In this document: piece by piece, positions 1 to 64,000 of the stretch
Numbering within the stretch: position 1 is the first letter of the stretch
Layout: each line of letters starts with the position of its first letter
Assembly: GCF_000184745.1 (NCBI RefSeq)
Contig: NC_014931.1
Span: forward strand, 3,162,001 to 3,226,000
Direction: 5' to 3'
DNA length: 64,000 nucleotides
Origin: Variovorax paradoxus EPS
GTDB lineage: Bacteria > Pseudomonadota > Gammaproteobacteria > Burkholderiales > Burkholderiaceae_C
Program-made: the position numbers and the translations under genes
Notes under the pieces: model-generated
What the model saw: the letters and a program-made list of their open reading frames with translations, nothing else
What the model was told of the DNA's origin: nothing
Databases searched by the model: none

Positions 1-191
1 GGCGTCGGCTCCATGCCGCGCGCGGTGCGCAGGAACAGCTCGTCGCCCAGCAGCTTGCGCAAGCGCGCCAGCGCATTGCTGATGGCGGGCTGCGAAAGCC
101 CGAGCGATTCGGCCACCGCCGAGACGCGCTTCTCGGCCAGCATCCGGTCGAACACCAGCAAGAGGTTGAGGTCGATGTCCTTGAGTTGCAT
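1..191 (-). CDS. LysR-family regulator, NagR/NahR-like (5' part only)
   Basis: Only the N-terminal 63 or so codons are in the window; the gene runs off the left edge. The visible part is a LysR winged-helix DNA-binding domain: it opens [18 protein letters not shown] and carries the recognition-helix region [18 protein letters not shown]. The ending [11 protein letters not shown] resembles NagR/NahR, the salicylate-responsive activators. It is divergent from the ring-hydroxylase operon, and a NahR-type binding site lies in the shared intergenic region. The inferred role is activation of that operon in response to salicylate or a related aromatic acid. The effector domain is not visible, so ligand specificity is inference. 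Confidence 0.85.
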
Positions 192-202
192 GCCGGACCT
201 TT

Positions 203-217
203 ATTCACATCGGTGAT
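203..217 (+). promoter_or_regulatory. NahR/NagR-type LysR binding site
   Basis: The sequence reads ATTCAC-ATCGG-TGAT. It has the two conserved blocks and exact 5-bp spacing of the NahR recognition motif known from naphthalene and salicylate operons (ATTCAC, five bases, TGAT). It begins 12 bp upstream of the LysR start and lies about 107 bp before the reductase start, as expected for a divergently acting LysR activator. Confidence 0.7.
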
Positions 218-228
218 GGAGTCGATTC

Positions 229-244
229 ACCAAATTCTATTGGT
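229..244. promoter_or_regulatory. Palindrome ACCAA-N6-TTGGT in the divergent promoter region
   Basis: Five-base perfect arms flank ATTCTA. It sits 11 bp downstream of the NahR-type box, inside the AT-rich part of the intergenic region where the -35/-10 of the oxygenase operon should lie. It could be a second regulator contact or chance symmetry at the promoter. Confidence 0.35.
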
Positions 245-323
245 CAATCTGCACGGGCCACGCATCATCCGTCCTCAAGAGACAAGCCGGTCCACGATGC
301 CGGCGCAAAAAGAGAGCCCCGCG

Positions 324-1313
324 ATGGACCTGCACATTCACCCCCTTGCTCGCACCCTCCAGGTTCGCCCCGGCGCGAACCTGCTGGAAGTGCTGCGCGA
401 GCACCATGTGCCGGTGTCGTACAGCTGCATGTCGGGGCGCTGCGGCACCTGCCGCTGCAAGGTGGTGTCGGGCCAGGTGCTCGACGCGGGGCAAGACGCG
501 GTCCGCCCAGACGGGCAGGGCGAGCGGTATGTGCTGGCCTGCCAGAGCACGCTGACCGAAAGCTGCACCATCGAGATCCCCGAACCCGACGAGGTGGTGG
601 TGCATCCGGCGCGCATCCTGAAGGCGACGGTGACGGGCATCGACGTGCTCACGCACGACATCCGGCGCCTGCGGCTCAAGCCGAACAAGCCGCTGGAGTT
701 TTCTCCCGGGCAGTACGCGCAACTGCAGCTCGCGCCCGATCTCGCGCGGCCGTATTCGATGGCCGGCCTGAGCCGCGATGCGGAGCTTGAGTTCCACGTG
801 CGCAAGGTGCCTGGTGGGCGCGTGACGGCGCACATCTTCGAGCAGTTGCGCGTCGGAGATTCGGTGCGCGTGAGCGGTCCGCTTGGCACGGCCTACCTGC
901 GCACGAAGCACCGCGGGCCGATGCTCTGTGCAGCCGGCGGCACCGGGCTCGCGCCGATCCTTTCCATCGTGCGCGGTGCTATCGCGAGTGGGCTGATGCA
1001 GCCGATCCATCTGTACCTCGGTGTGCGTTCCGATGCGGACGTGTACGGGCTCGACGAACTGCGCGAACTGCAGGCTCAACACCCGGGCCTGAAGGTGCAC
1101 GTGGTCGTCGTCACCGGCCTCGCGCGCGAAGGCCAGCGCCTGGGCCTCATCACCGATGCCATCCGCGCCGACTGGCCCGGCAGCCTCGATGGCTGGCGCG
1201 CGTACCTCTGCGGCTCGCCGCCGATGGTCGAGGCGGTGACGCAGCTTGTGCGCGCCCGCGGCCTCGCGCCCGAGCAGACCCATGCCGATGCCTTCTACCT
1301 GCAAGGCACCTGA
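324..1313 (+). CDS. nagAa: Ferredoxin-NAD(P)+ reductase of ring-hydroxylating oxygenase (NagAa-like)
   Basis: This 329-residue electron-transfer protein takes electrons from NAD(P)H through FAD and a 2Fe-2S centre to the Rieske ferredoxin. Residues 1-85 are a plant-type ferredoxin domain with C35, C40, C43 and C73. The FAD-binding RPYS motif is at 142-145 and the nucleotide-binding GGTGLAP at 205-211. Length and motifs match NagAa/NahAa (328 residues). The start at 324 is chosen for an AAAGAGAG stretch upstream and the family N-terminus; an in-frame ATG at 297 would add nine residues. First gene of the operon, 27 bp before the oxygenase large subunit. Confidence 0.88.
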
Positions 1314-1340
1314 AGAATCCAGAAGACAAGGAGACCCGCG

Positions 1341-2600
1341 ATGACCACGCAACCCGTGTTCCCCATCGAGCTTCGATGGGAGAACGACAAGACCAGCCGC
1401 ATTCCCTTCATGGCCTACACCGACGAGGCGCTGCACAAGAAGGAGCTGCAGCGCTTCTTCTACGAGAAGCACTGGTGCTACGTCGGCCTCGAAGCGGAGA
1501 TTCCGAACCCGGGCGATTTCAAGCGCACCGCCATCGGTGAGCGCTCGGTCGTCATGTCGCGCGACGAGGAGGGCGCGATCCATGTGTTCGAGAACGTCTG
1601 CGCGCACCGTGGCATGCAGTTCTGCCGCGAGCGCCACGGCAACAAGAAAGAATTCGTCTGCCCGTACCACCAGTGGAATTACACGCTCAAGGGCGACCTG
1701 CAGGGCGTGCCGTTCCGACGCGGCGTGAAGCAGGACGGCAAGGTCCACGGCGGCATGCCCGCGGACTTCAAGACCGAGGAGCACGGGCTCAACAAGCTCA
1801 AGGTGGCCTCGCGCGGCGGCGTGGTGTTCGCGTCGTTCGACCATGACGTCGAGTCGTTCGAAGACTTCCTCGGCCCCGACATCCTTCACTACTTCGACCG
1901 CCTCTTCGACGGCCGCAAGCTCACCATCCTCGGTTACAGCCGCCAGCGCATTCCGGGCAACTGGAAGCTGATGCAGGAGAACATCAAGGACCCGTACCAC
2001 CCGGGCCTCTTGCACACCTGGTTCGTGACCTTCGGGCTCTGGCGCGCCGACAACAAGTCGGAGCTCAAGATGGATGCGCGCAGCCGCCATGCCGCGATGA
2101 TTTCCACGCGCGGCAACGCGGGCAAGGCCGCGCAGGTGACGCAGGTCTCCAGCTTCAAGGAGAGCATGCAGCTGAAGGACCCGCGCTTCCTGGACATCGT
2201 GCCCGAGCCCTGGTGGGGCGGGCCGACTGCCGTGATGATGACGCTGTTTCCGAGCCTCATCCTGCAGCAGCAGGTCAACAGCGTGTCGACGCGGCACATC
2301 CAGCCGGTGGGGCACGACGCCTTCGATTTCGTGTGGACGCATTTCGGTTTCGAGGACGACACCGAAGAGATGACGCAGCGGCGCCTGCGCCAGGCCAACC
2401 TGTTCGGCCCGGCGGGCTTCGTCTCGGCCGATGACGGCGAGGTGATCGAGTTCTCGCAGCAGGGCTTCGAGCAGAAGCCCTATCACCGCACGCTCGCCGA
2501 ACTGGGCGGCCGCGAGGTCGAGAACACCGACCACATGGTGACCGAGACGCTGATCCGCGGCATGTACCGCTATTGGCGCGAAGTGATGGAGGCGGCATGA
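1341..2600 (+). CDS. nagG: Rieske oxygenase large subunit, salicylate-5-hydroxylase type
   Basis: Catalytic alpha subunit (419 aa) of a Rieske non-haem-iron oxygenase. The Rieske centre ligands are C87, H89, C107 and H110. The mononuclear iron motif [13 protein letters not shown] begins at 213 with His 220 and 225. The closest families I recognise are NagG (salicylate 5-hydroxylase) and AndAc (three-component anthranilate dioxygenase). The NagAa- and NagAb-like partners and the NagR-like regulator favour a monohydroxylase acting on salicylate or a close analogue, giving gentisate. AAGGAGA lies just upstream. The stop overlaps the small-subunit start by ATGA. The exact substrate cannot be read from sequence. 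Confidence 0.85.
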
Positions 2601-3082
2601 AGAAGAAGCTCGATGCCAACGCCTATCTCGAGCTGGCTGGTCTCTATGCGGCCTATGCGCATGCGGTCGATTCGGGCAAGTGGGACCTGTGGCCCGCGTT
2701 CTTCATCGAGGAATGCAGCTACCGCCTGCAGCCGCGCGAGAACCACGAGCGCAATCTGCCGCTGGCCACGCTGTCGTTCGAGAGCCGGGGCATGCTCGAA
2801 GACCGCGTGTACGGCATCCAGGAGACGCTGTTCCACGACCCGTATTACCAGCGCCACGTCGTCGGCCTGCCGGTGGTGCACAAGGTCGATGACGACGGTG
2901 CGATCCACAGCGAAGCCAACTACGCGGTGTTCCGCACGAAGCTCGACGGCCCCTCGACCGTGTTCAACGTCGGCCGCTATATCGACAAGGTCGTGCCCAC
3001 GCCCGAAGGCCTGAAGTTCGCCTCGCGCCTCTGTGTGTTCGACAGCGAAATGATCCCGAACTCCATCATCTACCCGATATAA
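2597..3082 (+). CDS. nagH: Ring-hydroxylating oxygenase small subunit (NagH-like)
   Basis: Beta subunit of 161 residues, the same length as NagH, with the SnoaL/NTF2-like fold typical of these subunits. It supports the catalytic large subunit structurally and has no metal site of its own. The ATG at 2597 overlaps the upstream stop (ATGA), implying translational coupling and fixed stoichiometry. It ends with the family-typical YPI tail. A REP-like hairpin region separates it from the next gene. Confidence 0.85.
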
Positions 3083-3178
3083 GGCTCACCCCCAGGCTTG
3101 CCCACTTCGTGTGGCCTCCAACCCCCTACCGGGGGCAATACCAGCGGCCCGGCAAAGCCGGTTCCGCGGTATTCCAGA
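3083..3178. repeat. REP-like intergenic element with two hairpins
   Basis: The gap after the small-subunit gene holds two inverted repeats. CCCCC (3122-3126) pairs with GGGGG (3131-3135). A nested hairpin spans 3137-3173: AATACC, GCGG and CCGGC pair around an AAA loop with GCCGG, CCGC and GGTATT. From memory, very similar segments recur between genes in Variovorax and related Comamonadaceae. Its place inside an operon could attenuate transcription or stabilise the upstream mRNA. Confidence 0.65.
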
Positions 3179-3209
3179 ACAGACCATTGAGCAACGAGAG
3201 ACAGCGAAC

Positions 3210-3575
3210 ATGCAAAAAGAACCCGAGACACACGGCGCACCGCTGCGCCGCTTCACCGATCCGGCCTACCAGCCGCTGTGCGACAACCTCGCCGGGGTGC
3301 GCGAGAACATCGACCGGCTCGATCGCCAGATCGTCGCGCTGCTGGCCGAGCGCGGCCGTTATGTGAAGGACGCGGCGCGCTTCAAGCGCGATGCCTTCCA
3401 GGTGTCGGCGCCGCAGCGCCAGCAGGAGGTGATCGACAAGGTGCGGGCGCTGGCCGAGAAGGAGGGCGCTTATCCCGAGGTGGTCGAGGCGGCGTACCGC
3501 GCGCTGATCGCGGGCTTCATCGCGCGCGAGCAGCGGGACCATCAAGGCATGGTCGATGTGGAGGCGAAGCCGTGA
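3210..3575 (+). CDS. AroQ-type chorismate mutase / isochorismate-pyruvate lyase-like protein
   Basis: A 121-residue all-helical protein of the chorismate mutase type II family. The active-site pattern resembles PchB: R31 in VRENID, an arginine just before YVK (about 50), K59 in AARFK, and a late EQ at 107-108. PchB converts isochorismate to salicylate and pyruvate and has weak chorismate mutase activity. Its place in a salicylate-hydroxylase-type operon suggests it either makes or binds a related aromatic/enolpyruvyl acid. Its stop overlaps the GTG of the next gene. Family call is firm; the reaction is inference. Confidence 0.75.
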   Translation: MQKEPETHGAPLRRFTDPAYQPLCDNLAGVRENIDRLDRQIVALLAERGRYVKDAARFKRDAFQVSAPQRQQEVIDKVRALAEKEGAYPEVVEAAYRALIAGFIAREQRDHQGMVDVEAKP

Positions 3576-4531
3576 AGCGCGCCGTCGTTTTCGCCATCGT
3601 GGCCGTGGCCGCCGCGGCCCACGCACAGGACTGGCCGCAGCGCCCCGTGCGCATCGTCGTGCCGTTCGCGGCCGGCTCGTCACCCGACATCCTCGCGCGC
3701 ATCGTCAACGACAAGCTCGCCGCGCGCATCGGCCAGCCGCTCATCGTCGATAACAAGCCCGGCGCGGGCGGCAACACCGGCACCGACCAGGCGAGCAAGT
3801 CGCAGCCGGACGGCTACACCTTCCTGCTATCGGTGAATGCGCCGCTCGTCTACAACACGGTGCTCTACAAGAACCTGCCCTACGACCCGTTCAAGGACCT
3901 CGTGCCGGTGTCGCTCGCGGCGACCACGCCCAATGTGTGCGCGGTCTCCAACTCGATGAACGTCGATTCGGTGAAAGGCTGGCTCGCGGCGATGAAGCAG
4001 AACCCGGGCAAGTTCAACTTCGCCTCGACGGGCAACGGCTCGATCTCGCACCTGGGCGTGGAACTCATCAAGCTCAAGACGAATTCGTTCGCGGTGCATA
4101 TTCCGTACGCGTCGTCGGGGCAGGCGGTCACCGCGATCATCCAGGACGATGTGCAGTACGCGTGCTTGCCGCCGGTCACCGTGATGCCGCAGGCCAAGGC
4201 CGGCCGGCTCAAAGCGCTGGCCGTGACGTCGGCCGAACGCTCGGCCCTGTTGCCCGAGCTGCCCACGCTGCGCGAATCGGGTCTGCCCGACATCCAGGCC
4301 GTGCCGTGGTTCGCGTACATGGCGCCCAAGGGCACACCCAACGAGGTGGTGCAGCGCATGAGCCGCGAGATTGCGGCCGTGCTGCAGGACCCCGAGACGA
4401 AGAAGCGCCTGCAGACCGCGTACTTCGACCCCGTGGGCAGCACGCCCGAGGCGCTGGCGAAGTTCATGGGCGAGGAACTGGTCCGCTGGAAGCCGGTGAT
4501 CCAGCGCGCCGGCCTCAAGCCCGACAACTGA
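3572..4531 (+). CDS. Bug-family (TctC) periplasmic solute-binding protein
   Basis: A 319-residue receptor of the Bordetella uptake gene family, usually the substrate-binding part of tripartite tricarboxylate transporters or an orphan receptor. A Sec signal peptide ends near AHA-QD at residue 21. The mature start [17 protein letters not shown] and the later NKPGAGGN are family hallmarks for ligand carboxylate binding. The GTG start at 3572 overlaps the previous stop, so the two are coupled. No TctA/TctB membrane genes are present here. By context it may capture the aromatic acid used by the oxygenase. Confidence 0.9.
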
Positions 4532-4550
4532 AGAGCGAAGGAAAAAAGAC

Positions 4551-4871
4551 ATGAGCACGATGACTTGGGTCGATGCCGCAGCGGTCGACGACATTCCCGC
4601 CGACGACGTGGTGGGCATCGAGGTGCAGGGCCGCGACATCGCCCTCTACGGCACCGAAGACGGCATCCACGCGACCGACAACATCTGCACGCACGGGCAT
4701 GCGCGGCTGTGCGACGGCTTTCTCGAAGGCCACGAGATCGAATGCCCGCTGCACCAGGGGCGTTTCGACGTGCGCACGGGCAAGGCGATGTGCGCGCCGC
4801 TCACGGAGGACCTCCGCAGCTATCCGGTGAAGATCGAAGGCGGGCGCGTGTTCCTGGCGTTCGAGGCGTAG
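4551..4871 (+). CDS. nagAb: Rieske [2Fe-2S] ferredoxin (NagAb-like)
   Basis: A 106-residue soluble Rieske ferredoxin that shuttles electrons from the reductase to the oxygenase. Cluster ligands are C46, H48, C65 and H68 in [12 protein letters not shown] and ECPLHQG, matching NagAb/NahAb in length and wording. It completes the set of reductase, oxygenase and ferredoxin within one transcript. The preceding sequence GAGCGAAGGAAAAAAGAC gives a ribosome site. Confidence 0.9.
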
Positions 4872-4963
4872 CGGGCATCTGTTCCGCCTCCGGGCCACGC
4901 CATCTGTATCTGTTCTCCCTGCGCTCGGGTGGCGACAATGGCCCCCCGTTTCATGGAACACAT

Positions 4964-5455
4964 ATGACGACAGCGCAAAGCCGAGACCAGATTGCCGATC
5001 AGATTGCCGCCGAGCTGGGCCACAGCTTCGCCGGGGAAATGCTTGCGGGGGGGCACTATGTGCCGATCGTGCGCGACGGCCGCACGCTCTACACCAGCGG
5101 GCAGGTGCCGCGCGTGGGCACCACGGTGGTCGTCACGGGCCGCGTGGGCGACGTGGTGTCGCTGGAGAAGGCGCGCGAGGGCGCGCAGATCTGCGCGCTG
5201 CGCTGCCTCACGCTGCTGCGCCGCGAGCTCGGTTCACTCGACGGTGTCGAGAAGGTGCTGCGCGTGGGCGTGTTCATTCAATGCACGGCCGAGTTCACGC
5301 AGCAAAGCGAAGTGGCCGATGCGGCGTCCGATCTGCTGCACCGCGTTTTCGGCGATGCCGGCGTGCATGTGCGGACTGCGGTGGGCGTGTATCAGTTGCC
5401 GAAGAATGCGAGTGTCGAGCTGGAGATGACGGTCGCCGCGCGCGACGCCGCGTAG
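4964..5455 (+). CDS. RidA/YjgF-family protein
   Basis: A 163-residue member of the YjgF/YER057c/UK114 superfamily, in the longer subgroup with the helical extension ELGHSFAGEM near the N-terminus. RidA proteins form trimers and hydrolyse reactive enamine/imine intermediates; members near catabolic operons can act as deaminases or tautomerases. Family features are YTSGQVPR at about 46-53 and a C-terminal SVELEMT strand. It lies 92 bp after the ferredoxin gene and is convergent with the DUF72 gene. It could belong to the same transcript, but no function in ring hydroxylation is shown. Confidence 0.75.
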   Translation: MTTAQSRDQIADQIAAELGHSFAGEMLAGGHYVPIVRDGRTLYTSGQVPRVGTTVVVTGRVGDVVSLEKAREGAQICALRCLTLLRRELGSLDGVEKVLRVGVFIQCTAEFTQQSEVADAASDLLHRVFGDAGVHVRTAVGVYQLPKNASVELEMTVAARDAA

Positions 5456-5467
5456 CGCGCTCTTCCT

Positions 5468-6544
5468 CTAGCGCGATGGCAGATCGACGATGTCCCGCGC
5501 GAGCGAGGCAATCGTCAGCGGGGCGCAGCCCTCGGCGTTGTTGCTCACGGTGACGAAGGCGTTCTGGCCCGCGCGCGTGGTGCCGGCAATCACCTTGGCG
5601 AGGGCCGCGCGCGTCTCGGGGTCGGGGTCGACGATCTTATCGAACGGGCCGTAGAGTTTTTCGGCATCTTCATAACCGAAGCGGCCGTGCCGGCGGTGCA
5701 GGTTCCAGCGGCACACGAGCGGCCCGGGCCACAGGGCGCGCAGCATCGGCAACTGGTCTTCGATCGGTGGCATCTTGGCGTGCAGGCCCATGCAGAAGGT
5801 CGCGCCTACGCTGCGCAGCATGTCGGCGAAGGCGGGGCACAGCAGTTGCGGGTCGCGCACCTCGACGGCGATGACGGCATCGGGCGCGGTCTGCTTCAGG
5901 CCGGGCAGTGCTTCGAGCATTTCGCCGATGCGCGTGAGCAAGGCTGGCTGGTCGGCGAGCAGTTGCGAAGGGATCGGGCTCAGCTGGAACACCAGCGCGC
6001 CGATGCGGTCACCCAGGCCTTCGAGTGCGGGCTGCACGAATTCCTGGATCGCGATCTCGCTGTTGAGGAACACGGGGTTGACCTGCGTGCCGCGGCCGCT
6101 TTCGTCGCGCACGGTGGCGTCGGTCACGAGGCTTGGTGCCTTCACCACGAAGCGGAAGTCGGCGGGCACCATCGCCGCGTAGCGCGCGTACTGGCTCGCG
6201 GTGAGGGCGCGGTAGAAGTTGCGGTCCAGGCTCACGGTACGAAACAGCGGGTGCTGCGCCAGCGCGGAGAGGCCGTTCTTCGAGAGCACTGTCTCGGCGT
6301 ACTCGCCGTCCCACACGAGGTTGGCCCAGCCGGGATAGCTCCATGACGAGGTGCCCAGGCGCAGTTCCTGTGGAAGGGCGGCCGCCAATTCGACAAGCGC
6401 CGGATCGGTGAGCGCGGGAGCGACGGTGGCGCCGCCGCGCGATTTCTTCTTCGCGGGCGGCTCGGCCTCGGATGGCGGTGCGGCCGCGGGCGCCTCCAGC
6501 GGGCGCGGCAGATCGGGGAAAAGAGAGTCCTGTACTTCGCTCAT
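5468..6544 (-). CDS. DUF72 (YecE-like) family protein
   Basis: A 358-residue cytoplasmic protein. After a Pro/Ala/Lys-rich tail (1-40), a TIM-barrel-like DUF72 domain begins at about 61 with RLGTSSWSYPGW and contains the family motif VEVRDPQ. The biochemical role of DUF72 is unsettled. The ATG at 6544 is chosen because the region upstream is the divergent promoter region of the sensor kinase; longer upstream frames lack family similarity. Confidence 0.8.
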   Translation of the reverse strand: MSEVQDSLFPDLPRPLEAPAAAPPSEAEPPAKKKSRGGATVAPALTDPALVELAAALPQELRLGTSSWSYPGWANLVWDGEYAETVLSKNGLSALAQHPLFRTVSLDRNFYRALTASQYARYAAMVPADFRFVVKAPSLVTDATVRDESGRGTQVNPVFLNSEIAIQEFVQPALEGLGDRIGALVFQLSPIPSQLLADQPALLTRIGEMLEALPGLKQTAPDAVIAVEVRDPQLLCPAFADMLRSVGATFCMGLHAKMPPIEDQLPMLRALWPGPLVCRWNLHRRHGRFGYEDAEKLYGPFDKIVDPDPETRAALAKVIAGTTRAGQNAFVTVSNNAEGCAPLTIASLARDIVDLPSR

Positions 6545-6605
6545 GCTGGGGCCGCATTCTCGGCCAACACAGAGCGGCCTCGCAGCGGCGGGCACAATCC
6601 GCGCC

Positions 6606-8084
6606 ATGAAACAGTGGTTGCGCTCGCAGGGTGGTTGGTGGCTGGCCTGGCTGGTCCTCACGGCCGCGGGCGCGGTGTGGCTGGCGCGCGCGGAACTCGT
6701 GCAACTGCAGCAGGACTTCGAGACGGACGCGCGCATCGCGCACCGGCTCATGAGCCAGCAGGTGGTGCAGTACGACGCGGTGCTCGCCACGCTCGCGCTG
6801 CTGGAGCCCGGCGCCGATGCGGGGCAGCCGGAGCAGCGGTTGCCGTCGGTGTACGCGTCGATCCTGAAGGTGCAGCGGCGGGCGCGCGACGAGGCATGGC
6901 CCGATCAAAAGCAGGCGGACGCGCTGGCTGCCGCAGAGGCCCGGTCGCGCAGCCAGCAGCGCGCAGAACTCGCATCGCTCGATCTCGCGCACGGCCGCTA
7001 CCAGCTCGTGATCGGCGCCACGCCCTTGAGCTATGCGCTCGAAATCGACCTGGCCGGCTCCGTGCCGTGGCGCGACTGGTCGATGAATCCACAGACGAGC
7101 CCGGTGCGTGTGAGCCTGCAACGCGATGGGCTACAACTGGTGTTGCAGCCCGGTCGCATGGGCGAAGGCGGCTGGCGCTTCGGTCTCACCAAGGCGCTCG
7201 CGTCGCCGAGCCAGCCGTTCGAGCTGGTGGCAGAGCGGCAGGTCGGCTGGGGCGAACTGCCGTGGCGCAGCATCGCTGGATGGGCCGTGGCGATGGCGGT
7301 GTTGATGGCCGGCTTGCGGATGGCGCAGCGGCAGCGCATCGCACGCCGTCGGGCCGAAGAGCTGCTGCGGCTCGGACAGGTCGCGCGGCTCAATGCATTG
7401 GGCGAGCTGTCGGCGGGCCTGGCGCATGAACTCAACCAGCCGCTCACGGCCGTGCTGGCCAATGCTCAGGCCGCGCGCCGCCTGCTCGACGACGATCCGC
7501 CCGACCTCGCCACCGCCCGCGATGCGATGGGCCAAGCCGTGGTGCAGGCCCGCCGCGCGGCCGATGTGGTCGGTCGTTTGCGCCGCGTGATCGAACGGCC
7601 CGAGGCCGGCGGCGACGTGAAGCCGCTGGTGCTGCAGGAGGTGGTGCGAAGCGCGATGCACCTGCTCGCGCCCGAGTTCGCGCAGCGCGGCGTCGCGGCC
7701 CAGTTCGATGCGGGCGCGCAGGCGCCGGTGCGCGTGCAGGCCGAGGCAGTGGCGCTGGAGCAGATCGTTCACAACCTGCTGATGAACGCGCTGCAGGCGC
7801 TGGACCTCGTGCCCGCGGCTGAACGTCGGCTGGTGGTGTCGGTCGGGCGCAATGGGCAGGAGGGCGTGTTGACGGTGACCGACAACGGCCGCGGCATCTC
7901 GCCCGAGGCGATGCCGCGGCTCTTCGAGCCGTTCTTCAGCACGCGGGAGGGCGGCCTCGGCTTGGGCCTGAGCCTCAGTGAGACGCTGGCGAGCGGCATG
8001 GGCGGCAGCCTGACGGCGGCCCATGCGGCGCCGCGCGGCGCGCGCTTCACCTTGCTGCTGCCGCTGGTGGCGCAATCGACATGA
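6606..8084 (+). CDS. Membrane sensor histidine kinase
   Basis: A 492-residue inner-membrane kinase. TM1 is about 11-29 and TM2 about 222-241, with a periplasmic domain of about 190 residues between them. The HisKA H-box ELSAGLAHELNQPL has phospho-acceptor H274, followed by the HATPase N-box (HNLLMNALQAL), G1 (DNGRGI) and G2 (GGLGLGLSL). The ELNQPL box is typical of the DctB/FixL-like group. The ATGA overlap at 8081 couples it to the response regulator. A secreted HbpS-like protein encoded just downstream is a candidate ligand or accessory for the periplasmic domain. Confidence 0.9.
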   Translation: MKQWLRSQGGWWLAWLVLTAAGAVWLARAELVQLQQDFETDARIAHRLMSQQVVQYDAVLATLALLEPGADAGQPEQRLPSVYASILKVQRRARDEAWPDQKQADALAAAEARSRSQQRAELASLDLAHGRYQLVIGATPLSYALEIDLAGSVPWRDWSMNPQTSPVRVSLQRDGLQLVLQPGRMGEGGWRFGLTKALASPSQPFELVAERQVGWGELPWRSIAGWAVAMAVLMAGLRMAQRQRIARRRAEELLRLGQVARLNALGELSAGLAHELNQPLTAVLANAQAARRLLDDDPPDLATARDAMGQAVVQARRAADVVGRLRRVIERPEAGGDVKPLVLQEVVRSAMHLLAPEFAQRGVAAQFDAGAQAPVRVQAEAVALEQIVHNLLMNALQALDLVPAAERRLVVSVGRNGQEGVLTVTDNGRGISPEAMPRLFEPFFSTREGGLGLGLSLSETLASGMGGSLTAAHAAPRGARFTLLLPLVAQST

Positions 8085-8719
8085 ACAACTCGATCACCCA
8101 GCAACCCCAGTCCCCGCTGATCCACCTGATCGACGACGACCAGGCGGTGCGCGACGGCCTCTCGCTGCTCATCGGCACGGTCGGCCTGCGCGTGCAGGGC
8201 TGGGCCGATCCGCAGGCTTTCATCGACGGCTTCGACCGCGCGAGCGTCGGCGCCATCGTGCTGGACGTGCGCATGCCCGGCATCAGCGGGCTCACGGTGC
8301 TCGACCGGCTGATGGCGCAGGGCGTCGACCAGCCGGTGATCATGCTGACCGGCCACGGCACGGTCGAGATGTGCCGCCGTGCCTTCAAGGCCGGCGCGGC
8401 CGAGTTCCTCGAGAAGCCGGTGGACGACGAGCAACTGCTCGAGGCGCTGCAGCAGGCGGTGCGCCAGCATGTGCGCACGCGCGAACGCTCGCAGGCCGAC
8501 AATGCCGCGCGCGAGCGGGTGGCCCAGCTCTCGGAGCGCGAGCGCGAGGTGCTGGCCTTCATCGTGCAGGGACTCACCAACAAGGAGATCGCGCGCACGC
8601 TGGCGTTGTCGCCGCGCACGGTGGAAACGCACCGGGCCAACCTGTTCGCGAAGCTGGACTGCGATTCGCTCGCGCAACTGATCCGGCGCTATGCGGTGCT
8701 GGTGACTTCAGACGCGTGA
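8081..8719 (+). CDS. FixJ/NarL-type response regulator
   Basis: A 212-residue two-component regulator. The receiver domain (about 12-125) has the acidic pocket DDD at 18-20, phospho-acceptor D62, T90 and K112. The LuxR-type helix-turn-helix occupies the last 65 residues (LSEREREVLAFIVQGLTNKEIA). It is translationally coupled to the sensor kinase. Two matched palindromes directly after its stop are the natural candidates for its binding sites in front of the HbpS-like gene. Confidence 0.93.
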   Translation: MNNSITQQPQSPLIHLIDDDQAVRDGLSLLIGTVGLRVQGWADPQAFIDGFDRASVGAIVLDVRMPGISGLTVLDRLMAQGVDQPVIMLTGHGTVEMCRRAFKAGAAEFLEKPVDDEQLLEALQQAVRQHVRTRERSQADNAARERVAQLSEREREVLAFIVQGLTNKEIARTLALSPRTVETHRANLFAKLDCDSLAQLIRRYAVLVTSDA

Positions 8720-8725
8720 GGTGCG

Positions 8726-8764
8726 CGCTCCGTAGTTCTACGGAGCGGCGGGCGTAGCCGTACG
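8726..8764. promoter_or_regulatory. Two CGTA-N4-TACG palindromes, candidate regulator operator
   Basis: Site 1 is a perfect 10-bp-arm inverted repeat (8726-8747, CGCTCCGTAG-TT-CTACGGAGCG) whose core is CGTA-GTTC-TACG (8731-8742). Site 2 repeats the core as CGTA-GCCG-TACG (8753-8764). Centres are 22 bp apart, two helical turns, so two dimers would sit on one DNA face. The sites lie between the response regulator and the secreted HbpS-like gene (start 8864). No T-run follows site 1, which argues against a terminator. Confidence 0.6.
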
Positions 8765-8863
8765 AATGGTCGCGGCGGCCGGCGTTTTCTACAGTGGCGC
8801 AGCCGTCGGCCACAACAGACAGTGGCCGGCGCATTCACCTACATCCACTGGAGAAATCAAACC

Positions 8864-9358
8864 ATGCGTTCCACCCTCTGCCTCGCCGTCCTGCTCGCCG
8901 CATCGGCTGCACAAGCCCAGACGCCGGCTCCCGCCGTGCGCACCGAGAAGAACATCTCGCTGGCCCTCGCCAACCAGATCGCCGCCGAAGCCGTGGCCGC
9001 CTGCGCCGCCAACGGCTACAACGTCGCCGCCACCGTGGTCGACCGCGCCGGCACCGTGCGTGCCGTGCAGCGCGCCGACAACGCCGGCCCGCACACGCTG
9101 GCCTCGAGCGAACGCAAGGCCTGGACCTCGGCATCGGCCAAGAGCCCGACGCAGGCCATGATGGAAGGCGCGCAGAAGAACCCCGGCGCCGCGAACCTCG
9201 TGTACCTGCCGGGCTTCCTGCTGCTGGGCGGCGGCGTGCCAGTGAAGTCGGGCAACGAAGTGATTGGCGCCGTGGGCGTCGGCGGCGCGCCGGGCGGCCA
9301 CCTGGACGACCAGTGCGCCAACGCGGCGATCGAGAAGGTCAAGGGCCTTCTGGGCTGA
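8864..9358 (+). CDS. Secreted HbpS/GlcG-family (DUF336) protein
   Basis: A 164-residue secreted protein with a Sec signal ending near AQA at residue 22-23. The mature part is the GlcG/HbpS fold: ANQIAAEAVAACAANGYNVAATVVDRAG near the start and the glycine-rich IGAVGVGGAPGGHLDDQCA near the end. Streptomyces HbpS binds haem and modulates the SenS/SenR two-component pair. Here the gene directly follows a sensor kinase and LuxR-type regulator, the same functional trio. GGAGAAAT lies upstream of the ATG. Haem binding itself is not shown by sequence. Confidence 0.85.
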   Translation: MRSTLCLAVLLAASAAQAQTPAPAVRTEKNISLALANQIAAEAVAACAANGYNVAATVVDRAGTVRAVQRADNAGPHTLASSERKAWTSASAKSPTQAMMEGAQKNPGAANLVYLPGFLLLGGGVPVKSGNEVIGAVGVGGAPGGHLDDQCANAAIEKVKGLLG

Positions 9359-9363
9359 ATGTG

Positions 9364-10059
9364 ATGAAGCGCGGTATCTGGTCTTTCATTCTGGCTGGCA
9401 TGCTCGGCCTGGGCGCATCGGCCGGCGTGTCGGCTCAGGTGCCGCCGCTCGCGGCCGAGGTGCTGGCCTATGAAGGGCTGCACCGCGCCGCCTGGCATGG
9501 CGATCTGCCGAAGCTGAAGGCGTTGATTGCCTTGGGCACGAACCTGGATCCCCGCGATGCAAGGGGGCGGACGCCGTTGCATGTCGCCACGTACGCGCGG
9601 CAGGGCGAGGCGATCAAGCTGCTCGCCAAGGCGGGCGCGAACCTCGACCGGCTCGAGGACGACCGCTATGACGCGGTGACCATTGCATCGGTCGCCGACG
9701 ACCCGGCGACGCTTGCATTGCTGCTGTCGCTCGGCGCCCACCCCGGGCAGACGACGAGCCGCTACGACGGCACCGCGCTCATCGCCGCCGCGCACCTGGG
9801 CAATGACGAAGTCGTGCGCCGACTGATTGCGGCCGGCGCGCCACTCGACCATGTGAACAACCTGCACTGGACGGCGCTGATCGAATCGATCGTGCTCGGC
9901 GACGGCGGGCCGCGCCACCAGCGCACGCTGGCCGCGTTGCTCGATGCGGGCGCGAGCGTGAAGCTGACCGACCGCCAGGGCAACACGCCGCTGCAGTTGG
10001 CGAAGGCGCGCGGCTACACCGCGATGGTCAAGCGCCTGGAAGCACCGCGCGCAAGATAG
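9364..10059 (+). CDS. Secreted ankyrin-repeat protein
   Basis: A 231-residue protein with a signal peptide (1-24, cleavage near VSAQ) and about five ankyrin repeats, including GLHRAAWHGDLPKLKALIALG and GRTPLHVATYARQGEAIKLL. Ankyrin repeats mediate protein contacts; periplasmic bacterial examples occur beside catalase and oxidative-stress genes. It begins 5 bp after the HbpS-like stop and has no obvious own ribosome site, so it is probably translated by coupling and belongs to the same regulon. A GTG at 9361 is an alternative start. Confidence 0.88.
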   Translation: MKRGIWSFILAGMLGLGASAGVSAQVPPLAAEVLAYEGLHRAAWHGDLPKLKALIALGTNLDPRDARGRTPLHVATYARQGEAIKLLAKAGANLDRLEDDRYDAVTIASVADDPATLALLLSLGAHPGQTTSRYDGTALIAAAHLGNDEVVRRLIAAGAPLDHVNNLHWTALIESIVLGDGGPRHQRTLAALLDAGASVKLTDRQGNTPLQLAKARGYTAMVKRLEAPRAR

Positions 10060-10102
10060 GTCGGCTCGGGGACAATCGGGGTTCGCCACGAGGAAAAAAC
10101 CC

Positions 10103-10747
10103 ATGTACATGCCCCCGCAGTTCAATGCCAAGGACCCGGCGATCGCGCTGGAGTTGATGCGCTCGCACCCGTTCGCGAGCCTGATCTCGAACGACAACGA
10201 CGGCCTGCCGTTCGTCACGCACCTGCCGCTGGTGGCGGAGCCGGGCGAGGGCGACGGGCTGGTGTTGTGGGGGCACTGCGCCAAGCCGAACCCGCACTGG
10301 CGCTACCTGCAGGCGCGGCCGCAGGCGGTCGTTACTTTCCTCGGGCCGCATTCGTACCTGTCGCCCCAGGTCTATCCCGACCTGGCCCGCGTGCCGACAT
10401 GGAACTACCTTGCGGTGCATTGCACGGTCGAGGCCCGTTTGGTCGAGGAGCCCATGGAAAAAGACGCGCTGCTCAAGAAACTCATCGGCGACCACGAGCC
10501 CGCCTATGCCCAGCAATGGCGTGACCTGGGCGAGGAGTTCCAGCTCAAGATGCTGAACGGCATCGTCGGCTTCGAACTGAAGGTGACCGCGCTTCAGTGC
10601 AAGGTCAAGATCAACCAGCACCGCAAGGAATCGCATGCGGCCATGCGCGCCATGTACGGCGCCGGCACGCCGGACGAGCAGGCGCTGGCGGCGTGGATGG
10701 ACCGGCTCGGCATGAATGCCGAAGCACCGGTGGCGGAAGGAAGCTGA
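10103..10747 (+). CDS. PaiB-like FMN-binding protein
   Basis: A 214-residue member of the PaiB family (FMN-binding split barrel, annotated as negative transcriptional regulator). Family marks are the N-terminal MYMPPQFNAKD, SYLSPQVYPDLARVPTWNY at about 93-111, and a basic segment KINQHRKESH near the end. No DNA-binding motif is obvious, so the regulator label is inherited; an FMN-linked stress role is equally possible. AGGAAAAAACCC precedes the ATG. Confidence 0.85.
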   Translation: MYMPPQFNAKDPAIALELMRSHPFASLISNDNDGLPFVTHLPLVAEPGEGDGLVLWGHCAKPNPHWRYLQARPQAVVTFLGPHSYLSPQVYPDLARVPTWNYLAVHCTVEARLVEEPMEKDALLKKLIGDHEPAYAQQWRDLGEEFQLKMLNGIVGFELKVTALQCKVKINQHRKESHAAMRAMYGAGTPDEQALAAWMDRLGMNAEAPVAEGS

Positions 10748-10748
10748 G

Positions 10749-10985
10749 ATGCGTGTGTTCGGATTGCTCGGGTTGGTGCTGGCGCTCGTGATCGTCGGTC
10801 TGATCGCCAAGAAGCAGCTGACGACGACCGTGGTGCCCGCGTTGCCCTCCGTGCCCGGCGCCGCGGCGCCCGCACCGGGCGAGGCTCCCGCCGATGTGCG
10901 CACGCAGAGCCAGCAGGTGCAGCAGCAGGTGAAGGATGCGCTCGACGCCGCGGCGCAGGCGCGCAAGATGCCGGATGACAACTGA
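10749..10985 (+). CDS. Small single-span membrane protein
   Basis: A 78-residue protein with one N-terminal transmembrane helix (about 3-21, GLLGLVLALVIVGLIA), then a Pro/Ala-rich linker and a Gln-rich, probably helical tail. It starts one base after the PaiB-like stop and overlaps the start of the tadA fusion gene by 11 bases, so it lies in a tight operon. No function is recognised. Confidence 0.7.
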   Translation: MRVFGLLGLVLALVIVGLIAKKQLTTTVVPALPSVPGAAAPAPGEAPADVRTQSQQVQQQVKDALDAAAQARKMPDDN

Positions 10986-12099
10986 GTTGCCCTTGCAGAC
11001 AAACGACGCGCATTGGATGGCGCTCGCGCTGGCCGAGGCGCGCCTTGCGGCCGAGGCGGGCGAGGTGCCGGTGGGCGCGGTGCTGGTGAAAGACGGCCAG
11101 GTCATCGCGACCGGTCGCAACACACCCGTGGCGCAGCACGACCCGAGCGCCCATGCCGAGATCAACGCGCTGCGCGCCGGTGCCTCCGCGCTGGGCAACT
11201 ACCGGCTCGACGGCTGCGAGCTTTTCGTCACGCTCGAACCCTGCGCGATGTGCGCGGGCGCGATGCTGCATTCGCGGCTGGCGCGGGTGGTGTTCGGCGC
11301 GACCGATCCGAAGACGGGCGCCGCTGGATCGGTGCTCGATCTCTTTGCGGAGCCGCGGCTCAACCACCGCACGCAGGTGCAAGGCGGCGTGCTCGCACAG
11401 GAATGCAGCGCGGTGCTGCAGGGCTTCTTCCAGCAGCGCCGCAGCGTGGCGCGCGAACAAGCCGAGCCCTTGCGCGACAACGCGCTGCGCACGCCGGCCG
11501 AACGCTTCGCTTCGCTGAACGACTACGCCTTCGCACCGCATTACGTGCAGGACCTGCCGAGCCTTCAGGGCTGGCGCCTGCATTACGTGGACGAAGAGGA
11601 CGAAGAGGGCGCAGTGGGCAGCAACGGCCAATCCGCGCCTTGCCTTTGTCTGCACGGCCCCGGCGAATGGGGTTACTTCTTCCGCTATCTTGTCGGCGTT
11701 CAAGGTTTGCGCACGCTGGTGCCCGACCTCATCGGCTTCGGCAAGAGCGACAAGCCCAAGCGCGAAGCCGCGCACAAGCTCGAGTGGCACCGCGACGTGC
11801 TGCTCGAATGGCTGGACCGCGTGCAGCCACAGCCCGTGGTGCTGGTGCACAGCGTCGCGGCCAGCGAGCTCGCATCGTTGCTGCAAGCCGCGGCTGCCGA
11901 TCGTTTCGTGGCCACGATCGCCGCTCCCGATGGCGGCGAGCGCATCAAGGACGCGTGGCGCGCGCCGTACCCCGACCGCGGCTACGAAGCCGCGCTGCGC
12001 GCGCTCGGACCGATCGCTTCGTCCTCGGGTCCGACGGCAGCGCAGGCCGCGCTGCTCGCGCGTTTGGCGCGCAACGCAATGGGATACTCGACCTCGTGA
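10975..12099 (+). CDS. tadA: TadA tRNA adenosine deaminase fused to a degenerate alpha/beta hydrolase
   Basis: A 374-residue fusion. Residues 1-165 are a complete TadA, which converts A34 to inosine in tRNA-Arg(ACG): zinc ligands H60, C90 and C93, and proton-shuttle E62. Residues about 180-374 resemble the N-terminal half of a haloalkane-dehalogenase-like alpha/beta hydrolase (HGPGEWGY at 227, DLIGFGKSDKP at 251). The nucleophile elbow is VHSVAAS instead of G-x-S-x-G-G, and the lid and C-terminal catalytic residues are missing. TadA normally has about 150-170 residues. The tail may be structural or RNA-related. It overlaps ldcA by GTGA. Confidence 0.88.
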   Translation: MTTELPLQTNDAHWMALALAEARLAAEAGEVPVGAVLVKDGQVIATGRNTPVAQHDPSAHAEINALRAGASALGNYRLDGCELFVTLEPCAMCAGAMLHSRLARVVFGATDPKTGAAGSVLDLFAEPRLNHRTQVQGGVLAQECSAVLQGFFQQRRSVAREQAEPLRDNALRTPAERFASLNDYAFAPHYVQDLPSLQGWRLHYVDEEDEEGAVGSNGQSAPCLCLHGPGEWGYFFRYLVGVQGLRTLVPDLIGFGKSDKPKREAAHKLEWHRDVLLEWLDRVQPQPVVLVHSVAASELASLLQAAAADRFVATIAAPDGGERIKDAWRAPYPDRGYEAALRALGPIASSSGPTAAQAALLARLARNAMGYSTS

Positions 12100-13055
12100 C
12101 CAAACACATCTACATCTACTCTCCGTCCAGCGCGATCCGCGACAAGGCCGCCTTCCGGCGCGGCGTGAAACGACTCCAGGCCCTCGGCCACGAGGTCGAG
12201 ATCGATCCCGACGCGCTCTCGGTGCACCAGCGTTTTGCGGGCGACGATGCCACGCGGCTCGCCGCCATTTCGCGCGCGGCCGCGAGCGGCGCCAACATCG
12301 CGCTCATCGCGCGCGGCGGCTACGGGCTCACGCGCATCCTCGACCAGATTCCGTACAAGGCCGTGGCCAAGGCGATCCAAAAAGGTACCGAGTTCGTCGG
12401 CTGCAGCGACTTCACCGCGCTGCAGAACGCGCTGGTCGCCAAGACCGGGGCCGTCACCTGGTCAGGCCCCGCGGTCGGCGAAGACTTCGGTGCCGAAGCC
12501 GGCGCCGACGACATCATGGAAGCCTGTTTCGACGACCTCGTGAGCGGGCAGGGCGAAGGCACCGGCTGGCGCATGCCGGCGCGCGATGCCGACCTGAAGT
12601 TCAAGCCGGTGGAAGACGCGGTGCTCTGGGGCGGCAACCTCTGTGTGCTGACGAGCCTGCTCGGCACGCCGTACTTTCCGGTGGTCGACAAGGGCGTCCT
12701 CTTCATAGAGGACACGAACGAGCACCCCTACCGCATCGAACGCATGCTCGACCAGTTGAAGATGGCCGGCGTGCTCGGCAAGCAGAAGGCGATCGTGTTC
12801 GGCCAGTTCACCGGCATTCGCAAGGTGCCGGGCTACGACCGCGGGTTCGGCCTGGACACGGTGGTCGATCGCCTCCGCGCGTCATTGAAGAAGGTGCCGG
12901 TGCTCACGGGCCTGCCGTTCGGCCATGTGCCGACGAAGGTGCTGCTGCCGGTGGGGGCGAAGGTGGCGATGGCGGCCGAAGGGCGCGACGTCTTCCTCGT
13001 GTGGGGGCATCGGCATGCCCATTCGCACGACCATGACCACGCGCACGCGCACTGA
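12096..13055 (+). CDS. ldcA: L,D-carboxypeptidase (LdcA, MccF/S66 family)
   Basis: A 319-residue cytoplasmic serine peptidase that removes the terminal D-Ala from recycled muropeptide tetrapeptides. S66 marks are ARGGYG at 72-77 and nucleophile S104 in GCSDFTAL; WGGNL and IEDTNEHPYRIERML fit the catalytic Glu/His region. The GTG start overlaps the tadA-fusion stop. The tail (about 305-319) is a His/Asp run such as HSHDHDHAHAH, not part of the catalytic fold and suited to binding Zn, Ni or Co. Confidence 0.9.
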   Translation: MTKHIYIYSPSSAIRDKAAFRRGVKRLQALGHEVEIDPDALSVHQRFAGDDATRLAAISRAAASGANIALIARGGYGLTRILDQIPYKAVAKAIQKGTEFVGCSDFTALQNALVAKTGAVTWSGPAVGEDFGAEAGADDIMEACFDDLVSGQGEGTGWRMPARDADLKFKPVEDAVLWGGNLCVLTSLLGTPYFPVVDKGVLFIEDTNEHPYRIERMLDQLKMAGVLGKQKAIVFGQFTGIRKVPGYDRGFGLDTVVDRLRASLKKVPVLTGLPFGHVPTKVLLPVGAKVAMAAEGRDVFLVWGHRHAHSHDHDHAHAH

Positions 13056-13097
13056 ATGCGGCCCGGGTTGGCGGCGGCCTCGAAAGCCGCTTCGCCT

Positions 13098-13436
13098 TCA
13101 GCCGTTGTTGGTGAAGCGCTGATGGGTGCGCGGACCCATCGAGCCGGGCAGGCCGCCCTTGAACATGCTGTTGATGGATTTCATCTGGCGGCGGGCGGCG
13201 GATTCGCCGTCGATGGCGCTCAGCGCGGTCATCACGTCCTGCCGCAGATACCAGAGAGCCTCGACGTCGACCGCGAAGCGCACGCGCTGGCTGACGCGCT
13301 GGATCGAATGGCCGCCATGGGCCTGGAGCACCGACAGCATGGCCGTGCGAATCCGACCCAACTGGCTTTCGGTCGCCTGGCGGGAACCGAAACTGGGCAA
13401 ATTCAGCAGACGAAAAATGCGGCGGAAGAGCACCAT
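13098..13436 (-). CDS. Conserved small protein of unknown function
   Basis: A 112-residue basic cytoplasmic protein with no signal or membrane segment. It contains FAVDVEALWYLRQDVMTALSAIDGE and ends in a Gly/Arg-rich tail. Coding character and a clean ATG support a real gene; I recall similar small proteins in Comamonadaceae but know no function. It is convergent with ldcA. Confidence 0.65.
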   Translation of the reverse strand: MVLFRRIFRLLNLPSFGSRQATESQLGRIRTAMLSVLQAHGGHSIQRVSQRVRFAVDVEALWYLRQDVMTALSAIDGESAARRQMKSINSMFKGGLPGSMGPRTHQRFTNNG

Positions 13437-13522
13437 GTGACGAATAGCGTATTGCCGGAAGCCGGGACGGCCGCTACCTTAAGCTTGAGTTCGCCGTTAC
13501 ACAAGGTGTTAAACAGTGTTTC

Positions 13523-13536
13523 TTGTTTGCAAACAA
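13523..13536. promoter_or_regulatory. 14-bp perfect palindrome in AT-rich intergenic region
   Basis: TTGTTTGCAAACAA reads the same on both strands. It lies in an unusually AT-rich 265-bp stretch between the divergent small gene (start 13436) and the cyclase-FHA gene (start 13701), where promoters for both are expected. A candidate operator; no regulator is assigned. Confidence 0.4.
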
Positions 13537-13700
13537 CAAGCTTTACGTATCAGTTTCAGCACTTATTGAAGTTTGATATCAAAAGTACTACATCTTTTGG
13601 CGGGCTCGGTTTTCGGCATATGTCAGACAAAACACGGGCAAGGGGCTGAAGAGCTTCCTGACCATAATCAACCAGCGATCGCTACCGAGTACAAGCCAGT

Positions 13701-14648
13701 ATGGGTGTCAATGCCACAGTCGTTTTCGCGGACCTGACGGGGAGCACGAGGGTCTTCGAGGCCATGGGGAATGCGCGCGCCACCGAGACGGTGACACGTC
13801 TGACCCAGTGGATCGGCGGCGTCTGCCAGGCGCACGGCGGCCGGGTGGTGAAGTCGCTGGGAGACGGCGTCTTCGCCATCTTCTCGAGCGGCGCCGCCGC
13901 CACGCACGCGGTGATCGAGCTCCAGCGCTACCACCAGAAGCGCCTTCAGGTCTGGCCCGCGCCCTTGCGCATGGCGCTGCAGATCGGCGTGGCCAGCGGC
14001 GAAGTGGTCGAGGTGGAGGGCGACTGCTTCGGCGACGCCGTCAATCTCGCCTCGCGGCTGAGCGACCTCGCCGGCCCCGGGCAGATCTGGGTGACCGATG
14101 CGGTGATCTCGCAGCTGCGCGAAGGCAGCGTGCAGCATCGCGACCTCGGGCTCATCAATATCCGCGGGCGCAGCGAGATGTCGGTGGTGCACCGCATCGA
14201 CTGGCAAGAGGACGTGACCTCCTTCCTCACGGTGCCGGCCGCGCTGGCGCCGATGCGGATTCCGGATTCGTCGTTCGGCCAGATCGAGCTGTCCTGGCTC
14301 GACGTGCGCTCCATGTTCAGCAGCGAGCAGCTGCCGATTCACCTGGGGCGCGTGGACGACGCGCAGTTCGTGGTCAACGACCCGCGCGTCTCGCGGCTGC
14401 ATGCGCGCATCGAGATGCGCCAGGGCAGTTGCGTGCTGATCGACATCAGCACCTATGGGACCTGGGTGCGCTTTCACGGCAACGGCGGGCCGAGCACCGA
14501 GATCGCCCTGCGCCGCGAGGAATGCGTGCTGCACGGCCGCGGCGAAATCGGCCTGGGCGCGCCGCTGAGCGATTTCAGCGCGCCCACCATCGCCTTCAAC
14601 ACGACCGGCGGCGAGGTGATGCTGTCGCGCCGCGAGGTGAGTCCTTGA
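13701..14648 (+). CDS. Class III nucleotide cyclase with FHA domain
   Basis: A 315-residue soluble protein. Residues 1-170 form a class III adenylate/guanylate cyclase domain: metal-binding D11 (FADLTGS) and D55 (SLGDGVFAIF), preceded by K51. Residues about 225-300 form an FHA phosphothreonine-binding domain (LGRVDDAQFVV, VSRLHARIE and TYGTWVRFHGNG). cAMP or cGMP output might be tied to a phosphorylated partner. No kinase gene is adjacent. No clear ribosome site precedes the ATG. Confidence 0.85.
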   Translation: MGVNATVVFADLTGSTRVFEAMGNARATETVTRLTQWIGGVCQAHGGRVVKSLGDGVFAIFSSGAAATHAVIELQRYHQKRLQVWPAPLRMALQIGVASGEVVEVEGDCFGDAVNLASRLSDLAGPGQIWVTDAVISQLREGSVQHRDLGLINIRGRSEMSVVHRIDWQEDVTSFLTVPAALAPMRIPDSSFGQIELSWLDVRSMFSSEQLPIHLGRVDDAQFVVNDPRVSRLHARIEMRQGSCVLIDISTYGTWVRFHGNGGPSTEIALRREECVLHGRGEIGLGAPLSDFSAPTIAFNTTGGEVMLSRREVSP

Positions 14649-14724
14649 GAGAAGGTGCACCGGCGGCTTGCATCGGGCGTTGCTTGTGAGCCGGGCGCTG
14701 TTCGCCCTTGGCCCTGGAGCCGCT

Positions 14725-15078
14725 GTGAACCTCAAACAACATTCTTCTGTTTTCAAATGGGCAACCCTCGGCGCGATCGCGGCCGGTGCGTTGCTCGCCG
14801 CGGGCGCCGCTGATGCGCGCGGCCACTGGTCGGTGCAGATCGGGACGCCCGGCTATGTGGGCGGCGGTTATCCGGCGCCGTATTACGCGCCGCCGCCGGT
14901 TTACTACCCGGCACCGATCTACTACCAGCCCGCGCCGCCCGTCTACTACCGGCCGCCGCCGCCGGTGTACTACCGCCCGGCACCCATCTACAGCCCGCCG
15001 CCCGGACGCATCTACTACGGTCCCGGCTATCCGTACCGTCCGCCGAACGGCTACGAATGGGAAGACGAGCAGGACTGA
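14725..15078 (+). CDS. Secreted Tyr/Pro-rich protein
   Basis: A 118-residue protein with a GTG start (GGAG about 8 bp upstream). Its signal peptide has hydrophobic core WATLGAIAAGALLAAG, with cleavage near ADA-RG. The mature chain is a low-complexity Pro-Tyr array (repeats such as PPVYYRP and PAPIYY) with an acidic C-terminus EWEDEQD. Proteins of this kind are probably cell-envelope or surface-associated. No enzymatic domain is visible. Confidence 0.75.
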   Translation: MNLKQHSSVFKWATLGAIAAGALLAAGAADARGHWSVQIGTPGYVGGGYPAPYYAPPPVYYPAPIYYQPAPPVYYRPPPPVYYRPAPIYSPPPGRIYYGPGYPYRPPNGYEWEDEQD

Positions 15079-15151
15079 AGTCCCGACCCAAGGCGCAATA
15101 ACTTAAGACTTGCTCCAGCGGGTCGTTGGAGTTGCCAATTTTGTTTCGGAA

Positions 15152-15177
15152 GTGACGAAAAAGTCACATAAAGTCAC
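15152..15177. promoter_or_regulatory. GTGAC/GTCAC repeats upstream of the DUF1800 gene
   Basis: GTGAC (15152-15156) is followed by GTCAC at 15163-15167 and again at 15173-15177. That gives one inverted pair with 6-bp spacing and a direct repeat with 10-bp period inside an A-rich stretch. Helical-turn spacing suggests a regulator site about 110-135 bp before the start at 15288. Confidence 0.35.
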
Positions 15178-15287
15178 AAATATTGGATTGACGACCTGTT
15201 GTCAAAGGTTCTCACCACCGAAATCCACAGGGCACGGCACTTGCCTTGATAGCTCCCGGCGCAAGAACGCCGCAGGAGCGAGGAAAC

Positions 15288-17126
15288 ATGGTGGAACCGA
15301 TAGAAGCCGGCTGCGCGAGCGTGGCCGACGATTTGGCGTACGTCGATGCGCCGGCAACAACAGATACAGCTGAGACCGAAGCGTCGTCCAGGCCCCTGAA
15401 GGCGTTGGCGACGTTCTCCATCGCGGCCGCGCTCGCGGCCTGCGGGGGTGGGGGTGGAAGTGGCGGCGGAGGCGCTGGAGGCGGATTCGGCGCCGGCATC
15501 GGCGGCCTGCCGGGGGCGGGCTCAGGCCTCGGCGCGGGATCGGACGCGGGCCCGTACCGCTACACGCAAGCCAAGACCGACGAAGAAGCCGCGCGCTTCC
15601 TGCTGCAGGCCCAGTTCTCGGCCTCCGAACCGGAGATCGCCGACCTGCGCAACAAGGGCTACCTGCCGTGGCTCAGCGAGCAGTTCGGCGCACCGCGCAC
15701 GCAGTCGGCCTGGGAATGGATCGACAGCAAGCCCTGGAACACCGTCGAGATCGATGCGGCCGTCTGGCGCCAGCTGATGGTGTCGGCCGACCCGGTGCGC
15801 AAGCGCATGGCGCTGGCGCTCAGCGAAATCTTCGTGGTCTCGGCCAATGAGATCGGCTCGAGCTGGCCGCACGCCATGATGGCCCAGTACTTCGACACGC
15901 TGGTCGCGGGCGTCACCGGCAACTTCCGCACGCTGCTGGAAGACATCACGCTCAACCCGGCGATGGGCTTCTACCTGAACACCCGCGACAACCGAAAGGA
16001 AGACGGCCGCGGCCGCCAGCCCGACGAGAACTACGCGCGCGAAGTCATGCAGCTCATGACCATCGGCCTGTCGCAGCTCAATGCCGACGGCACGGTAAAG
16101 ACCGGCACCGACGGCCAGCCGCTGGACACCTACACGCAGGACGACGTGACAAACCTCGCACGCGTCTTCACCGGCTACGTGCTCGACATCCGCACCGGGG
16201 AGCGCGAGGGTTTCAAGCCACCCGGCGGCGGCGGGGCCTTCGACACCAAGGACTGGACCACGCGTCCCATGGCCTACCTGGCCGCGAACCACTCCATGCT
16301 GGAAGCCAAGTTTCTCGGCACCACCGTTCCCGGCGGCACGCCCGGCCCGGCGGCGCTGAAGATCGCGCTCGATGCGCTTTTCAACCACCCGAACGTCGGC
16401 CCCTTCATCGGCAAGCAGTTGATCCAGCGGCTGGTGACCAGCAACCCCAGCCTGGCGTACGTGAAACGCGTGGCCGATGTCTTCGGCAACAACGGCACCG
16501 GCGTGCGCGGCGACATGAAGAGCGTGTTCGCGGCCATCCTGCTGGATGACGAGGCGCGCGGCCCGGGCGGCCTTTCGGACCCGAACTTCGGGCGCCTGCG
16601 CGAGCCGATGCTGCGCCTGGTGCAATGGGGCCGCACCTGCGGCATCGCCTCGGCCACCGACACCTGGAAGATCGAAAACCTCTCAGACGCCAGCTCTGAG
16701 CTCGGCCAGAGCCCTCTGCGCTCGCCCTCGGTCTTCAATTTCTTCCGGCCCGGCTATGTGCCGCCATCGACCGCCATGGCGAGCAACAAGCTGGTTGCGC
16801 CCGAGTTCCAGCTGGTCAACGAAAGCAGCGTGGGCGGCTATCTCAATTTCATGCAGAACAGGCTGTCCAACGGCTTCGACAACAAGGACGTGATGGCGAG
16901 TTACGCGGCCGAGAAGGCGCTGGTGCTCGACCCGGCCGCGCTGGTGCGCCGGCTCAACCTCGTGCTGACCGGCAACCAGCTGCAGCCGGCCACCGTCAAC
17001 CTCATCACCACCGCGCTTGCGACGCCGAATCTCACGGCGGCGAGCAGCGATGGCGCGAAGCTCAACCGCATCTGCGCCGCCGTCCTCCTGGTGATGGGTT
17101 CGCCCGAATACCTTGTCCAGAAATAA
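15288..17126 (+). CDS. DUF1800 family secreted/lipoprotein-like protein
   Basis: A 612-residue protein of the DUF1800 family, whose function is unknown; members are often exported and paired with DUF1501 proteins. The ATG at 15288 has GGAGCGAGGAAAC upstream. About 50 polar residues precede a hydrophobic stretch with a lipobox-like LAAC, then a poly-Gly linker (about 60-90), an unusual arrangement for a lipoprotein signal. The body contains the family marks YLNTRDNRKE, QPDENYAREVMQLMTIG and SPSVFNFFRPGY. First gene of a three-gene operon. Confidence 0.85.
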   Translation: MVEPIEAGCASVADDLAYVDAPATTDTAETEASSRPLKALATFSIAAALAACGGGGGSGGGGAGGGFGAGIGGLPGAGSGLGAGSDAGPYRYTQAKTDEEAARFLLQAQFSASEPEIADLRNKGYLPWLSEQFGAPRTQSAWEWIDSKPWNTVEIDAAVWRQLMVSADPVRKRMALALSEIFVVSANEIGSSWPHAMMAQYFDTLVAGVTGNFRTLLEDITLNPAMGFYLNTRDNRKEDGRGRQPDENYAREVMQLMTIGLSQLNADGTVKTGTDGQPLDTYTQDDVTNLARVFTGYVLDIRTGEREGFKPPGGGGAFDTKDWTTRPMAYLAANHSMLEAKFLGTTVPGGTPGPAALKIALDALFNHPNVGPFIGKQLIQRLVTSNPSLAYVKRVADVFGNNGTGVRGDMKSVFAAILLDDEARGPGGLSDPNFGRLREPMLRLVQWGRTCGIASATDTWKIENLSDASSELGQSPLRSPSVFNFFRPGYVPPSTAMASNKLVAPEFQLVNESSVGGYLNFMQNRLSNGFDNKDVMASYAAEKALVLDPAALVRRLNLVLTGNQLQPATVNLITTALATPNLTAASSDGAKLNRICAAVLLVMGSPEYLVQK

Positions 17127-17142
17127 AGCGAGAGCGTCTTTC

Positions 17143-18627
17143 ATGTACCTGATCGATCCCGCCCGGCACACCCGCCGCGCGTTCCTCCGCCGCTCGGGCC
17201 AGCTCGCGATGGCCGGCACCGCGCTGCCGTTCGCGCTCAACCTCGCCGCCATGGGCGAGGCCGCCGCGCAGGCCGCGCCCGGCAACGACTACCGCGCGCT
17301 GGTGTGCGTGTTTCTCTTCGGCGGCAACGACTATGCGAACACCGTCGTCACCTACGACGCCGACAGCTACGGCAAATACAGCCTGATCCGCGGCGGCAAT
17401 GGCGAGGCGGGTGGCGGCATCGCCCTGGCGCGCGCTGAGCTGGCACGGACCGAACTCAAGCCGACGCAGGCACTGCCCGGCGGCCGTGTGTACGCGCTGC
17501 ATCCGTCGATGACCGGGCTGGCCGACCTCTTCAACGACCCGGAGAGCAAGGCCAAGGTGGCGGTGCAACTGAACGTCGGCCCGCTCATCAAGCCGCTGAC
17601 GCGGGCGCAATACAACAGCAGCAACCGCCGCGACTTTCCGATTCCGCCCAAGCTCTTCTCGCACAACGACCAGCAGTCGGTGTGGCAATCGTCCTCGCCC
17701 GAAGGCTCGACCGTCGGCTGGGGCGGCAACCTCGGCGACCTGGCCCTCGGGCCGAATGGCGGCTCGCTCTTCACCTGCATGTCGGTCTCGGGCAACGCGG
17801 TGTTCCTTTCGGGCGACCAGGCGCTGCAGTACCAGGTGGGAACGCGCGGGGCGGTGCGCATCGGCGCCGTGAGTGGCGTCGGCGGCAACCTCTACGGTTC
17901 GGCAACGGTGAAGGCGGCCATGCAGCAGATCGCGCAACGCGAGAGCGGCCACACGCTGGAGAACGAATACACCAAGGTCATCCGGCGCGCGGTCGCGGCC
18001 GAGGGAAAGATCACCGAGGCGATCCAGTCCGACTTCGCGCCCGGCACCTTCCTTGCGGAGGGCAACTTGGCCGACCAGCTCAAGATGGTGGCGCGCCTGA
18101 TCCGCGGGCGCGAAGCACTGGGCGTGAAGCGCCAGGTGTTCTTCGTCTCGATGGGCGGCTTCGACCTGCACGACGACCTGATCGCGCGCCAGCCGGGGCT
18201 GATGAAGAACCTCTCCGAAGCGCTGGTCGCCTTCCACAAGCAGATGGACGCGCTCGGCGTCGGCAACAAGGTCACCACGTTCACCGCGTCCGACTTCGGC
18301 CGCACGCTGTCGAGCAACAGCAATGGCTCCGACCACGGCTGGGGCGGCCACCATTTCGTGGTCGGCGGCGCGGTGAAAGGGAAGGCGATCTACGGCACGG
18401 CGCCGCCGGTGAGCATCACCAACACCGCGAGCGACATCGACCAGTGGCATGTGGGACAGGGCCGCCTCTTGCCCACCACCTCGGTCGACCAGTACGCGGG
18501 CACGCTGGCGCGCTGGTTCGGGGTGCCGGACGACCAGCTCGACGGCATCCTGCCCAACCTCAAGAACTTCGGCATGACGGCGCCGAGCGGCATCGCCTAT
18601 CCGCGCAACGTGGGGTTCATGGGATGA
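17143..18627 (+). CDS. DUF1501 family Tat-exported protein
   Basis: A 494-residue protein with a twin-arginine signal (RRAFLRRSG at 11-19, cleavage near AAAQAA). DUF1501 proteins have an alkaline-phosphatase/sulfatase-like fold; marks here are FLFGGNDYANTVV, MGGFDLHDD and SDFGRTLSSNSNGSDHGWGG near the C-terminus. The metal-site-like Asp/His residues suggest an enzyme of unknown substrate. It is 16 bp after the DUF1800 gene, the usual pairing. Confidence 0.87.
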   Translation: MYLIDPARHTRRAFLRRSGQLAMAGTALPFALNLAAMGEAAAQAAPGNDYRALVCVFLFGGNDYANTVVTYDADSYGKYSLIRGGNGEAGGGIALARAELARTELKPTQALPGGRVYALHPSMTGLADLFNDPESKAKVAVQLNVGPLIKPLTRAQYNSSNRRDFPIPPKLFSHNDQQSVWQSSSPEGSTVGWGGNLGDLALGPNGGSLFTCMSVSGNAVFLSGDQALQYQVGTRGAVRIGAVSGVGGNLYGSATVKAAMQQIAQRESGHTLENEYTKVIRRAVAAEGKITEAIQSDFAPGTFLAEGNLADQLKMVARLIRGREALGVKRQVFFVSMGGFDLHDDLIARQPGLMKNLSEALVAFHKQMDALGVGNKVTTFTASDFGRTLSSNSNGSDHGWGGHHFVVGGAVKGKAIYGTAPPVSITNTASDIDQWHVGQGRLLPTTSVDQYAGTLARWFGVPDDQLDGILPNLKNFGMTAPSGIAYPRNVGFMG

Positions 18628-18977
18628 ACGACGCGAGCGGCATGAAAGGGATGAACGGCTTGAACGGGGAGGAGGGCGGCACGCGCGTGTCCTTCCCGTC
18701 CGCTGGCGGCAGGAAGGCATCCTTCCCCGTTCGCGGTGCGGACCTGACGCCGATGCATCCCTTCTCCAGCGTCGAGGGCGCCATCGCGGCCATCGACGCG
18801 CTGGACCGCGGGCTGCGGGAGTTCGAGCTGTCGGTGTCCGACAGCCTGCAGGACTATCTCGGCGTGCAGATGGCGCAGATCACCGACCGCGCACTGGCGC
18901 GCGGCTGGGAGCCCATCAGCTTCATGCAGAAGAATGGGTTCCGGCGCTATCGCTTCAAGGCGATGCGCCGGCCCTGA
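18624..18977 (+). CDS. Small protein of unknown function, third gene of the DUF1800/DUF1501 operon
   Basis: A 117-residue soluble protein whose ATG overlaps the DUF1501 stop (ATGA). A Gly/Met/Asn-rich N-terminus is followed by a helical domain (about 45-110, SSVEGAIAAIDALDRGLREFE). The helical part may be the conserved core, in which case an internal start such as the ATG in TPMHPF is possible. No family recognised. Confidence 0.6.
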   Translation: MNDASGMKGMNGLNGEEGGTRVSFPSAGGRKASFPVRGADLTPMHPFSSVEGAIAAIDALDRGLREFELSVSDSLQDYLGVQMAQITDRALARGWEPISFMQKNGFRRYRFKAMRRP

Positions 18978-19116
18978 AGCATCGCCTTTCTCTTTCACAA
19001 GGCCCTCCGGAAACCAGGCGTTCGAAATTCCAGACCGCCGCCATCGGCGCCCTCGCGACCCTGTTGCTGGCGCTCGGAACACCCTGACCGCCTGACCGGC
19101 CTCACGGCCGCGCGCG

Positions 19117-19647
19117 TCAGTCCAGCCGGATGCGGCCCCACAGTTCGAGCGTGCGCTTGGCGATGCGGTCCATGACCTTGGCCTGCACGCTGTAGAGCCC
19201 GGCCTCATTGGTCGGGCCGAAGCCGAAGTTCATGCTGGCCGAACCGAGCACCAAGGTTGCCGCGGGCGGTTCCGAAGTCCAGAGCGGACCGCCTCCCGCC
19301 GACACGCGCTGTCCGCTGGGGGTGATCATGAAGAACTCGACCACCACATCGCACTGGCCGACGGCATTCGGCGCGCAGCCGCGCAGGAACAGCATCGCGC
19401 TGGAACTGATGCCGCGCTTCACGCTGTCGGTGACCCGCAGCGTCGGGGCGCGGCTGGCGGTGCTCCAGGCCTTGCGAAGCTCGGCCTCGTCGGGGGTGAT
19501 GAGCAATTGCGCGAGAAAGTCGCCGTCGCTGCGCATCGACTCGGTATCGGGAATCGGCTTGCCGGTGCCGTCGGTCCATCCCGCCGTCGATGCGAGCGGC
19601 ACGAGGAGCAAGAGAACAACGACAGGAAGACGGAAGAGGCGGCACAT
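19117..19647 (-). CDS. Secreted protein of unknown function
   Basis: A 176-residue protein with a clear Sec signal (core LPVVVLLLLVPLAST, cleavage near STA-GW). GGGAGG lies 9 bp upstream of the ATG. The mature part looks beta-rich (TLRVTDSVKRGISSSAMLFL) and has two cysteines that may form a disulfide. It starts 22 bp after the receiver gene stop, so it is probably the last gene of the large signalling operon. Confidence 0.7.
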   Translation of the reverse strand: MCRLFRLPVVVLLLLVPLASTAGWTDGTGKPIPDTESMRSDGDFLAQLLITPDEAELRKAWSTASRAPTLRVTDSVKRGISSSAMLFLRGCAPNAVGQCDVVVEFFMITPSGQRVSAGGGPLWTSEPPAATLVLGSASMNFGFGPTNEAGLYSVQAKVMDRIAKRTLELWGRIRLD

Positions 19648-19669
19648 CGGCACAAGCCTCCCGTTCTGG

Positions 19670-20032
19670 CTAGCGCGCCGGCTGCGCCAGGATTCGATCG
19701 AGCTGCGCAATGTCGATCGGCTTCTGCAGGTGATGGTCGAACAGCCCCTTGGCGGCTTCGCCGGCCGCGTCCTGGGCCGAGAAACCCGAGATCGCGACCA
19801 GCAGCCGCGGCGTGCCTTCGGCGGTGCTCGCACGCAGCCGCCGCGCGACTTCGGAGCCCGGAAAGTCGGGCAGGGTGAGGTCGATCAGCGCGGCATCGAA
19901 GTGTTCCTCGGCTGCCGCGTCCATCGCCTGCTGCGCCGTGTAGGTGCAGCGGGCGGTGTGGTCCTGCAGCGTGAGCAGTTCCTGCAGGAGGTCGGCAGCG
20001 GCCTGGTTGTCGTCGACGATCAGCACGTTCAC
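19670..20032 (-). CDS. Stand-alone CheY-like receiver protein
   Basis: A 120-residue single receiver domain. The acidic pair is in VLIVDDN, phospho-acceptor D51 in ALIDLTLPDF, and the conserved Lys in LQKP near residue 105. It has no output domain, so it would act by protein contact or as a phosphate sink for the kinases of this operon. The GTG at 20032 is used because no in-frame ATG precedes the receiver fold; 74 bp separate it from the receiver-kinase gene. Confidence 0.82.
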   Translation of the reverse strand: MNVLIVDDNQAAADLLQELLTLQDHTARCTYTAQQAMDAAAEEHFDAALIDLTLPDFPGSEVARRLRASTAEGTPRLLVAISGFSAQDAAGEAAKGLFDHHLQKPIDIAQLDRILAQPAR

Positions 20033-20105
20033 GGCGGTGGGTCTCTTGAGTAGGTCGAAAGATGCAGTATCAACGGAATGTGTCTTGAGCGGCGTAAGGA
20101 TGTTC

Positions 20106-21323
20106 CTACGCGTCGAATGCGGGGCTCGTTGCGGTGACCTGCAGCGGCAGCTCGACGGTGAAGCGCGCGCCCTGGCCGGCCGCGCTTTCCACACCAATCT
20201 GCCCGGCGTGCAGGTCCACGATCTTGCGCGTGATGTAGAGGCCGAGGCCCAGCCCGGCCGCGTGCTGGCGGCTGTGCTCGGTGCGCTCGAACTGCTCGAA
20301 GATGCGCGCCTGGTCCTCCGGCGCGATGCCGATGCCGTGGTCGCGCACGCTCACGCGCGCTACGTCGCCGGCCCGCTCGACCACCATCTCCACCGGCTTG
20401 CCGCCGCCGTAGCGCAGCGCGTTGGTCAGCAGGTTGGTCAGCACCTGTTCGATGCGGAACTCGTCCCACACGCCGTGCAGCTCGGCCGGCGCTTCGAGCG
20501 AAATCGTCGAGCCCGCGGCCTCGGCCTGCTGGCGCAGGTTCTCGACCACGGCGCGGGCCAGCACCGCGAGGTCGACCGGCTTGGTCTGGATCGACAGCGC
20601 ATCGCGCCGCATGCGCGTCACGTCGAGCATGTCGTCGATGAGCCGCACCATGTTGCGGATCTGCCGTTGGTCGCGCTCGATCATCGCGGGCAGCCGCTCG
20701 GGCGAGAAGCTCGCGAGGTTCCCCTTGCTCAGGTGAAGCTGGCGCAGCTGCGCCTCCAGGTAGAGCGTATTGAGCGGCGTGCGCAGCTCGTGCGAGACCA
20801 TCGACATGAAGTCGTCGCGCATGCGCACCGCGCGCTCCAGTTCGAGCTGGGTGTGCTGCAGCTGCTGCACCAGCTCTTCCTGCTTCCTGTGCGCGGCCGC
20901 GAGCAGTTCCATCTCGTGGCGCAGCGCCTTCCGGTGCTGGTAGAGGTCGACGAACACGTTCACCTTGCTGACCACCGCATGCGGATCGAGCGGCTTGTGC
21001 AGGAAGTCGACCGCGCCGCTCTCGTAGCCCTGGAAGGCGTAGTTCAGCTCGCGCCCGGCGGCGCTCACGAAGATGATCGGGATGTGCCGCGTGCGCTCGG
21101 TGCCGCGCATCATTTCGGCCAGCTCGAAGCCGTTCATGCCGGGCATCTGCACGTCGACGATGGCGAGCGCGAATTCATGCTCCAGCAGCAGCGAGAGCGC
21201 GGCCTCGGCCGAGCCGGCGCGGTACACGACGCGGTCGGGCGAGCGGATCAGCGCCTCCAGTGCCAGCAGGTTCTCCGGCAGGTCATCGACGATCAGCAGC
21301 TTGCTTTGGACGTCAATGGGCAT
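20106..21323 (-). CDS. Receiver-histidine kinase hybrid (response regulator N-terminal)
   Basis: A 405-residue soluble protein. The N-terminal receiver (6-125) has D57 in AIVDVQMPGMNG and K110. A coiled-coil linker (about 128-168) leads to the HisKA domain with H178 (MVSHELRTPLN) and HATPase motifs RDHGIGIAPED and GLGLGLYI. This order lets an upstream kinase control the activity of the second kinase. Its start overlaps the CheB-like gene by 11 bases. Confidence 0.92.
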   Translation of the reverse strand: MPIDVQSKLLIVDDLPENLLALEALIRSPDRVVYRAGSAEAALSLLLEHEFALAIVDVQMPGMNGFELAEMMRGTERTRHIPIIFVSAAGRELNYAFQGYESGAVDFLHKPLDPHAVVSKVNVFVDLYQHRKALRHEMELLAAAHRKQEELVQQLQHTQLELERAVRMRDDFMSMVSHELRTPLNTLYLEAQLRQLHLSKGNLASFSPERLPAMIERDQRQIRNMVRLIDDMLDVTRMRRDALSIQTKPVDLAVLARAVVENLRQQAEAAGSTISLEAPAELHGVWDEFRIEQVLTNLLTNALRYGGGKPVEMVVERAGDVARVSVRDHGIGIAPEDQARIFEQFERTEHSRQHAAGLGLGLYITRKIVDLHAGQIGVESAAGQGARFTVELPLQVTATSPAFDA

Positions 21324-21921
21324 GGGCGGCCTCCAGTTGCAGGAGCAGGGCGCGAAGCTCGCGCAGCGGCAATACGTGGTTGGGGGCGTGTCGCGCAAGG
21401 GCGGCGTTGGGCATGATGGAAATCAGGGCTTCTTTGGGGTCCTGCACGGCGGTGAGTCCGCCGGCCAGGTGAATGCGATACAGGCCTTCGGCGCCATCGT
21501 CGTTGGCGCCGGTCAAGAGAAAACCGGCCAGTGCGGGGCCGTAGGCGTCGGCGGCCGAGGCCATCAGCACGTCGATGGACGGCCGCGAGAACAGCACCGG
21601 CGCCTCGCAACTGAGCGAGAAGCAACGCTCCCGCTCGATCGACAGGTGGTAGCCGGGCGGCGCGAAATAAAGCGTGCCGACGGCAATCGGCATCTTGTCG
21701 GCGGCCTCGTGCACGGGAATGGGCAGGCGCTGCGCGAAGATCTCTGCGAGATGGCTGTCGTGGTTCTCGGGCAGGTGCAGCACGACCGTCATCGGCAGGC
21801 GCCAACCGGCGGGCAGGTCGTGCAAGAGCATCATGAGCGCATCGATACCGCCGGCCGAAGCGCCGAGCACGACCATGTCCACGCGCTTGCGGGTGTAGGG
21901 ACGAGGCAGCGTCGTCGTCAT
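21313..21921 (-). CDS. CheB-type protein-glutamate methylesterase domain protein
   Basis: A 202-residue stand-alone CheB catalytic domain without the usual receiver. The triad is visible as S22 (GASAGG), H49 (HLPE) and an Asp in GANDDG near 155. With the neighbouring CheR and no MCP gene, it likely acts on non-chemotaxis partners, as in other CheBR-kinase clusters. It overlaps its neighbours, consistent with one transcript. Confidence 0.88.
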   Translation of the reverse strand: MTTTLPRPYTRKRVDMVVLGASAGGIDALMMLLHDLPAGWRLPMTVVLHLPENHDSHLAEIFAQRLPIPVHEAADKMPIAVGTLYFAPPGYHLSIERERCFSLSCEAPVLFSRPSIDVLMASAADAYGPALAGFLLTGANDDGAEGLYRIHLAGGLTAVQDPKEALISIMPNAALARHAPNHVLPLRELRALLLQLEAAHAH

Positions 21922-22807
21922 GTCGCCTTGCGGTAGATGCGCTCGGCGCGGGCGTGCGGCGCGAAGCGGTCTGCGTAGCCGGAGAAATCGATGCTTTCCT
22001 TCGACCCGAGGCCCAGGAAGCCGCGATGCGACAGCGACTCGTGGAAGAGCCCGAGCGCACGGTCCTGCAGCAGCCGGTTGAAGTAGATGAGCACGTTGCG
22101 GCACGACACCAGCTGCGTCTCGGCGAACACGGTGTCGGTCGCCAGGCTGTGGTCCGCGAAGATGACGTCGGCGCAGAGCGAGGGGTCGAAGCGTGCCGCG
22201 TCGTAGGCGGCGGTGTAGTAGTCGGAGAACGCACTGCGCCCGCCCGCCCGCTGGTAGTTGGTGGTGTAGCCGCGAATCGCCTCCAGCGGAAAGATGCCCT
22301 GGCGCGCCTTCTCCAGCGAGGCCGGGTTGATGTCGGTCGCGTAGATCTGGGTGCGTTCGAGCAGGCCTTCTTCGCGCAGCAGGATCGCAAGCGAGAACAC
22401 TTCTTCTCCCGTGCTGCAGCCCGCCACCCACACCTTCACCGAAGGGTAGGTGTGCAGGATCGGCACGACGTGATCGCGCAGCGCCAGAAAGTAGGCCGGG
22501 TCGCGGAACATCTCGCTCACCGGGATCGTGAGGAACTGCAGCAGCCGGCCGAACAGCCCCGCGTCGCGCAGCACTTTCTCTTGCAGCGCCGAGATGCTCG
22601 GCAGTCCGAGCTGGTCGAGCGCGTAGAGCACGCGGCGCTTCTGAGAGGCGGTGGTGTAGTTGCGGAAGTCGTAGCTGTACTTGAGATAGATGGCCTCCAT
22701 GAGCAGGCGCAGCTCGATCTCGGTGTCGCTCAGCGGCTGGAGCGGCGAGGGCGGGGAAGACGCGGCTGAGAGCGGCGAGGGCCGCGGGGTTGGGGGCTGC
22801 TTGTCGG

Positions 22808-22811
<4 letters not shown>
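21918..22811 (-). CDS. CheR-type SAM-dependent methyltransferase
   Basis: A 297-residue CheR. A Pro/Ser-rich N-terminal tail (1-28) precedes the helical CheR N-domain (EIELRLLMEAIYLKYSYDFR), then the SAM-binding domain (VWVAGCSTGEEVFSLAI) and SCRNVLIYF. CheR methylates glutamates on receptors or coiled-coil proteins; the coiled coil of the adjacent hybrid kinase is a plausible target. The GTG start overlaps the kinase stop (GTGA). Confidence 0.88.
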
Positions 22812-26311
<3,500 letters not shown>

Positions 26312-26325
26312 CAGCACATTTGTAA

Positions 26326-26346
26326 GCAAAACTTGTCAAGTTTTGC
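26326..26346. promoter_or_regulatory. 21-bp perfect inverted repeat upstream of the hybrid kinase
   Basis: GCAAAACTTG-T-CAAGTTTTGC has two perfect 10-bp arms around one base. It ends 15 bp upstream of the kinase ATG, in the region shared with the divergent helicase promoter. On the minus strand it overlaps a TTGACA (26333-26338) that could be a -35. No poly-T tract follows in either direction, so an operator is more likely than a terminator. Confidence 0.6.
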
Positions 26347-26429
26347 CGGAAATGGAGGGGCGCCCTGTCGGAGAAGACCCCGAGACGAACGCATGGACCC
26401 TCAACGTTAACATTCCGCCGCTGGTTATA

Positions 26430-26445
26430 CTGTACTTTCATACAG
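26430..26445. promoter_or_regulatory. LexA (SOS) box
   Basis: CTGTACTTTCATACAG fits the CTGT-N8-ACAG LexA consensus of beta- and gammaproteobacteria, flanked by TA and TG. It overlaps a TATACT that could be the -10 (26426-26431) and lies 12 bp upstream of the helicase ATG at 26457, the expected place for LexA repression. Confidence 0.75.
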
Positions 26446-26456
26446 TGAATCGAGAG

Positions 26457-28781
26457 ATGGCCCCGGCTTCCTCCACCCCCCCGCCAGATGCGGCTTCGGC
26501 CGTCTGCGTCGTTTCGGTCAAGGCGCTTTGCGCTTTCGGCGCGAAGGCGGGCGACCTCGACCTGCGCTTCGTGCCCGCGCCCAGCGCGCTCGAAGGCATG
26601 GCCGGCCACGCGCTGGTGCAGGGGCGGCGCGGCGGCAACTACCAGAGCGAGGTGTCGCTCGACGCCCGGCACGGCGCACTGCGGGTTCGCGGCCGCGCCG
26701 ACGGCTATGTGCCCGATCCGCCGCGCGTGGAAGAGATCAAGACCTTCCGCGGCGACTTCGACGCCATCCGCGGCAACCACCGCGCGCTGCACTGGGCGCA
26801 GGCCCGCGTCTACGGCTGGATGCTGTGCGACCAGCACGGGCATGCGCAGATGACGGTCGCGCTCGTCTACCTCGATCTCGCTACTGGCGAGGAAATCCTG
26901 CTCGAGGAACAGCACACCCGCGAGGCGTTGCGCGAACATTTCGAATCGCTGTGCGAGCGCTACAGCGCGTGGGCACAGCAGGAAGCCGATCACCACGGCG
27001 CACTCGACCGAACGCTGGCGCAACTCGCGTTCCCGCACCAGTCTTTCCGCACCGGCCAGCGCGAACTGGCCGAAGCCGTCTACCGCGCCGCCGCCGGCGG
27101 GCGCTGTCTCATGGCGCAGGCGCCGACCGGCATCGGCAAGACGCTGGCCACGATCTTTCCGCTGCTCAAGGCGCGCGCGGCGGGGAAGCTCGACAAGGTC
27201 TTCTTTCTCACCGCCAAGACCTCGGGCCGGCCGGTGGCGCTCGATGCGCTGCGGGTGCTCGGCAAAGGTTGTGCAGCGGGCGGCGCGCAGCCGCGCGTGC
27301 TCGAACTCGCGGCGCGCGAAAAGGTCTGCGAATACCCCGACCGCGCCTGCAACGGCGATTCGTGCCCGCTCGCCAAAGGCTTCTACGACCGCCTGCCCGC
27401 CGCCCGCATCGAAGCCGCACAGACCGGCTGGCTCGACCGCCAGGCGCTGCGGCAGGTCGCGCTGCAGCACACGGTCTGCCCCTACTTCCTCGCGCAGGAA
27501 ATGGCCCACTGGAGCGACGTGATCGTGGGCGACTACAACTACTACTTCGACGGCAGCGCCTTCCTCTTCGCCACCATGAAGGACGCCGACTGGCGCGTCG
27601 CGGTGCTCGTGGACGAAGCCCACAACCTGCTGGAGCGCGCACGCGGCATGTACACCGCGCAGCTCGAAGGCGGGGCGCTCGAAGAGGCGCACCGCATCGC
27701 GCCCGCGCCAGTGCGCGGCCCGCTCGCACGGCTCTTCCGCGAGTGGGACTCCGTGCAGCAATCGCAGACCGACAACTACGAAACCGCCGACGAGATTCCC
27801 GAGCGCTTCGTGCGCGCGCTGCAGGCCGCCAACACGGCGATGGCCGAGTACTTCGCCGCCAAGCCCGAGGCCGCGCAAGGTCCGCTGCAACGCTTCTTCT
27901 TCGATGCGCTGCACTTCGCCCGGCTCGCCGAGGTTTTCGACGACCACTCGGTGTTCGAGCGCACCCTCGGCATCACGCAACAAGACCGCACGCTGGCGAT
28001 TCGCAACCTCGTGCCCGCGCCGTTCCTCGAAGGCCGGTTTGCGGATGCGGTCTCGGTCACCTGCTTCTCGGGCACGCTCTCGCCGTTCGCGTTCTACCGC
28101 GATGCGCTCGGCCTGCCGCCGGACACCGCGCTGCTCGACGTGGCCTCGCCGTTCCACAGCCAACAGCTTCGCGTCGAAGTGGCGATGGATGTCTCCACGC
28201 GCTTTCGCGACCGCGCCGGATCGCTCGGCAATGTGGCCGGCATCATCGGCGCCCAGTTCGAGCGCATGCCCGGCAACTACCTGGCCTTCTTCAGCAGCTT
28301 CGATTACCTGGAGAGCGCCCGCGCCGCCTTCTCGGCGCGGCACCCCGGCGTGCCGGTGTGGACGCAGACGCGCGGCATGCTGGAGGCCGACCGACACGGC
28401 TTCATCGCGCGCTTCGAGGAGGGCGGGCAGGGCATCGGCTTCGCCGTGCTCGGCGGCGCATTCGGCGAGGGCATCGACCTGCCGGGCAGCCGCCTCGTTG
28501 GCGCCTTCGTCGCGAGCCTCGGGCTGCCGCAGTACAACGCGCTGAACGAGATCACGCGCGAGCGCATGCAGTCGCGCTTCGGCAAGGGTTATGAATACAC
28601 GTATCTCTATCCGGGCCTGCAGAAGGTGGTGCAGGCGGCGGGGCGAGTGATCCGCACCGAAGAAGACCGCGGCGTGCTGCACCTGCTGGACGATCGTTTT
28701 GCGCGCACGGAAATCCGCGAGCTGCTGCCGCGCTGGTGGCATGTGGAAGTGGGCGGAAAGGCACGCGATGCGTTCCGCTAG
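26457..28781 (+). CDS. PD-(D/E)XK nuclease-XPD/DinG-type Fe-S DNA helicase
   Basis: A 774-residue fusion. Residues about 45-125 carry a RecB/Cas4-like PD-(D/E)XK nuclease signature: D82 in RADGYV and E93-x-K95 in EEIKTF. The rest is a superfamily 2 XPD/Rad3/DinG helicase: Walker A APTGIGKT at 222-229, DEAH in LVDEAHNL, and motif VI QAAGRVIR. The Fe-S cysteines are the clustered Cys of CEYPDRACNGDSC plus a later CPYF. Such helicases unwind damaged DNA or D-loops in the 5'-3' direction. A LexA box controls it, and alkB overlaps its end. Confidence 0.9.
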   Translation: MAPASSTPPPDAASAVCVVSVKALCAFGAKAGDLDLRFVPAPSALEGMAGHALVQGRRGGNYQSEVSLDARHGALRVRGRADGYVPDPPRVEEIKTFRGDFDAIRGNHRALHWAQARVYGWMLCDQHGHAQMTVALVYLDLATGEEILLEEQHTREALREHFESLCERYSAWAQQEADHHGALDRTLAQLAFPHQSFRTGQRELAEAVYRAAAGGRCLMAQAPTGIGKTLATIFPLLKARAAGKLDKVFFLTAKTSGRPVALDALRVLGKGCAAGGAQPRVLELAAREKVCEYPDRACNGDSCPLAKGFYDRLPAARIEAAQTGWLDRQALRQVALQHTVCPYFLAQEMAHWSDVIVGDYNYYFDGSAFLFATMKDADWRVAVLVDEAHNLLERARGMYTAQLEGGALEEAHRIAPAPVRGPLARLFREWDSVQQSQTDNYETADEIPERFVRALQAANTAMAEYFAAKPEAAQGPLQRFFFDALHFARLAEVFDDHSVFERTLGITQQDRTLAIRNLVPAPFLEGRFADAVSVTCFSGTLSPFAFYRDALGLPPDTALLDVASPFHSQQLRVEVAMDVSTRFRDRAGSLGNVAGIIGAQFERMPGNYLAFFSSFDYLESARAAFSARHPGVPVWTQTRGMLEADRHGFIARFEEGGQGIGFAVLGGAFGEGIDLPGSRLVGAFVASLGLPQYNALNEITRERMQSRFGKGYEYTYLYPGLQKVVQAAGRVIRTEEDRGVLHLLDDRFARTEIRELLPRWWHVEVGGKARDAFR

Positions 28782-29457
28782 GCGCCTCGAGCACGCGGGC
28801 CAGGACGACCTGTTCGGCGGAACGCCCACGGCCGTCATCGAAGGGCTGCGCTACGAGCGCGAGTTCCTGTCGCGCGATGAAGAAGCCGAACTGCTGCGCA
28901 TCGTGCAGGCCTTGCCGCTCAAGGAGATGCGCTACAAGGAATACACGGCGCGTCGTCGCGGCATCGGCTTCGGCGGCAGCTACGACTTCGACACCAACCG
29001 CCTCAAGCCCGGCGCACCGCTGCCTGAGGCGCTGCATCCGTTGCGGGCGAGGGCGGCTGCATGGCTCGGCGTTGCGCCCGAGGAACTCAGCCACATGCTG
29101 ATCGCCGAGTACCAGCCCGGCACGCCGCTCGGCTGGCACCGCGACGTGCCGGACTTCGAGGACATCGTGGGCGTGTCGCTGCAGGGCGATGCGGTGATGC
29201 AGTTCAGGCCGTACCGGCCGCAAGGCGCGTCGAGCTCCGATGCGGGCAACGTGCAGTTCCTGATCGAGCCGCGCTCGATTTATCTTCTGCGCGGTCCGGC
29301 GCGATGGGCGTGGCAGCACGCGATTGCACCGACCGAAGCGCTGCGCTACTCGATCACGCTGCGTACGTTGGCCACGCGTCGTCCGCGCCCTGCAGAAAAA
29401 TCCCAAGGCCCCGCGCCCAGGATTGCGCCGAGCCCAGGACAAAGACAAACCTCTTGA
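28768..29457 (+). CDS. alkB: AlkB-like 2-oxoglutarate/Fe(II) dioxygenase
   Basis: A 229-residue repair enzyme of the AlkB superfamily, which oxidatively removes alkyl groups from DNA or RNA bases. Iron ligands are H124 and D126 (HRD) and H184; 2-oxoglutarate contacts are R193 (LRYSITLR) and R199. The start lies inside the helicase gene (14-bp overlap), so both share the LexA-controlled transcript. The C-terminal 30 residues are a basic Pro-rich tail. E. coli AlkB is in the Ada regulon; here the apparent SOS link differs. Confidence 0.88.
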   Translation: MRSARRLEHAGQDDLFGGTPTAVIEGLRYEREFLSRDEEAELLRIVQALPLKEMRYKEYTARRRGIGFGGSYDFDTNRLKPGAPLPEALHPLRARAAAWLGVAPEELSHMLIAEYQPGTPLGWHRDVPDFEDIVGVSLQGDAVMQFRPYRPQGASSSDAGNVQFLIEPRSIYLLRGPARWAWQHAIAPTEALRYSITLRTLATRRPRPAEKSQGPAPRIAPSPGQRQTS

Positions 29458-29512
29458 TGCGCTGCTCGACCACTCGAACGCCCCCAAGGCCGGCCTCGGG
29501 GCGAAGGTGGAG

Positions 29513-29752
29513 TCAGACCAGAAAAAATCGGCTCCGGCGATCTTCCGTCTCAAAGAATGCCTTGTGTTGGCGAACAACGGTGCGCCCGTCGTCCAGCCGG
29601 TAGACAACCTCTTTGAGAACCGGCGCATAGCGTTTGGTGACGCTCAAGTGCTCGATGTAGACGCCGCTCCCGGTCACGGTGGCGTGGTGGTCGAAAGCAT
29701 CGACCACTTCAACCCGTTCCGTTTCGCGGACGATGGTTGTGTAGGTAGCCAT
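29513..29752 (-). CDS. Small conserved protein of unknown function
   Basis: A 79-residue soluble protein rich in Thr, Val and Arg, with a predicted beta character (TYTTIVRETERVEVV). A strong AGGAGG lies 6 bp before the ATG, the best evidence for a gene. It is convergent with alkB. No family recognised. Confidence 0.65.
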   Translation of the reverse strand: MATYTTIVRETERVEVVDAFDHHATVTGSGVYIEHLSVTKRYAPVLKEVVYRLDDGRTVVRQHKAFFETEDRRSRFFLV

Positions 29753-30064
29753 GGCACCTCCTGCCCGACATCGGGAAGCATGGCCGGGAGTGGCTTGCTT
29801 CCACGTGATTCGTAATACTTACGTTTCCATGGCATACAGGTGAGCGGGTTTTCCATGTCTTCCAAACCGATCGTCGAGCCTTGCGGGCTTCACTTCAGGC
29901 CCGGGGGTGGTGCGCGGGTTCGAATGGCGTACAGATCCCTTCGATGAGCCGGCGAGACGACAGACAACGCTGACGCGCATCGCGCCCGTCTTCTTACCCA
30001 CGCCGCGATTCGCACGCCCAGCATGGGAAGCTTCTCACTCAACCTACCTGAAGGAGCGATGACC
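29753..30064. other. Intergenic region without a supported gene
   Basis: About 310 bp between two divergent small genes. It is less GC-rich near 29810-29850, which could hold the minus-strand promoter, and ends in AAGGAG for the downstream gene. Short open stretches here lack ribosome sites and coding character. A GGTTCGAAT near 29919 resembles a tRNA T-loop but has no stem. Confidence 0.6.
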
Positions 30065-30376
30065 ATGCCAAGAGGCGACAAGTCGTCCTACACGGACAAG
30101 CAGAAACGCAAGGCCGAGCACATCGAGGAAGGCTACGAGCACCGCGGTGTCGGCAAGGGCGAGGCCGAGCGCCGCGCGTGGGCCACGGTGAATGCCGAGA
30201 CCGGCGGCGGCAAGAAGAGCGGATCGGGCCGCGGCAAGTCCGAAAACCACGCGCCTTCCCGCAAGGGCGGCCACAAGGGCGGGGCGGCGGCGGCATCCCG
30301 CACCGCGGAGGAACGCTCCGCATCGGCGAAGAAGGCAGCCGCCACGCGCAAGCGCAACGCCGAGAAGCGGTCGTAG
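30065..30376 (+). CDS. Small basic histone-H1-like protein
   Basis: A 103-residue protein. It opens MPRGDKSSYTDKQKRKAEH, has a helical middle (HRGVGKGEAERRAWATVN), then a Gly/Ser/Lys/Arg/Ala-rich tail with KKAAATRKR resembling H1-type DNA-binding tails. Similar proteins are often annotated as plasmid stabilisation or stress-related without proof. AAGGAG at 30051-30056 gives 8-nt spacing to the ATG at 30065, better than the ATG at 30059. Confidence 0.78.
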   Translation: MPRGDKSSYTDKQKRKAEHIEEGYEHRGVGKGEAERRAWATVNAETGGGKKSGSGRGKSENHAPSRKGGHKGGAAAASRTAEERSASAKKAAATRKRNAEKRS

Positions 30377-30386
30377 GCAAATCGCG

Positions 30387-31256
30387 ATGCACATCATCCT
30401 CGGCGCAACGGGCCACGTCGGCTCTGCATTGGCGCAGGCGCTGCTCGCGCGCAATGAGCCGGTCACCGTGGTCACGCGCAAGGCAAGCAAGGCGGAATCG
30501 ATGAAGACCAAGGGGGCCCATGTGGTCGAGGTCGACGTATTCGACACGGCCGCGCTGCACCGCGTGATCGAGGGCGGGCATCGGCTCTTCGCGCTCAACC
30601 CGCCGGCGCCGCCTTCGACCGACACAGTCGCCGAAGAGCGAAAGAGCCAGAACGCCATCGTCGCCGCGCTCGAAGGCTGCAAGCTCGAGAAGATCGTCTG
30701 CGAATCGACCTACGGCGCGCAGCCCGGCGACGGCATCGGCGACCTCGGCGTGCTGTACGACATGGAGCAGGCGTTGCGACAAACCGGCGCGGCGCCGGTC
30801 AGTGCCATCCGCGCGGCCTATTACATGAGCAACTGGGACGCCTCGCTGGAAACCGCGCAGAAGGAAGGCAAGGTCCACAGCATGTACCCGCCCGATTTCA
30901 AGCTGCCAATGGTGGCGCCGCGCGACCTCGGCGAGTTGGCCGCGCGGCTGATGCTGGGTGCGGCCGAGGCATCGGGGCCGTACTATGTCGAAGGGCCGGA
31001 ACGCTATTCACCCGGCGAAGTGGCGCGGGCTTTTGCCCAGGCGCTGGGGCGGCCCGTGGAGGTGGCGGTGACGCCGCCTGACCAGTGGGAGCAGGCGTTC
31101 CGGTCGCTGGGGTTCTCGGAGGCTGCCGCGAAGTCGTATGTGGCGATGACGCGGCTCACGCTGGAGAGCAAGGAGGAGCCCGCAAAGCCCGAGCGCGGGG
31201 CGACAACGCTGGGCGACTACATCACGGCGCTGGTCAGAAAGAGCAGCGGCGCCTAG
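30387..31256 (+). CDS. NmrA-like NAD(P)-binding oxidoreductase or sensor
   Basis: A 289-residue atypical short-chain dehydrogenase of the NmrA/HSCARG group. The nucleotide-binding GATGHVGSALAQAL is at 6-19. The catalytic Tyr-x-x-x-Lys is not evident in its usual position, so it may be a redox sensor or quinone-reductase-like enzyme. It follows the small basic protein by 10 bp and may share its transcript. Confidence 0.82.
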   Translation: MHIILGATGHVGSALAQALLARNEPVTVVTRKASKAESMKTKGAHVVEVDVFDTAALHRVIEGGHRLFALNPPAPPSTDTVAEERKSQNAIVAALEGCKLEKIVCESTYGAQPGDGIGDLGVLYDMEQALRQTGAAPVSAIRAAYYMSNWDASLETAQKEGKVHSMYPPDFKLPMVAPRDLGELAARLMLGAAEASGPYYVEGPERYSPGEVARAFAQALGRPVEVAVTPPDQWEQAFRSLGFSEAAAKSYVAMTRLTLESKEEPAKPERGATTLGDYITALVRKSSGA

Positions 31257-31306
31257 CGCGAACGCAAAAGGCCTCGCGCATCAACCAGCGCTCCCGCCGG
31301 CCAGGG

Positions 31307-32584
31307 CTATTGCATCGCCCTGGTCACGGCGGTGAAGAACGCGGCCTCGTTGACCGGGGCCGGCGCGCTGGGCTGGGTGCGGGCGCTCCACACCACGACG
31401 ACGAGCCTCTCCTTGGGATTGATGTGGATGGTCTGGCCGAAGATGCCAAACGCATTGAAGGCGCCTTCGTCGAGAGCCCCCGCGGGCGCCCCATCGAGCC
31501 ACCACATGTACCCATAGTCGACGGTGCCGCCGCCTTTCAAGGCCGTCGGTTTCGTCGCGTCGGCGAGCCAGTTGTCCGGAAGAATCTTCTCGCCGCCCGC
31601 GATTCCCCCGTCCATGAAGAACTGGGCAAAGCGCCCGTAGTCGCGCAGGGTCGCGCTCAGTCCGCTGCCCGCCACTTCCAGGCCATCGGGCGATTCGACC
31701 CACCAGTTCGCATCGGCCTGCATGCCGTACTTCTTCCAGACCTTCTCGGACAGGTAGTCGGCCAGCGGCCGCTGGATGGCGCCGCGCAGGATCTCGCCCA
31801 GGATGTGCGTCTCGCCGGTGCTGTAGTTGAACCGCGCGCCGGGTTCGGCGGCCCTCGGCAGCTTGGCCATGAGGTCGAGAATCGCGCCGGGCTTTTGCGA
31901 GATCTGCGCCTCCAGCATGGCCCGTCGGTCGGAGGTCGGGTCGGTATAGGTTTCGTTCCACCTGACGCCCGAAGTCATCGTCAACACCTGCCTGACCGTC
32001 ACGCCGTCGTACGCGCTGCCCGTGAGCCTGGGGACATAGCGGACCACCTGGTCATCCAGGCTGGCGATGAGGCCGTCCCGAAGTGCGGCGCCGACCAGCG
32101 TCGAGCTCATCGACTTGGCGATGGACATCGACATCCACCGGGTCTGCTCGGTGTTGCCGAGTTCGTAGCGCTCCAGCGCAACCTTGCCGTCCTTGAGAAC
32201 CAGGAGACCGCTCACCCGGTTCTGGCCAATGAAATCGGCGAGGCTGTAGGTGGTTCCGTTCGATGTGAACGTCAGCGCGGTGATCTGTCTGTCGTGCTTG
32301 GCGAGTGTCGAGGCGACGTTTCCTTTCGCAATGGTGCGGGTCGGGAAGAGACGATCGATGTTGCGGAAGGTGCTGACGGCCAAGCCTGGCGTGAGTGCGC
32401 CGTCGTACATCTGGCGAACGGTTCCGATGGGCTCCTGCGCGGGCGGCGGCGTGGGGGCCGACGGCACGGGGATGAGGGGGACGCCGCCGCCACCAGTTGC
32501 ACCACCTCCACCGCCGCCGCATGCCGCGAGGAAGACCAGGGACAAGGTGCAAAGGACGGACAGCGTGCTTCTTCTCAGGCGCAT
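31307..32584 (-). CDS. Serine hydrolase, class C beta-lactamase-like lipoprotein
   Basis: A 425-residue exported protein. The signal ends in lipobox LAAC (18-21) followed by poly-Gly and a Pro-rich linker, so it is likely lipid-anchored. The penicillin-binding/esterase fold has SxxK as S-I-A-K in MSMSIAKSMSS and a Tyr motif YST in place of YxN; a distal TIHIN segment replaces the HxG region. Family members are esterases, D-aminopeptidases or beta-lactamases. The divergent neighbour is bioA. Confidence 0.85.
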   Translation of the reverse strand: MRLRRSTLSVLCTLSLVFLAACGGGGGGATGGGGVPLIPVPSAPTPPPAQEPIGTVRQMYDGALTPGLAVSTFRNIDRLFPTRTIAKGNVASTLAKHDRQITALTFTSNGTTYSLADFIGQNRVSGLLVLKDGKVALERYELGNTEQTRWMSMSIAKSMSSTLVGAALRDGLIASLDDQVVRYVPRLTGSAYDGVTVRQVLTMTSGVRWNETYTDPTSDRRAMLEAQISQKPGAILDLMAKLPRAAEPGARFNYSTGETHILGEILRGAIQRPLADYLSEKVWKKYGMQADANWWVESPDGLEVAGSGLSATLRDYGRFAQFFMDGGIAGGEKILPDNWLADATKPTALKGGGTVDYGYMWWLDGAPAGALDEGAFNAFGIFGQTIHINPKERLVVVVWSARTQPSAPAPVNEAAFFTAVTRAMQ

Positions 32585-32966
32585 GGAGTTCTCCGTGAAG
32601 GTCTTCTCGTGAGGGCAGCCGAGGCGCCCGGCGTGCGATCCGCACGGCAGCGAGCGAGTTTAGGACGGCCGAGATATCGCGTGCGGAAATCAGCCATCGG
32701 GTTGTCCGGAAACCACAAATCGAGCACTCCTGCGGCGTGCATTCGACATTTGCCAGTTGTCTTTGCTGGCAGCAAGACAATTTGCGTTTCGTGCGCGCGC
32801 CGCCTGTTCGCACGAAGCCGTGGCGTTGCAGGCGCTTGGGCCGAACGTGCGATCTATGCCGCCCAACATCGCTCAATTGCCGCCCATCTCTCCAGCGCAG
32901 AGGCGGTTTGCCGTGCCTGTTTCGCGTCGATAGGATTCCGCGCCTTGCCCTCCACAGGAACCGCGG
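32585..32966. other. Divergent intergenic region before the biotin operon
   Basis: About 380 bp holding promoters for the serine hydrolase (minus) and bioA (plus). No gene is supported. It contains the interleaved inverted repeats at 32751-32780. I find no TTATMKATAA-type BioR box and no clear BirA-type operator. Confidence 0.55.
32751..32780. promoter_or_regulatory. Interleaved inverted repeats upstream of bioA
   Basis: TGCCAG (32751-32756) matches CTGGCA (32766-32771), while TTGTCTT (32757-32763) matches AAGACAA (32774-32780). The two pairs interlock, so they could form alternative hairpins in RNA or overlapping protein sites in DNA. It lies 187-216 bp before bioA. Confidence 0.35.
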
Positions 32967-34361
32967 ATGCCGCCAACGATTGCTTCTCTCTCGACGCTCG
33001 CACCGTCGAAAAACGCCGCCTGGCAACAGCGCAGCCGGCGCCACGTCTGGCATCCGTGCACGCAGAGCATCCGCCTCGAAGCGGTGCCGCCGTTGCCGAT
33101 CGCGCGGGGCGAGGGCGTGTGGCTCCTCGACCATGACGGCCGCCGTTATCTCGACGCGACGAGCTCGTGGTGGGTCAATCTCTTCGGCCATGCGCACCCG
33201 GCCATCAACGCCGCGCTGAAGGATCAGCTCGACGCGTTCTCGCACGTGATGCTCGCCGGCTGCACGCACGCGCCGGCCGTGGAACTGGCCGAGCGCCTGT
33301 CGGCATTGACCGGCCATGCGCTCGGCCATTGCTTCTATGCCTCGGATGGCGCCTCGGCCGTGGAGATCGCGTTGAAGATGAGCTTCCACGCATGGCGCAA
33401 TGCGGGCCGCGGCGGCAAGCAGAATTTCGTCGCTCTGCGGCACGGCTACCACGGCGAGACGCTGGGTGCGCTGCATGTGACCGACGTGCCGGTGTTCCGC
33501 GACGCCTATGCGCCGCTGCTGGCGAACGCGCACCTCGTTGCATCGCCCGATGCGCGGACCGCACGGCAGGGCGAGGACGCGGTTGACGTCGCGCGGCGTG
33601 CCGCCGCCGAACTCAAAGCGCTTCTGGCCGAACGGCACGCATCCATCGCCGCCGTGATCGTCGAGCCGCTCGTGCAGTGCGCCACCGGCATGGCGATGCA
33701 CGACCCCGAATACCTGCGCCTCGTGCGCGCGCTGTGCGACCGTTACGAGGTACACCTCATCGCCGACGAGATTGCGGTGGGCTGCGGGCGCACCGGCACT
33801 TTCTTCGCGTGCGAGCAGGCCGGCATCTGGCCCGACTTCCTGTGCCTCTCGAAAGGCATCAGCGGCGGCTACCTGCCGCTTGCGTTGGTGATGACGCGCG
33901 ATGCGATCTACGAAGGCTTCGTGGACGACGACGTGGCGCGCAGCTTCCTGCATTCGCATTCCTACACCGGCAACGCGCTGGCCTGTCGCGCGGCGCTTGC
34001 GGCGCTCGATCTGTTCGAGCGTGAGGACGCATTGCGGCGCAACCGTGGCCGCGCCGAACGATTGATCGGCCGGTTGCGCGAAGGCCTGCGCGGCATGCCC
34101 GTCGACCATCTGCGCCAGTGCGGAATGATCACGGCCTTCGACGTGCGCGAGCCCAGCGCCCGTTTCGCGGAACGCTTTCACCTTGCAGCGCGAGCGAACG
34201 GATTGCTGATGCGGCCCATCGGCTCGACCGTCTACCTGATGCCGCCCTACGTGATCGGCGACGACGAGATCGACCGGCTGGTCGACGGCACGCTGGCCAC
34301 GCTGCAAGCCGTGGCCGAGCCGACTCACGCAGAAGGAGTTCGCGATGCTGCGCTTGCTTGA
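32967..34361 (+). CDS. bioA: Adenosylmethionine-8-amino-7-oxononanoate aminotransferase
   Basis: A 464-residue PLP aminotransferase that makes 7,8-diaminopelargonate in biotin synthesis with SAM as amino donor. BioA marks are HPCTQ near 29, [22 protein letters not shown], the [11 protein letters not shown] cofactor Asp, and the PLP Lys in [21 protein letters not shown] precedes the ATG. First gene of bioA-bioF-bioD; it overlaps bioF by 17 bases. Confidence 0.95.
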
Positions 34362-35577
34362 ACGCCTGCAGGACGAGATCACCGCGCTCGATGCGCAATC
34401 GCTGCGCCGCCGCCGGCAGATCGCCGAAACGGCCTGCGCGCCCGAGCAGCGTTTGACACTGGCTGACGCGACCGCACCGCGCACCATGCTCGGCTTCAGC
34501 AGCAACGACTACCTCGGCCTCGCTGCGCATCCGGCGCTGGCCGCTGCGCTGGCTGAAGGCGCGGCGCGCTACGGCACGGGCAGCGGCGGGTCGCACCTGA
34601 TCCTGGGCCACTCGCGCGCGCATGCCGAACTCGAGGAGCGCCTGGCCGACTGGATGGCGCCGTACATCCCCGAGGCGCGAAGCCTCTTCTTCTGCACCGG
34701 CTACATGGCCAACCTCGCGGTGCTGTCGGCGCTGGGCGGCGCGGAGGCGGTGATCTTTTCGGAGTCGCTCAACCATGCGTCGCTGATCGACGGCGCGCGG
34801 CTGGCGAAGGCGCGCGTCGAGCGTTATCCGCATTGCGACGTGGCGGCGCTCGATGCGCAGCTCGCGGCCTGCGACGCGCCGGTCAAGCTCATCGTGAGCG
34901 ATGCGGTTTTCAGCATGGACGGCAACATCGCGCCCGTGGCCGAACTGCTCGCGTTCGCGGAACGCCACGACGCGTGGCTGGTGCTCGACGATGCCCATGG
35001 CTTCGGCGTGCTGGGCGCTACCGGCCGCGGCGTGCTGCAGGCGATGGCGCTGCGCTCGGAGCGGCTGGTGCTCATCGGTACGCTCGGCAAGGCGGCGGGT
35101 GTCGCGGGCGCGTTCGTGGCGGCGCACCGCACCGTGGTCGATTACCTCGTGCAGCGCGCGCGCCCGTACATCTTCACCACGGCCGCGCCACCGGCCATTG
35201 CGCATGCGCTGCTCGCAAGCCTCGCGCTGATCGAAGGCGAGGAGGGCGACACGCGCCGTGCGCAGTTGAAGGCGCGCATCGCGCAACTGCGACGGGGCGT
35301 GAAAGCGATCCTCCCGCCCGATGGCAGCGCGTGGCTGCCCGATTCGCCCACCGCGATCCAGCCGCTGATCCTCGGCGACAACGCGCGTGCGATGCGGACG
35401 ATGGCGCAGCTCGATGCACGCGGCCTTCGCGTCGGGGCCATTCGCCCGCCGACCGTGCCGGCCGGCACCGCGCGCCTTCGGATCGCGCTGTCGGCCAGCC
35501 ACGGCGAGGCCGACGTGGCGCGTCTGGTCAGTGCGCTCGGCGAAGCATTGGCGCAACCGTGGAAGGAGGCCGCATGA
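34345..35577 (+). CDS. bioF: 8-amino-7-oxononanoate synthase
   Basis: A 410-residue PLP enzyme condensing pimeloyl-ACP/CoA with L-alanine. Family marks are [44 protein letters not shown], and the PLP Lys in [19 protein letters not shown] lies 9 bp upstream of the ATG inside the bioA end. The stop overlaps bioD by ATGA. It is slightly longer than E. coli BioF at the N-terminus. Confidence 0.95.
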
Positions 35578-36302
35578 CGCAGCGCCGCTGGTTCGTCACG
35601 GGCACCGACACGGGGGTGGGCAAGACGCTGGTCAGCAGCGCGATGCTGAGCCTGCTGGCCGCCTCGGGCCTGCGCGCGGTCGGCATGAAGCCGGTGGCTG
35701 CGGGTCTGGAACGGGTCGATGGCGCGTGGCAGAACGAAGACGTCGAGCAGCTGCACGCTGCCGGCAATGTCGATGCGCCGGTGGCCTTGCGCTGCCCGTA
35801 CCTGCTGCGCGCGCCGATGTCGCCGCACCTCGCTGCCAGGGAGGAGGGCGTGCGCATCGAATTGCCGCTGCTGCTGTCGGCCTTCACTGCCCTGTCGCAG
35901 CGCGCGGATGCGGTGGTCGTCGAAGGCGTGGGCGGGTTCTGCGTGCCCTTCGGCGACGACCTCGACAGCGCCGACCTCGCGGTGGCGCTCGATCTGCCGG
36001 TGATCCTCGTGGTCGGGCTCCGGCTCGGCTGCCTGAGCCACGCGCTGCTGACCGCCGAGGCCGTTCGCGCGCGTGGCCTTGTGCTCGCGGGATGGGTCGC
36101 GAGCGTCATCGAGCCGCGGATGCTGTCGCCGGAGGCCAATCTGCAGACCCTCCGCGACAGGCTGGGCGCGCCCTTGCTCGGCGTGGTGCCGCACCTGCCT
36201 GCGCCCGATGCAGCCGGCGCCGCGCGGCATCTCGATCTGCGCGCGCTTCGCGCAACCGCGGGCCACGCGGCGCGGCGCTCGGCCGCGCTGGCCTTGGCCT
36301 GA
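35574..36302 (+). CDS. bioD: Dethiobiotin synthetase
   Basis: A 242-residue ATP-dependent enzyme that closes the ureido ring of dethiobiotin. It has the P-loop GTDTGVGKT at 9-17, MKPVAAG and VEGVGGF. AAGGAGG precedes the start. The last codons (ALALA stop) sit at the left border of the triplicated 228-bp unit, so the real 3' end served as one breakpoint. bioB is not adjacent in the window. Confidence 0.94.
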
Positions 36303-36528
36303 TACGAATTGCTTTCGCTTTGCCACAACCGTTCGGGCTGAGCCTGTCGAAGCCTTGCGCGACGCTTCGACAAGCTCAGCGTGAACGGGTTTATGTTTTC
36401 GAATGCATCCCGGTATGAGCCACTCAGGCCAGGTGCTTGTCGCGGTTCACGCGCTGGCGCTCCAGCATCCAGCCCGGGTACTCGGCCGGCAGCGCGCTCG
36501 CCTTGTCGAGCGTGGCCAGCCTTGGCCT
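36301..36528. repeat. 228-bp tandem unit, copy 1
   Basis: Begins at the bioD stop (GATACGAATT) and contains a REP-like hairpin (36329-36388), then a copy of the last 32 codons of the convergent aldo/keto reductase with its stop (minus strand, 36424-36521). It ends where AKR-derived sequence joins bioD-end sequence (GTGGCCAG-CCTTGGCCTGA). It differs from the other copies at several bases, for example GCTTTCGCTTTGCC. Confidence 0.9.
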
Positions 36529-36756
36529 GATACGAATTGCCCTCGCTTTGTCACAACCGTTCGGGCTGAGCCTGTCGAAGCCTCGCGCGGCGCTTCGACA
36601 AGCTCAGCGTGAACGGGTTTATGTTTTCGAATGCATCCCGGTATGAGCCAATCAGGCCAGGTGCTTGTCGCGGTTCACGCGTTGACGCTCCAGCATCCAG
36701 CCCGGGTACTCGGCCGGCAACGCGCTCGCCTTGTCGAGCGTGGCCAGCCTTGGCCT
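36529..36756. repeat. 228-bp tandem unit, copy 2
   Basis: A second unit, same order: REP-like hairpin (36557-36616) and a reductase 3'-end copy whose stop is at 36652-36654. It is nearly identical to copy 3 in its first half and to copy 1 in the segment GGGTTTATGTTTTCGAATGC, a mosaic consistent with unequal exchange between copies. Confidence 0.9.
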
Positions 36757-36984
36757 GATACGAATTGCCCTCGCTTTGTCACAACCGTTCGGGCTGAGCC
36801 TGTCGAAGCCTCGCGCGGCGCTTCGACAAGCTCAGCGTGAACGGATTTATCTTTTCGAATGGATCCCGGTATGAGCCAATCAGGCCAGGTGCTTGTCGCG
36901 GTTCACGCGCTGGCGCTCCAGCATCCACCCCGGGTACTCGGCCGGCAGCGCACTCGCCTTGTCGAGCGTGGCCAGCTCATCGGC
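36757..36984. repeat. 228-bp tandem unit, copy 3 (contains the real reductase end)
   Basis: The third unit includes the hairpin (36785-36844) and the authentic 3' end of the aldo/keto reductase gene (from 36880). Identity with the other copies stops near 36977, where the reductase reading continues. This copy has GGATTTATCTTTTCGAATGG where copies 1 and 2 share another version. Confidence 0.88.
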
Positions 36985-37914
36985 TGAGAGCTTGATGGCA
37001 GTCGCCGCGATGTTGTCGTCCAGCTGATCGACGCGCTTGGCGCCGACGATCACGCTGGTGACGACCGGCTGGTGCAGCAGCCACGCCAGCGCGATCTGCG
37101 CGACCGACACCTTGCGGGCTTCGGCCAGCACACGCATCGCGTCGATGCAGTCGTAGGCGCGTTCGCGGTTCACCGGCGGGAAGTCGAAGGTGGCGCGGCG
37201 GGTGCCCTTTTCGGTTTCGGTGTGGCGGTCGACCTTGCCGCTCAGAAGGCCGCCGGCCAGTGGGCTCCAGACCATGAGGCCGACGTTTTCGCTGCGCAGC
37301 ATCGGCACCAGCTCGCGCTCCAGGTCGCGCCCGGCGATGGTGTAGTAGGCCTGCAGCGATTCGAAGCGCGCGAGCCGGTCGCGCTCGGCGATGCCCAGCG
37401 CCTTGGCGATCTGCCAGGCCGCCCAGTTCGACACGCCCACATAGCGCACATGGCCCTGCTGCACGAGGTTGTCGAGCGCATGCACGGTTTCCTCGATGGG
37501 CGTGAGCGGGTCGAAACCGTGGATCTGGTACAGGTCGATGTGGTCGAGCTGCAGGCGCTTGAGGCTTGCCTTCACGCCGTCCATGATGTGATAACGCGAG
37601 GCGCCGCTCGCGTTCGGGCCCTTGCTGCCGGTTTCGCCGAGCACCTTGGTGGCGACCACCACGCCGTCGCGCGGGATCTTGAGGTTCTTGAGAGCTTGGC
37701 CGGTGATGACTTCCGACTGACCTTCGGAGTACACGTCGGCGGTGTCGATGAAGTTGATGCCGGCGTCGATGGCGCGGCCGACAAGCCCTTCGGCCTCGCT
37801 CTGCTGCAGGTCGCCGATATGGGTCCAGATGCCCGAGCCGCCACCGAAGGTCATCGTGCCGAGGCAGAGTTCGGAAACCAGGAGGCCGGTGCGGCCGAAT
37901 TTGCGGTACTGCAT
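36880..37914 (-). CDS. Aldo/keto reductase
   Basis: A 344-residue NADPH-dependent aldo/keto reductase of the YajO/Tas-like group: FGRTGLLVSELCLGTMTFGG at the N-terminus, D57 and Y62 in FIDTADVYSEG, the Lys in VVATKV, and LYQIHGFD with the catalytic His. AKR phosphate contacts are in VTSVIVGAKR. Its final 32 codons are copied twice downstream within the tandem units. It is divergent from an AraC-family gene that probably regulates it. Confidence 0.92.
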   Translation of the reverse strand: MQYRKFGRTGLLVSELCLGTMTFGGGSGIWTHIGDLQQSEAEGLVGRAIDAGINFIDTADVYSEGQSEVITGQALKNLKIPRDGVVVATKVLGETGSKGPNASGASRYHIMDGVKASLKRLQLDHIDLYQIHGFDPLTPIEETVHALDNLVQQGHVRYVGVSNWAAWQIAKALGIAERDRLARFESLQAYYTIAGRDLERELVPMLRSENVGLMVWSPLAGGLLSGKVDRHTETEKGTRRATFDFPPVNRERAYDCIDAMRVLAEARKVSVAQIALAWLLHQPVVTSVIVGAKRVDQLDDNIAATAIKLSADELATLDKASALPAEYPGWMLERQRVNRDKHLA

Positions 37915-38014
37915 GGAATAGGTCCTTTGCGTTGAGAGAGGTGTCGGGGGATGCCGGGAGGCGCGTCGGTAAAAAGTATCCGCCCGCGGGCCCCGGCGCG
38001 GCGAGCGCGTTCCT

Positions 38015-38027
38015 GCAAAGTCTTTGC
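38015..38027. promoter_or_regulatory. GCAAAG-T-CTTTGC palindrome in the AKR/araC divergent region
   Basis: Perfect 6-bp arms around one base, followed by TATTTCTCC. It lies about midway between the reductase start (37914) and the regulator start (38158), so it is a candidate AraC-family or promoter element. Confidence 0.4.
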
Positions 38028-38157
38028 CTATTTCTCCAGACCTCGTTCCAGACCCGTGCAGATTCGTGGGAGCGGCGCTAAGCTGCAAACCACCCGATCC
38101 TCCACGGTGCGCGCCGCCGTGATTCCCACCGCCATCCCCCCGCGAGAGGCCCCCTAC

Positions 38158-39150
38158 ATGTCCGACGAAACACCCGAAATCGCTGCAGCCCTTGCCCAGC
38201 CGATGCCGCTGGAGCCCGAACTCGACGAAGCCAGGAAGGAACTGGTGGCGCTCATCAACCGCATCACCGGCGGGCGCGACGGCACGGTGGAAACGCCGGT
38301 GGCCGGCCTGCAGGTGTACTGCATCAGCAAGCCCGACCGCCCCAAGCACGCCTTCGCCACCCCGGCGCTTGGGCTGATCGCGCAGGGTTCCAAGCGGATC
38401 ATCATGGGCGACGACATCTATGTGTACGACCCGATGCACTACCTCGTGACCTCGGTCGACCTGCCGGTGTGCGGCCAGGTGCGCCTGACGAGCGACAACG
38501 AGCCGTACCTTGGCCTTCGGCTGGAGCTGGCGCTCGACGAAATCGGCGAGCTCATCGGCGACGAGAAGCTGCCCGCCAAGGCGAACGCGCCGGCTTCCCG
38601 CGGCATGTACGTGAACCGCATCGCGATGCCCGTGCTGGAGCCGGTGCTGCGGCTGCTGCGGCTGGTCGAGAACCCGGAAGACGTGCCGATCATGGCGCCG
38701 CTCATCAAGCGCGAGATCATGTATCGGCTGCTGGTGAACGGCGAGGGCGCGCGCCTCCGCCAGATCGCGCTCCAGGACAGCCACACCCAGCGCATCGCCA
38801 AGGCCATCAGCGCATTGCGCATCAACTATGCGCAGTCGCTGCGGGTGGAGGACATGGCGCGCGCGGTGCACATGAGCGTGTCGTCGTTCCACCACCACTT
38901 CAAGGCGGTGACCGCGATGAGCCCGCTGCAGTACCAGAAGCAGCTTCGCCTGCAGGAGGCGCGCCGCCAGATGCTGGTGACCGGCATCGACGTGGCGAGC
39001 GCGGCGCACAGCGTGGGCTACGAAAGCCCCTCGCAGTTCGCACGCGAGTACGGCCGCATGTTCGGTGCGCCGCCGCTGCGCGACAAGCAGCGCTGGCTCT
39101 CGGAGGCGGGCAACGATGCGATGGGGGCGGCTTCGATGGAAGCGGCCTGA
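38158..39150 (+). CDS. AraC-family transcriptional regulator (AraC_N type)
   Basis: A 330-residue regulator. Residues about 40-190 are the AraC_N cupin-like sensor (PALGLIAQGSKRIIMGDDIYVYDP), and 225-320 hold two helix-turn-helix motifs (VEDMARAVHMSVSSFHHHFKAVT; ASAAHSVGYESPSQFAREYGRMFG). Members of this group often control adjacent oxidoreductases, as YqhC does for YqhD; the divergent aldo/keto reductase is the likely target. Confidence 0.9.
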   Translation: MSDETPEIAAALAQPMPLEPELDEARKELVALINRITGGRDGTVETPVAGLQVYCISKPDRPKHAFATPALGLIAQGSKRIIMGDDIYVYDPMHYLVTSVDLPVCGQVRLTSDNEPYLGLRLELALDEIGELIGDEKLPAKANAPASRGMYVNRIAMPVLEPVLRLLRLVENPEDVPIMAPLIKREIMYRLLVNGEGARLRQIALQDSHTQRIAKAISALRINYAQSLRVEDMARAVHMSVSSFHHHFKAVTAMSPLQYQKQLRLQEARRQMLVTGIDVASAAHSVGYESPSQFAREYGRMFGAPPLRDKQRWLSEAGNDAMGAASMEAA

Positions 39151-39175
39151 ACGGCAGCCCGGACAAACAAGCCGC

Positions 39176-40117
39176 ATGGCCGAATCGAAAGTCGCGATCT
39201 ACGGCGCCATCGGCGCCAATGTCGCTATCGCCATCACCAAGTTCGTCGTGGCGGGCATCACCGGCAGCTCGGCGATGCTGTCGGAGGGCATCCACTCGGC
39301 GGTCGACACCTTCAACGGCGTGCTGCTGCTGGTGGGCCTCAAGCTCAGCAAGCGGCCCGCAACGCCCGAGCATCCGTTCGGCCACGGCAAGGAGCTCTAT
39401 TTCTGGAGCCTGATCGTGGCGGTGCTGATCTTCGGGCTGGGCGGCGGCGTGTCGTTCTACGAGGGCATCCAGCACATCCGCGCGCCGGAGCCGATGCGCG
39501 ATCCGACGTGGAACTACGTCGTGCTCGCGGCGGCCTTCGTGTTCGAGGGCACGAGCTTTCTGATTGCGCTCAAGCAGTTCCGCGCGCAGGCCAAGGGCAC
39601 GCCGTTCTGGCAGGCGCTGGACCGCAGCAAGGACCCGACCACCTACACCGTGCTGGCCGAGGATTCTGCCGCGCTTGTGGGGCTCTTGGTGGCGGCGCTC
39701 GGCATCTACCTCGGCCACGCGCTGGACATGCCCGTGCTCGATGGCGTGGCCTCGGTGGTCATCGGCGTGCTGCTGGCCGGTGTGGCCGTGCTGCTCATCG
39801 CGCAGGCGCGGGGTCTCCTGATCGGCGAGGGCATCCGGCCCGAGACGGCGCGCGCCATCCGCGCCATCGCGATGGAGCAGCCCAGCGTCGAAGACGTGGG
39901 CCATGTGCTGTCGATGTACATCGGCGCCGACGAGGCGCTGGTGATCGTCGATGTGAACTTCAAGGACGACATTTCCACGGGCGAGGCGGGCGACGCCATC
40001 GCGGCCATCGAGACCGAGGTGCGCGCGCGTTTCCCGACGATCAAGCGCATCTTCATCGAGGCGACCGAGGCGCCGCAGGCCGGCGCGGCACCGGCGAAAG
40101 ACGGAGGTGCCTTGTAG
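39176..40117 (+). CDS. Cation diffusion facilitator family transporter
   Basis: A 313-residue inner-membrane transporter with five or six TM helices and a C-terminal cytoplasmic domain. The metal-site motif HSAVD in MLSEGIHSAVDTFNG (TM2) and the DSAALVG segment (TM5) are CDF features; PFGHGKELYFWSL is typical of the subgroup often linked to Fe/Zn or Mn efflux. It starts 26 bp after the AraC gene and may be cotranscribed. Confidence 0.88.
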   Translation: MAESKVAIYGAIGANVAIAITKFVVAGITGSSAMLSEGIHSAVDTFNGVLLLVGLKLSKRPATPEHPFGHGKELYFWSLIVAVLIFGLGGGVSFYEGIQHIRAPEPMRDPTWNYVVLAAAFVFEGTSFLIALKQFRAQAKGTPFWQALDRSKDPTTYTVLAEDSAALVGLLVAALGIYLGHALDMPVLDGVASVVIGVLLAGVAVLLIAQARGLLIGEGIRPETARAIRAIAMEQPSVEDVGHVLSMYIGADEALVIVDVNFKDDISTGEAGDAIAAIETEVRARFPTIKRIFIEATEAPQAGAAPAKDGGAL

Positions 40118-40240
40118 CACTTGCTGCAATTTCTTGCGTTGTCACGACCATGCGGGTTTCAAATTTTTTCGTTATTGTTTTGCTCGCTGCAGCACCCCGG
40201 CGCACAGGCGCCGGGAGAACCAAACAACACGGAGAGATGC

Positions 40241-41473
40241 ATGCTTTGGGAAAAGAAGCTGGCGCAGTGGAGCGCCGCCGTTCGTGACCGCGCCAACCTG
40301 CCGGCACGCCTCACGCTGTGGGACGGCCAGTCCTACGACTTCGGCAATTTCAGCGGACCTTCGGTCACGCTTCACGTCAAATCACCGGCAGCGCTGTCGC
40401 TGATGCTGCAGCCCACCCTCGATAACCTGGGCGAGGCCTACGTCAAGAGCAAGATCGACATCGAGGGCAAGCTCAGCGACGTGATCGACATCGCCTACGG
40501 CCTCGCGAAGACATCGATCGACAAGCAGGGCGGGGCGCTGCAGAACATGGCGCGCTACTTCGCGCACACCAAATCGTCGGACAAGAAATCGATCCAGTAC
40601 CACTACGACGTTTCCAACGAGTTCTACCAGCAGTGGCTCGATGCGAACATGGTCTATTCGTGCGCCTACTTCGAGAACGGCGACGAAGACCTCGCCACCG
40701 CGCAGTTGAAGAAGATCGACCACATCCTCACCAAGATCGACCTCAGGCCGGGCCAGACGCTGCTGGACATCGGCTGCGGCTGGGGCGCGCTGGTGATCCG
40801 CGCGGCGCAGAAGTTCGGCGCGCGCTGCGTGGGCGTGACGCTCTCGCAGAACCAGTTCGACCTGGCCACCGAGCGCGTGAAGGCCGCGGGCCTGGAAGAC
40901 CGCATCGAGATCCGCCTGCAGGACTACCGCGACGTGACCGGCCAGTTCGACCGCATCACCAGCGTCGGCATGTTCGAGCATGTGGGCCGCAAGAACCTGC
41001 CCACCTACTTCAAGCACGTGCGCGAACTCCTGGCCGACGACGGCGTGGTGATGAACCATGGCATCACCTCGTCCGACCCCGAAGGCGGCGGTGTCTCGTA
41101 CGGTGGCGGCGACTTCATCGACCGCTACGTGTTCCCCAACGGCGAACTGCCGCACATCAGCCTCGCGCTGCAGGCCATGCAGCAGGGCGGGCTCGAAGCC
41201 TTCGACATCGAGAACCTGCGCCGGCACTACGCGCAGACGCTGCGCTACTGGAGCGACAGCTACGAGGCCAACAGCGACAAGCTGCGCACGATGGTCGACG
41301 AGGAGAAATTCCGCATCTGGCGCGTGTACCTCGCGGGTTGCGCGTATGCGTTCGAGAACGACGATGTAGCGATCTACCAGATAGTGGGGCGCAAGGCGGG
41401 GAGGGCGGCGAAGACGCTGCCGTGGTCGCGGCGCTATATCTACAACGGCACCTCGGCGCTGAACGCGGCTTGA
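40241..41473 (+). CDS. Cyclopropane-fatty-acid synthase-like SAM methyltransferase
   Basis: A 410-residue Mycolic acid/CFA synthase family enzyme that methylenates double bonds of membrane lipids using SAM. Marks are IQYHYDVSNEFYQQWLD, MVYSCAYF, SAM motif LLDIGCGWGALVIRAA, and SVGMFEHVG. An N-terminal domain of about 100 residues is present as in E. coli Cfa. GGAGAG lies upstream of the ATG. Confidence 0.92.
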   Translation: MLWEKKLAQWSAAVRDRANLPARLTLWDGQSYDFGNFSGPSVTLHVKSPAALSLMLQPTLDNLGEAYVKSKIDIEGKLSDVIDIAYGLAKTSIDKQGGALQNMARYFAHTKSSDKKSIQYHYDVSNEFYQQWLDANMVYSCAYFENGDEDLATAQLKKIDHILTKIDLRPGQTLLDIGCGWGALVIRAAQKFGARCVGVTLSQNQFDLATERVKAAGLEDRIEIRLQDYRDVTGQFDRITSVGMFEHVGRKNLPTYFKHVRELLADDGVVMNHGITSSDPEGGGVSYGGGDFIDRYVFPNGELPHISLALQAMQQGGLEAFDIENLRRHYAQTLRYWSDSYEANSDKLRTMVDEEKFRIWRVYLAGCAYAFENDDVAIYQIVGRKAGRAAKTLPWSRRYIYNGTSALNAA

Positions 41474-41670
41474 TGTTCCGGTGCCGCCGCATCGGCATGG
41501 CGGCAAAGCGATATCGCAAGGGCGCGCGGGCGCGTGAACAAGACAACGGAGGGCCAGCGCCAGCACGGATTCGCACGGCCCGATAGCATCACGGGCTCGC
41601 GGCTTCTCACCACCTCGGCGCTCACCGGACACCCCGTTCGGGGCAGCCTCCCCGGCCCGCGAAGAACCCC

Positions 41671-43161
41671 ATGAGCGTCAGCACCAAAACAACAAACCGC
41701 CCCCTGGTCATCGCATCGATCATGGCCTCAATGGCCATGGTCGCCATCGAAGCCACCATCGTCTCCACCGTCATGCCGCAGATCGCCTCCGAACTCGGCG
41801 GGCTGCATCTCTACAGCTGGGTCTTCGCTTCGTTCCTGCTCGCGCAGACCGCGATGACCGTGGTGTTCGGCAAGCTCAGCGACTTGTACGGGCGCAAGCC
41901 CATCATGTTCGTGGGCATCGCGATCTTCGTCATCGGTTCGGTGCTCGCGGGCTTCTCGTGGTCGATGCCGGCCATGATCTGTTTCCGTCTCATCCAGGGC
42001 ATCGGCGCGGGCGCGATCCAGCCGGTGTCGCTCACCATCGTCGGCGATCTCTATCCGGTGCGCGAACGCGGCAAGGTGCAGGGCTACCTCGCGAGCGTGT
42101 GGGCGGTGTCGGCCGTCGTGGGGCCGATGATCGGCGCGCTCATCGTGCAGAAGCTGTCGTGGGCCTGGATCTTCTGGGTCAACGTGCCCATCGGCCTGGC
42201 CGCGGCGGCGGGTTTCTGGTTCTTCCTGCACGAGGCGCCGACGGTGCGCCGCTCGTCCATCGACATGGTGGGCGCGGTGCTGTTCACCGTCGGCATCGCC
42301 TCGCTGATGATCGCGCTGACCGAGTTCGGCGTCGGCAACTCGGGCGTCGCGCTCGCGTGGGCCGGGCTCTTCGTGGTCACGCTCGCGCTCTTCATCGCGC
42401 AGGAGCGCCGCGCGGCCGACCCGATGGTGTCGCTCAAGCTCTGGGGCGCACGGATGATCGCGACGGTCAACGGCGCGGCGATGCTCGCCGGCATGGTGCT
42501 GATCGGCATCACCACGTTCCTGCCGATGTACGTGCAGGTGGTGCTGGAGCGCTCGTCGGTCACGGCCGGCCTCACGCTCACGATGGTGATGCTGGGCTGG
42601 CCCATCGGCGCGACGCTGACCTCGCGCACCTTCCACCGCATCGGCCTCTGGCGCATGGTGGTCGTCGGCGCCGCGCTGATTCCGGTGGGCACCGCGACCT
42701 TCGCGCTGCTCGGGGCCGGCAGCTCGCCGGTGCTGCCGGCCATCGGCTCGTTCATCATCGGTTTAGGCATGGGCGTGATGAGCCTGGCTTCGCTGATCCT
42801 GATCCAGGAGGGCGTGGAGCTCTCGCAGCGCGGCATCGCCACGGCTTCGAACGTGTTCTCGCGCAACCTCGGGAGCGCGCTGGGCGCGGCCTTCTTCGGC
42901 GCGGTCTTCAACTTCGGGTTGACGCGGGGGGACGGCAGCATGATGTTCACGGACGACGAACTGCGGCTGCTGCTGCAGGGCGTGCACGGCTCGGTGGCGG
43001 GGGATGCGGGTATCCGGTTGGCGCTGGGCAGCTCGCTGCACCTCACGTTTCTGATGATGCTGGTGGTGAGCCTTGGCGTGGTGGTGCTGGCGTTGTGGTT
43101 GCCGAAGGAAGGGTTGGAGACGCGGGCGGTCAAGGAAGACAACAAGGTCGTGCAGAAGTAG
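41671..43161 (+). CDS. MFS drug exporter, DHA2 (14-TM) family
   Basis: A 496-residue inner-membrane proton antiporter. It has about 14 hydrophobic segments, motif A GKLSDLYGRKPIMFVG between TM2 and TM3, and a motif C region VGPMIGALI in TM5. It resembles the EmrB/QacA and MdtD group of multidrug exporters. Upstream at 41632-41643 is a short CCCC-GTTC-GGGG hairpin. No regulator gene is adjacent. Confidence 0.9.
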   Translation: MSVSTKTTNRPLVIASIMASMAMVAIEATIVSTVMPQIASELGGLHLYSWVFASFLLAQTAMTVVFGKLSDLYGRKPIMFVGIAIFVIGSVLAGFSWSMPAMICFRLIQGIGAGAIQPVSLTIVGDLYPVRERGKVQGYLASVWAVSAVVGPMIGALIVQKLSWAWIFWVNVPIGLAAAAGFWFFLHEAPTVRRSSIDMVGAVLFTVGIASLMIALTEFGVGNSGVALAWAGLFVVTLALFIAQERRAADPMVSLKLWGARMIATVNGAAMLAGMVLIGITTFLPMYVQVVLERSSVTAGLTLTMVMLGWPIGATLTSRTFHRIGLWRMVVVGAALIPVGTATFALLGAGSSPVLPAIGSFIIGLGMGVMSLASLILIQEGVELSQRGIATASNVFSRNLGSALGAAFFGAVFNFGLTRGDGSMMFTDDELRLLLQGVHGSVAGDAGIRLALGSSLHLTFLMMLVVSLGVVVLALWLPKEGLETRAVKEDNKVVQK

Positions 43162-43229
43162 GGGATGTCTGTCAGGCGCCGCTTCAGACGCCGCATTCAA
43201 GTGATTTCTTCGGCCATTTGAAGGAAAAG

Positions 43230-43247
43230 TGTCCTTCTTAATGGACA
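43230..43247. promoter_or_regulatory. HipB-type operator TGTCC-N8-GGACA
   Basis: TGTCC (43230-43234) and GGACA (43243-43247) flank eight bases, the same geometry as the E. coli HipB operator TATCC-N8-GGATA. It lies about 25-45 bp upstream of hipB. A weaker match, TGTGG-N8-GGACA at 43270-43287 overlapping the hipB start, may be a second site. Confidence 0.65.
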
Positions 43248-43277
43248 TTTTTCGCTTGATGCCTAAAAATGTGGCAT

Positions 43278-43550
43278 ATGAAGGACAAAATCCGACTACC
43301 CATTGAATTAGGCCAAGCCATCCAGCGCGCGCGAAAAGGGGGCCGCCTGAAGGCGACCGACATCGCCGCGCGCTCTGGCCGCGCGCGCAACGTTCTCTAT
43401 CGACTGGAGCGAGGGGAAGACATCACCGTGGCCTCGCTGTTCGACATCCTGCGCGCCATGGATCTCACGATCGGCCTGCAGCGCTTGGGCATGCCGACAC
43501 TGGAAGAAGTCACGGACCGCTTCGGACAGGATGACGACGATGCTTCCTGA
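43278..43550 (+). CDS. hipB: HipB-like antitoxin, XRE-family regulator
   Basis: A 90-residue XRE-type helix-turn-helix protein (TDIAARSGRARNVLYRLERGED), the antitoxin and autorepressor of a hipBA pair. It is followed with overlap by hipA. The start is ambiguous: ATG at 43269 (three residues longer) or 43278; neither has a clear Shine-Dalgarno. The acidic C-terminus (GQDDDDAS) overlaps the hipA start region. Confidence 0.85.
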   Translation: MKDKIRLPIELGQAIQRARKGGRLKATDIAARSGRARNVLYRLERGEDITVASLFDILRAMDLTIGLQRLGMPTLEEVTDRFGQDDDDAS

Positions 43551-44760
43551 AAAGATCAGGCAGCTCGACGTCGAGATCGCCGGCGCGCCGGCCGGCCAGT
43601 TGCTCAAGCACTCGGTCTACGAGTTCCGGTATCTCGACAGCGGTGTGGAGCAGCCCTCGGTCGCGTTGCTGATGCCACCGACCCGGCCGACCTACCAGGA
43701 TGGCGACCTTTTCGCAGTGATGGACCAGAACCTCCCCGAGGGCGACCTGTACCTGCGTCTGCGGGCGATGTTCCCCAAGCAGCAGCTCACGCAGATGCAT
43801 CTGCTCGCAGTGGTGGGATCCAACGGCATCGGGCGCTTGGGCTTCCGGCTGGCGGGAGCAGAGGCGCCTGCGGTGCCCCGGATCATCGACCGCAAGGCCT
43901 TGCTCGCCACCCGCTACACGCCCGAGGTGTTCGACGAACTGGTGCGCGCGTACCTGAGCACCGGCGCCGGCATTGCCGGCATGCAGCCGAAGATCATGGT
44001 GCCGGACAGGGTCAGCGTTCCGGTGCCCACGATCATCGTGAAGGCGGGCGCAGCTTCCTATCCGGGCCTGTCGGCCAACGAGTTCATGTGCCTGACGGCC
44101 GCCGGCCACGCCGGCATCGAGACGCCCACATTCGACCTCTCGGACGATGGGCAACTGCTGCTGGTCGACCGTTTCGACATCGCGGCGGACGGGTCCCGGA
44201 TCGGCTTCGAGGACATCGCGGCGCTGATGAACCTTCGCGTGCGCGACATCCAGTCCGACCGGAAGTACCACGGGAGCTACCAGCGCATCGCCGAGTTGAT
44301 GCAATACCTCCAACTGCCCAGCGAAAACCTCGCGCGCTTCTTCGAGCAGGTGGCGTTCAGCATCATGGTTCGCAACGGCGACGGCCACCTCAAGAACTAC
44401 GGATTGCTCTACACCTCGACCGCCGATTGCCGCCTTGCGCCGATGTTCGACGTGGTGACGACAGCGCTCTACCGGTACACGCGCTACGAAGGCGGTCCCG
44501 AACTCGAGGACCGCACGCTGGCGCTCAAGCTCTTCGCGGGCAAGGGCCACACGAAGGCCTACCCGACGACCGAGGAGTTGCTGCTGTTCGGCAGCAAGGT
44601 CTGCGGGGTCGCCAGGCCGGAACTCGTTCTTGCGCGAATCGCGGAGGGGATGCAGAAGACGTTGCGCCTGGCAGCCGGTGACCCACGAATCCCGAAGGAC
44701 CTGCTGGAGAAGATGCGGGACATCTGGGCCGATGGGATGACTTACGCCAAGGCGCGGTAG
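43531..44760 (+). CDS. hipA: HipA-like serine/threonine kinase toxin
   Basis: A 409-residue HipA-family kinase. E. coli HipA phosphorylates glutamyl-tRNA synthetase and causes persistence. Catalytic D284 and N289 (NGDGHLKNY) and metal-binding D307 (MFDVVT) are present. The segment matching E. coli S150 (SVAGAQEK) is G147-IAGMQPK, so the autoinhibitory phosphoserine is absent. It overlaps hipB by 20 bases; an ATG at 43540 is an alternative start. Confidence 0.88.
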   Translation: MTTMLPEKIRQLDVEIAGAPAGQLLKHSVYEFRYLDSGVEQPSVALLMPPTRPTYQDGDLFAVMDQNLPEGDLYLRLRAMFPKQQLTQMHLLAVVGSNGIGRLGFRLAGAEAPAVPRIIDRKALLATRYTPEVFDELVRAYLSTGAGIAGMQPKIMVPDRVSVPVPTIIVKAGAASYPGLSANEFMCLTAAGHAGIETPTFDLSDDGQLLLVDRFDIAADGSRIGFEDIAALMNLRVRDIQSDRKYHGSYQRIAELMQYLQLPSENLARFFEQVAFSIMVRNGDGHLKNYGLLYTSTADCRLAPMFDVVTTALYRYTRYEGGPELEDRTLALKLFAGKGHTKAYPTTEELLLFGSKVCGVARPELVLARIAEGMQKTLRLAAGDPRIPKDLLEKMRDIWADGMTYAKAR

Positions 44761-44885
44761 ATCCGCGGTCGCGAAGCGACGATCCTAGAAAGCCCTGGCC
44801 GCGTCACCAACGAAGAAAACCGCGCATGCATATGCGCAAACGCGCGGGCATCATGTCGCTCCCTTTCCACTTTCCATCGCACTTC

Positions 44886-45926
44886 ATGACCTACCTTGCC
44901 GCCCCCGAGCGCTACGACGCCATTCCCTACCGACGCGTCGGGCGCAGCGGGCTCGTGCTGCCTGCCATTTCGCTCGGGCTCTGGCACAACTTCGGCGACA
45001 GCACACCCATCGACGTGCAGCGTAAGCTGTTGCGCACGGCCTTCGACCTGGGCATCAACCACTTCGACCTCGCCAACAACTACGGCCCGCCGTACGGCAG
45101 CGCCGAAACCAATTTCGGCCGTCTGCTGAGGGAAGATTTCAAGGCGTACCGTGACGAACTCATCATCTCCAGCAAGGCCGGCTGGGACATGTGGCCCGGC
45201 CCCTACGGCCAGGGCGGGGGCTCCCGCAAATACGTGCTCGCGAGCCTCGACCAGAGCCTGCAGCGCCTGGGCCTCGACTACGTCGACATCTTCTATTCGC
45301 ACCGCTTCGATCCGCACACGCCGCTGGAAGAAACCGCCTCCGCGCTGGCGCAGGCCGTGCAGCAGGGCAAGGCGCTCTACATCGGCATCTCGTCTTACTC
45401 AGCTGGCAAGACGCGCGAAATCGCCGCGCTGCTGCGCGAATGGAAGGTGCCGCTGCTCATCCACCAGCCGGCCTACAACCTGTTCAACCGCTGGATCGAA
45501 AAAGACCTGCTCGATGCCACCGGCGAACTCGGCGCGGGCGTGATCGCCTTCACGCCGCTGGCGCAGGGGCTGCTCACCGACAAGTACCTCAAGGGCATTC
45601 CGGCCGATGCGCGCATCAACCGGCCCGGCGGCGGCTCGCTCAAGCAGGAGCACCTGTCGGACGACAACGTGGAACGCGCACGCGCGCTCAACGAGATCGC
45701 CAAGCGCCGCGGCCAGAGCCTTGCGCAACTCGCGCTGACCTGGACGCTTCGCGATCCGCGCGTGAGTTCTGCGCTGATCGGTGCGAGCCGGCCCGAGCAG
45801 ATCGTCGACAACGTCGCCGCCTTGCGCCATGCGCCGCTGAGCGCCGAAGAGCTCGCCGAGATCGACAAGTACGCCGTGGAAGGCGGCGTGAACCTCTGGG
45901 AAAAGCCGTCGACCGACTTCGCGTGA
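44886..45926 (+). CDS. yghZ: YghZ-like aldo/keto reductase (L-glyceraldehyde 3-phosphate reductase)
   Basis: A 346-residue aldo/keto reductase, the same length as E. coli YghZ and very similar throughout: LSLGLWHNFG-like LGLWHNFGDS, HFDLANNYGPPYGSAE, SSKAGWDMWPGPYG, FYSHRFD and IAFTPLAQGLLTDKYL. YghZ reduces L-glyceraldehyde 3-phosphate and methylglyoxal-type aldehydes. The start at 44886 matches the family N-terminus; an upstream ATG at 44826 would add 20 unrelated residues. Confidence 0.9.
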   Translation: MTYLAAPERYDAIPYRRVGRSGLVLPAISLGLWHNFGDSTPIDVQRKLLRTAFDLGINHFDLANNYGPPYGSAETNFGRLLREDFKAYRDELIISSKAGWDMWPGPYGQGGGSRKYVLASLDQSLQRLGLDYVDIFYSHRFDPHTPLEETASALAQAVQQGKALYIGISSYSAGKTREIAALLREWKVPLLIHQPAYNLFNRWIEKDLLDATGELGAGVIAFTPLAQGLLTDKYLKGIPADARINRPGGGSLKQEHLSDDNVERARALNEIAKRRGQSLAQLALTWTLRDPRVSSALIGASRPEQIVDNVAALRHAPLSAEELAEIDKYAVEGGVNLWEKPSTDFA

Positions 45927-45947
45927 CGACGGCCAACGCTGCCGCGT

Positions 45948-46154
45948 TTATTCGAGCGTGAACCCGATCTTCACCGTCACCTGCCAATGCGCGACCTTGC
46001 CGTCCACCACATGGCCGCGCGTCTCGGTGACGGTGAACCACTGGATGTTGCGCACCGTCTCGTGCGCCTTGGCGATCGCGGTCTGCACCGCGTCCTCGAT
46101 GCCGACCGGCGACGAGCCGGTCAGCTCGAGAGACTTGTAGACGTGGTTCGACAT
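45948..46154 (-). CDS. Dodecin flavin-binding protein
   Basis: A 68-residue dodecin. [20 protein letters not shown] and [20 protein letters not shown] carry the flavin-stacking Trp, and the C-terminal strand [15 protein letters not shown] completes the fold. Twelve subunits form a hollow sphere that stores FMN/riboflavin or FAD. It is convergent with yghZ. Confidence 0.92.
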
Positions 46155-46305
46155 GTGCGTGCTCCTTGTGAATGGGTGTGGAGCCATCGTAGTCATGGCA
46201 CGTGGTCGCGGGTGGAATTTTCTGCATCAGGTAACTCGCAATCCTTCTTTGAGAAAGCGAAGTGCCTGCGCAGAATCGCCCCCAGCGTTCACCCGGAAGT
46301 TGTTC

Positions 46306-46503
46306 ATGCCACAGCGCAGTCTTTATGTTTCTCCGGCGGCCCAGGCCCGCCACGTTCTCGCGCTGACCACGGCAGCGTGGCGCATCGCGCCGTCTTCGCC
46401 GCACGAGGTGGCGCGGTGTGCGCCGCACGGCTATATGCCGATCCGCGCCATGCGGCGCTTCCACGCGGTAGCGGCCCTGGCCCTGCTGCCGCACTCATGG
46501 TGA
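46306..46503 (+). CDS. Possible small basic protein
   Basis: A 65-residue open frame starting MPQRSLYVSPAAQARH with GGAAG upstream; it contains SPHEVARCAPHGYMPIRAMRRFH. It ends just before the kinase-like gene, which begins 1 bp after its stop. Nothing in it is recognisable and the region could equally be untranslated leader. Listed with low confidence. Confidence 0.3.
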   Translation: MPQRSLYVSPAAQARHVLALTTAAWRIAPSSPHEVARCAPHGYMPIRAMRRFHAVAALALLPHSW

Positions 46504-46504
46504 G

Positions 46505-47005
46505 ATGCTGATCGTTCTGTCAGGCTTGCCCGGCTCGGGCAAGACCACCGTCGCACGCGAACTCGTGGGGCGGCTTTCGGCCGTCTATCTGCGCATCGAT
46601 GCCATCGAGCAGGCGCTCGTGTCGGCGAAGGTGCTGGCGGGAGAGGTCGGCCCTGCGGGCTACGAGGTTGCCTATGCGCTGGCGCGCTCGAATCTTGCGC
46701 TCGGCCTCACGGTGGTTGCCGATTGCGTCAACCCGTTGCCGGTCACGCGCGAAGCGTGGCGCGCGGTCGCGGCGAGTGCGTCGTCACGTGTGCTGGAGGT
46801 CGAGATCGGTTGTTCGGATGTCGCGGAGCACCGCCGGCGCGTGGAGCTTCGCGCGCCAGACATTCCGGGGCATGCGCTGCCCGATTGGGCGTCGGTGCTG
46901 CGGCACAACTACGCGCCGTGGACCACGGATCGCCTGGTCATCGACACCGCCACTGTCGGCGCGGCCGAAGCGGCGCAGCGCATCGTGGCGGCAGCCCGCA
47001 CCTGA
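46505..47005 (+). CDS. P-loop kinase-like ATPase
   Basis: A 166-residue AAA_33-type P-loop protein (Zeta toxin/polynucleotide or gluconate-kinase-like). Walker A GLPGSGKTT is at 7-15, followed by YLRIDAIEQAL and a lid region HRRRVELRA. Such small kinases phosphorylate metabolites or nucleic acid ends; the substrate cannot be named. A fragment of a flavin monooxygenase gene follows in the same frame after the stop. Confidence 0.8.
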   Translation: MLIVLSGLPGSGKTTVARELVGRLSAVYLRIDAIEQALVSAKVLAGEVGPAGYEVAYALARSNLALGLTVVADCVNPLPVTREAWRAVAASASSRVLEVEIGCSDVAEHRRRVELRAPDIPGHALPDWASVLRHNYAPWTTDRLVIDTATVGAAEAAQRIVAAART

Positions 47006-47035
47006 ACAGCACGCAGATATCGATACAGAAATCAG

Positions 47036-47233
47036 CGAAAGCGGCGCACGCTCTTCGCGACGGACCTCGTGGGCACGTCCGACGAAATCCTGGAGCGGCT
47101 GCGCAAGGACCCGGTGCTGCCGCAGATGAGCGAACTGCGCGTGGAGCTGCCCTACAACTTCGCGAGCGACGAGTACGAGCAGATCCTGGACGACCTCGCG
47201 CGCCGCATCGCGCCGGATTGGGATGGCATGTGA
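47036..47233 (+). pseudogene. C-terminal remnant of a luciferase-like (LLM) flavin monooxygenase
   Basis: About 65 codons read RTLFATDLVGTSDEILERL, then DPVLPQMSELRVELPYNF and YEQILDDLARRIAP to a stop at 47231-47233. This is the closing part of LLM-class flavin-dependent oxidoreductases. No start codon, ribosome site or N-terminal barrel precedes it; the kinase-like gene abuts directly. A deletion or replacement of the 5' part is the simplest explanation. Confidence 0.6.
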
Positions 47234-47410
47234 CGGCCGAGCCCGTGCGTGAGCCCGCGCTGCTGGTCGCTTGATGCCGTTGCCCCTTTTTCTGCTGGGT
47301 GCATTTGCTGAATTGGTTATGGACTTATCGCAAACGCTTCGTTGGTGATCGGTGCCCGCTTGCCTAGAGTCCAGCCTGTCTTTTTCATGATCATTCACAA
47401 GGAGTCCCGA

Positions 47411-48361
47411 ATGTCGATTCTCAGCAGATGGTGGCGAGCCGCGTCCTTCGCCACGCTGGCCTTTCTGGCCACCTCGCCCATTGCGTTCGCGCAGGCATCG
47501 GCCGACGGCAGTGGTCCGCTCGTCTCCACCGAGTGGCTCGAGAAGAACCTCAAGAACCCGAAGCTGCGCGTGATCGAGGTCAGCGTGAACCCCGGCCTCT
47601 ACGAGCGCGGCCACATTCCCGGCGCCGTCAACTTCTCGTGGCACAACGACCTGAACGACCGCGTGCGGCGCGACATAGTGAGCCAGGCCGATTTCGAGAA
47701 ACTGCTGTCCGCGGCCGGCGTGGACAAGGACACCACCATCGTCCTGTACGGCGACAACAACAACTGGTTCGCGGCATGGGGCGCCTGGGTGTTCGACCAG
47801 TACGGCCTCTCGAACGTGAAGCTGCTCGATGGCGGCCGCAAGAAATGGGAGGCCGAGAACCGGGGCCTCGACAACCGCGCGCCCGAGTTCGCCGCCACCC
47901 GCTTCAAGGTGACGCAGCCCAACCCGCAGATCCGCGCGCGGCTGGCCGACGTACTGGCCGTGGCCGAAGGCAAGAGCGACACGAAGCTGGTCGACATCCG
48001 CTCGGCCGACGAGTACAGCGGCAAGATCTTCGCGCCCGCCGGTGCCGCCGAGTTGGCGGTGCGCGCGGGCCACATCCCCGGTGCGGCCAACGTGCCGTGG
48101 GGACGCGCGGTGAATGAAGACGGGACCTTCAAGTCGGTCGCCGAGCTGAAGGCGCTCTATGCGGGCGTGGGCATCGATGGCAGCAAGCCGGCCATCACCT
48201 ACTGCCGCATCGGCGAGCGTTCGAGCCACACCTGGTTCGCGCTCAACAGGATTCTTGGCTACAAGAACGTGCGCAACTACGACGGCTCGTGGACCGAATA
48301 CGGCAACGCCGTTGGCGTGCCGGTCAACAACCCGAGCGGCACGGTCTGGGCTTCCAAGTGA
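47411..48361 (+). CDS. Secreted double-domain rhodanese-type sulfurtransferase
   Basis: A 316-residue exported thiosulfate/3-mercaptopyruvate sulfurtransferase. The signal peptide ends near AFAQ at 27. An inactive N-terminal rhodanese domain (VIEVSVNPGLYERGHIPGAVNF) precedes the catalytic C-terminal domain with the loop CRIGERS. AAGGAG lies 7 bp before the ATG. A strong terminator follows, and a YedE-type sulfur transporter gene lies beyond it. Confidence 0.9.
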   Translation: MSILSRWWRAASFATLAFLATSPIAFAQASADGSGPLVSTEWLEKNLKNPKLRVIEVSVNPGLYERGHIPGAVNFSWHNDLNDRVRRDIVSQADFEKLLSAAGVDKDTTIVLYGDNNNWFAAWGAWVFDQYGLSNVKLLDGGRKKWEAENRGLDNRAPEFAATRFKVTQPNPQIRARLADVLAVAEGKSDTKLVDIRSADEYSGKIFAPAGAAELAVRAGHIPGAANVPWGRAVNEDGTFKSVAELKALYAGVGIDGSKPAITYCRIGERSSHTWFALNRILGYKNVRNYDGSWTEYGNAVGVPVNNPSGTVWASK

Positions 48362-48444
48362 GCAATCTGGAGGTGGTTTGAAGGATGAGTTCGAGGTGAG
48401 TCGGAGTCGGGTTGCCTTCATCGCAACTTGACGGACGACTTTTG

Positions 48445-48470
48445 AGCGAGCCCTCGGGCTCGCTTTTTTT
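48445..48470 (+). terminator. Intrinsic terminator after the sulfurtransferase gene
   Basis: AGCGAGCCC (48445-48453) pairs with GGGCTCGCT (48456-48464) around a 2-base loop and runs into seven T residues (48464-48470). The stem is perfect, so transcription of the rhodanese gene should end here, 32 bp before the YedE gene. Confidence 0.88.
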
Positions 48471-48501
48471 ATGGACTTTTTATGGATCTGCCGGAACGGA
48501 C

Positions 48502-49692
48502 ATGACTACTTCATCGCTTTCACTTTCCCGCACCGGCCTCGTTGCTGCAACCGCGACGCTGCTGCTGATCGCCGCCGGCGTGCACCTGCTCGGCGAACGC
48601 AGCGGTGGCCGGGCGCTCGCATTCGCGCTCGGGCTGGGCGCGGTGCTCGGCGTGGTGCTGCAGCGTTCGCGCTTCTGCTTCTATTGCCATGCGCGCGACT
48701 ATTTCGAAGGCGGCGATGCGCGCGGGCTGCTCGCCATCGTGGCCGCGCTCGCGGTCGGCACGGTGGGCATGCATGTCGTCATGACGGGCTGGCTGCCGGT
48801 GCCGCAAGCGGGGCGCCTGCCGCCCGATGCGCACATCGGTCCGGTCAGTTGGGCGCTGGTGCTCGCCGGCTTGGCCTTCGGCGCGGGCATGGTGGTTTCG
48901 GGCTCGTGCATCAGCGCGCACTGGTATCGGCTGGGCGAAGGCTCGCCGACCGCGCCGTTCGCACTGCTGGGGGCTGCAGGTGGGTTCCTGCTGGGCTTCA
49001 ACAGTTGGAACTGGCTCTACAGCGCCACCATCGCCACCGCGCCGGTGGTGTGGTTGCCGCATTACCTGGGCTATGCGGGGTCGGCGGTGCTGCAACTGGC
49101 GTTGCTCGGCGTGCTGAGCGCCGTGCTCTGGCGACGGTTGCCCACAGCCAAGGCGCCGGCTTCAGCACCTCGCAGCTTCGCCGCGGCGCTGCGCGGCTTG
49201 TTGCAGGGACGTTGGGCCTACGGATGGGGCGGCATCGCAGTCGGTGCGATCGCGGTGATCGTGGTGCTGCGGCTGCGTCCGCTGGGCGTGACGGCCGCGC
49301 TGGGCAGCGCCGCGCGCGACCTCGGCAACGCACAGGGCCTGCTGCCGCAGCGGCTCGATGGGCTCGATGGCTTCGGCGGTTGCGTCACCGCCTTGGTCGA
49401 GAGCCTCTGGCAAACGCCCAATGCATTGCTCGTCGGCGGCATCGTGGCCGGCGCACTGGCCGCGGCGCTCGCGAGCGGGCAGTTCAAGCCCGCATGGCCG
49501 AAGGCGGGTCAGATCGCGCGCGGCCTCGGCGGCGGTGTGTTGTTGGGGTGGGGCGCGATGACCGGGCTCGGCTGCACGGTCGGGAACCTGCTCTCCGGCA
49601 CCATGGCCGGCGCGCTGTCGGGCTGGGTGTTCGGTGCGAGCGTGTTGTTTGCGGTGTGGGCGGGATTGCGGGTGCTCAATCGCGGTCGATGA
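48502..49692 (+). CDS. YeeE/YedE-family (TsuA-like) sulfur-compound transporter
   Basis: A 396-residue inner-membrane protein with about nine to ten TM helices. Conserved Cys motifs of the family are present: RSRFCFYCHARDYF, VSGSCISAHWYRLGEGSP and GLGCTVGNLLSG. TsuA homologues import thiosulfate, relaying it along these cysteines. Proximity to a secreted thiosulfate sulfurtransferase supports sulfur handling. The start at 48502 is chosen because the longer frame reads through the terminator. Confidence 0.88.
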   Translation: MTTSSLSLSRTGLVAATATLLLIAAGVHLLGERSGGRALAFALGLGAVLGVVLQRSRFCFYCHARDYFEGGDARGLLAIVAALAVGTVGMHVVMTGWLPVPQAGRLPPDAHIGPVSWALVLAGLAFGAGMVVSGSCISAHWYRLGEGSPTAPFALLGAAGGFLLGFNSWNWLYSATIATAPVVWLPHYLGYAGSAVLQLALLGVLSAVLWRRLPTAKAPASAPRSFAAALRGLLQGRWAYGWGGIAVGAIAVIVVLRLRPLGVTAALGSAARDLGNAQGLLPQRLDGLDGFGGCVTALVESLWQTPNALLVGGIVAGALAAALASGQFKPAWPKAGQIARGLGGGVLLGWGAMTGLGCTVGNLLSGTMAGALSGWVFGASVLFAVWAGLRVLNRGR

Positions 49693-49921
49693 AAACACCC
49701 GCGCACAGCGCGATGCCGACGACGTAGAGCAGCCAGGTCCACGGCACCGCGTAGGGATAGAACATCAGCGCCACGCCGAGCCACTTGCTGCGCCGGCGCC
49801 CGGAGCGCTTGCCCCACCGGTAGGCCGCGATGCCGGCGAGGCCGAACACCACGGCGCCGAAGATGTAGGCCGGGCTCGGCAGGGTGATGCCGAGCGACTG
49901 CAGTGCTTGCAAGTTGTCCAT
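49676..49921 (-). CDS. Small membrane protein of unknown function
   Basis: An 81-residue protein with two hydrophobic helices (about 16-34 and 48-75) flanking a basic loop WGKRSGRRRSKW. Its 3' end overlaps the end of the convergent YedE gene by 17 bases. No family is recognised. Confidence 0.7.
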   Translation of the reverse strand: MDNLQALQSLGITLPSPAYIFGAVVFGLAGIAAYRWGKRSGRRRSKWLGVALMFYPYAVPWTWLLYVVGIALCAGVFIDRD

Positions 49922-49951
49922 GGGGCGCTATTAACGCACGCCCGAATGACG

Positions 49952-50344
49952 TCACTTTGCCCGCAACGGACCGAAAAAGCCGACGATCTTGAGAATGCGG
50001 CTGCCGTCTTCCGAGAACTCGACATAGTCGAGACCTTCCACATCCAGGGCGCGCGCCGTTCCGTCGGAATCGATCCGGGTCGGCGACTTCAGCTGCCAGG
50101 GGAAACGGCCGACCGCATGGTGCATGTCCAGCTGGCTGGTCTGCACGAGGAGGGCGCCGGGGGAACTGGCGTGAAGGTTGAGGATGACCGCAGCCAGTTC
50201 GTCGGGTCCGGTGACGGTCGGGGTCATCGGGTCGGTGTAGGTGCTGGCGGGCGTCCAGCACAGCGCCAGCGCCTCGCGGATGCCCTGTTCGGTGGCCTGG
50301 GACCAGGCGGAGGAGTAGGTTTGAACGGTGGCTGAATGGGTCAC
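49952..50344 (-). CDS. SnoaL/NTF2-like protein
   Basis: A 130-residue protein with the small alpha+beta-barrel pattern (YSSAWSQATEQGIREALALCW, WTPASTYTDPM, RALDVEGLDYVEFSEDGSRI). Family members are polyketide cyclases, isomerases or ligand binders; no function can be chosen. AAGGAAAA precedes the GTG at 50344; an ATG at 50377, overlapping the esterase stop (ATGA), would add 11 residues. Confidence 0.72.
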   Translation of the reverse strand: MTHSATVQTYSSAWSQATEQGIREALALCWTPASTYTDPMTPTVTGPDELAAVILNLHASSPGALLVQTSQLDMHHAVGRFPWQLKSPTRIDSDGTARALDVEGLDYVEFSEDGSRILKIVGFFGPLRAK

Positions 50345-50373
50345 TGGTTTTCCTTGCCGTGCTTCATCGGGAG

Positions 50374-52377
50374 TCATCGTGCGCAAGGCCGCCCTTCGGC
50401 CGCGCCCACGCCGGGAAGCTTGGCAGAGGCGTCCTGACAACGTGGTGTCAGCAGGAGTTGTTCCCTGAGGATTCGCCGTATCTCCAGGATGGCCAGCGGG
50501 TTCTCCTGCACGCTGTGCGCCGACCGAAGCACCAGCTCGGACGCCGCGCCGTCCAGGTGGGCGCTCTCGTAGGGCACGATGCCGTCGCTCGACAACGCCT
50601 GCACGACACCGGGCGTGTCGTTGCCGATGATCGAATGGAAGCGCACGCGCGGGTTCATCGGCAGGTCCGAGGACATCTGCACGAAGGCGTCGCGGTCGCT
50701 CAGGTTGTCGATGCTGTTGGGAATGCGCAGCGGCCCGATGTCCTGCTTGCCGGGCGCGATGCGCATCAGCTCGCGGGAGATGTCGTTCAACTGCCCCAGC
50801 ATCGCCACCGGCAGCGTGATGAGGTTGGCCACCCAGCGTGCGATGCGGTTGTTGGCGAAGGGCGTACCGCGGTGCGGCGAAGCGATGAAGATCGCGTCGC
50901 TCACTTGCGGCAGCGGCTCGAAGCGCAGGTAGGGCGCAAGCCGCTGCTCCATGCGCTGCTGCTGCGCACCCTGCATGGGGTAGCTCGCGAGGATCGTGTC
51001 CCACAGCTTGTCGCCCGACGAAGACACCAGAAGGCGCGAGAGCACGCCGCCCATGCTGTGGCCGATCAGCGTGATGTTGCGCGAGGCCTCGGCCTTGCCC
51101 GTGGGGTCGAAGTGCGCGAGCGTCTCGGTGATGGCCTGCCGGATCGCGAAGTTGTTGATCGCGAGCGGCGCGTTCGTCGGGTAGTACACCTGCCAGATCT
51201 GGTAGTTGCGGCGCAGCGTTTCGTCGCCCAGCACCTCGTTGGCCACGTTGATCCACGCCTCGGGGCTGCTCGCGAGGCCGTGCAGCATGATGACCGTGCG
51301 CCGGTTCGGGTCGTAGGGTTGCATCAGGTAGATGCGCGGTTTGGTGAGTCCGTCGGCGCTGCCGAAGAGGCTGTGCAGCGCCTGCCGCGCGAAGTCAGAG
51401 CGGGCGAGCCAGAGACCGTAGCCGGAGGTGAAGTTCGCGGCGAGCGGAACGTCCTGTTCGGCCAGCCGCGTGGTCGAGGTGCGGTAGGGGTCGAACACCA
51501 CGATGCGCGCGGTGTGCGTGGCGAGCACCTGGCGCAGGTCCGTGCCTTCGAAGCGCAGGAGCGCGGTGAGGCCGGGAAAGGGCATTTCGCTGTAGGGCGG
51601 CGCGTTGTCCTCGGTCTTGTTGTCTACGGGGCGGGGCGAGGGCGCCGGCTGGTTGGTCTCCACCACCAGTTCGGCGCCGAAGCCGTCGCGCCGGTAGGTG
51701 TTGCGCAGGCCCGAGAAGGTGAGCGAGGCGGCGGGAATCAGCGCCTGTGGCACCGGGTCTTCAGGGCGCAACTCGAGCGCGGACAGGTCGGTGTCGATGC
51801 GCCAGGCGCCCACCTGCGGCACGCGCGGCAGCCCGTCCTGGCTTGCATGACCGTTCTGGCGGTAGCGGCTGAACAGGCCGGTGATCGCCTGCTGCACCGC
51901 GTAGTTGTAGTAGTCGCGCACCTGAGTCTGACGATCTTCGAAGGCCCGGTCGCGTGGCTTGCGCGCGGTGAAGAACAGGTAGGCGTAGGCATGGCGCGCG
52001 CTCTCCAGGTACGCCTCGATGGTCTCGGGCGCGGCAGGCCCGACGGCGGCACCGCTGGCCTTGCCGGCCGCGAGCGCCACCTGCAGCCAGACTTCCGAGA
52101 GGGCGGAGAGCCGTTGTTCGTCGCTGAGGCCCGTGGAATCGGCCAGCGCCTGGCGGCAGACCTGTCCGTTCGCGGTGCACTGGTCGGCGTCCGAGCCGAT
52201 CACGCGCAGCACCTCCTCCGCCGAGGTGCTGAGCTTGCCGGTGATGAGCACGTCGCCGCGGCGTTGTGCGAGGTATTCGGAGGGCGAGATCGAGCCGACC
52301 GTGACGCCCGCGCAGCCGGCCAGCAGCAGTGCGGTGCACAACAGGGCTGGCAATGCGAGGAAGCGTGAAGCCGTCAT
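50374..52377 (-). CDS. Alpha/beta-hydrolase lipoprotein (esterase/lipase)
   Basis: A 667-residue lipoprotein: signal with lipobox LLAGC (cysteine 22), a large N-terminal helical/beta region, and a C-terminal alpha/beta-hydrolase fold. The oxyanion region is VIMLHGLASSPEAW and the nucleophile elbow GHSMGG; SPHRGTPFANN is typical of PGAP1-like esterases. Its start overlaps the DUF4105 gene (ATGA), so both act together, probably on envelope lipids. Confidence 0.88.
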   Translation of the reverse strand: MTASRFLALPALLCTALLLAGCAGVTVGSISPSEYLAQRRGDVLITGKLSTSAEEVLRVIGSDADQCTANGQVCRQALADSTGLSDEQRLSALSEVWLQVALAAGKASGAAVGPAAPETIEAYLESARHAYAYLFFTARKPRDRAFEDRQTQVRDYYNYAVQQAITGLFSRYRQNGHASQDGLPRVPQVGAWRIDTDLSALELRPEDPVPQALIPAASLTFSGLRNTYRRDGFGAELVVETNQPAPSPRPVDNKTEDNAPPYSEMPFPGLTALLRFEGTDLRQVLATHTARIVVFDPYRTSTTRLAEQDVPLAANFTSGYGLWLARSDFARQALHSLFGSADGLTKPRIYLMQPYDPNRRTVIMLHGLASSPEAWINVANEVLGDETLRRNYQIWQVYYPTNAPLAINNFAIRQAITETLAHFDPTGKAEASRNITLIGHSMGGVLSRLLVSSSGDKLWDTILASYPMQGAQQQRMEQRLAPYLRFEPLPQVSDAIFIASPHRGTPFANNRIARWVANLITLPVAMLGQLNDISRELMRIAPGKQDIGPLRIPNSIDNLSDRDAFVQMSSDLPMNPRVRFHSIIGNDTPGVVQALSSDGIVPYESAHLDGAASELVLRSAHSVQENPLAILEIRRILREQLLLTPRCQDASAKLPGVGAAEGRPCAR

Positions 52378-53414
52378 GGCTTCGTCCCGGCATCGACCGC
52401 CATTTCCACACCCGGCAGATCGTTCCGGATGGCTTGCGAGAAGCTTTCCGTGCCGGGGTTAGCGTCGAATGCGCGCGCACGTTCGGTGATACGTCCGGCC
52501 GCGCGCAAGTCCTCCATGCCAAGGCCAGGCGTCAGCGCGCCGACGTCGTGGAGGTATTCGGGCAGGTAGCCCGAGGCCAGCAGCCGCCAGTCCATCGGCA
52601 GGCCAGGCACGACATGCTTGGCCAGCGTGTAGACGATGGTCGTGCAGTTGGCGGTGATCGTGTTGTAGAAGCTCGGCGCGCGCACCAGCGCCGCGCCTTC
52701 GCCGATGTAGCCGAGGAAGAGCGAGCGCATCTCCGATTGCGGCAGGCGCACGCGGTACATGTAGACGTCTTCGCCGCGCACGTTGGTGCGCACGCGCAGG
52801 ATGTCGTGTTCGTCGGCCGCGACGAGGCTTGTTTCGAACTCCTTGAAGAAGCCGCCGACGGAAGAGAAGCTCTCGCCGCGTTCCTTGCGGATCTCTATGG
52901 AGAAGGTGACGAACTGGCCGTCGTCGAAGCCGAAGGACACGAGCGTGTGGGCGATGGCCGGGCCGGCCCAGTAGGAGAGCGACACATCGACCGAGCGAAT
53001 GCGGTCGAGGTCGTAGCGGCGGGTTTCCCAGCGCGGTGTGTAGTCGGTGTCGCTGCGCCAGTCGAAGTTGCGCACGTTCTCCATCGTGACCTTGTTCCCA
53101 TCGACGCGCGCGATGAGCTGCCGCGCCACGTCGTCGGCCCAGACCCGGTTTTGCGAGGGCAGGATGGTGCCCCACCACGCGAGCACCATCGCGAAACCCA
53201 CGGCATACGAGAGCAGGGCGCGTGCAGCCTTGCCGCGCCACAGCAGCGCGATCGCCGCGAGGCCGAAGCCGGCCCAGAGCACGCCGGCCGCGATCTTGAG
53301 GGCGGGCGTTGCCGGCAGTTGGTACCACAGGGCGGCGCAGGCCCATGCGGCCGAGAGCAGCACGGCGAGCGAGGCCGCGAGACGGCCGGAGTAACACAAC
53401 AAGGTTCGGATCAT
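52374..53414 (-). CDS. DUF4105 (Lnb N-terminal-like) membrane protein
   Basis: A 346-residue inner-membrane protein with two or three N-terminal TM helices (about 11-85) and a large periplasmic domain of the DUF4105 type (YTPRWETRRYDLDRI, HTLVSFGF, NCTTIVYTLAKHV with a conserved Cys). Lnb is an intramembrane lipoprotein transacylase in Gram-positives with an analogous Cys in its N-terminal domain. Coupling to a lipoprotein esterase suggests lipid or lipoprotein remodelling. Confidence 0.8.
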   Translation of the reverse strand: MIRTLLCYSGRLAASLAVLLSAAWACAALWYQLPATPALKIAAGVLWAGFGLAAIALLWRGKAARALLSYAVGFAMVLAWWGTILPSQNRVWADDVARQLIARVDGNKVTMENVRNFDWRSDTDYTPRWETRRYDLDRIRSVDVSLSYWAGPAIAHTLVSFGFDDGQFVTFSIEIRKERGESFSSVGGFFKEFETSLVAADEHDILRVRTNVRGEDVYMYRVRLPQSEMRSLFLGYIGEGAALVRAPSFYNTITANCTTIVYTLAKHVVPGLPMDWRLLASGYLPEYLHDVGALTPGLGMEDLRAAGRITERARAFDANPGTESFSQAIRNDLPGVEMAVDAGTKP

Positions 53415-53540
53415 GAAGAGGGGGGGAGCTGCGGAGGCACCGAAGCATAGAGCTTGCCCAAGACCGATCCGAACCCTCGCTGATCAACAGCGCATCAGCA
53501 ACACGCCCTCAAATGCCCTCGAACGCTCCTTGTCCAAAGC

Positions 53541-56240
53541 CTACAACTGGTAAGTCACGAGCTTGAAGTCGGGGTCCTCGGGGAACGACTTCACGGTGAA
53601 GCCCAGCCGGCGCACCAGCTTCAGCATGTCGGGGTTGTTGGCGAGCACCAAGCCGTCGACTTCCGACAGGCCCCGGTCGCGCGCGACGTCGATGATGCTT
53701 TCGAGCAGGCGCGAGCCGATGCCCTTGCCGCTGAACTCGTCGGCCACCACCAGCGAGAACTCGCAACTGGTCTGGTCGGGGTTGGTGACGTAGCGCGACA
53801 CGCCCACGATGCGCTCGCTGTCGAGAATCGTGCCGTCGGGCGCGTTGCTGCGCTCCATCACCACGGCCACCAGCGCCATCTCGCGGTCGTAGTCGATCAG
53901 CGTGAAGCGCGACAGCATCGAGGGCGGCAGCTCGTGGAAGCGCGAGACGAAACGGAACCAGCGGCTCTCGGGCGAGAGGCCCTGCACCAGCGCCTGCAGC
54001 ATCTGCGCGTCGTTCGGATGCACCGGCCGCACGGTGTAGATGTCGCCGCCCGTGCCGGGCAGCGGCCACTCGCGCCGGTAGCGCGCGGGGTACGGCATGA
54101 TGGCCAGGTGCTGGTAGCCGCTGCCCACGTGGCCCGCCACCGCCTGCGGGCTGCTGTCGACCACGATGCGCGCATCGACCGAGACCGCGCCATGCTCGTC
54201 CACGATGATGGGGTTGATGTCCATCTCGCGCAGCTCGGGCAGCTCGCACACCATCTCCGACACACGCAGCAGCACGTCTTCGAGCGCTTCCATGTTCACC
54301 GGATTCGCGCCGCGCCATTCGCCCAGCGTCTCGGCCACGCGCGAGCGCTCGATGAGCCGGTGCGCGAGAAACTGGTTGAGCGGCGGCAGCTCCATCGCGC
54401 GGTCGTTCATCAGCTCGATCATGGTGCCGCCCGCGCCGAAGACGATGACCGGGCCGAAGGGCTCGTCGGTCACGAGGCCGACGTAGATCTCGCGGCCGCG
54501 CCGCGCCTTCACCATCTTCTGCACCGTCACGCCGTTGATGCGCGCCTCGGGCGCGAGGCGGGCCACGCGCTCCATCATCTCGACGTAGGTGTCGCGCGCG
54601 CTGGTGCCGTTCAGCACGTTGAGCGCCACGCCTTCGACGTCGGACTTGTGGCTGATGTCGGGCGAGTCGATCTTCAGCGCCACCGGAAAGCCCAGTTGCG
54701 TCGCGATCATCATGGCCTCGTTGGCGCTGCGCGCGAGCAGCGTGCGGGTGATCGGGATGTGGAAGCACGACAGCAGCGACTTCGACTCCATCTCCGTCAG
54801 CACCTTGCGCCGTTCGGCCAGCACGCTTTCGATGATGAGACGCGCGCCTTCGATGTCGGGCTTGGCCAGGGCCGAGAGCGGCGGCGGCGTCTGCTGCAGC
54901 AACTGCTGGTTTTGATAGAAGGCCGCGATGTTGCCGAAGGCGCCGACGGCCGCCTCGGGCGTGCGGAAGCTCGGAATGGTGGCCTCGGCCAGCACGCCGC
55001 GCGCAGGGCCGACGGAGGCGTCGCCCATCCAGCAGGCGAGCAGTGGCTTGTTCATGGGGCGCGGGATGTCGGCGAGGGCGCGCGCCGTGGCGGCCGCATC
55101 GACGCCGGCCTTGGGAGAAAAGATGGCCAGCACGCCATCGACCTGGCTGTCGGCCGAGGCAGTGTCGATGGCAGCGCGGTAGTGGGCAGGCGTGGCGTCT
55201 TCGGAAAGGTCGATCAGGTCCGTGAGCGTGGCGAGCGGCGGCAGTGCGGGGTGCAGCAGCTTCTGCGCGGGTGCGGAGAGCTTGCCGAGGTCCAGGCCGA
55301 TCTCGTTGATCCAGTCCGCTGCCAGCACGCCGGGACCGCCGCCGTTGGTGACCACGGCGAGCCGCTTGCCCACCGGGCGGTAGCGCGAGGCCAGGCACTT
55401 GGCGGCCGAGAACAGCTCGACGAAGGAGCGAACCCGCACCGCGCCCGCGCGGCGCAGTGCGGCATCGAACACGTCGTCGCTGCCGACGATCGATGCGCTG
55501 TGCGTCTGCGCCGCCGCGTTGCCCGCGGGCTTGCGCCCGGCCTTGAGCACCACCACCGGCTTGGCATGCGAGGCCGAACGCAGCGCGCTCATGAAGCGAC
55601 GCGCGTCCGAAATGCCTTCGAGGTACACGATGATGCTGTGCGTGGCCTGGTCGTTGGCGAGGAAGTCCAGCACCTGGGGAATGTCGACCGACGTATGCGG
55701 GCCCAGCGACACCACACTGGAAAAACCGACGCCGTTCTGCCGCGCCCAGTCGAGCATCGAGGCGGTGAGCGCGCCCGATTGCGATACCAGCGCGAGCGGC
55801 CCGGCCTTGGCCAGCGGCCCTGCGACGCTGGCGTTCAGGTGCAGCAGCGGGCGTTGGAAGCCCAGCGAGTTGGGCCCGAGCAGGTGCACGCCTTCGCGGC
55901 GCGCGATCTTGCGCCACTGGGCCGCCTGTTCAGACGCGATGCCGTTGGAGATGACCACCGCGGCCTTGCAGCCGATGCGCCCGGCGATCTCCAGGGCTGC
56001 GGCCACGTCCTGCGGCGCGAGCGCGATGAGGGCGAGGTCGGCATGCGTCTGCGAAAGTTCCTCGAGCGTGCCCTTGGTGCGCACGTCGAGAAAGCGCAGC
56101 GTGCCGTCGAAGCGGTCGGCACGGAAGGCTTCGCGCAGCACGCGGCCCGATGCGGTCTGGCCGCCCGGGTCACTGGCGTTGCCGACGAAGGCCACGGCGG
56201 AGGCGGGGGCGAAGAGCGGGGTCAGGAAGTGCTTGTCCAT
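53541..56240 (-). CDS. patZ: PatZ-like protein lysine acetyltransferase (NDP-forming acyl-CoA synthetase + GNAT)
   Basis: An 899-residue multidomain protein: CoA-binding Rossmann domain (1-130), succinyl-CoA-ligase-like domains (150-450; LVSQSGALTASMLDWA), an ATP-grasp domain (about 490-700; SHKSDVEGVALN), and a C-terminal GNAT domain (about 730-899; SLVVADEFSGKGIGSRLLE). E. coli PatZ (886 aa) has the same order and inactivates acetyl-CoA synthetase by acetylation. The ATG at 56240 matches the family start. A His or Asp phospho-site was not verified. Confidence 0.88.
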   Translation of the reverse strand: MDKHFLTPLFAPASAVAFVGNASDPGGQTASGRVLREAFRADRFDGTLRFLDVRTKGTLEELSQTHADLALIALAPQDVAAALEIAGRIGCKAAVVISNGIASEQAAQWRKIARREGVHLLGPNSLGFQRPLLHLNASVAGPLAKAGPLALVSQSGALTASMLDWARQNGVGFSSVVSLGPHTSVDIPQVLDFLANDQATHSIIVYLEGISDARRFMSALRSASHAKPVVVLKAGRKPAGNAAAQTHSASIVGSDDVFDAALRRAGAVRVRSFVELFSAAKCLASRYRPVGKRLAVVTNGGGPGVLAADWINEIGLDLGKLSAPAQKLLHPALPPLATLTDLIDLSEDATPAHYRAAIDTASADSQVDGVLAIFSPKAGVDAAATARALADIPRPMNKPLLACWMGDASVGPARGVLAEATIPSFRTPEAAVGAFGNIAAFYQNQQLLQQTPPPLSALAKPDIEGARLIIESVLAERRKVLTEMESKSLLSCFHIPITRTLLARSANEAMMIATQLGFPVALKIDSPDISHKSDVEGVALNVLNGTSARDTYVEMMERVARLAPEARINGVTVQKMVKARRGREIYVGLVTDEPFGPVIVFGAGGTMIELMNDRAMELPPLNQFLAHRLIERSRVAETLGEWRGANPVNMEALEDVLLRVSEMVCELPELREMDINPIIVDEHGAVSVDARIVVDSSPQAVAGHVGSGYQHLAIMPYPARYRREWPLPGTGGDIYTVRPVHPNDAQMLQALVQGLSPESRWFRFVSRFHELPPSMLSRFTLIDYDREMALVAVVMERSNAPDGTILDSERIVGVSRYVTNPDQTSCEFSLVVADEFSGKGIGSRLLESIIDVARDRGLSEVDGLVLANNPDMLKLVRRLGFTVKSFPEDPDFKLVTYQL

Positions 56241-56400
56241 GCGCCAAGTTTGCACCTATAGCCCGGGCCTGTCGCCAGCGGCCACGCGGCTCCTGTACAC
56301 TCCGCCTCCCATGTCGTGCCTCCAACTCCATACCGCATCCACCGCCGTCCGCATGGGCCGGATGATGCCGCCTGCATTCCCGCAGGCAATGGGTGCACGA

Positions 56401-56433
56401 ATGATTACCTCCATTACCACCGCGGCCACCTGA
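56401..56433 (+). CDS. Threonine/isoleucine-rich leader peptide of the hom attenuator
   Basis: Ten codons, M-I-T-S-I-T-T-A-A-T then TGA: four Thr and two Ile of nine residues after Met, the end products of the homoserine branch. It is too short for gene callers. The frame stays open upstream to ATG 56311 (40 codons), so the true start is uncertain; a possible -10 TACACT sits at 56296-56301. Its last codons lie inside RNA segment 1 of the attenuator. Confidence 0.65.
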   Translation: MITSITTAAT

Positions 56434-56523
56434 GCACGCGCAGGTGGCCGTTCCGGCAGCCACCTGGTCAATCGCTCTTCTCCCCGAAGGAATGAAAACC
56501 CAGCTCTGGCAGCTGGGTTTTTT
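56424..56523 (+). promoter_or_regulatory. Attenuator-type leader RNA with alternative stems and terminator
   Basis: Segment 1 GGCCACCTG (56424-56432, overlapping the leader stop) and segment 3 GCCACCTG (56459-56466) can each pair with segment 2 CAGGTGGCC (56441-56449). A perfect terminator follows: AAAACCCAGCT (56495-56505), loop CTGGC, AGCTGGGTTTT (56511-56521), then T residues to 56523. The homoserine dehydrogenase starts 27 bp later. How segment 2:3 would disrupt the terminator is not clear from the bases; a weak 3:4 pairing (CTGG 56464-56467 with CCAG 56500-56503) is possible. Confidence 0.65.
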
Positions 56524-56550
56524 GTTTGTTCTTTCGTTCGGAGAAGTCCC

Positions 56551-57912
56551 ATGTACCGCGATCCAGTCCTGTCCTTTCAGCCCCTTCACGGTGTTCCCGT
56601 GGCCATGCGCCCGCTGCGCGTGGGCATGATCGGCATCGGCACCGTGGGTTCGGGCACCTTCCGCGTGCTGGCCCGCAACCAGGCCGAGATTGCCGGCCGG
56701 GCAGGGCGCGGGATCGAGGTGGTGATGGTGGCCGCGCGCAATCTGCCGCGGGCGGCCAGCATCGTGGGCGACGGCGTCCCGCTGACCGATGACCCGATGC
56801 ACGTCGCCACGCACCCCGACATCGACGTGCTGGTCGAAGTGGCCGGCGGCACCGGCCCGGCGCGCGACTGGGTGCTGGCGGCCATCGCGCACGGCAAGCA
56901 TGTGGTCACGGCCAACAAGGCGCTGCTGGCGGAGCACGGCGGCGAGATCTTCGCGGCCGCCCGGCAGCACGGCGTGGCGGTGGCCTACGAAGGCGCGGTG
57001 GCGGTCAGCATCCCCATCGTGAAGGCGCTGCGCGAAGGGCTCACCGCGAACCGCATCGAGTGGGTGGCGGGAATCATCAACGGCACCACCAATTTCATCC
57101 TGAGCAAGATGCGCGACGAGGGTCTGGACTTCGCCGCAGCGCTCGCCGAGGCGCAAGCCCTGGGCTATGCCGAGGCCGACCCGGCCTTCGACATCGAAGG
57201 CATCGACGCCGCGCACAAGCTCACGCTGCTCGCCGCCAATGCCTTCGGCTCGCCGGTGCGCTTTGCCGATGTGCAGGTGGAGGGCATCACCGCGCTGCAG
57301 GGCGAGGATGTCGCCTCTGCCGAACAGTTGGGCTACCGCATCAAGCTGCTGGGCATCGCGCGCCGTCTGGACGAGGGCATCGAACTGCGCGTACAGCCCG
57401 CGCTCGTGCCCGCCGCGCATCTCATGGCGCATGTGAACAGCTCGATGAACGCAGTCATGGTGAAGGGCGATGCGTCGGGCGTGACGATGTACTACGGCGC
57501 GGGTGCCGGCTCGGAGCAGACGGCATCGGCCGTGATCGCCGACCTGGTCGACGTGGCGCGCCTCGATGGCACCCATGCCGCGCAGCGCGTGCCGCACCTG
57601 GGCTTCCATGCGCACGCCATGAGCGAACTGCCGGTGTTGCCACGCGCGGCCGTGCGGACTTCCCATTACCTGCGCGTCCCCGTGCATTCGGCTAATCAGA
57701 TCGAAGCGGTTGCGGTCTTGCTGGCTGGACAACAGTTGCCGGTGGAGCAGGTGGTGCTGGCGGCGGAGCGGCCGCAGGCCGGGCCTCAGGTGCTGGTGCT
57801 GACGGGGCTGGCGGCGCAAAGCGCGATCGATCTTGCCGTGCATGCGCTGCAGGCGCACCCGGCAGTGAATGGCGCGGTGACGACGTTGCGGGTGGAAGCG
57901 CTCGCGGGCTGA
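56551..57912 (+). CDS. hom: Homoserine dehydrogenase
   Basis: A 453-residue NAD(P)-dependent enzyme reducing aspartate semialdehyde to homoserine for Thr, Ile and Met. Rossmann motif GIGTVGSGTF is near 27; TANKALLAEHG, GIINGTTNFILSKM and the substrate segment AEADPAFDIEGIDAAHKL follow. The C-terminal ACT-like region (about 365-450) starts HYLRVPVHSANQIEA, lacking the D-x-P-G of feedback-sensitive ACT domains. CGGAGAAG precedes the ATG. It stands alone without thrC and is convergent with a glycosidase. Confidence 0.93.
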   Translation: MYRDPVLSFQPLHGVPVAMRPLRVGMIGIGTVGSGTFRVLARNQAEIAGRAGRGIEVVMVAARNLPRAASIVGDGVPLTDDPMHVATHPDIDVLVEVAGGTGPARDWVLAAIAHGKHVVTANKALLAEHGGEIFAAARQHGVAVAYEGAVAVSIPIVKALREGLTANRIEWVAGIINGTTNFILSKMRDEGLDFAAALAEAQALGYAEADPAFDIEGIDAAHKLTLLAANAFGSPVRFADVQVEGITALQGEDVASAEQLGYRIKLLGIARRLDEGIELRVQPALVPAAHLMAHVNSSMNAVMVKGDASGVTMYYGAGAGSEQTASAVIADLVDVARLDGTHAAQRVPHLGFHAHAMSELPVLPRAAVRTSHYLRVPVHSANQIEAVAVLLAGQQLPVEQVVLAAERPQAGPQVLVLTGLAAQSAIDLAVHALQAHPAVNGAVTTLRVEALAG

Positions 57913-57915
57913 GCG

Positions 57916-59100
57916 TTACCAGGCGTCCGCGCGGCCCTGGAGGGCGCGTTGGGCAAGCAGGAAGGTCGCCGCATTCCAGCTCTGCCCGGCCATGCCCATC
58001 GGCGCCAGCGTCTTGCCGTGGAACCATTCGGTGAAGCGCCAGTCGCCGAGCGAATTGACGTGCGCGAGCCGCGCGAGTTCGGCGTGTGCGAGATCGTGCC
58101 GGTCCACGTTGGCGAGCGCCATCACCCAGAAGCCGCCGACGAACGGCCAGATGCCGCCGTTGTGGTACTGGTGCACGTCGTTCTGCTGGTGGCGTCCCAT
58201 GTAGGGCCGCCACAGCTCGTGCTGGCGCGACAGCGGATGCAGCACGACGCGCACCGGGTACGGATCGGCCGCGCGCGAGCTCGCGATGGTGTCGACGATG
58301 CGGCCGGCCATCTCGGGTTCGGCGAGGCCAGCCTGGATCGCCAGTGCGTTGCCGAACACATCGCCCTCGTTGCCGACGAACGCGAAGTTGACGAAGCTGA
58401 GGTAGAGCGCCGGGTCGCGCCGCCCGCGTCGCGCGTAGTGCCGCAGCAGACGCGCCCGGTGGTATTCGGGCAGGTCGCTCTGGAACGGATTGAACATGTG
58501 GTTGAAGTGGTGCCGCGTTTCCTCGGCATGGCCGAGCGCGAAGCGGCGCTTGACGTCGTACCAGAGCGCGTTGCTGTACAGCACGTAGCCCGAGCGCGGC
58601 ATGATGTCGGCCCAGTCGCTCGCCTCGTTCTGCTGCAGCAGCCGAAAGTGCTGGTGCTCCTGCGCGAGCAGCCAGCCGATGGCGCGGCCCACGCCGTCTT
58701 CCCAGTGGGATGCGCCGACCTTGCCGTGGCGGCGCACATGGTCCACCGCGATCAGCCACCACAGCGTGGCGTCGATGCAGCCGAGATACCAGAAGTCCGC
58801 ATCCTGGCCCTCGGGATCGACGTACTTCGGAATCTGTCCGTTGGCCGCCTGCTGCGCCGCGAGCGCATCGAGGCTCGCGACCGCGCCTTGCTCCAGCGCG
58901 GGCACGCCGCTGCCGTACATGGCCATCACGCAGATCGCCGCATCGCGCCCGAAGATGCGCGTGTAGCGCCGCGCCACGGCGGCTTCGGTGCGGCTCGCGG
59001 CCAGAATGCCGTGCGGCGTCAGGTTGCTTTCGAGGAGCGCGAGCGAGGCCTGCGAGCAGGCGTCGATCAGCGCGAGCGAATCGGTGTCGGGCATCGTCAT
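57916..59100 (-). CDS. Amylo-alpha-1,6-glucosidase-like (six-hairpin) glycosidase
   Basis: A 394-residue soluble protein with the (alpha/alpha)6 six-hairpin glycosidase fold: [68 protein letters not shown] and [14 protein letters not shown]. Acidic pairs such as DWAD are candidate catalytic residues. Families with this wording include glycogen debranching-type and GH100-like invertases; the substrate is not certain. Its stop is 3 bp from the hom stop. Confidence 0.8.
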
Positions 59101-59205
59101 GGCAGCGATCGTAGGGGATGCCGCGCGCGGGAGTCCGACGCCCGGGGTGGTTCGGTTCTCACAGCGTTGACTCGTCGTACCCTGCAGGCTCTCGATGCCT
59201 GCAAG

Positions 59206-59241
59206 GCACAAGACAAGAAGACAAGAAGACAGAAAGAAGAA
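59206..59241. repeat. Short AAGACAAG tandem repeat before the UvrA-like gene
   Basis: An A/G-rich stretch with two to three imperfect 9-bp units (GACAAGAAG) occupies the 30 bp before the ATG at 59245 and includes the ribosome-site-like AAAGAAGAAA. Unit-number changes could alter spacing of the translation start. Confidence 0.5.
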
Positions 59242-59244
59242 ACC

Positions 59245-61893
59245 ATGGCGCGCAAATCCGCCCGCACGTCCCCAAGCACGTCGGCCCGCGGCACCGACCA
59301 CTTCGTGCGCGTCCGCGGCGCACGCGAACACAACCTGCGCAACGTCGATGTCGACATCCCGCGCGACGCGCTCGTGGTGTTCAGCGGCATCTCCGGCTCG
59401 GGCAAGTCGTCGCTGGCCTTCGGCACGCTTTACGCCGAGGCGCAGCGGCGCTACTTCGAATCGGTCGCGCCGTATGCGCGCCGGCTCATCGACCAGGTGG
59501 GCGTGCCCGCGGTCGATGCCATCGACGGGCTGCCGCCCGCCGTTGCCCTGCAGCAGCAGCGCGGCACGCCGAGCACGCGCTCGTCGGTGGGCAGCGTCAC
59601 CACGCTGTCGAGCCTGCTGCGCATGCTCTATTCGCGCGCCGGCGACTATCCGCCGCGCCAGCCGATGCTCTATGCGGAAGACTTCTCGCCGAATACGCCG
59701 CAGGGTGCATGCCCGACGTGCCATGGCCTGGGCCGTGTCTTTGAGGTGACCGAGCGCTCGATGGTGCCCGACGACACCCTCAGCATCCGCGAGCGCGCTA
59801 TCGCCTCGTGGCCGCCCGCCTGGCACGGCCAGAACCTGCGCGATATCCTCGTCACGATGGGCATCGACGTCGACAAGCCGTGGCGCGAGCTGCCGAAGAA
59901 AACGCGCGACTGGATCCTCTTCACCGAGGAGCAGCCGACGGTGCCCGTGTACGCCGGCTTCACACCCGCCGAGACCCGCGCAGCGCTGCGCAGCAAGATG
60001 GAGCCGAGCTACCAGGGCACCTTCATGGGCGCGCGCAAGTACGTGCTGCACACCTTCGCGACCACGCAGAGCGCGCTCATGAAGAACCGCGTCGCGCGCT
60101 TCATGGTGGGCGGCGACTGCCCGGCCTGCAAGGGCAAGCGGCTCAAGCCCGAGGCCTTGTCGGTGCGTTTCGCGGGGCACGACATCGGCGAGATCGCGCG
60201 CATGCCGCTCGCCCAGTTCGCCGAGGTTCTGCGGCCGGTGGCGGCGGGCGAGGCGCCCGCATCGCCCAGCCGTGAAGCGAGCCGCAGCGCCTTGCGCGAA
60301 AAAGGCGGCGCGCACGCAGCGGCGCCCGACGTGCGCCGCACGCCCAATCAATCGGCGGAAAAGCGCATCGCCGCGCAACGCATCGCTCACGACCTGCTGG
60401 AGCGCGTCACGGTGCTGAACGACCTGGGCCTGGGCTACCTCTCGCTGGACCGCAGCACGCCCACGCTGTCTCCCGGCGAACTGCAGCGCCTGCGCCTGGC
60501 GACGCAGATTCGCTCGAACCTCTTCGGCGTGGTCTACGTGCTGGACGAACCCTCGGCCGGGCTGCATCCCGCGGACGGCGAAGCGCTGGTTGTGGCGCTC
60601 GACACACTCAAGCGCTCGGGCAATTCGCTCTTCGTGGTGGAGCACGATCTCGACCTGATGCGGCGCGCCGACTGGCTGGTGGACGTGGGGCCCGATGCGG
60701 GCGAGAAGGGCGGCGTTGTCCTCTACAGCGGCCCGCCCGAGGGGCTGCGGCATGTGAAGGCGTCGCGCACCGCGCGCTACCTGTTCGCACCGCACACGGC
60801 GACTTCGCGGATCGTGCGCGCGCCGGCTGCCTGGCTCGCGCTGGAAGACGTCACGCGCAACAACCTGCAGGGCCTGTCGGTGGCGTTTCCGCTCGGGGTG
60901 ATGACGGCGGTGACCGGTGTCTCGGGCTCGGGCAAGTCCAGTCTGGTGAGCCAGGCGCTGGTCGAACTGGTGGCCGCGCACCTGGGCCACGAGGCGCCGC
61001 CGGCCAATGGCGAAACCGACGACGAGCCCGATGCGCAGCCCCGCCTCGCGGGCCGCACCGGCGGCCGCATCGCCGGCGGCATGGAACGCATTCGCCGGCT
61101 GGTGCGCGTGGACCAGAAGCCCATCGGGCGCACCCCGCGTTCCAACCTGGCGACCTACACCGGGCTGTTCGACCATGTGCGCAAGCGCTTTGCCGACACC
61201 AGGGCGGCCCGCGCGCGTCGCTTCGATGCCGGCCGGTTCTCTTTCAACGTGGCCAAGGGCCGCTGCCCGACCTGCGAGGGCGAGGGCTTCGTGAGCGTCG
61301 AGCTGCTCTTCATGCCCAGCGTGTACGCGCCGTGTCCCACCTGCCACGGATCGCGCTTCAACGAACAGACGCTGAAGGTGACGCTGCGCGAGCGCACCAT
61401 CGCCGATGTGCTGGCCATGACGGTGGAGGAGGCGCATGCCTTCTTCGAAGACGACGGCGCCATCGAACGGCCGCTGCGGCTGCTGAAAGCCATCGGGCTG
61501 GGCTACCTGCGCCTCGGGCAGCCCGCGACCGAGCTGTCGGGCGGGGAGGCGCAGCGCATCAAGCTCGCCACCGAGCTGCAGCGCGCGCAGCGCGGCGATG
61601 CGCTCTACGTGCTGGACGAGCCGACCACGGGCCTGCATCCATCCGACGTGGACAAGCTGATGGCGCAGCTCGGCGGCCTGGTGGAAGCCGGCAACACCGT
61701 CATCGTCGTCGAGCACGAGATGCGGCTGGTCTCCGCCTGCGACTGGGTGATCGATATGGGGCCGGGCGCGGGCAAGGAGGGTGGGCAGGTGGTGGCGAGC
61801 GGTACGCCGCATGCGGTGGCGAAGGCCGCGGGGAGCCGGACCGCGCCTTACCTCGCGCGCTGGACGGCACCGGGCGGGGAAGCCGCGCGTTGA
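59245..61893 (+). CDS. UvrA-like excinuclease ATPase (class II paralogue)
   Basis: An 882-residue ABC-type ATPase with two nucleotide sites: P-loops [10 protein letters not shown] (about 48) and [10 protein letters not shown] (about 557), and signatures [12 protein letters not shown] and [12 protein letters not shown]. Zinc-module pairs CPTC/CPAC and CPTC/CPTC are present. The region between the first zinc half and signature is shorter than in canonical UvrA (about 940 residues), as in UvrA2-type proteins that lack the UvrB-binding domain. No uvrB or uvrC is nearby. Role in damage tolerance or drug resistance is inferred. Confidence 0.88.
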
Positions 61894-62028
61894 TCCGCGC
61901 GAGGCCCGACTGCGCCTACAAGCAGCCGGGCCCAAGCCCCACGATGGCGCGTGCCTCGACCTGCAGGATGAAGTCTGTTCGATCGAGAGTCGATCGACTT
62001 TCTTTCCACCCTCATTCAAGGAGCCACC

Positions 62029-63009
62029 ATGGCAAAAGACCGCACATCCCTGCATCCTGACGATCTCAACCGCGATCCCATCTCCGGCGCGCCCGGCGCG
62101 CATCCCGTCGGCACCGGCGTCGGCGCCACGGGCGGTGCCGTGGCGGGTGCCGCGGTCGGCGCGGCCGGCGGCCCGGTGGGCGCTGCGGCGGGCCTTGTCG
62201 TCGGCGCGGTGGTCGGCGGACTCGGCGGCAAGGCCGTGGCTGAGCGCGTGAACCCGACCGCCGAGCGCAGCTACTGGGAGAACGCCTACGACCGCGAGCC
62301 GTACTACGAGACCGGCCGCACCTACGACGACTACGGTCCGGCCTACGAGCTGGGCTGGTCCAGCCGCAATGCAGCGGTCGATGAGTTCGCCTCGGTCGAA
62401 CCCTCGCTCGCGCGCGAGTGGGAAACGCGCCGCGGCACTTCGTCGCTCGACTGGGAGCGCGCTCGCCCGGCTTCGCACGCCGCATGGGAACGTGCCGACC
62501 GCCTGTATTTCCGCGAGGAAGACACAGCCATTCCCGAAGGCGAGCCGCTGTCGAACGAAGAAGTCGTCGATGTTCTGAACGACCTGCTCGAGAACACGCG
62601 AGACGGCGAATACGGTTTCCGCACCTGCGCCGAAGAGGTGGAAGCCGGCCGCTTGAAGGAGGTCTTCGCCTCGCGCGCCGCGCAGTGCCAGGCGGCGGCG
62701 AGCCAGCTGGTGGAACTGGTCATCACCTACGGCGGCAAGCCCGCGGAAGGCGGCACCGCCTCGGGCGCCATGCATCGCGGCTGGGTCCATGTGAAGGGTG
62801 CCGTGGGTGCGAACAGCGAGCTGTCGATCCTGGAGGAATGCGAGCGCGGCGAAGACGCGGCGGTGGCCCGCTACCGCAAGGCCCTGAAGCGCGCGCTGCC
62901 TGCGGGCGTGCGCCAGATCCTGCAGGCACAGGCGCAGGGTGCGCAGCGCAACCATGACCAGATCCGCGACCTGCGCAATGCGGCACGCGCGGCCAAGGCG
63001 CGCAGCTGA
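62029..63009 (+). CDS. DUF2383/PA2169-type four-helix protein with glycine-zipper N-terminus
   Basis: A 326-residue protein. Residues about 28-70 are a Gly/Ala/Val glycine-zipper helix region, then an acidic Tyr/Glu-rich linker (75-170). A C-terminal ferritin-like DUF2383 four-helix domain (about 178-320) includes NEEVVDVLNDLLENTRDGEYGFRTC-type helix 1 and LEECERGEDAAVARYRKAL. DUF2383 proteins are stress-linked but uncharacterised. CAAGGAG precedes the ATG. Confidence 0.82.
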   Translation: MAKDRTSLHPDDLNRDPISGAPGAHPVGTGVGATGGAVAGAAVGAAGGPVGAAAGLVVGAVVGGLGGKAVAERVNPTAERSYWENAYDREPYYETGRTYDDYGPAYELGWSSRNAAVDEFASVEPSLAREWETRRGTSSLDWERARPASHAAWERADRLYFREEDTAIPEGEPLSNEEVVDVLNDLLENTRDGEYGFRTCAEEVEAGRLKEVFASRAAQCQAAASQLVELVITYGGKPAEGGTASGAMHRGWVHVKGAVGANSELSILEECERGEDAAVARYRKALKRALPAGVRQILQAQAQGAQRNHDQIRDLRNAARAAKARS

Positions 63010-63043
63010 TCCGCGTCGCAACCCGCACATTGCAACCCACAAC

Positions 63044-63072
63044 AAGCGCGGCCTTCGGGCCGCGCTTTTTTT
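63044..63072 (+). terminator. Intrinsic terminator with TTCG tetraloop
   Basis: AAGCGCGGCC (63044-63053) pairs with GGCCGCGCTT (63058-63067) around TTCG, followed by a T-run to 63072. It closes the DUF2383 gene; the convergent phospholipase D gene ends within the T-run. Confidence 0.9.
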
Positions 63073-64000
63073 CAGAGCTGAACCGAGAGCACCGAGGCCA
63101 GATGCTCCATCGCCTTCTCGTGCAGGGGGCGGTTCTTCCAGTCTTCGAAGGTGATGCGCCTGGATTGCGCGAGGTCGGCCTCGAACTGCACGGTCTCGGC
63201 GGCCGCGAAGGCCTCGTCGTAGATGTTGAGGTTGGCTTCGTCGTTCAGCCGGAACGAGCGGTTGTCGAAGTTGGTGGAGCCCACCGACACCAGCAGCCCG
63301 TCGACCATGAACACCTTGCAGTGAAACATCGTCGGCTGGTATTCGCTGATTTCCGCACCGGCCTCGAGCAAGGGCCCCCAGCTCGCACGCGATGCGGCGC
63401 GCACCGTCTGCGAATCGATGATTGGTCCCGGCGTGATGATGCGCAGCCGCACGCCGCGCCGCATGGCCGCCACCAGCGCGCCAACGGTCAGGTCGTCGGG
63501 CACGAAGTACGCGCTCGACAGATCGATGGTCTTGGTCGCCGCCGCGATCGACAGCAGGTACATCAGGTGCATGCTTTCGCTGCCGCCCGAGGGCGAACTG
63601 CTGAACACCTGGGCGCGGCCATCGCCCACGGGCGCAAGGCGGGGGAAGTAGCGTTCGCCGTGCAGCACATCGCCCGACACCTTGATCCAGTTGTCCATGA
63701 ACACCGCCTGCATCTGCGCCACCACCGGCCCTTCGACCTTGTAGTGCGAGTCGCGCCAGTGCTTCGCGTCCTGCGCATGGCCGGTCCATTCGGGCGCAAT
63801 GCCCACGCCGCCGGTGAAGCCGATGCGCCCGTCCACCACCAGGAGCTTGCGGTGCGTGCGGTTGTTCATGCGGCCGATGTCGTACCAGCTCGGCTTGTGG
63901 AAGCGGCGGATCTGCACGCCCGCCGATTCCATTTCCTTGATGAAGTCGTCGTCCACCTTGGCACTGCCCACCCAGTCGAGCAGCACATGCACCGGCACGC
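63072..64000 (-). CDS. Cardiolipin synthase / phospholipase D-like protein (5' end outside window)
   Basis: The C-terminal 309 residues of a phospholipase D superfamily enzyme; the start lies beyond the right edge. Both HKD motifs are present: HRKLLVVDGRIGFTGG and HCKVFMVDGLLVSVGSTNFDNRS. The layout YFVPDD, then AMRRGVRLRIITPG matches bacterial cardiolipin synthases (ClsB-like), which join phosphatidylglycerol or phosphatidylethanolamine at the inner membrane. Exact subtype is unclear without the N-terminus. Confidence 0.88.
   Translation of the reverse strand, partial: VPVHVLLDWVGSAKVDDDFIKEMESAGVQIRRFHKPSWYDIGRMNNRTHRKLLVVDGRIGFTGGVGIAPEWTGHAQDAKHWRDSHYKVEGPVVAQMQAVFMDNWIKVSGDVLHGERYFPRLAPVGDGRAQVFSSSPSGGSESMHLMYLLSIAAATKTIDLSSAYFVPDDLTVGALVAAMRRGVRLRIITPGPIIDSQTVRAASRASWGPLLEAGAEISEYQPTMFHCKVFMVDGLLVSVGSTNFDNRSFRLNDEANLNIYDEAFAAAETVQFEADLAQSRRITFEDWKNRPLHEKAMEHLASVLSVQL

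Follow-up and report, generated by a model that had tools for sequence, protein, structure and literature searches.

A conserved Thr/Ile-type leader, predicted to act as a transcription attenuator, stands before an ACT-less second homoserine dehydrogenase gene in Comamonadaceae

Introduction

How is a second copy of a biosynthetic gene controlled once a genome has acquired it? The question is raised by hom2, one of two homoserine dehydrogenase (hom) genes of Variovorax paradoxus EPS. In enterobacteria, a gene whose product has homoserine dehydrogenase activity is preceded by the thrL leader, with its Thr/Ile-rich peptide and a terminator. A sequence-only reading of the window (the whole 64,000 nt stretch of DNA analysed here) had proposed that a Thr/Ile-type attenuator also stands before this betaproteobacterial hom, and knew of no such element in the lineage. 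We find the proposal well supported, as conservation extends to the Thr codons, the stems, the terminator and hom.

Proteobacterial attenuators were reportedly studied by Vitreschak and colleagues in 2004. Among the matches listed in our search of the open-licence literature, we likewise found no Thr attenuator for betaproteobacteria, and none appears in the retrieved passages of PMC3766115, PMC2965389, PMC2864571, PMC6429828 and PMC7494200. One study of RNA regulons states that the amino-acid attenuators it covered were limited to His, Leu, Thr and Trp, the sole such motifs in Rfam (PMC3766115). The window leader matched no Rfam family at gathering, RF00506 Thr_leader gave no match on 56280-56560 even at E≤10, and the T-box covariance model did not match the leader in the Rfam searches.

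Results

The hom2 locus

The host genome comprises 6.55 Mb in a single contig, and hom2 is the second hom in that genome. Its product scores 507.7 bits against NF004976 homoserine dehydrogenase (cut-off 205), and hom2 is monocistronic.

56551..57912, + strand: hom2, second homoserine dehydrogenase, 453 aa (NF004976; PF00742, PF03447)
56540..56546, + strand: GGAGAAG, probable ribosome-binding site of hom2 (sequence; presumed role)

Upstream, leader and hom2 are flanked by a divergent gene (53541-56255, minus strand) that adjoins the leader promoter and encodes a 904-aa acyl-CoA-ligase/GNAT fusion, protein acetyltransferase-like.

Conservation and spread of the leader

Leader DNA was matched in 38/299 genomes of the family at E≤1e-3, five of the 38 by short near-threshold pieces only. 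A covariance model of the leader, built from 30 sequences, found matches in 46/399 family genomes and 17/141 genera. When 399 genomes of the order were searched with it, three of the seven matches fell in the leader's own family and four in others. These four do not establish spread beyond the family: L038-L040 are weak (27-30 bits) and have no hom nearby, and L037 precedes thrS. A DNA pattern run across named genomes returned 114 stretches; among the matches listed, a full-length leader was present in 59/80 and absent from 21/80. Titles of the full-length leaders listed name Variovorax, Acidovorax, Paracidovorax, Giesbergeria, Simplicispira and Diaphorobacter, and seven further listed leaders come from metagenome bins under broader names, of which one is labelled gammaproteobacterial. 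Viral contigs searched with one exact leader pattern gave no match.

The analyses below rest on 96 loci, 30 from the DNA match, 59 from the DNA pattern and seven from the covariance model. Further loci among L034-L066 were left out, their leaders being represented already. Some genomes are included twice, and the distinct leader sequences number 78. A hom lies downstream of the leader in 91/96 loci; two of the five in which none was seen (L131 and L140) end too soon to judge. By sequence comparison, then, the leader element in front of ACT-less hom2 is real and conserved.

The thrS case, L037, comes from another Burkholderiales family (genome G570; leader 1501-1612, thrS frame 1-1473, both minus strand). 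A Thr-rich frame, VTTTTTTTSMAT-stop, precedes thrS, with its stop codon in a segment-1-like stretch followed by segments like 2 and 3. This leader DNA was found in 1/10 genomes of its own family, namely that of L037, and no Thr leader was found before thrS at 31 other thrS loci, leaving L037 alone of 32, the gene start being misplaced in several of these loci.

Promoter and leader peptide

56296..56301, + strand: TACACT, -10 box of the putative promoter driving the leader (in 94/96 loci a TAnnnT hexamer lies 6-10 nt ahead of an ATG in frame)
56311..56433, + strand: ORF of the leader peptide, MSCLQLHTASTAVRMGRMMPPAFPQAMGARMITSITTAAT-stop (40 codons), for which a leaderless or near-leaderless mRNA is predicted (translation; frame test)
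56401..56430, + strand: Thr/Ile regulatory codons at the leader end, ATG 56401 being an internal Met (residue counts, 78 leaders)

The short frame M-I-T-S-I-T-T-A-A-T-stop, which the sequence-only reading had placed at 56401-56433 upstream of hom, is read directly from the DNA. The ATG at 56401 is very unlikely to be the start codon; on the sequence evidence, translation would begin at ATG 56311. In 94/96 loci the -10 box is followed by an in-frame ATG 31-49 codons ahead of the stop, the hexamer being exactly TACACT in 84/96; the two exceptions are L103, truncated by the locus end, and L101, with a gap of 12. We also counted, blind to frame, the first ATG 4-12 nt after TA[CT][AG]CT. Such an ATG was present in 92/96 loci and shared the frame of the leader stop in 92/92, these loci being related and thus not 92 independent events. 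The in-frame ATGs of the 92 loci define leaders of 17 different lengths and 82 distinct sequences. The four loci without a site are L103 and, with variant hexamers, L031, L067 and L143. Moreover, three leaders (L025, L129 and L143) have no ATG at the place of 56401, and together with the frame test they contradict a 10-mer leader starting there.

In the window, ATG 56311 lies 9 nt after the TACACT box. Because it follows the box so closely, we predict a leaderless or near-leaderless transcript. Good -35 boxes (5-6 of 6) were found in just 21/92 loci, the -35 being often poor, and a consensus scan in the window gave no sigma-70 match.

Thr is concentrated at the end of the leader: at loci with a placed start it accounts for 43% of the final 10 codons, compared with 6% of the remaining leader. 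Counted over the 78 leaders, position 3 is Thr in 63, position 4 Thr in 66, position 5 Ile in 59 or Met in 17, position 6 Thr in 71 and position 7 Thr in 59. The predicted translation product would thus come from a short ORF with codons for the product pathway, as in ribosome-mediated attenuators. The stop codon is TGA in 58 leaders, TAG in 20 and TAA in none; as it belongs to segment 1 (below), pairing may dictate the choice between TGA and TAG.

Competing helices and the terminator

56422..56432, + strand: segment 1, overlapping the stop codon TGA 56431-56433 (1:2 pairing, 78 sequences)
56441..56451, + strand: segment 2, partner of 1 or 3 (2:3 pairing)
56453..56467, + strand: segment 3, partner of 2 or, as antiterminator, of the terminator stem (3:4 pairing; permutation tests)
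56495..56523, + strand: intrinsic terminator, stem 56495-56505/56511-56521, T tract 56518-56523 (scan, fold, sequence)

The competition first noticed in this region, between GGCCACCTG (56424-56432) and GCCACCTG (56459-56466), each complementary to CAGGTGGCC (56441-56449), is read directly from the sequence. Fold and sequence confirm the 11-bp terminator stem with T's to 56523, 27 nt ahead of the hom ATG at 56551. The remark that 2:3 shares no base with the terminator also holds, and 2:3 is thereby ruled out as the antiterminator. The switch logic drawn from it has to be amended, as an extra helix, 3:4, had been overlooked. Here segment 3 pairs with 56500-56516, such that both arms of the terminator stem are taken up. 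This helix closes the chain, and therefore the role of 2:3 is reversed: 2:3 would be the OFF helix.

Over the 78 sequences, 1:2 is paired in 95.7% of cells (slid controls 32-53%), 2:3 in 97.6% (15-69%) and 3:4 in 94.3% (10-46%); the terminator stem, 4:5, is paired in 95.0%. The alignment of relatives thus bears out conservation of the Thr/Ile codons and stems, and only in part the covariation that had been suggested as a check: between columns, 1:2 and 3:4 covary modestly, 4:5 does not covary, and 2:3 shows no covariation above shuffles. We interpret its weakness as resulting from each base serving two helices.

Since 3:4 is the helix on which the chain depends, its pairing was compared with two kinds of control. 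Natural terminators gave 27 cases only, at least one of them probably an unfiltered hom-leader terminator; 1/27 bound segment 3 equally strongly, 5/27 were ON in context and none of the 27 matched the real terminator in number of 3:4 pairs. As this set was small and probably contaminated, stem-permuted terminators were added, 300 per case for 36 distinct combinations. Against these the mean z of 3:4 was -2.8, with ≤2% of controls equally good in 24/36 combinations and 17% in the worst case (L067). In context, the ON state was reached by 50/78 leaders compared with 9.9% of 2340 permuted controls, and 3:4 lay above 95% of a leader's own permuted controls in 64/78. Among 30 leaders, segment 3 and terminator of the same species paired at -21.7 kcal/mol, compared with -19.6 kcal/mol for cross-species pairs. 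Moreover, the diverged leaders L017, L029, L061 and L104 keep 3:4 pairing with other bases.

Could the stems have arisen by chance, or could this be a plain terminator with no regulatory role? The terminator at 56495-56523 is the sole one in 2 kb by consensus scan, and shuffles yield 1.1 on average, a density at which such sites are expected by chance; the scan alone is therefore no evidence. Against a chance origin stand the conservation in 17 genera, the frame test and the permutation tests, which rule it out. Nor does the terminator serve the annotated upstream gene, because that gene runs divergently on the minus strand. The probability that we leave to either version of this explanation is negligible.

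An intrinsic terminator ahead of the structural gene, as attenuators have, is present in the window, and 4/78 relatives are without its T tract. These are L025, L104, L129 and L143; the tract is poor in L029, and in this branch, which possibly uses another mode of control, the distance to hom is shorter. Between segment 3 and the terminator (56468-56494) lies a C/U-rich spacer, retained in most relatives with variable length. Both features would suit a main route of control through Rho, hom2 translation or a trans-acting peptide, with the terminator secondary. We hold this to be very unlikely, given the T tract in the window and in 74/78 leaders and the pairing of the terminator stem reported above.

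Dependence of the fold on ribosome position

Sequence and comparison show a chain of helices, 1:2, 2:3, 3:4 and 4:5, of which neighbours are mutually exclusive. In the mechanism that we propose, a ribosome would initiate at or near the mRNA 5′ end and trail RNA polymerase. With Thr in short supply it would stall on the first Thr codons, leaving segment 1 free to form 1:2; segment 3 would then be released, 3:4 would wrap the terminator and hom2 would be transcribed (ON). A ribosome at the stop codon, within segment 1, would give 2:3 and the terminator, and hom2 would be OFF.

All folding was equilibrium folding. The minimum-energy fold of 56422-56524 contains 1:2 and 3:4 (z -3.61 against shuffles), and that of 56434-56524 contains 2:3 and 4:5 (z -2.85 against shuffles). 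In a scan of the 5′ edge in the window, 3:4 stood at 0.39-0.49 with the first exposed base at 56404-56412 and at 0.57-0.86 with 56414-56424. The terminator reached 0.99-1.0 at 56426-56446; 3:4 appeared again at 56450-56452, and the terminator beyond. With bases upstream of 56404 exposed, 3:4 was ≤0.06, and therefore the ribosome-free fold favours the terminator.

Over the 78 leaders, ON had its maximum (50/78) ten bases before the stop codon, was found in 3-5/78 from 2 before to 10 after it and in 17/78 at +13. A stall at the first Thr codon exceeded a ribosome at the stop in ON by >0.1 in 47, 47 and 38 of 78 leaders at footprints of 9, 11 and 13 nt, and fell below it in 0, 0 and 4. In silico, 49/78 leaders showed both of the mutually exclusive states, terminator and antiterminator, at equilibrium. 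The trp leader offers a measure of timing, as release of the ribosome at the stop takes ~1 s and transcription proceeds at 50 nt per s (PMC1183508); at these rates the OFF shape would have time to form here.

Several observations run against the switch model. In 27/78 leaders the terminator prevails whichever upstream edge is tested, L104 and L061 remain ON around the stop codon, and codons 6-7, where Thr is also conserved, place a stalled ribosome at or past the ON/OFF border. At footprints 9, 11 and 13, a T6 stall was ON in 21, 10 and 5 of 78 leaders and a T7 stall in 8, 3 and 3. These mostly OFF stalls would fit the opposite polarity, in which a ribosome short of Thr would halt at codons 6-7, 2:3 and termination would follow, and hom2 would be on when Thr is plentiful, for instance in a catabolic or reverse role. 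Moreover, within the last ten codons of L013, L014, L064 and L118, Thr first occurs at codon 6; in the first three of these, a stall there is ON at footprint 9, roughly half ON at 11 and OFF at 13, and in L118 it is OFF at all three footprints. We regard this polarity as unlikely, however, as the first Thr codon reached by a starved ribosome is codon 3 or 4 in 71/78 leaders, positions at which the fold is ON, and a biosynthetic enzyme is expected to rise under starvation. For the thr and his attenuators, such a rise of biosynthetic expression on starvation is established.

A trp-type logic would instead start a 10-codon leader at 56401, let the stalled ribosome mask segment 1 and use 2:3 as the antiterminator. 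Segments 1, 2 and 3 and the Thr codons that it needs do exist, and T6 and T7, which adjoin segment 1, would suit its masking. We find it quite unlikely nonetheless: 2:3 and the terminator have no base in common, the terminator probability is 0.99-1.0 when 2:3 is formed, and the frame test and the leaders lacking the 56401 ATG contradict its start codon. From the modelled folds we infer that the attenuator would work as proposed above, with 3:4 as antiterminator and 2:3 as the OFF helix, polarity included.

No recognisable ACT domain in hom2

The canonical hom of the host genome, hom1 (L002), is 59% identical to hom2 and has an aminotransferase gene on one side and a thrC-like frame on the other. 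The one hom1 scanned carries an ACT domain (PF01842, E 1e-10). No ACT domain was found at E≤1 in hom2 of the window and four relatives, nor in 63 distinct complete hom2 proteins from the 96 loci. The leader model has a single match in the host genome and none at the canonical hom. A search of 200 genomes found at least nine with two hom places among the matches listed, to about 474 bits, and all nine listed are leader genomes by the covariance model. ACT loss and attenuator gain may belong together.

In one genus, g73, three loci (L027, L028 and L067) have kept the leader and lost the catalytic part of hom2. In its place stands an ORF of 114-119 aa like the hom2 C-terminal part:

L027, 1105-1446, - strand: ORF like the hom2 C-terminal part
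L028, 1679-2020, + strand: ORF like the hom2 C-terminal part
L067, 1109-1465, - strand: ORF like the hom2 C-terminal part

Identity to that part is 66% over 64 aa in L028 (E 2e-19) and 59% over 44 aa in L067, and the short ORFs of the three loci have no Pfam match above cut-off. A full hom2 is present in L023, also of genus g73.

Discussion

Taken together, these data make it likely that the hom2 leader is a ribosome-controlled transcription attenuator, which would sense charged tRNA-Thr (and probably tRNA-Ile) and control ACT-less hom2. Judged by its sequence, it is a real attenuator of known type, in a variant that we did not find described in this lineage. With the enterobacterial thr leader (thrL; RF00506) it shares a Thr/Ile-rich leader peptide, a terminator and a homoserine dehydrogenase gene downstream. 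Unlike thrL, it has a long ORF of the leaderless type and the chain 1:2/2:3/3:4/4:5 with 2:3 as the predicted OFF helix, and it precedes monocistronic ACT-less hom2 and not thrABC. In the enterobacterial his attenuator, as here, the stretch from the leader codons to the terminator can form a chain of three or more alternative helices, and an additional front segment carries the His codons; in the hom2 leader that front segment is missing and the codons lie just ahead of segment 1. T-box leaders of Firmicutes, which precede amino-acid genes, respond to uncharged tRNA, whereas the hom2 leader would sense through a translated ORF.

Two further systems resemble it in single respects. In Corynebacterium glutamicum ilvBNC, terminator, antiterminator and anti-antiterminator hairpins are found, and the antiterminator overlaps the terminator (PMC11857589). 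The likeness is one of folding, with no claim of common descent, and ilvBNC differs in its branched-chain amino acid codons and its actinobacterial host. In Sinorhizobium meliloti, the trpL attenuator RNA begins directly with the ATG of its leader peptide (PMC7298713). For the hom2 leader, an ATG at or near the RNA 5′ end is predicted, from the -10 box 6-10 nt upstream in 94/96 loci; trpL, unlike the hom2 leader, encodes a 14-aa peptide, concerns Trp and belongs to an alphaproteobacterium.

We tentatively suggest, as a scenario that could well prove wrong, that in Comamonadaceae a duplicated hom lost its ACT feedback domain and control shifted to a leaderless Thr/Ile attenuator with reversed hairpin roles, in which the first, pause-type hairpin means ON and covering it means OFF. 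In one genus the switch would have outlived the enzyme and would now drive a stand-alone C-terminal remnant, possibly a small regulatory protein.

If this is right, a textbook mechanism would be extended by another lineage, by a leaderless start and by a further order of helices, and attenuation would be linked with a duplicated enzyme that has lost its feedback domain. It would also suggest a reason why such leaders get missed: the start of the peptide is concealed at the promoter, and two partners per segment may suppress ordinary covariation.
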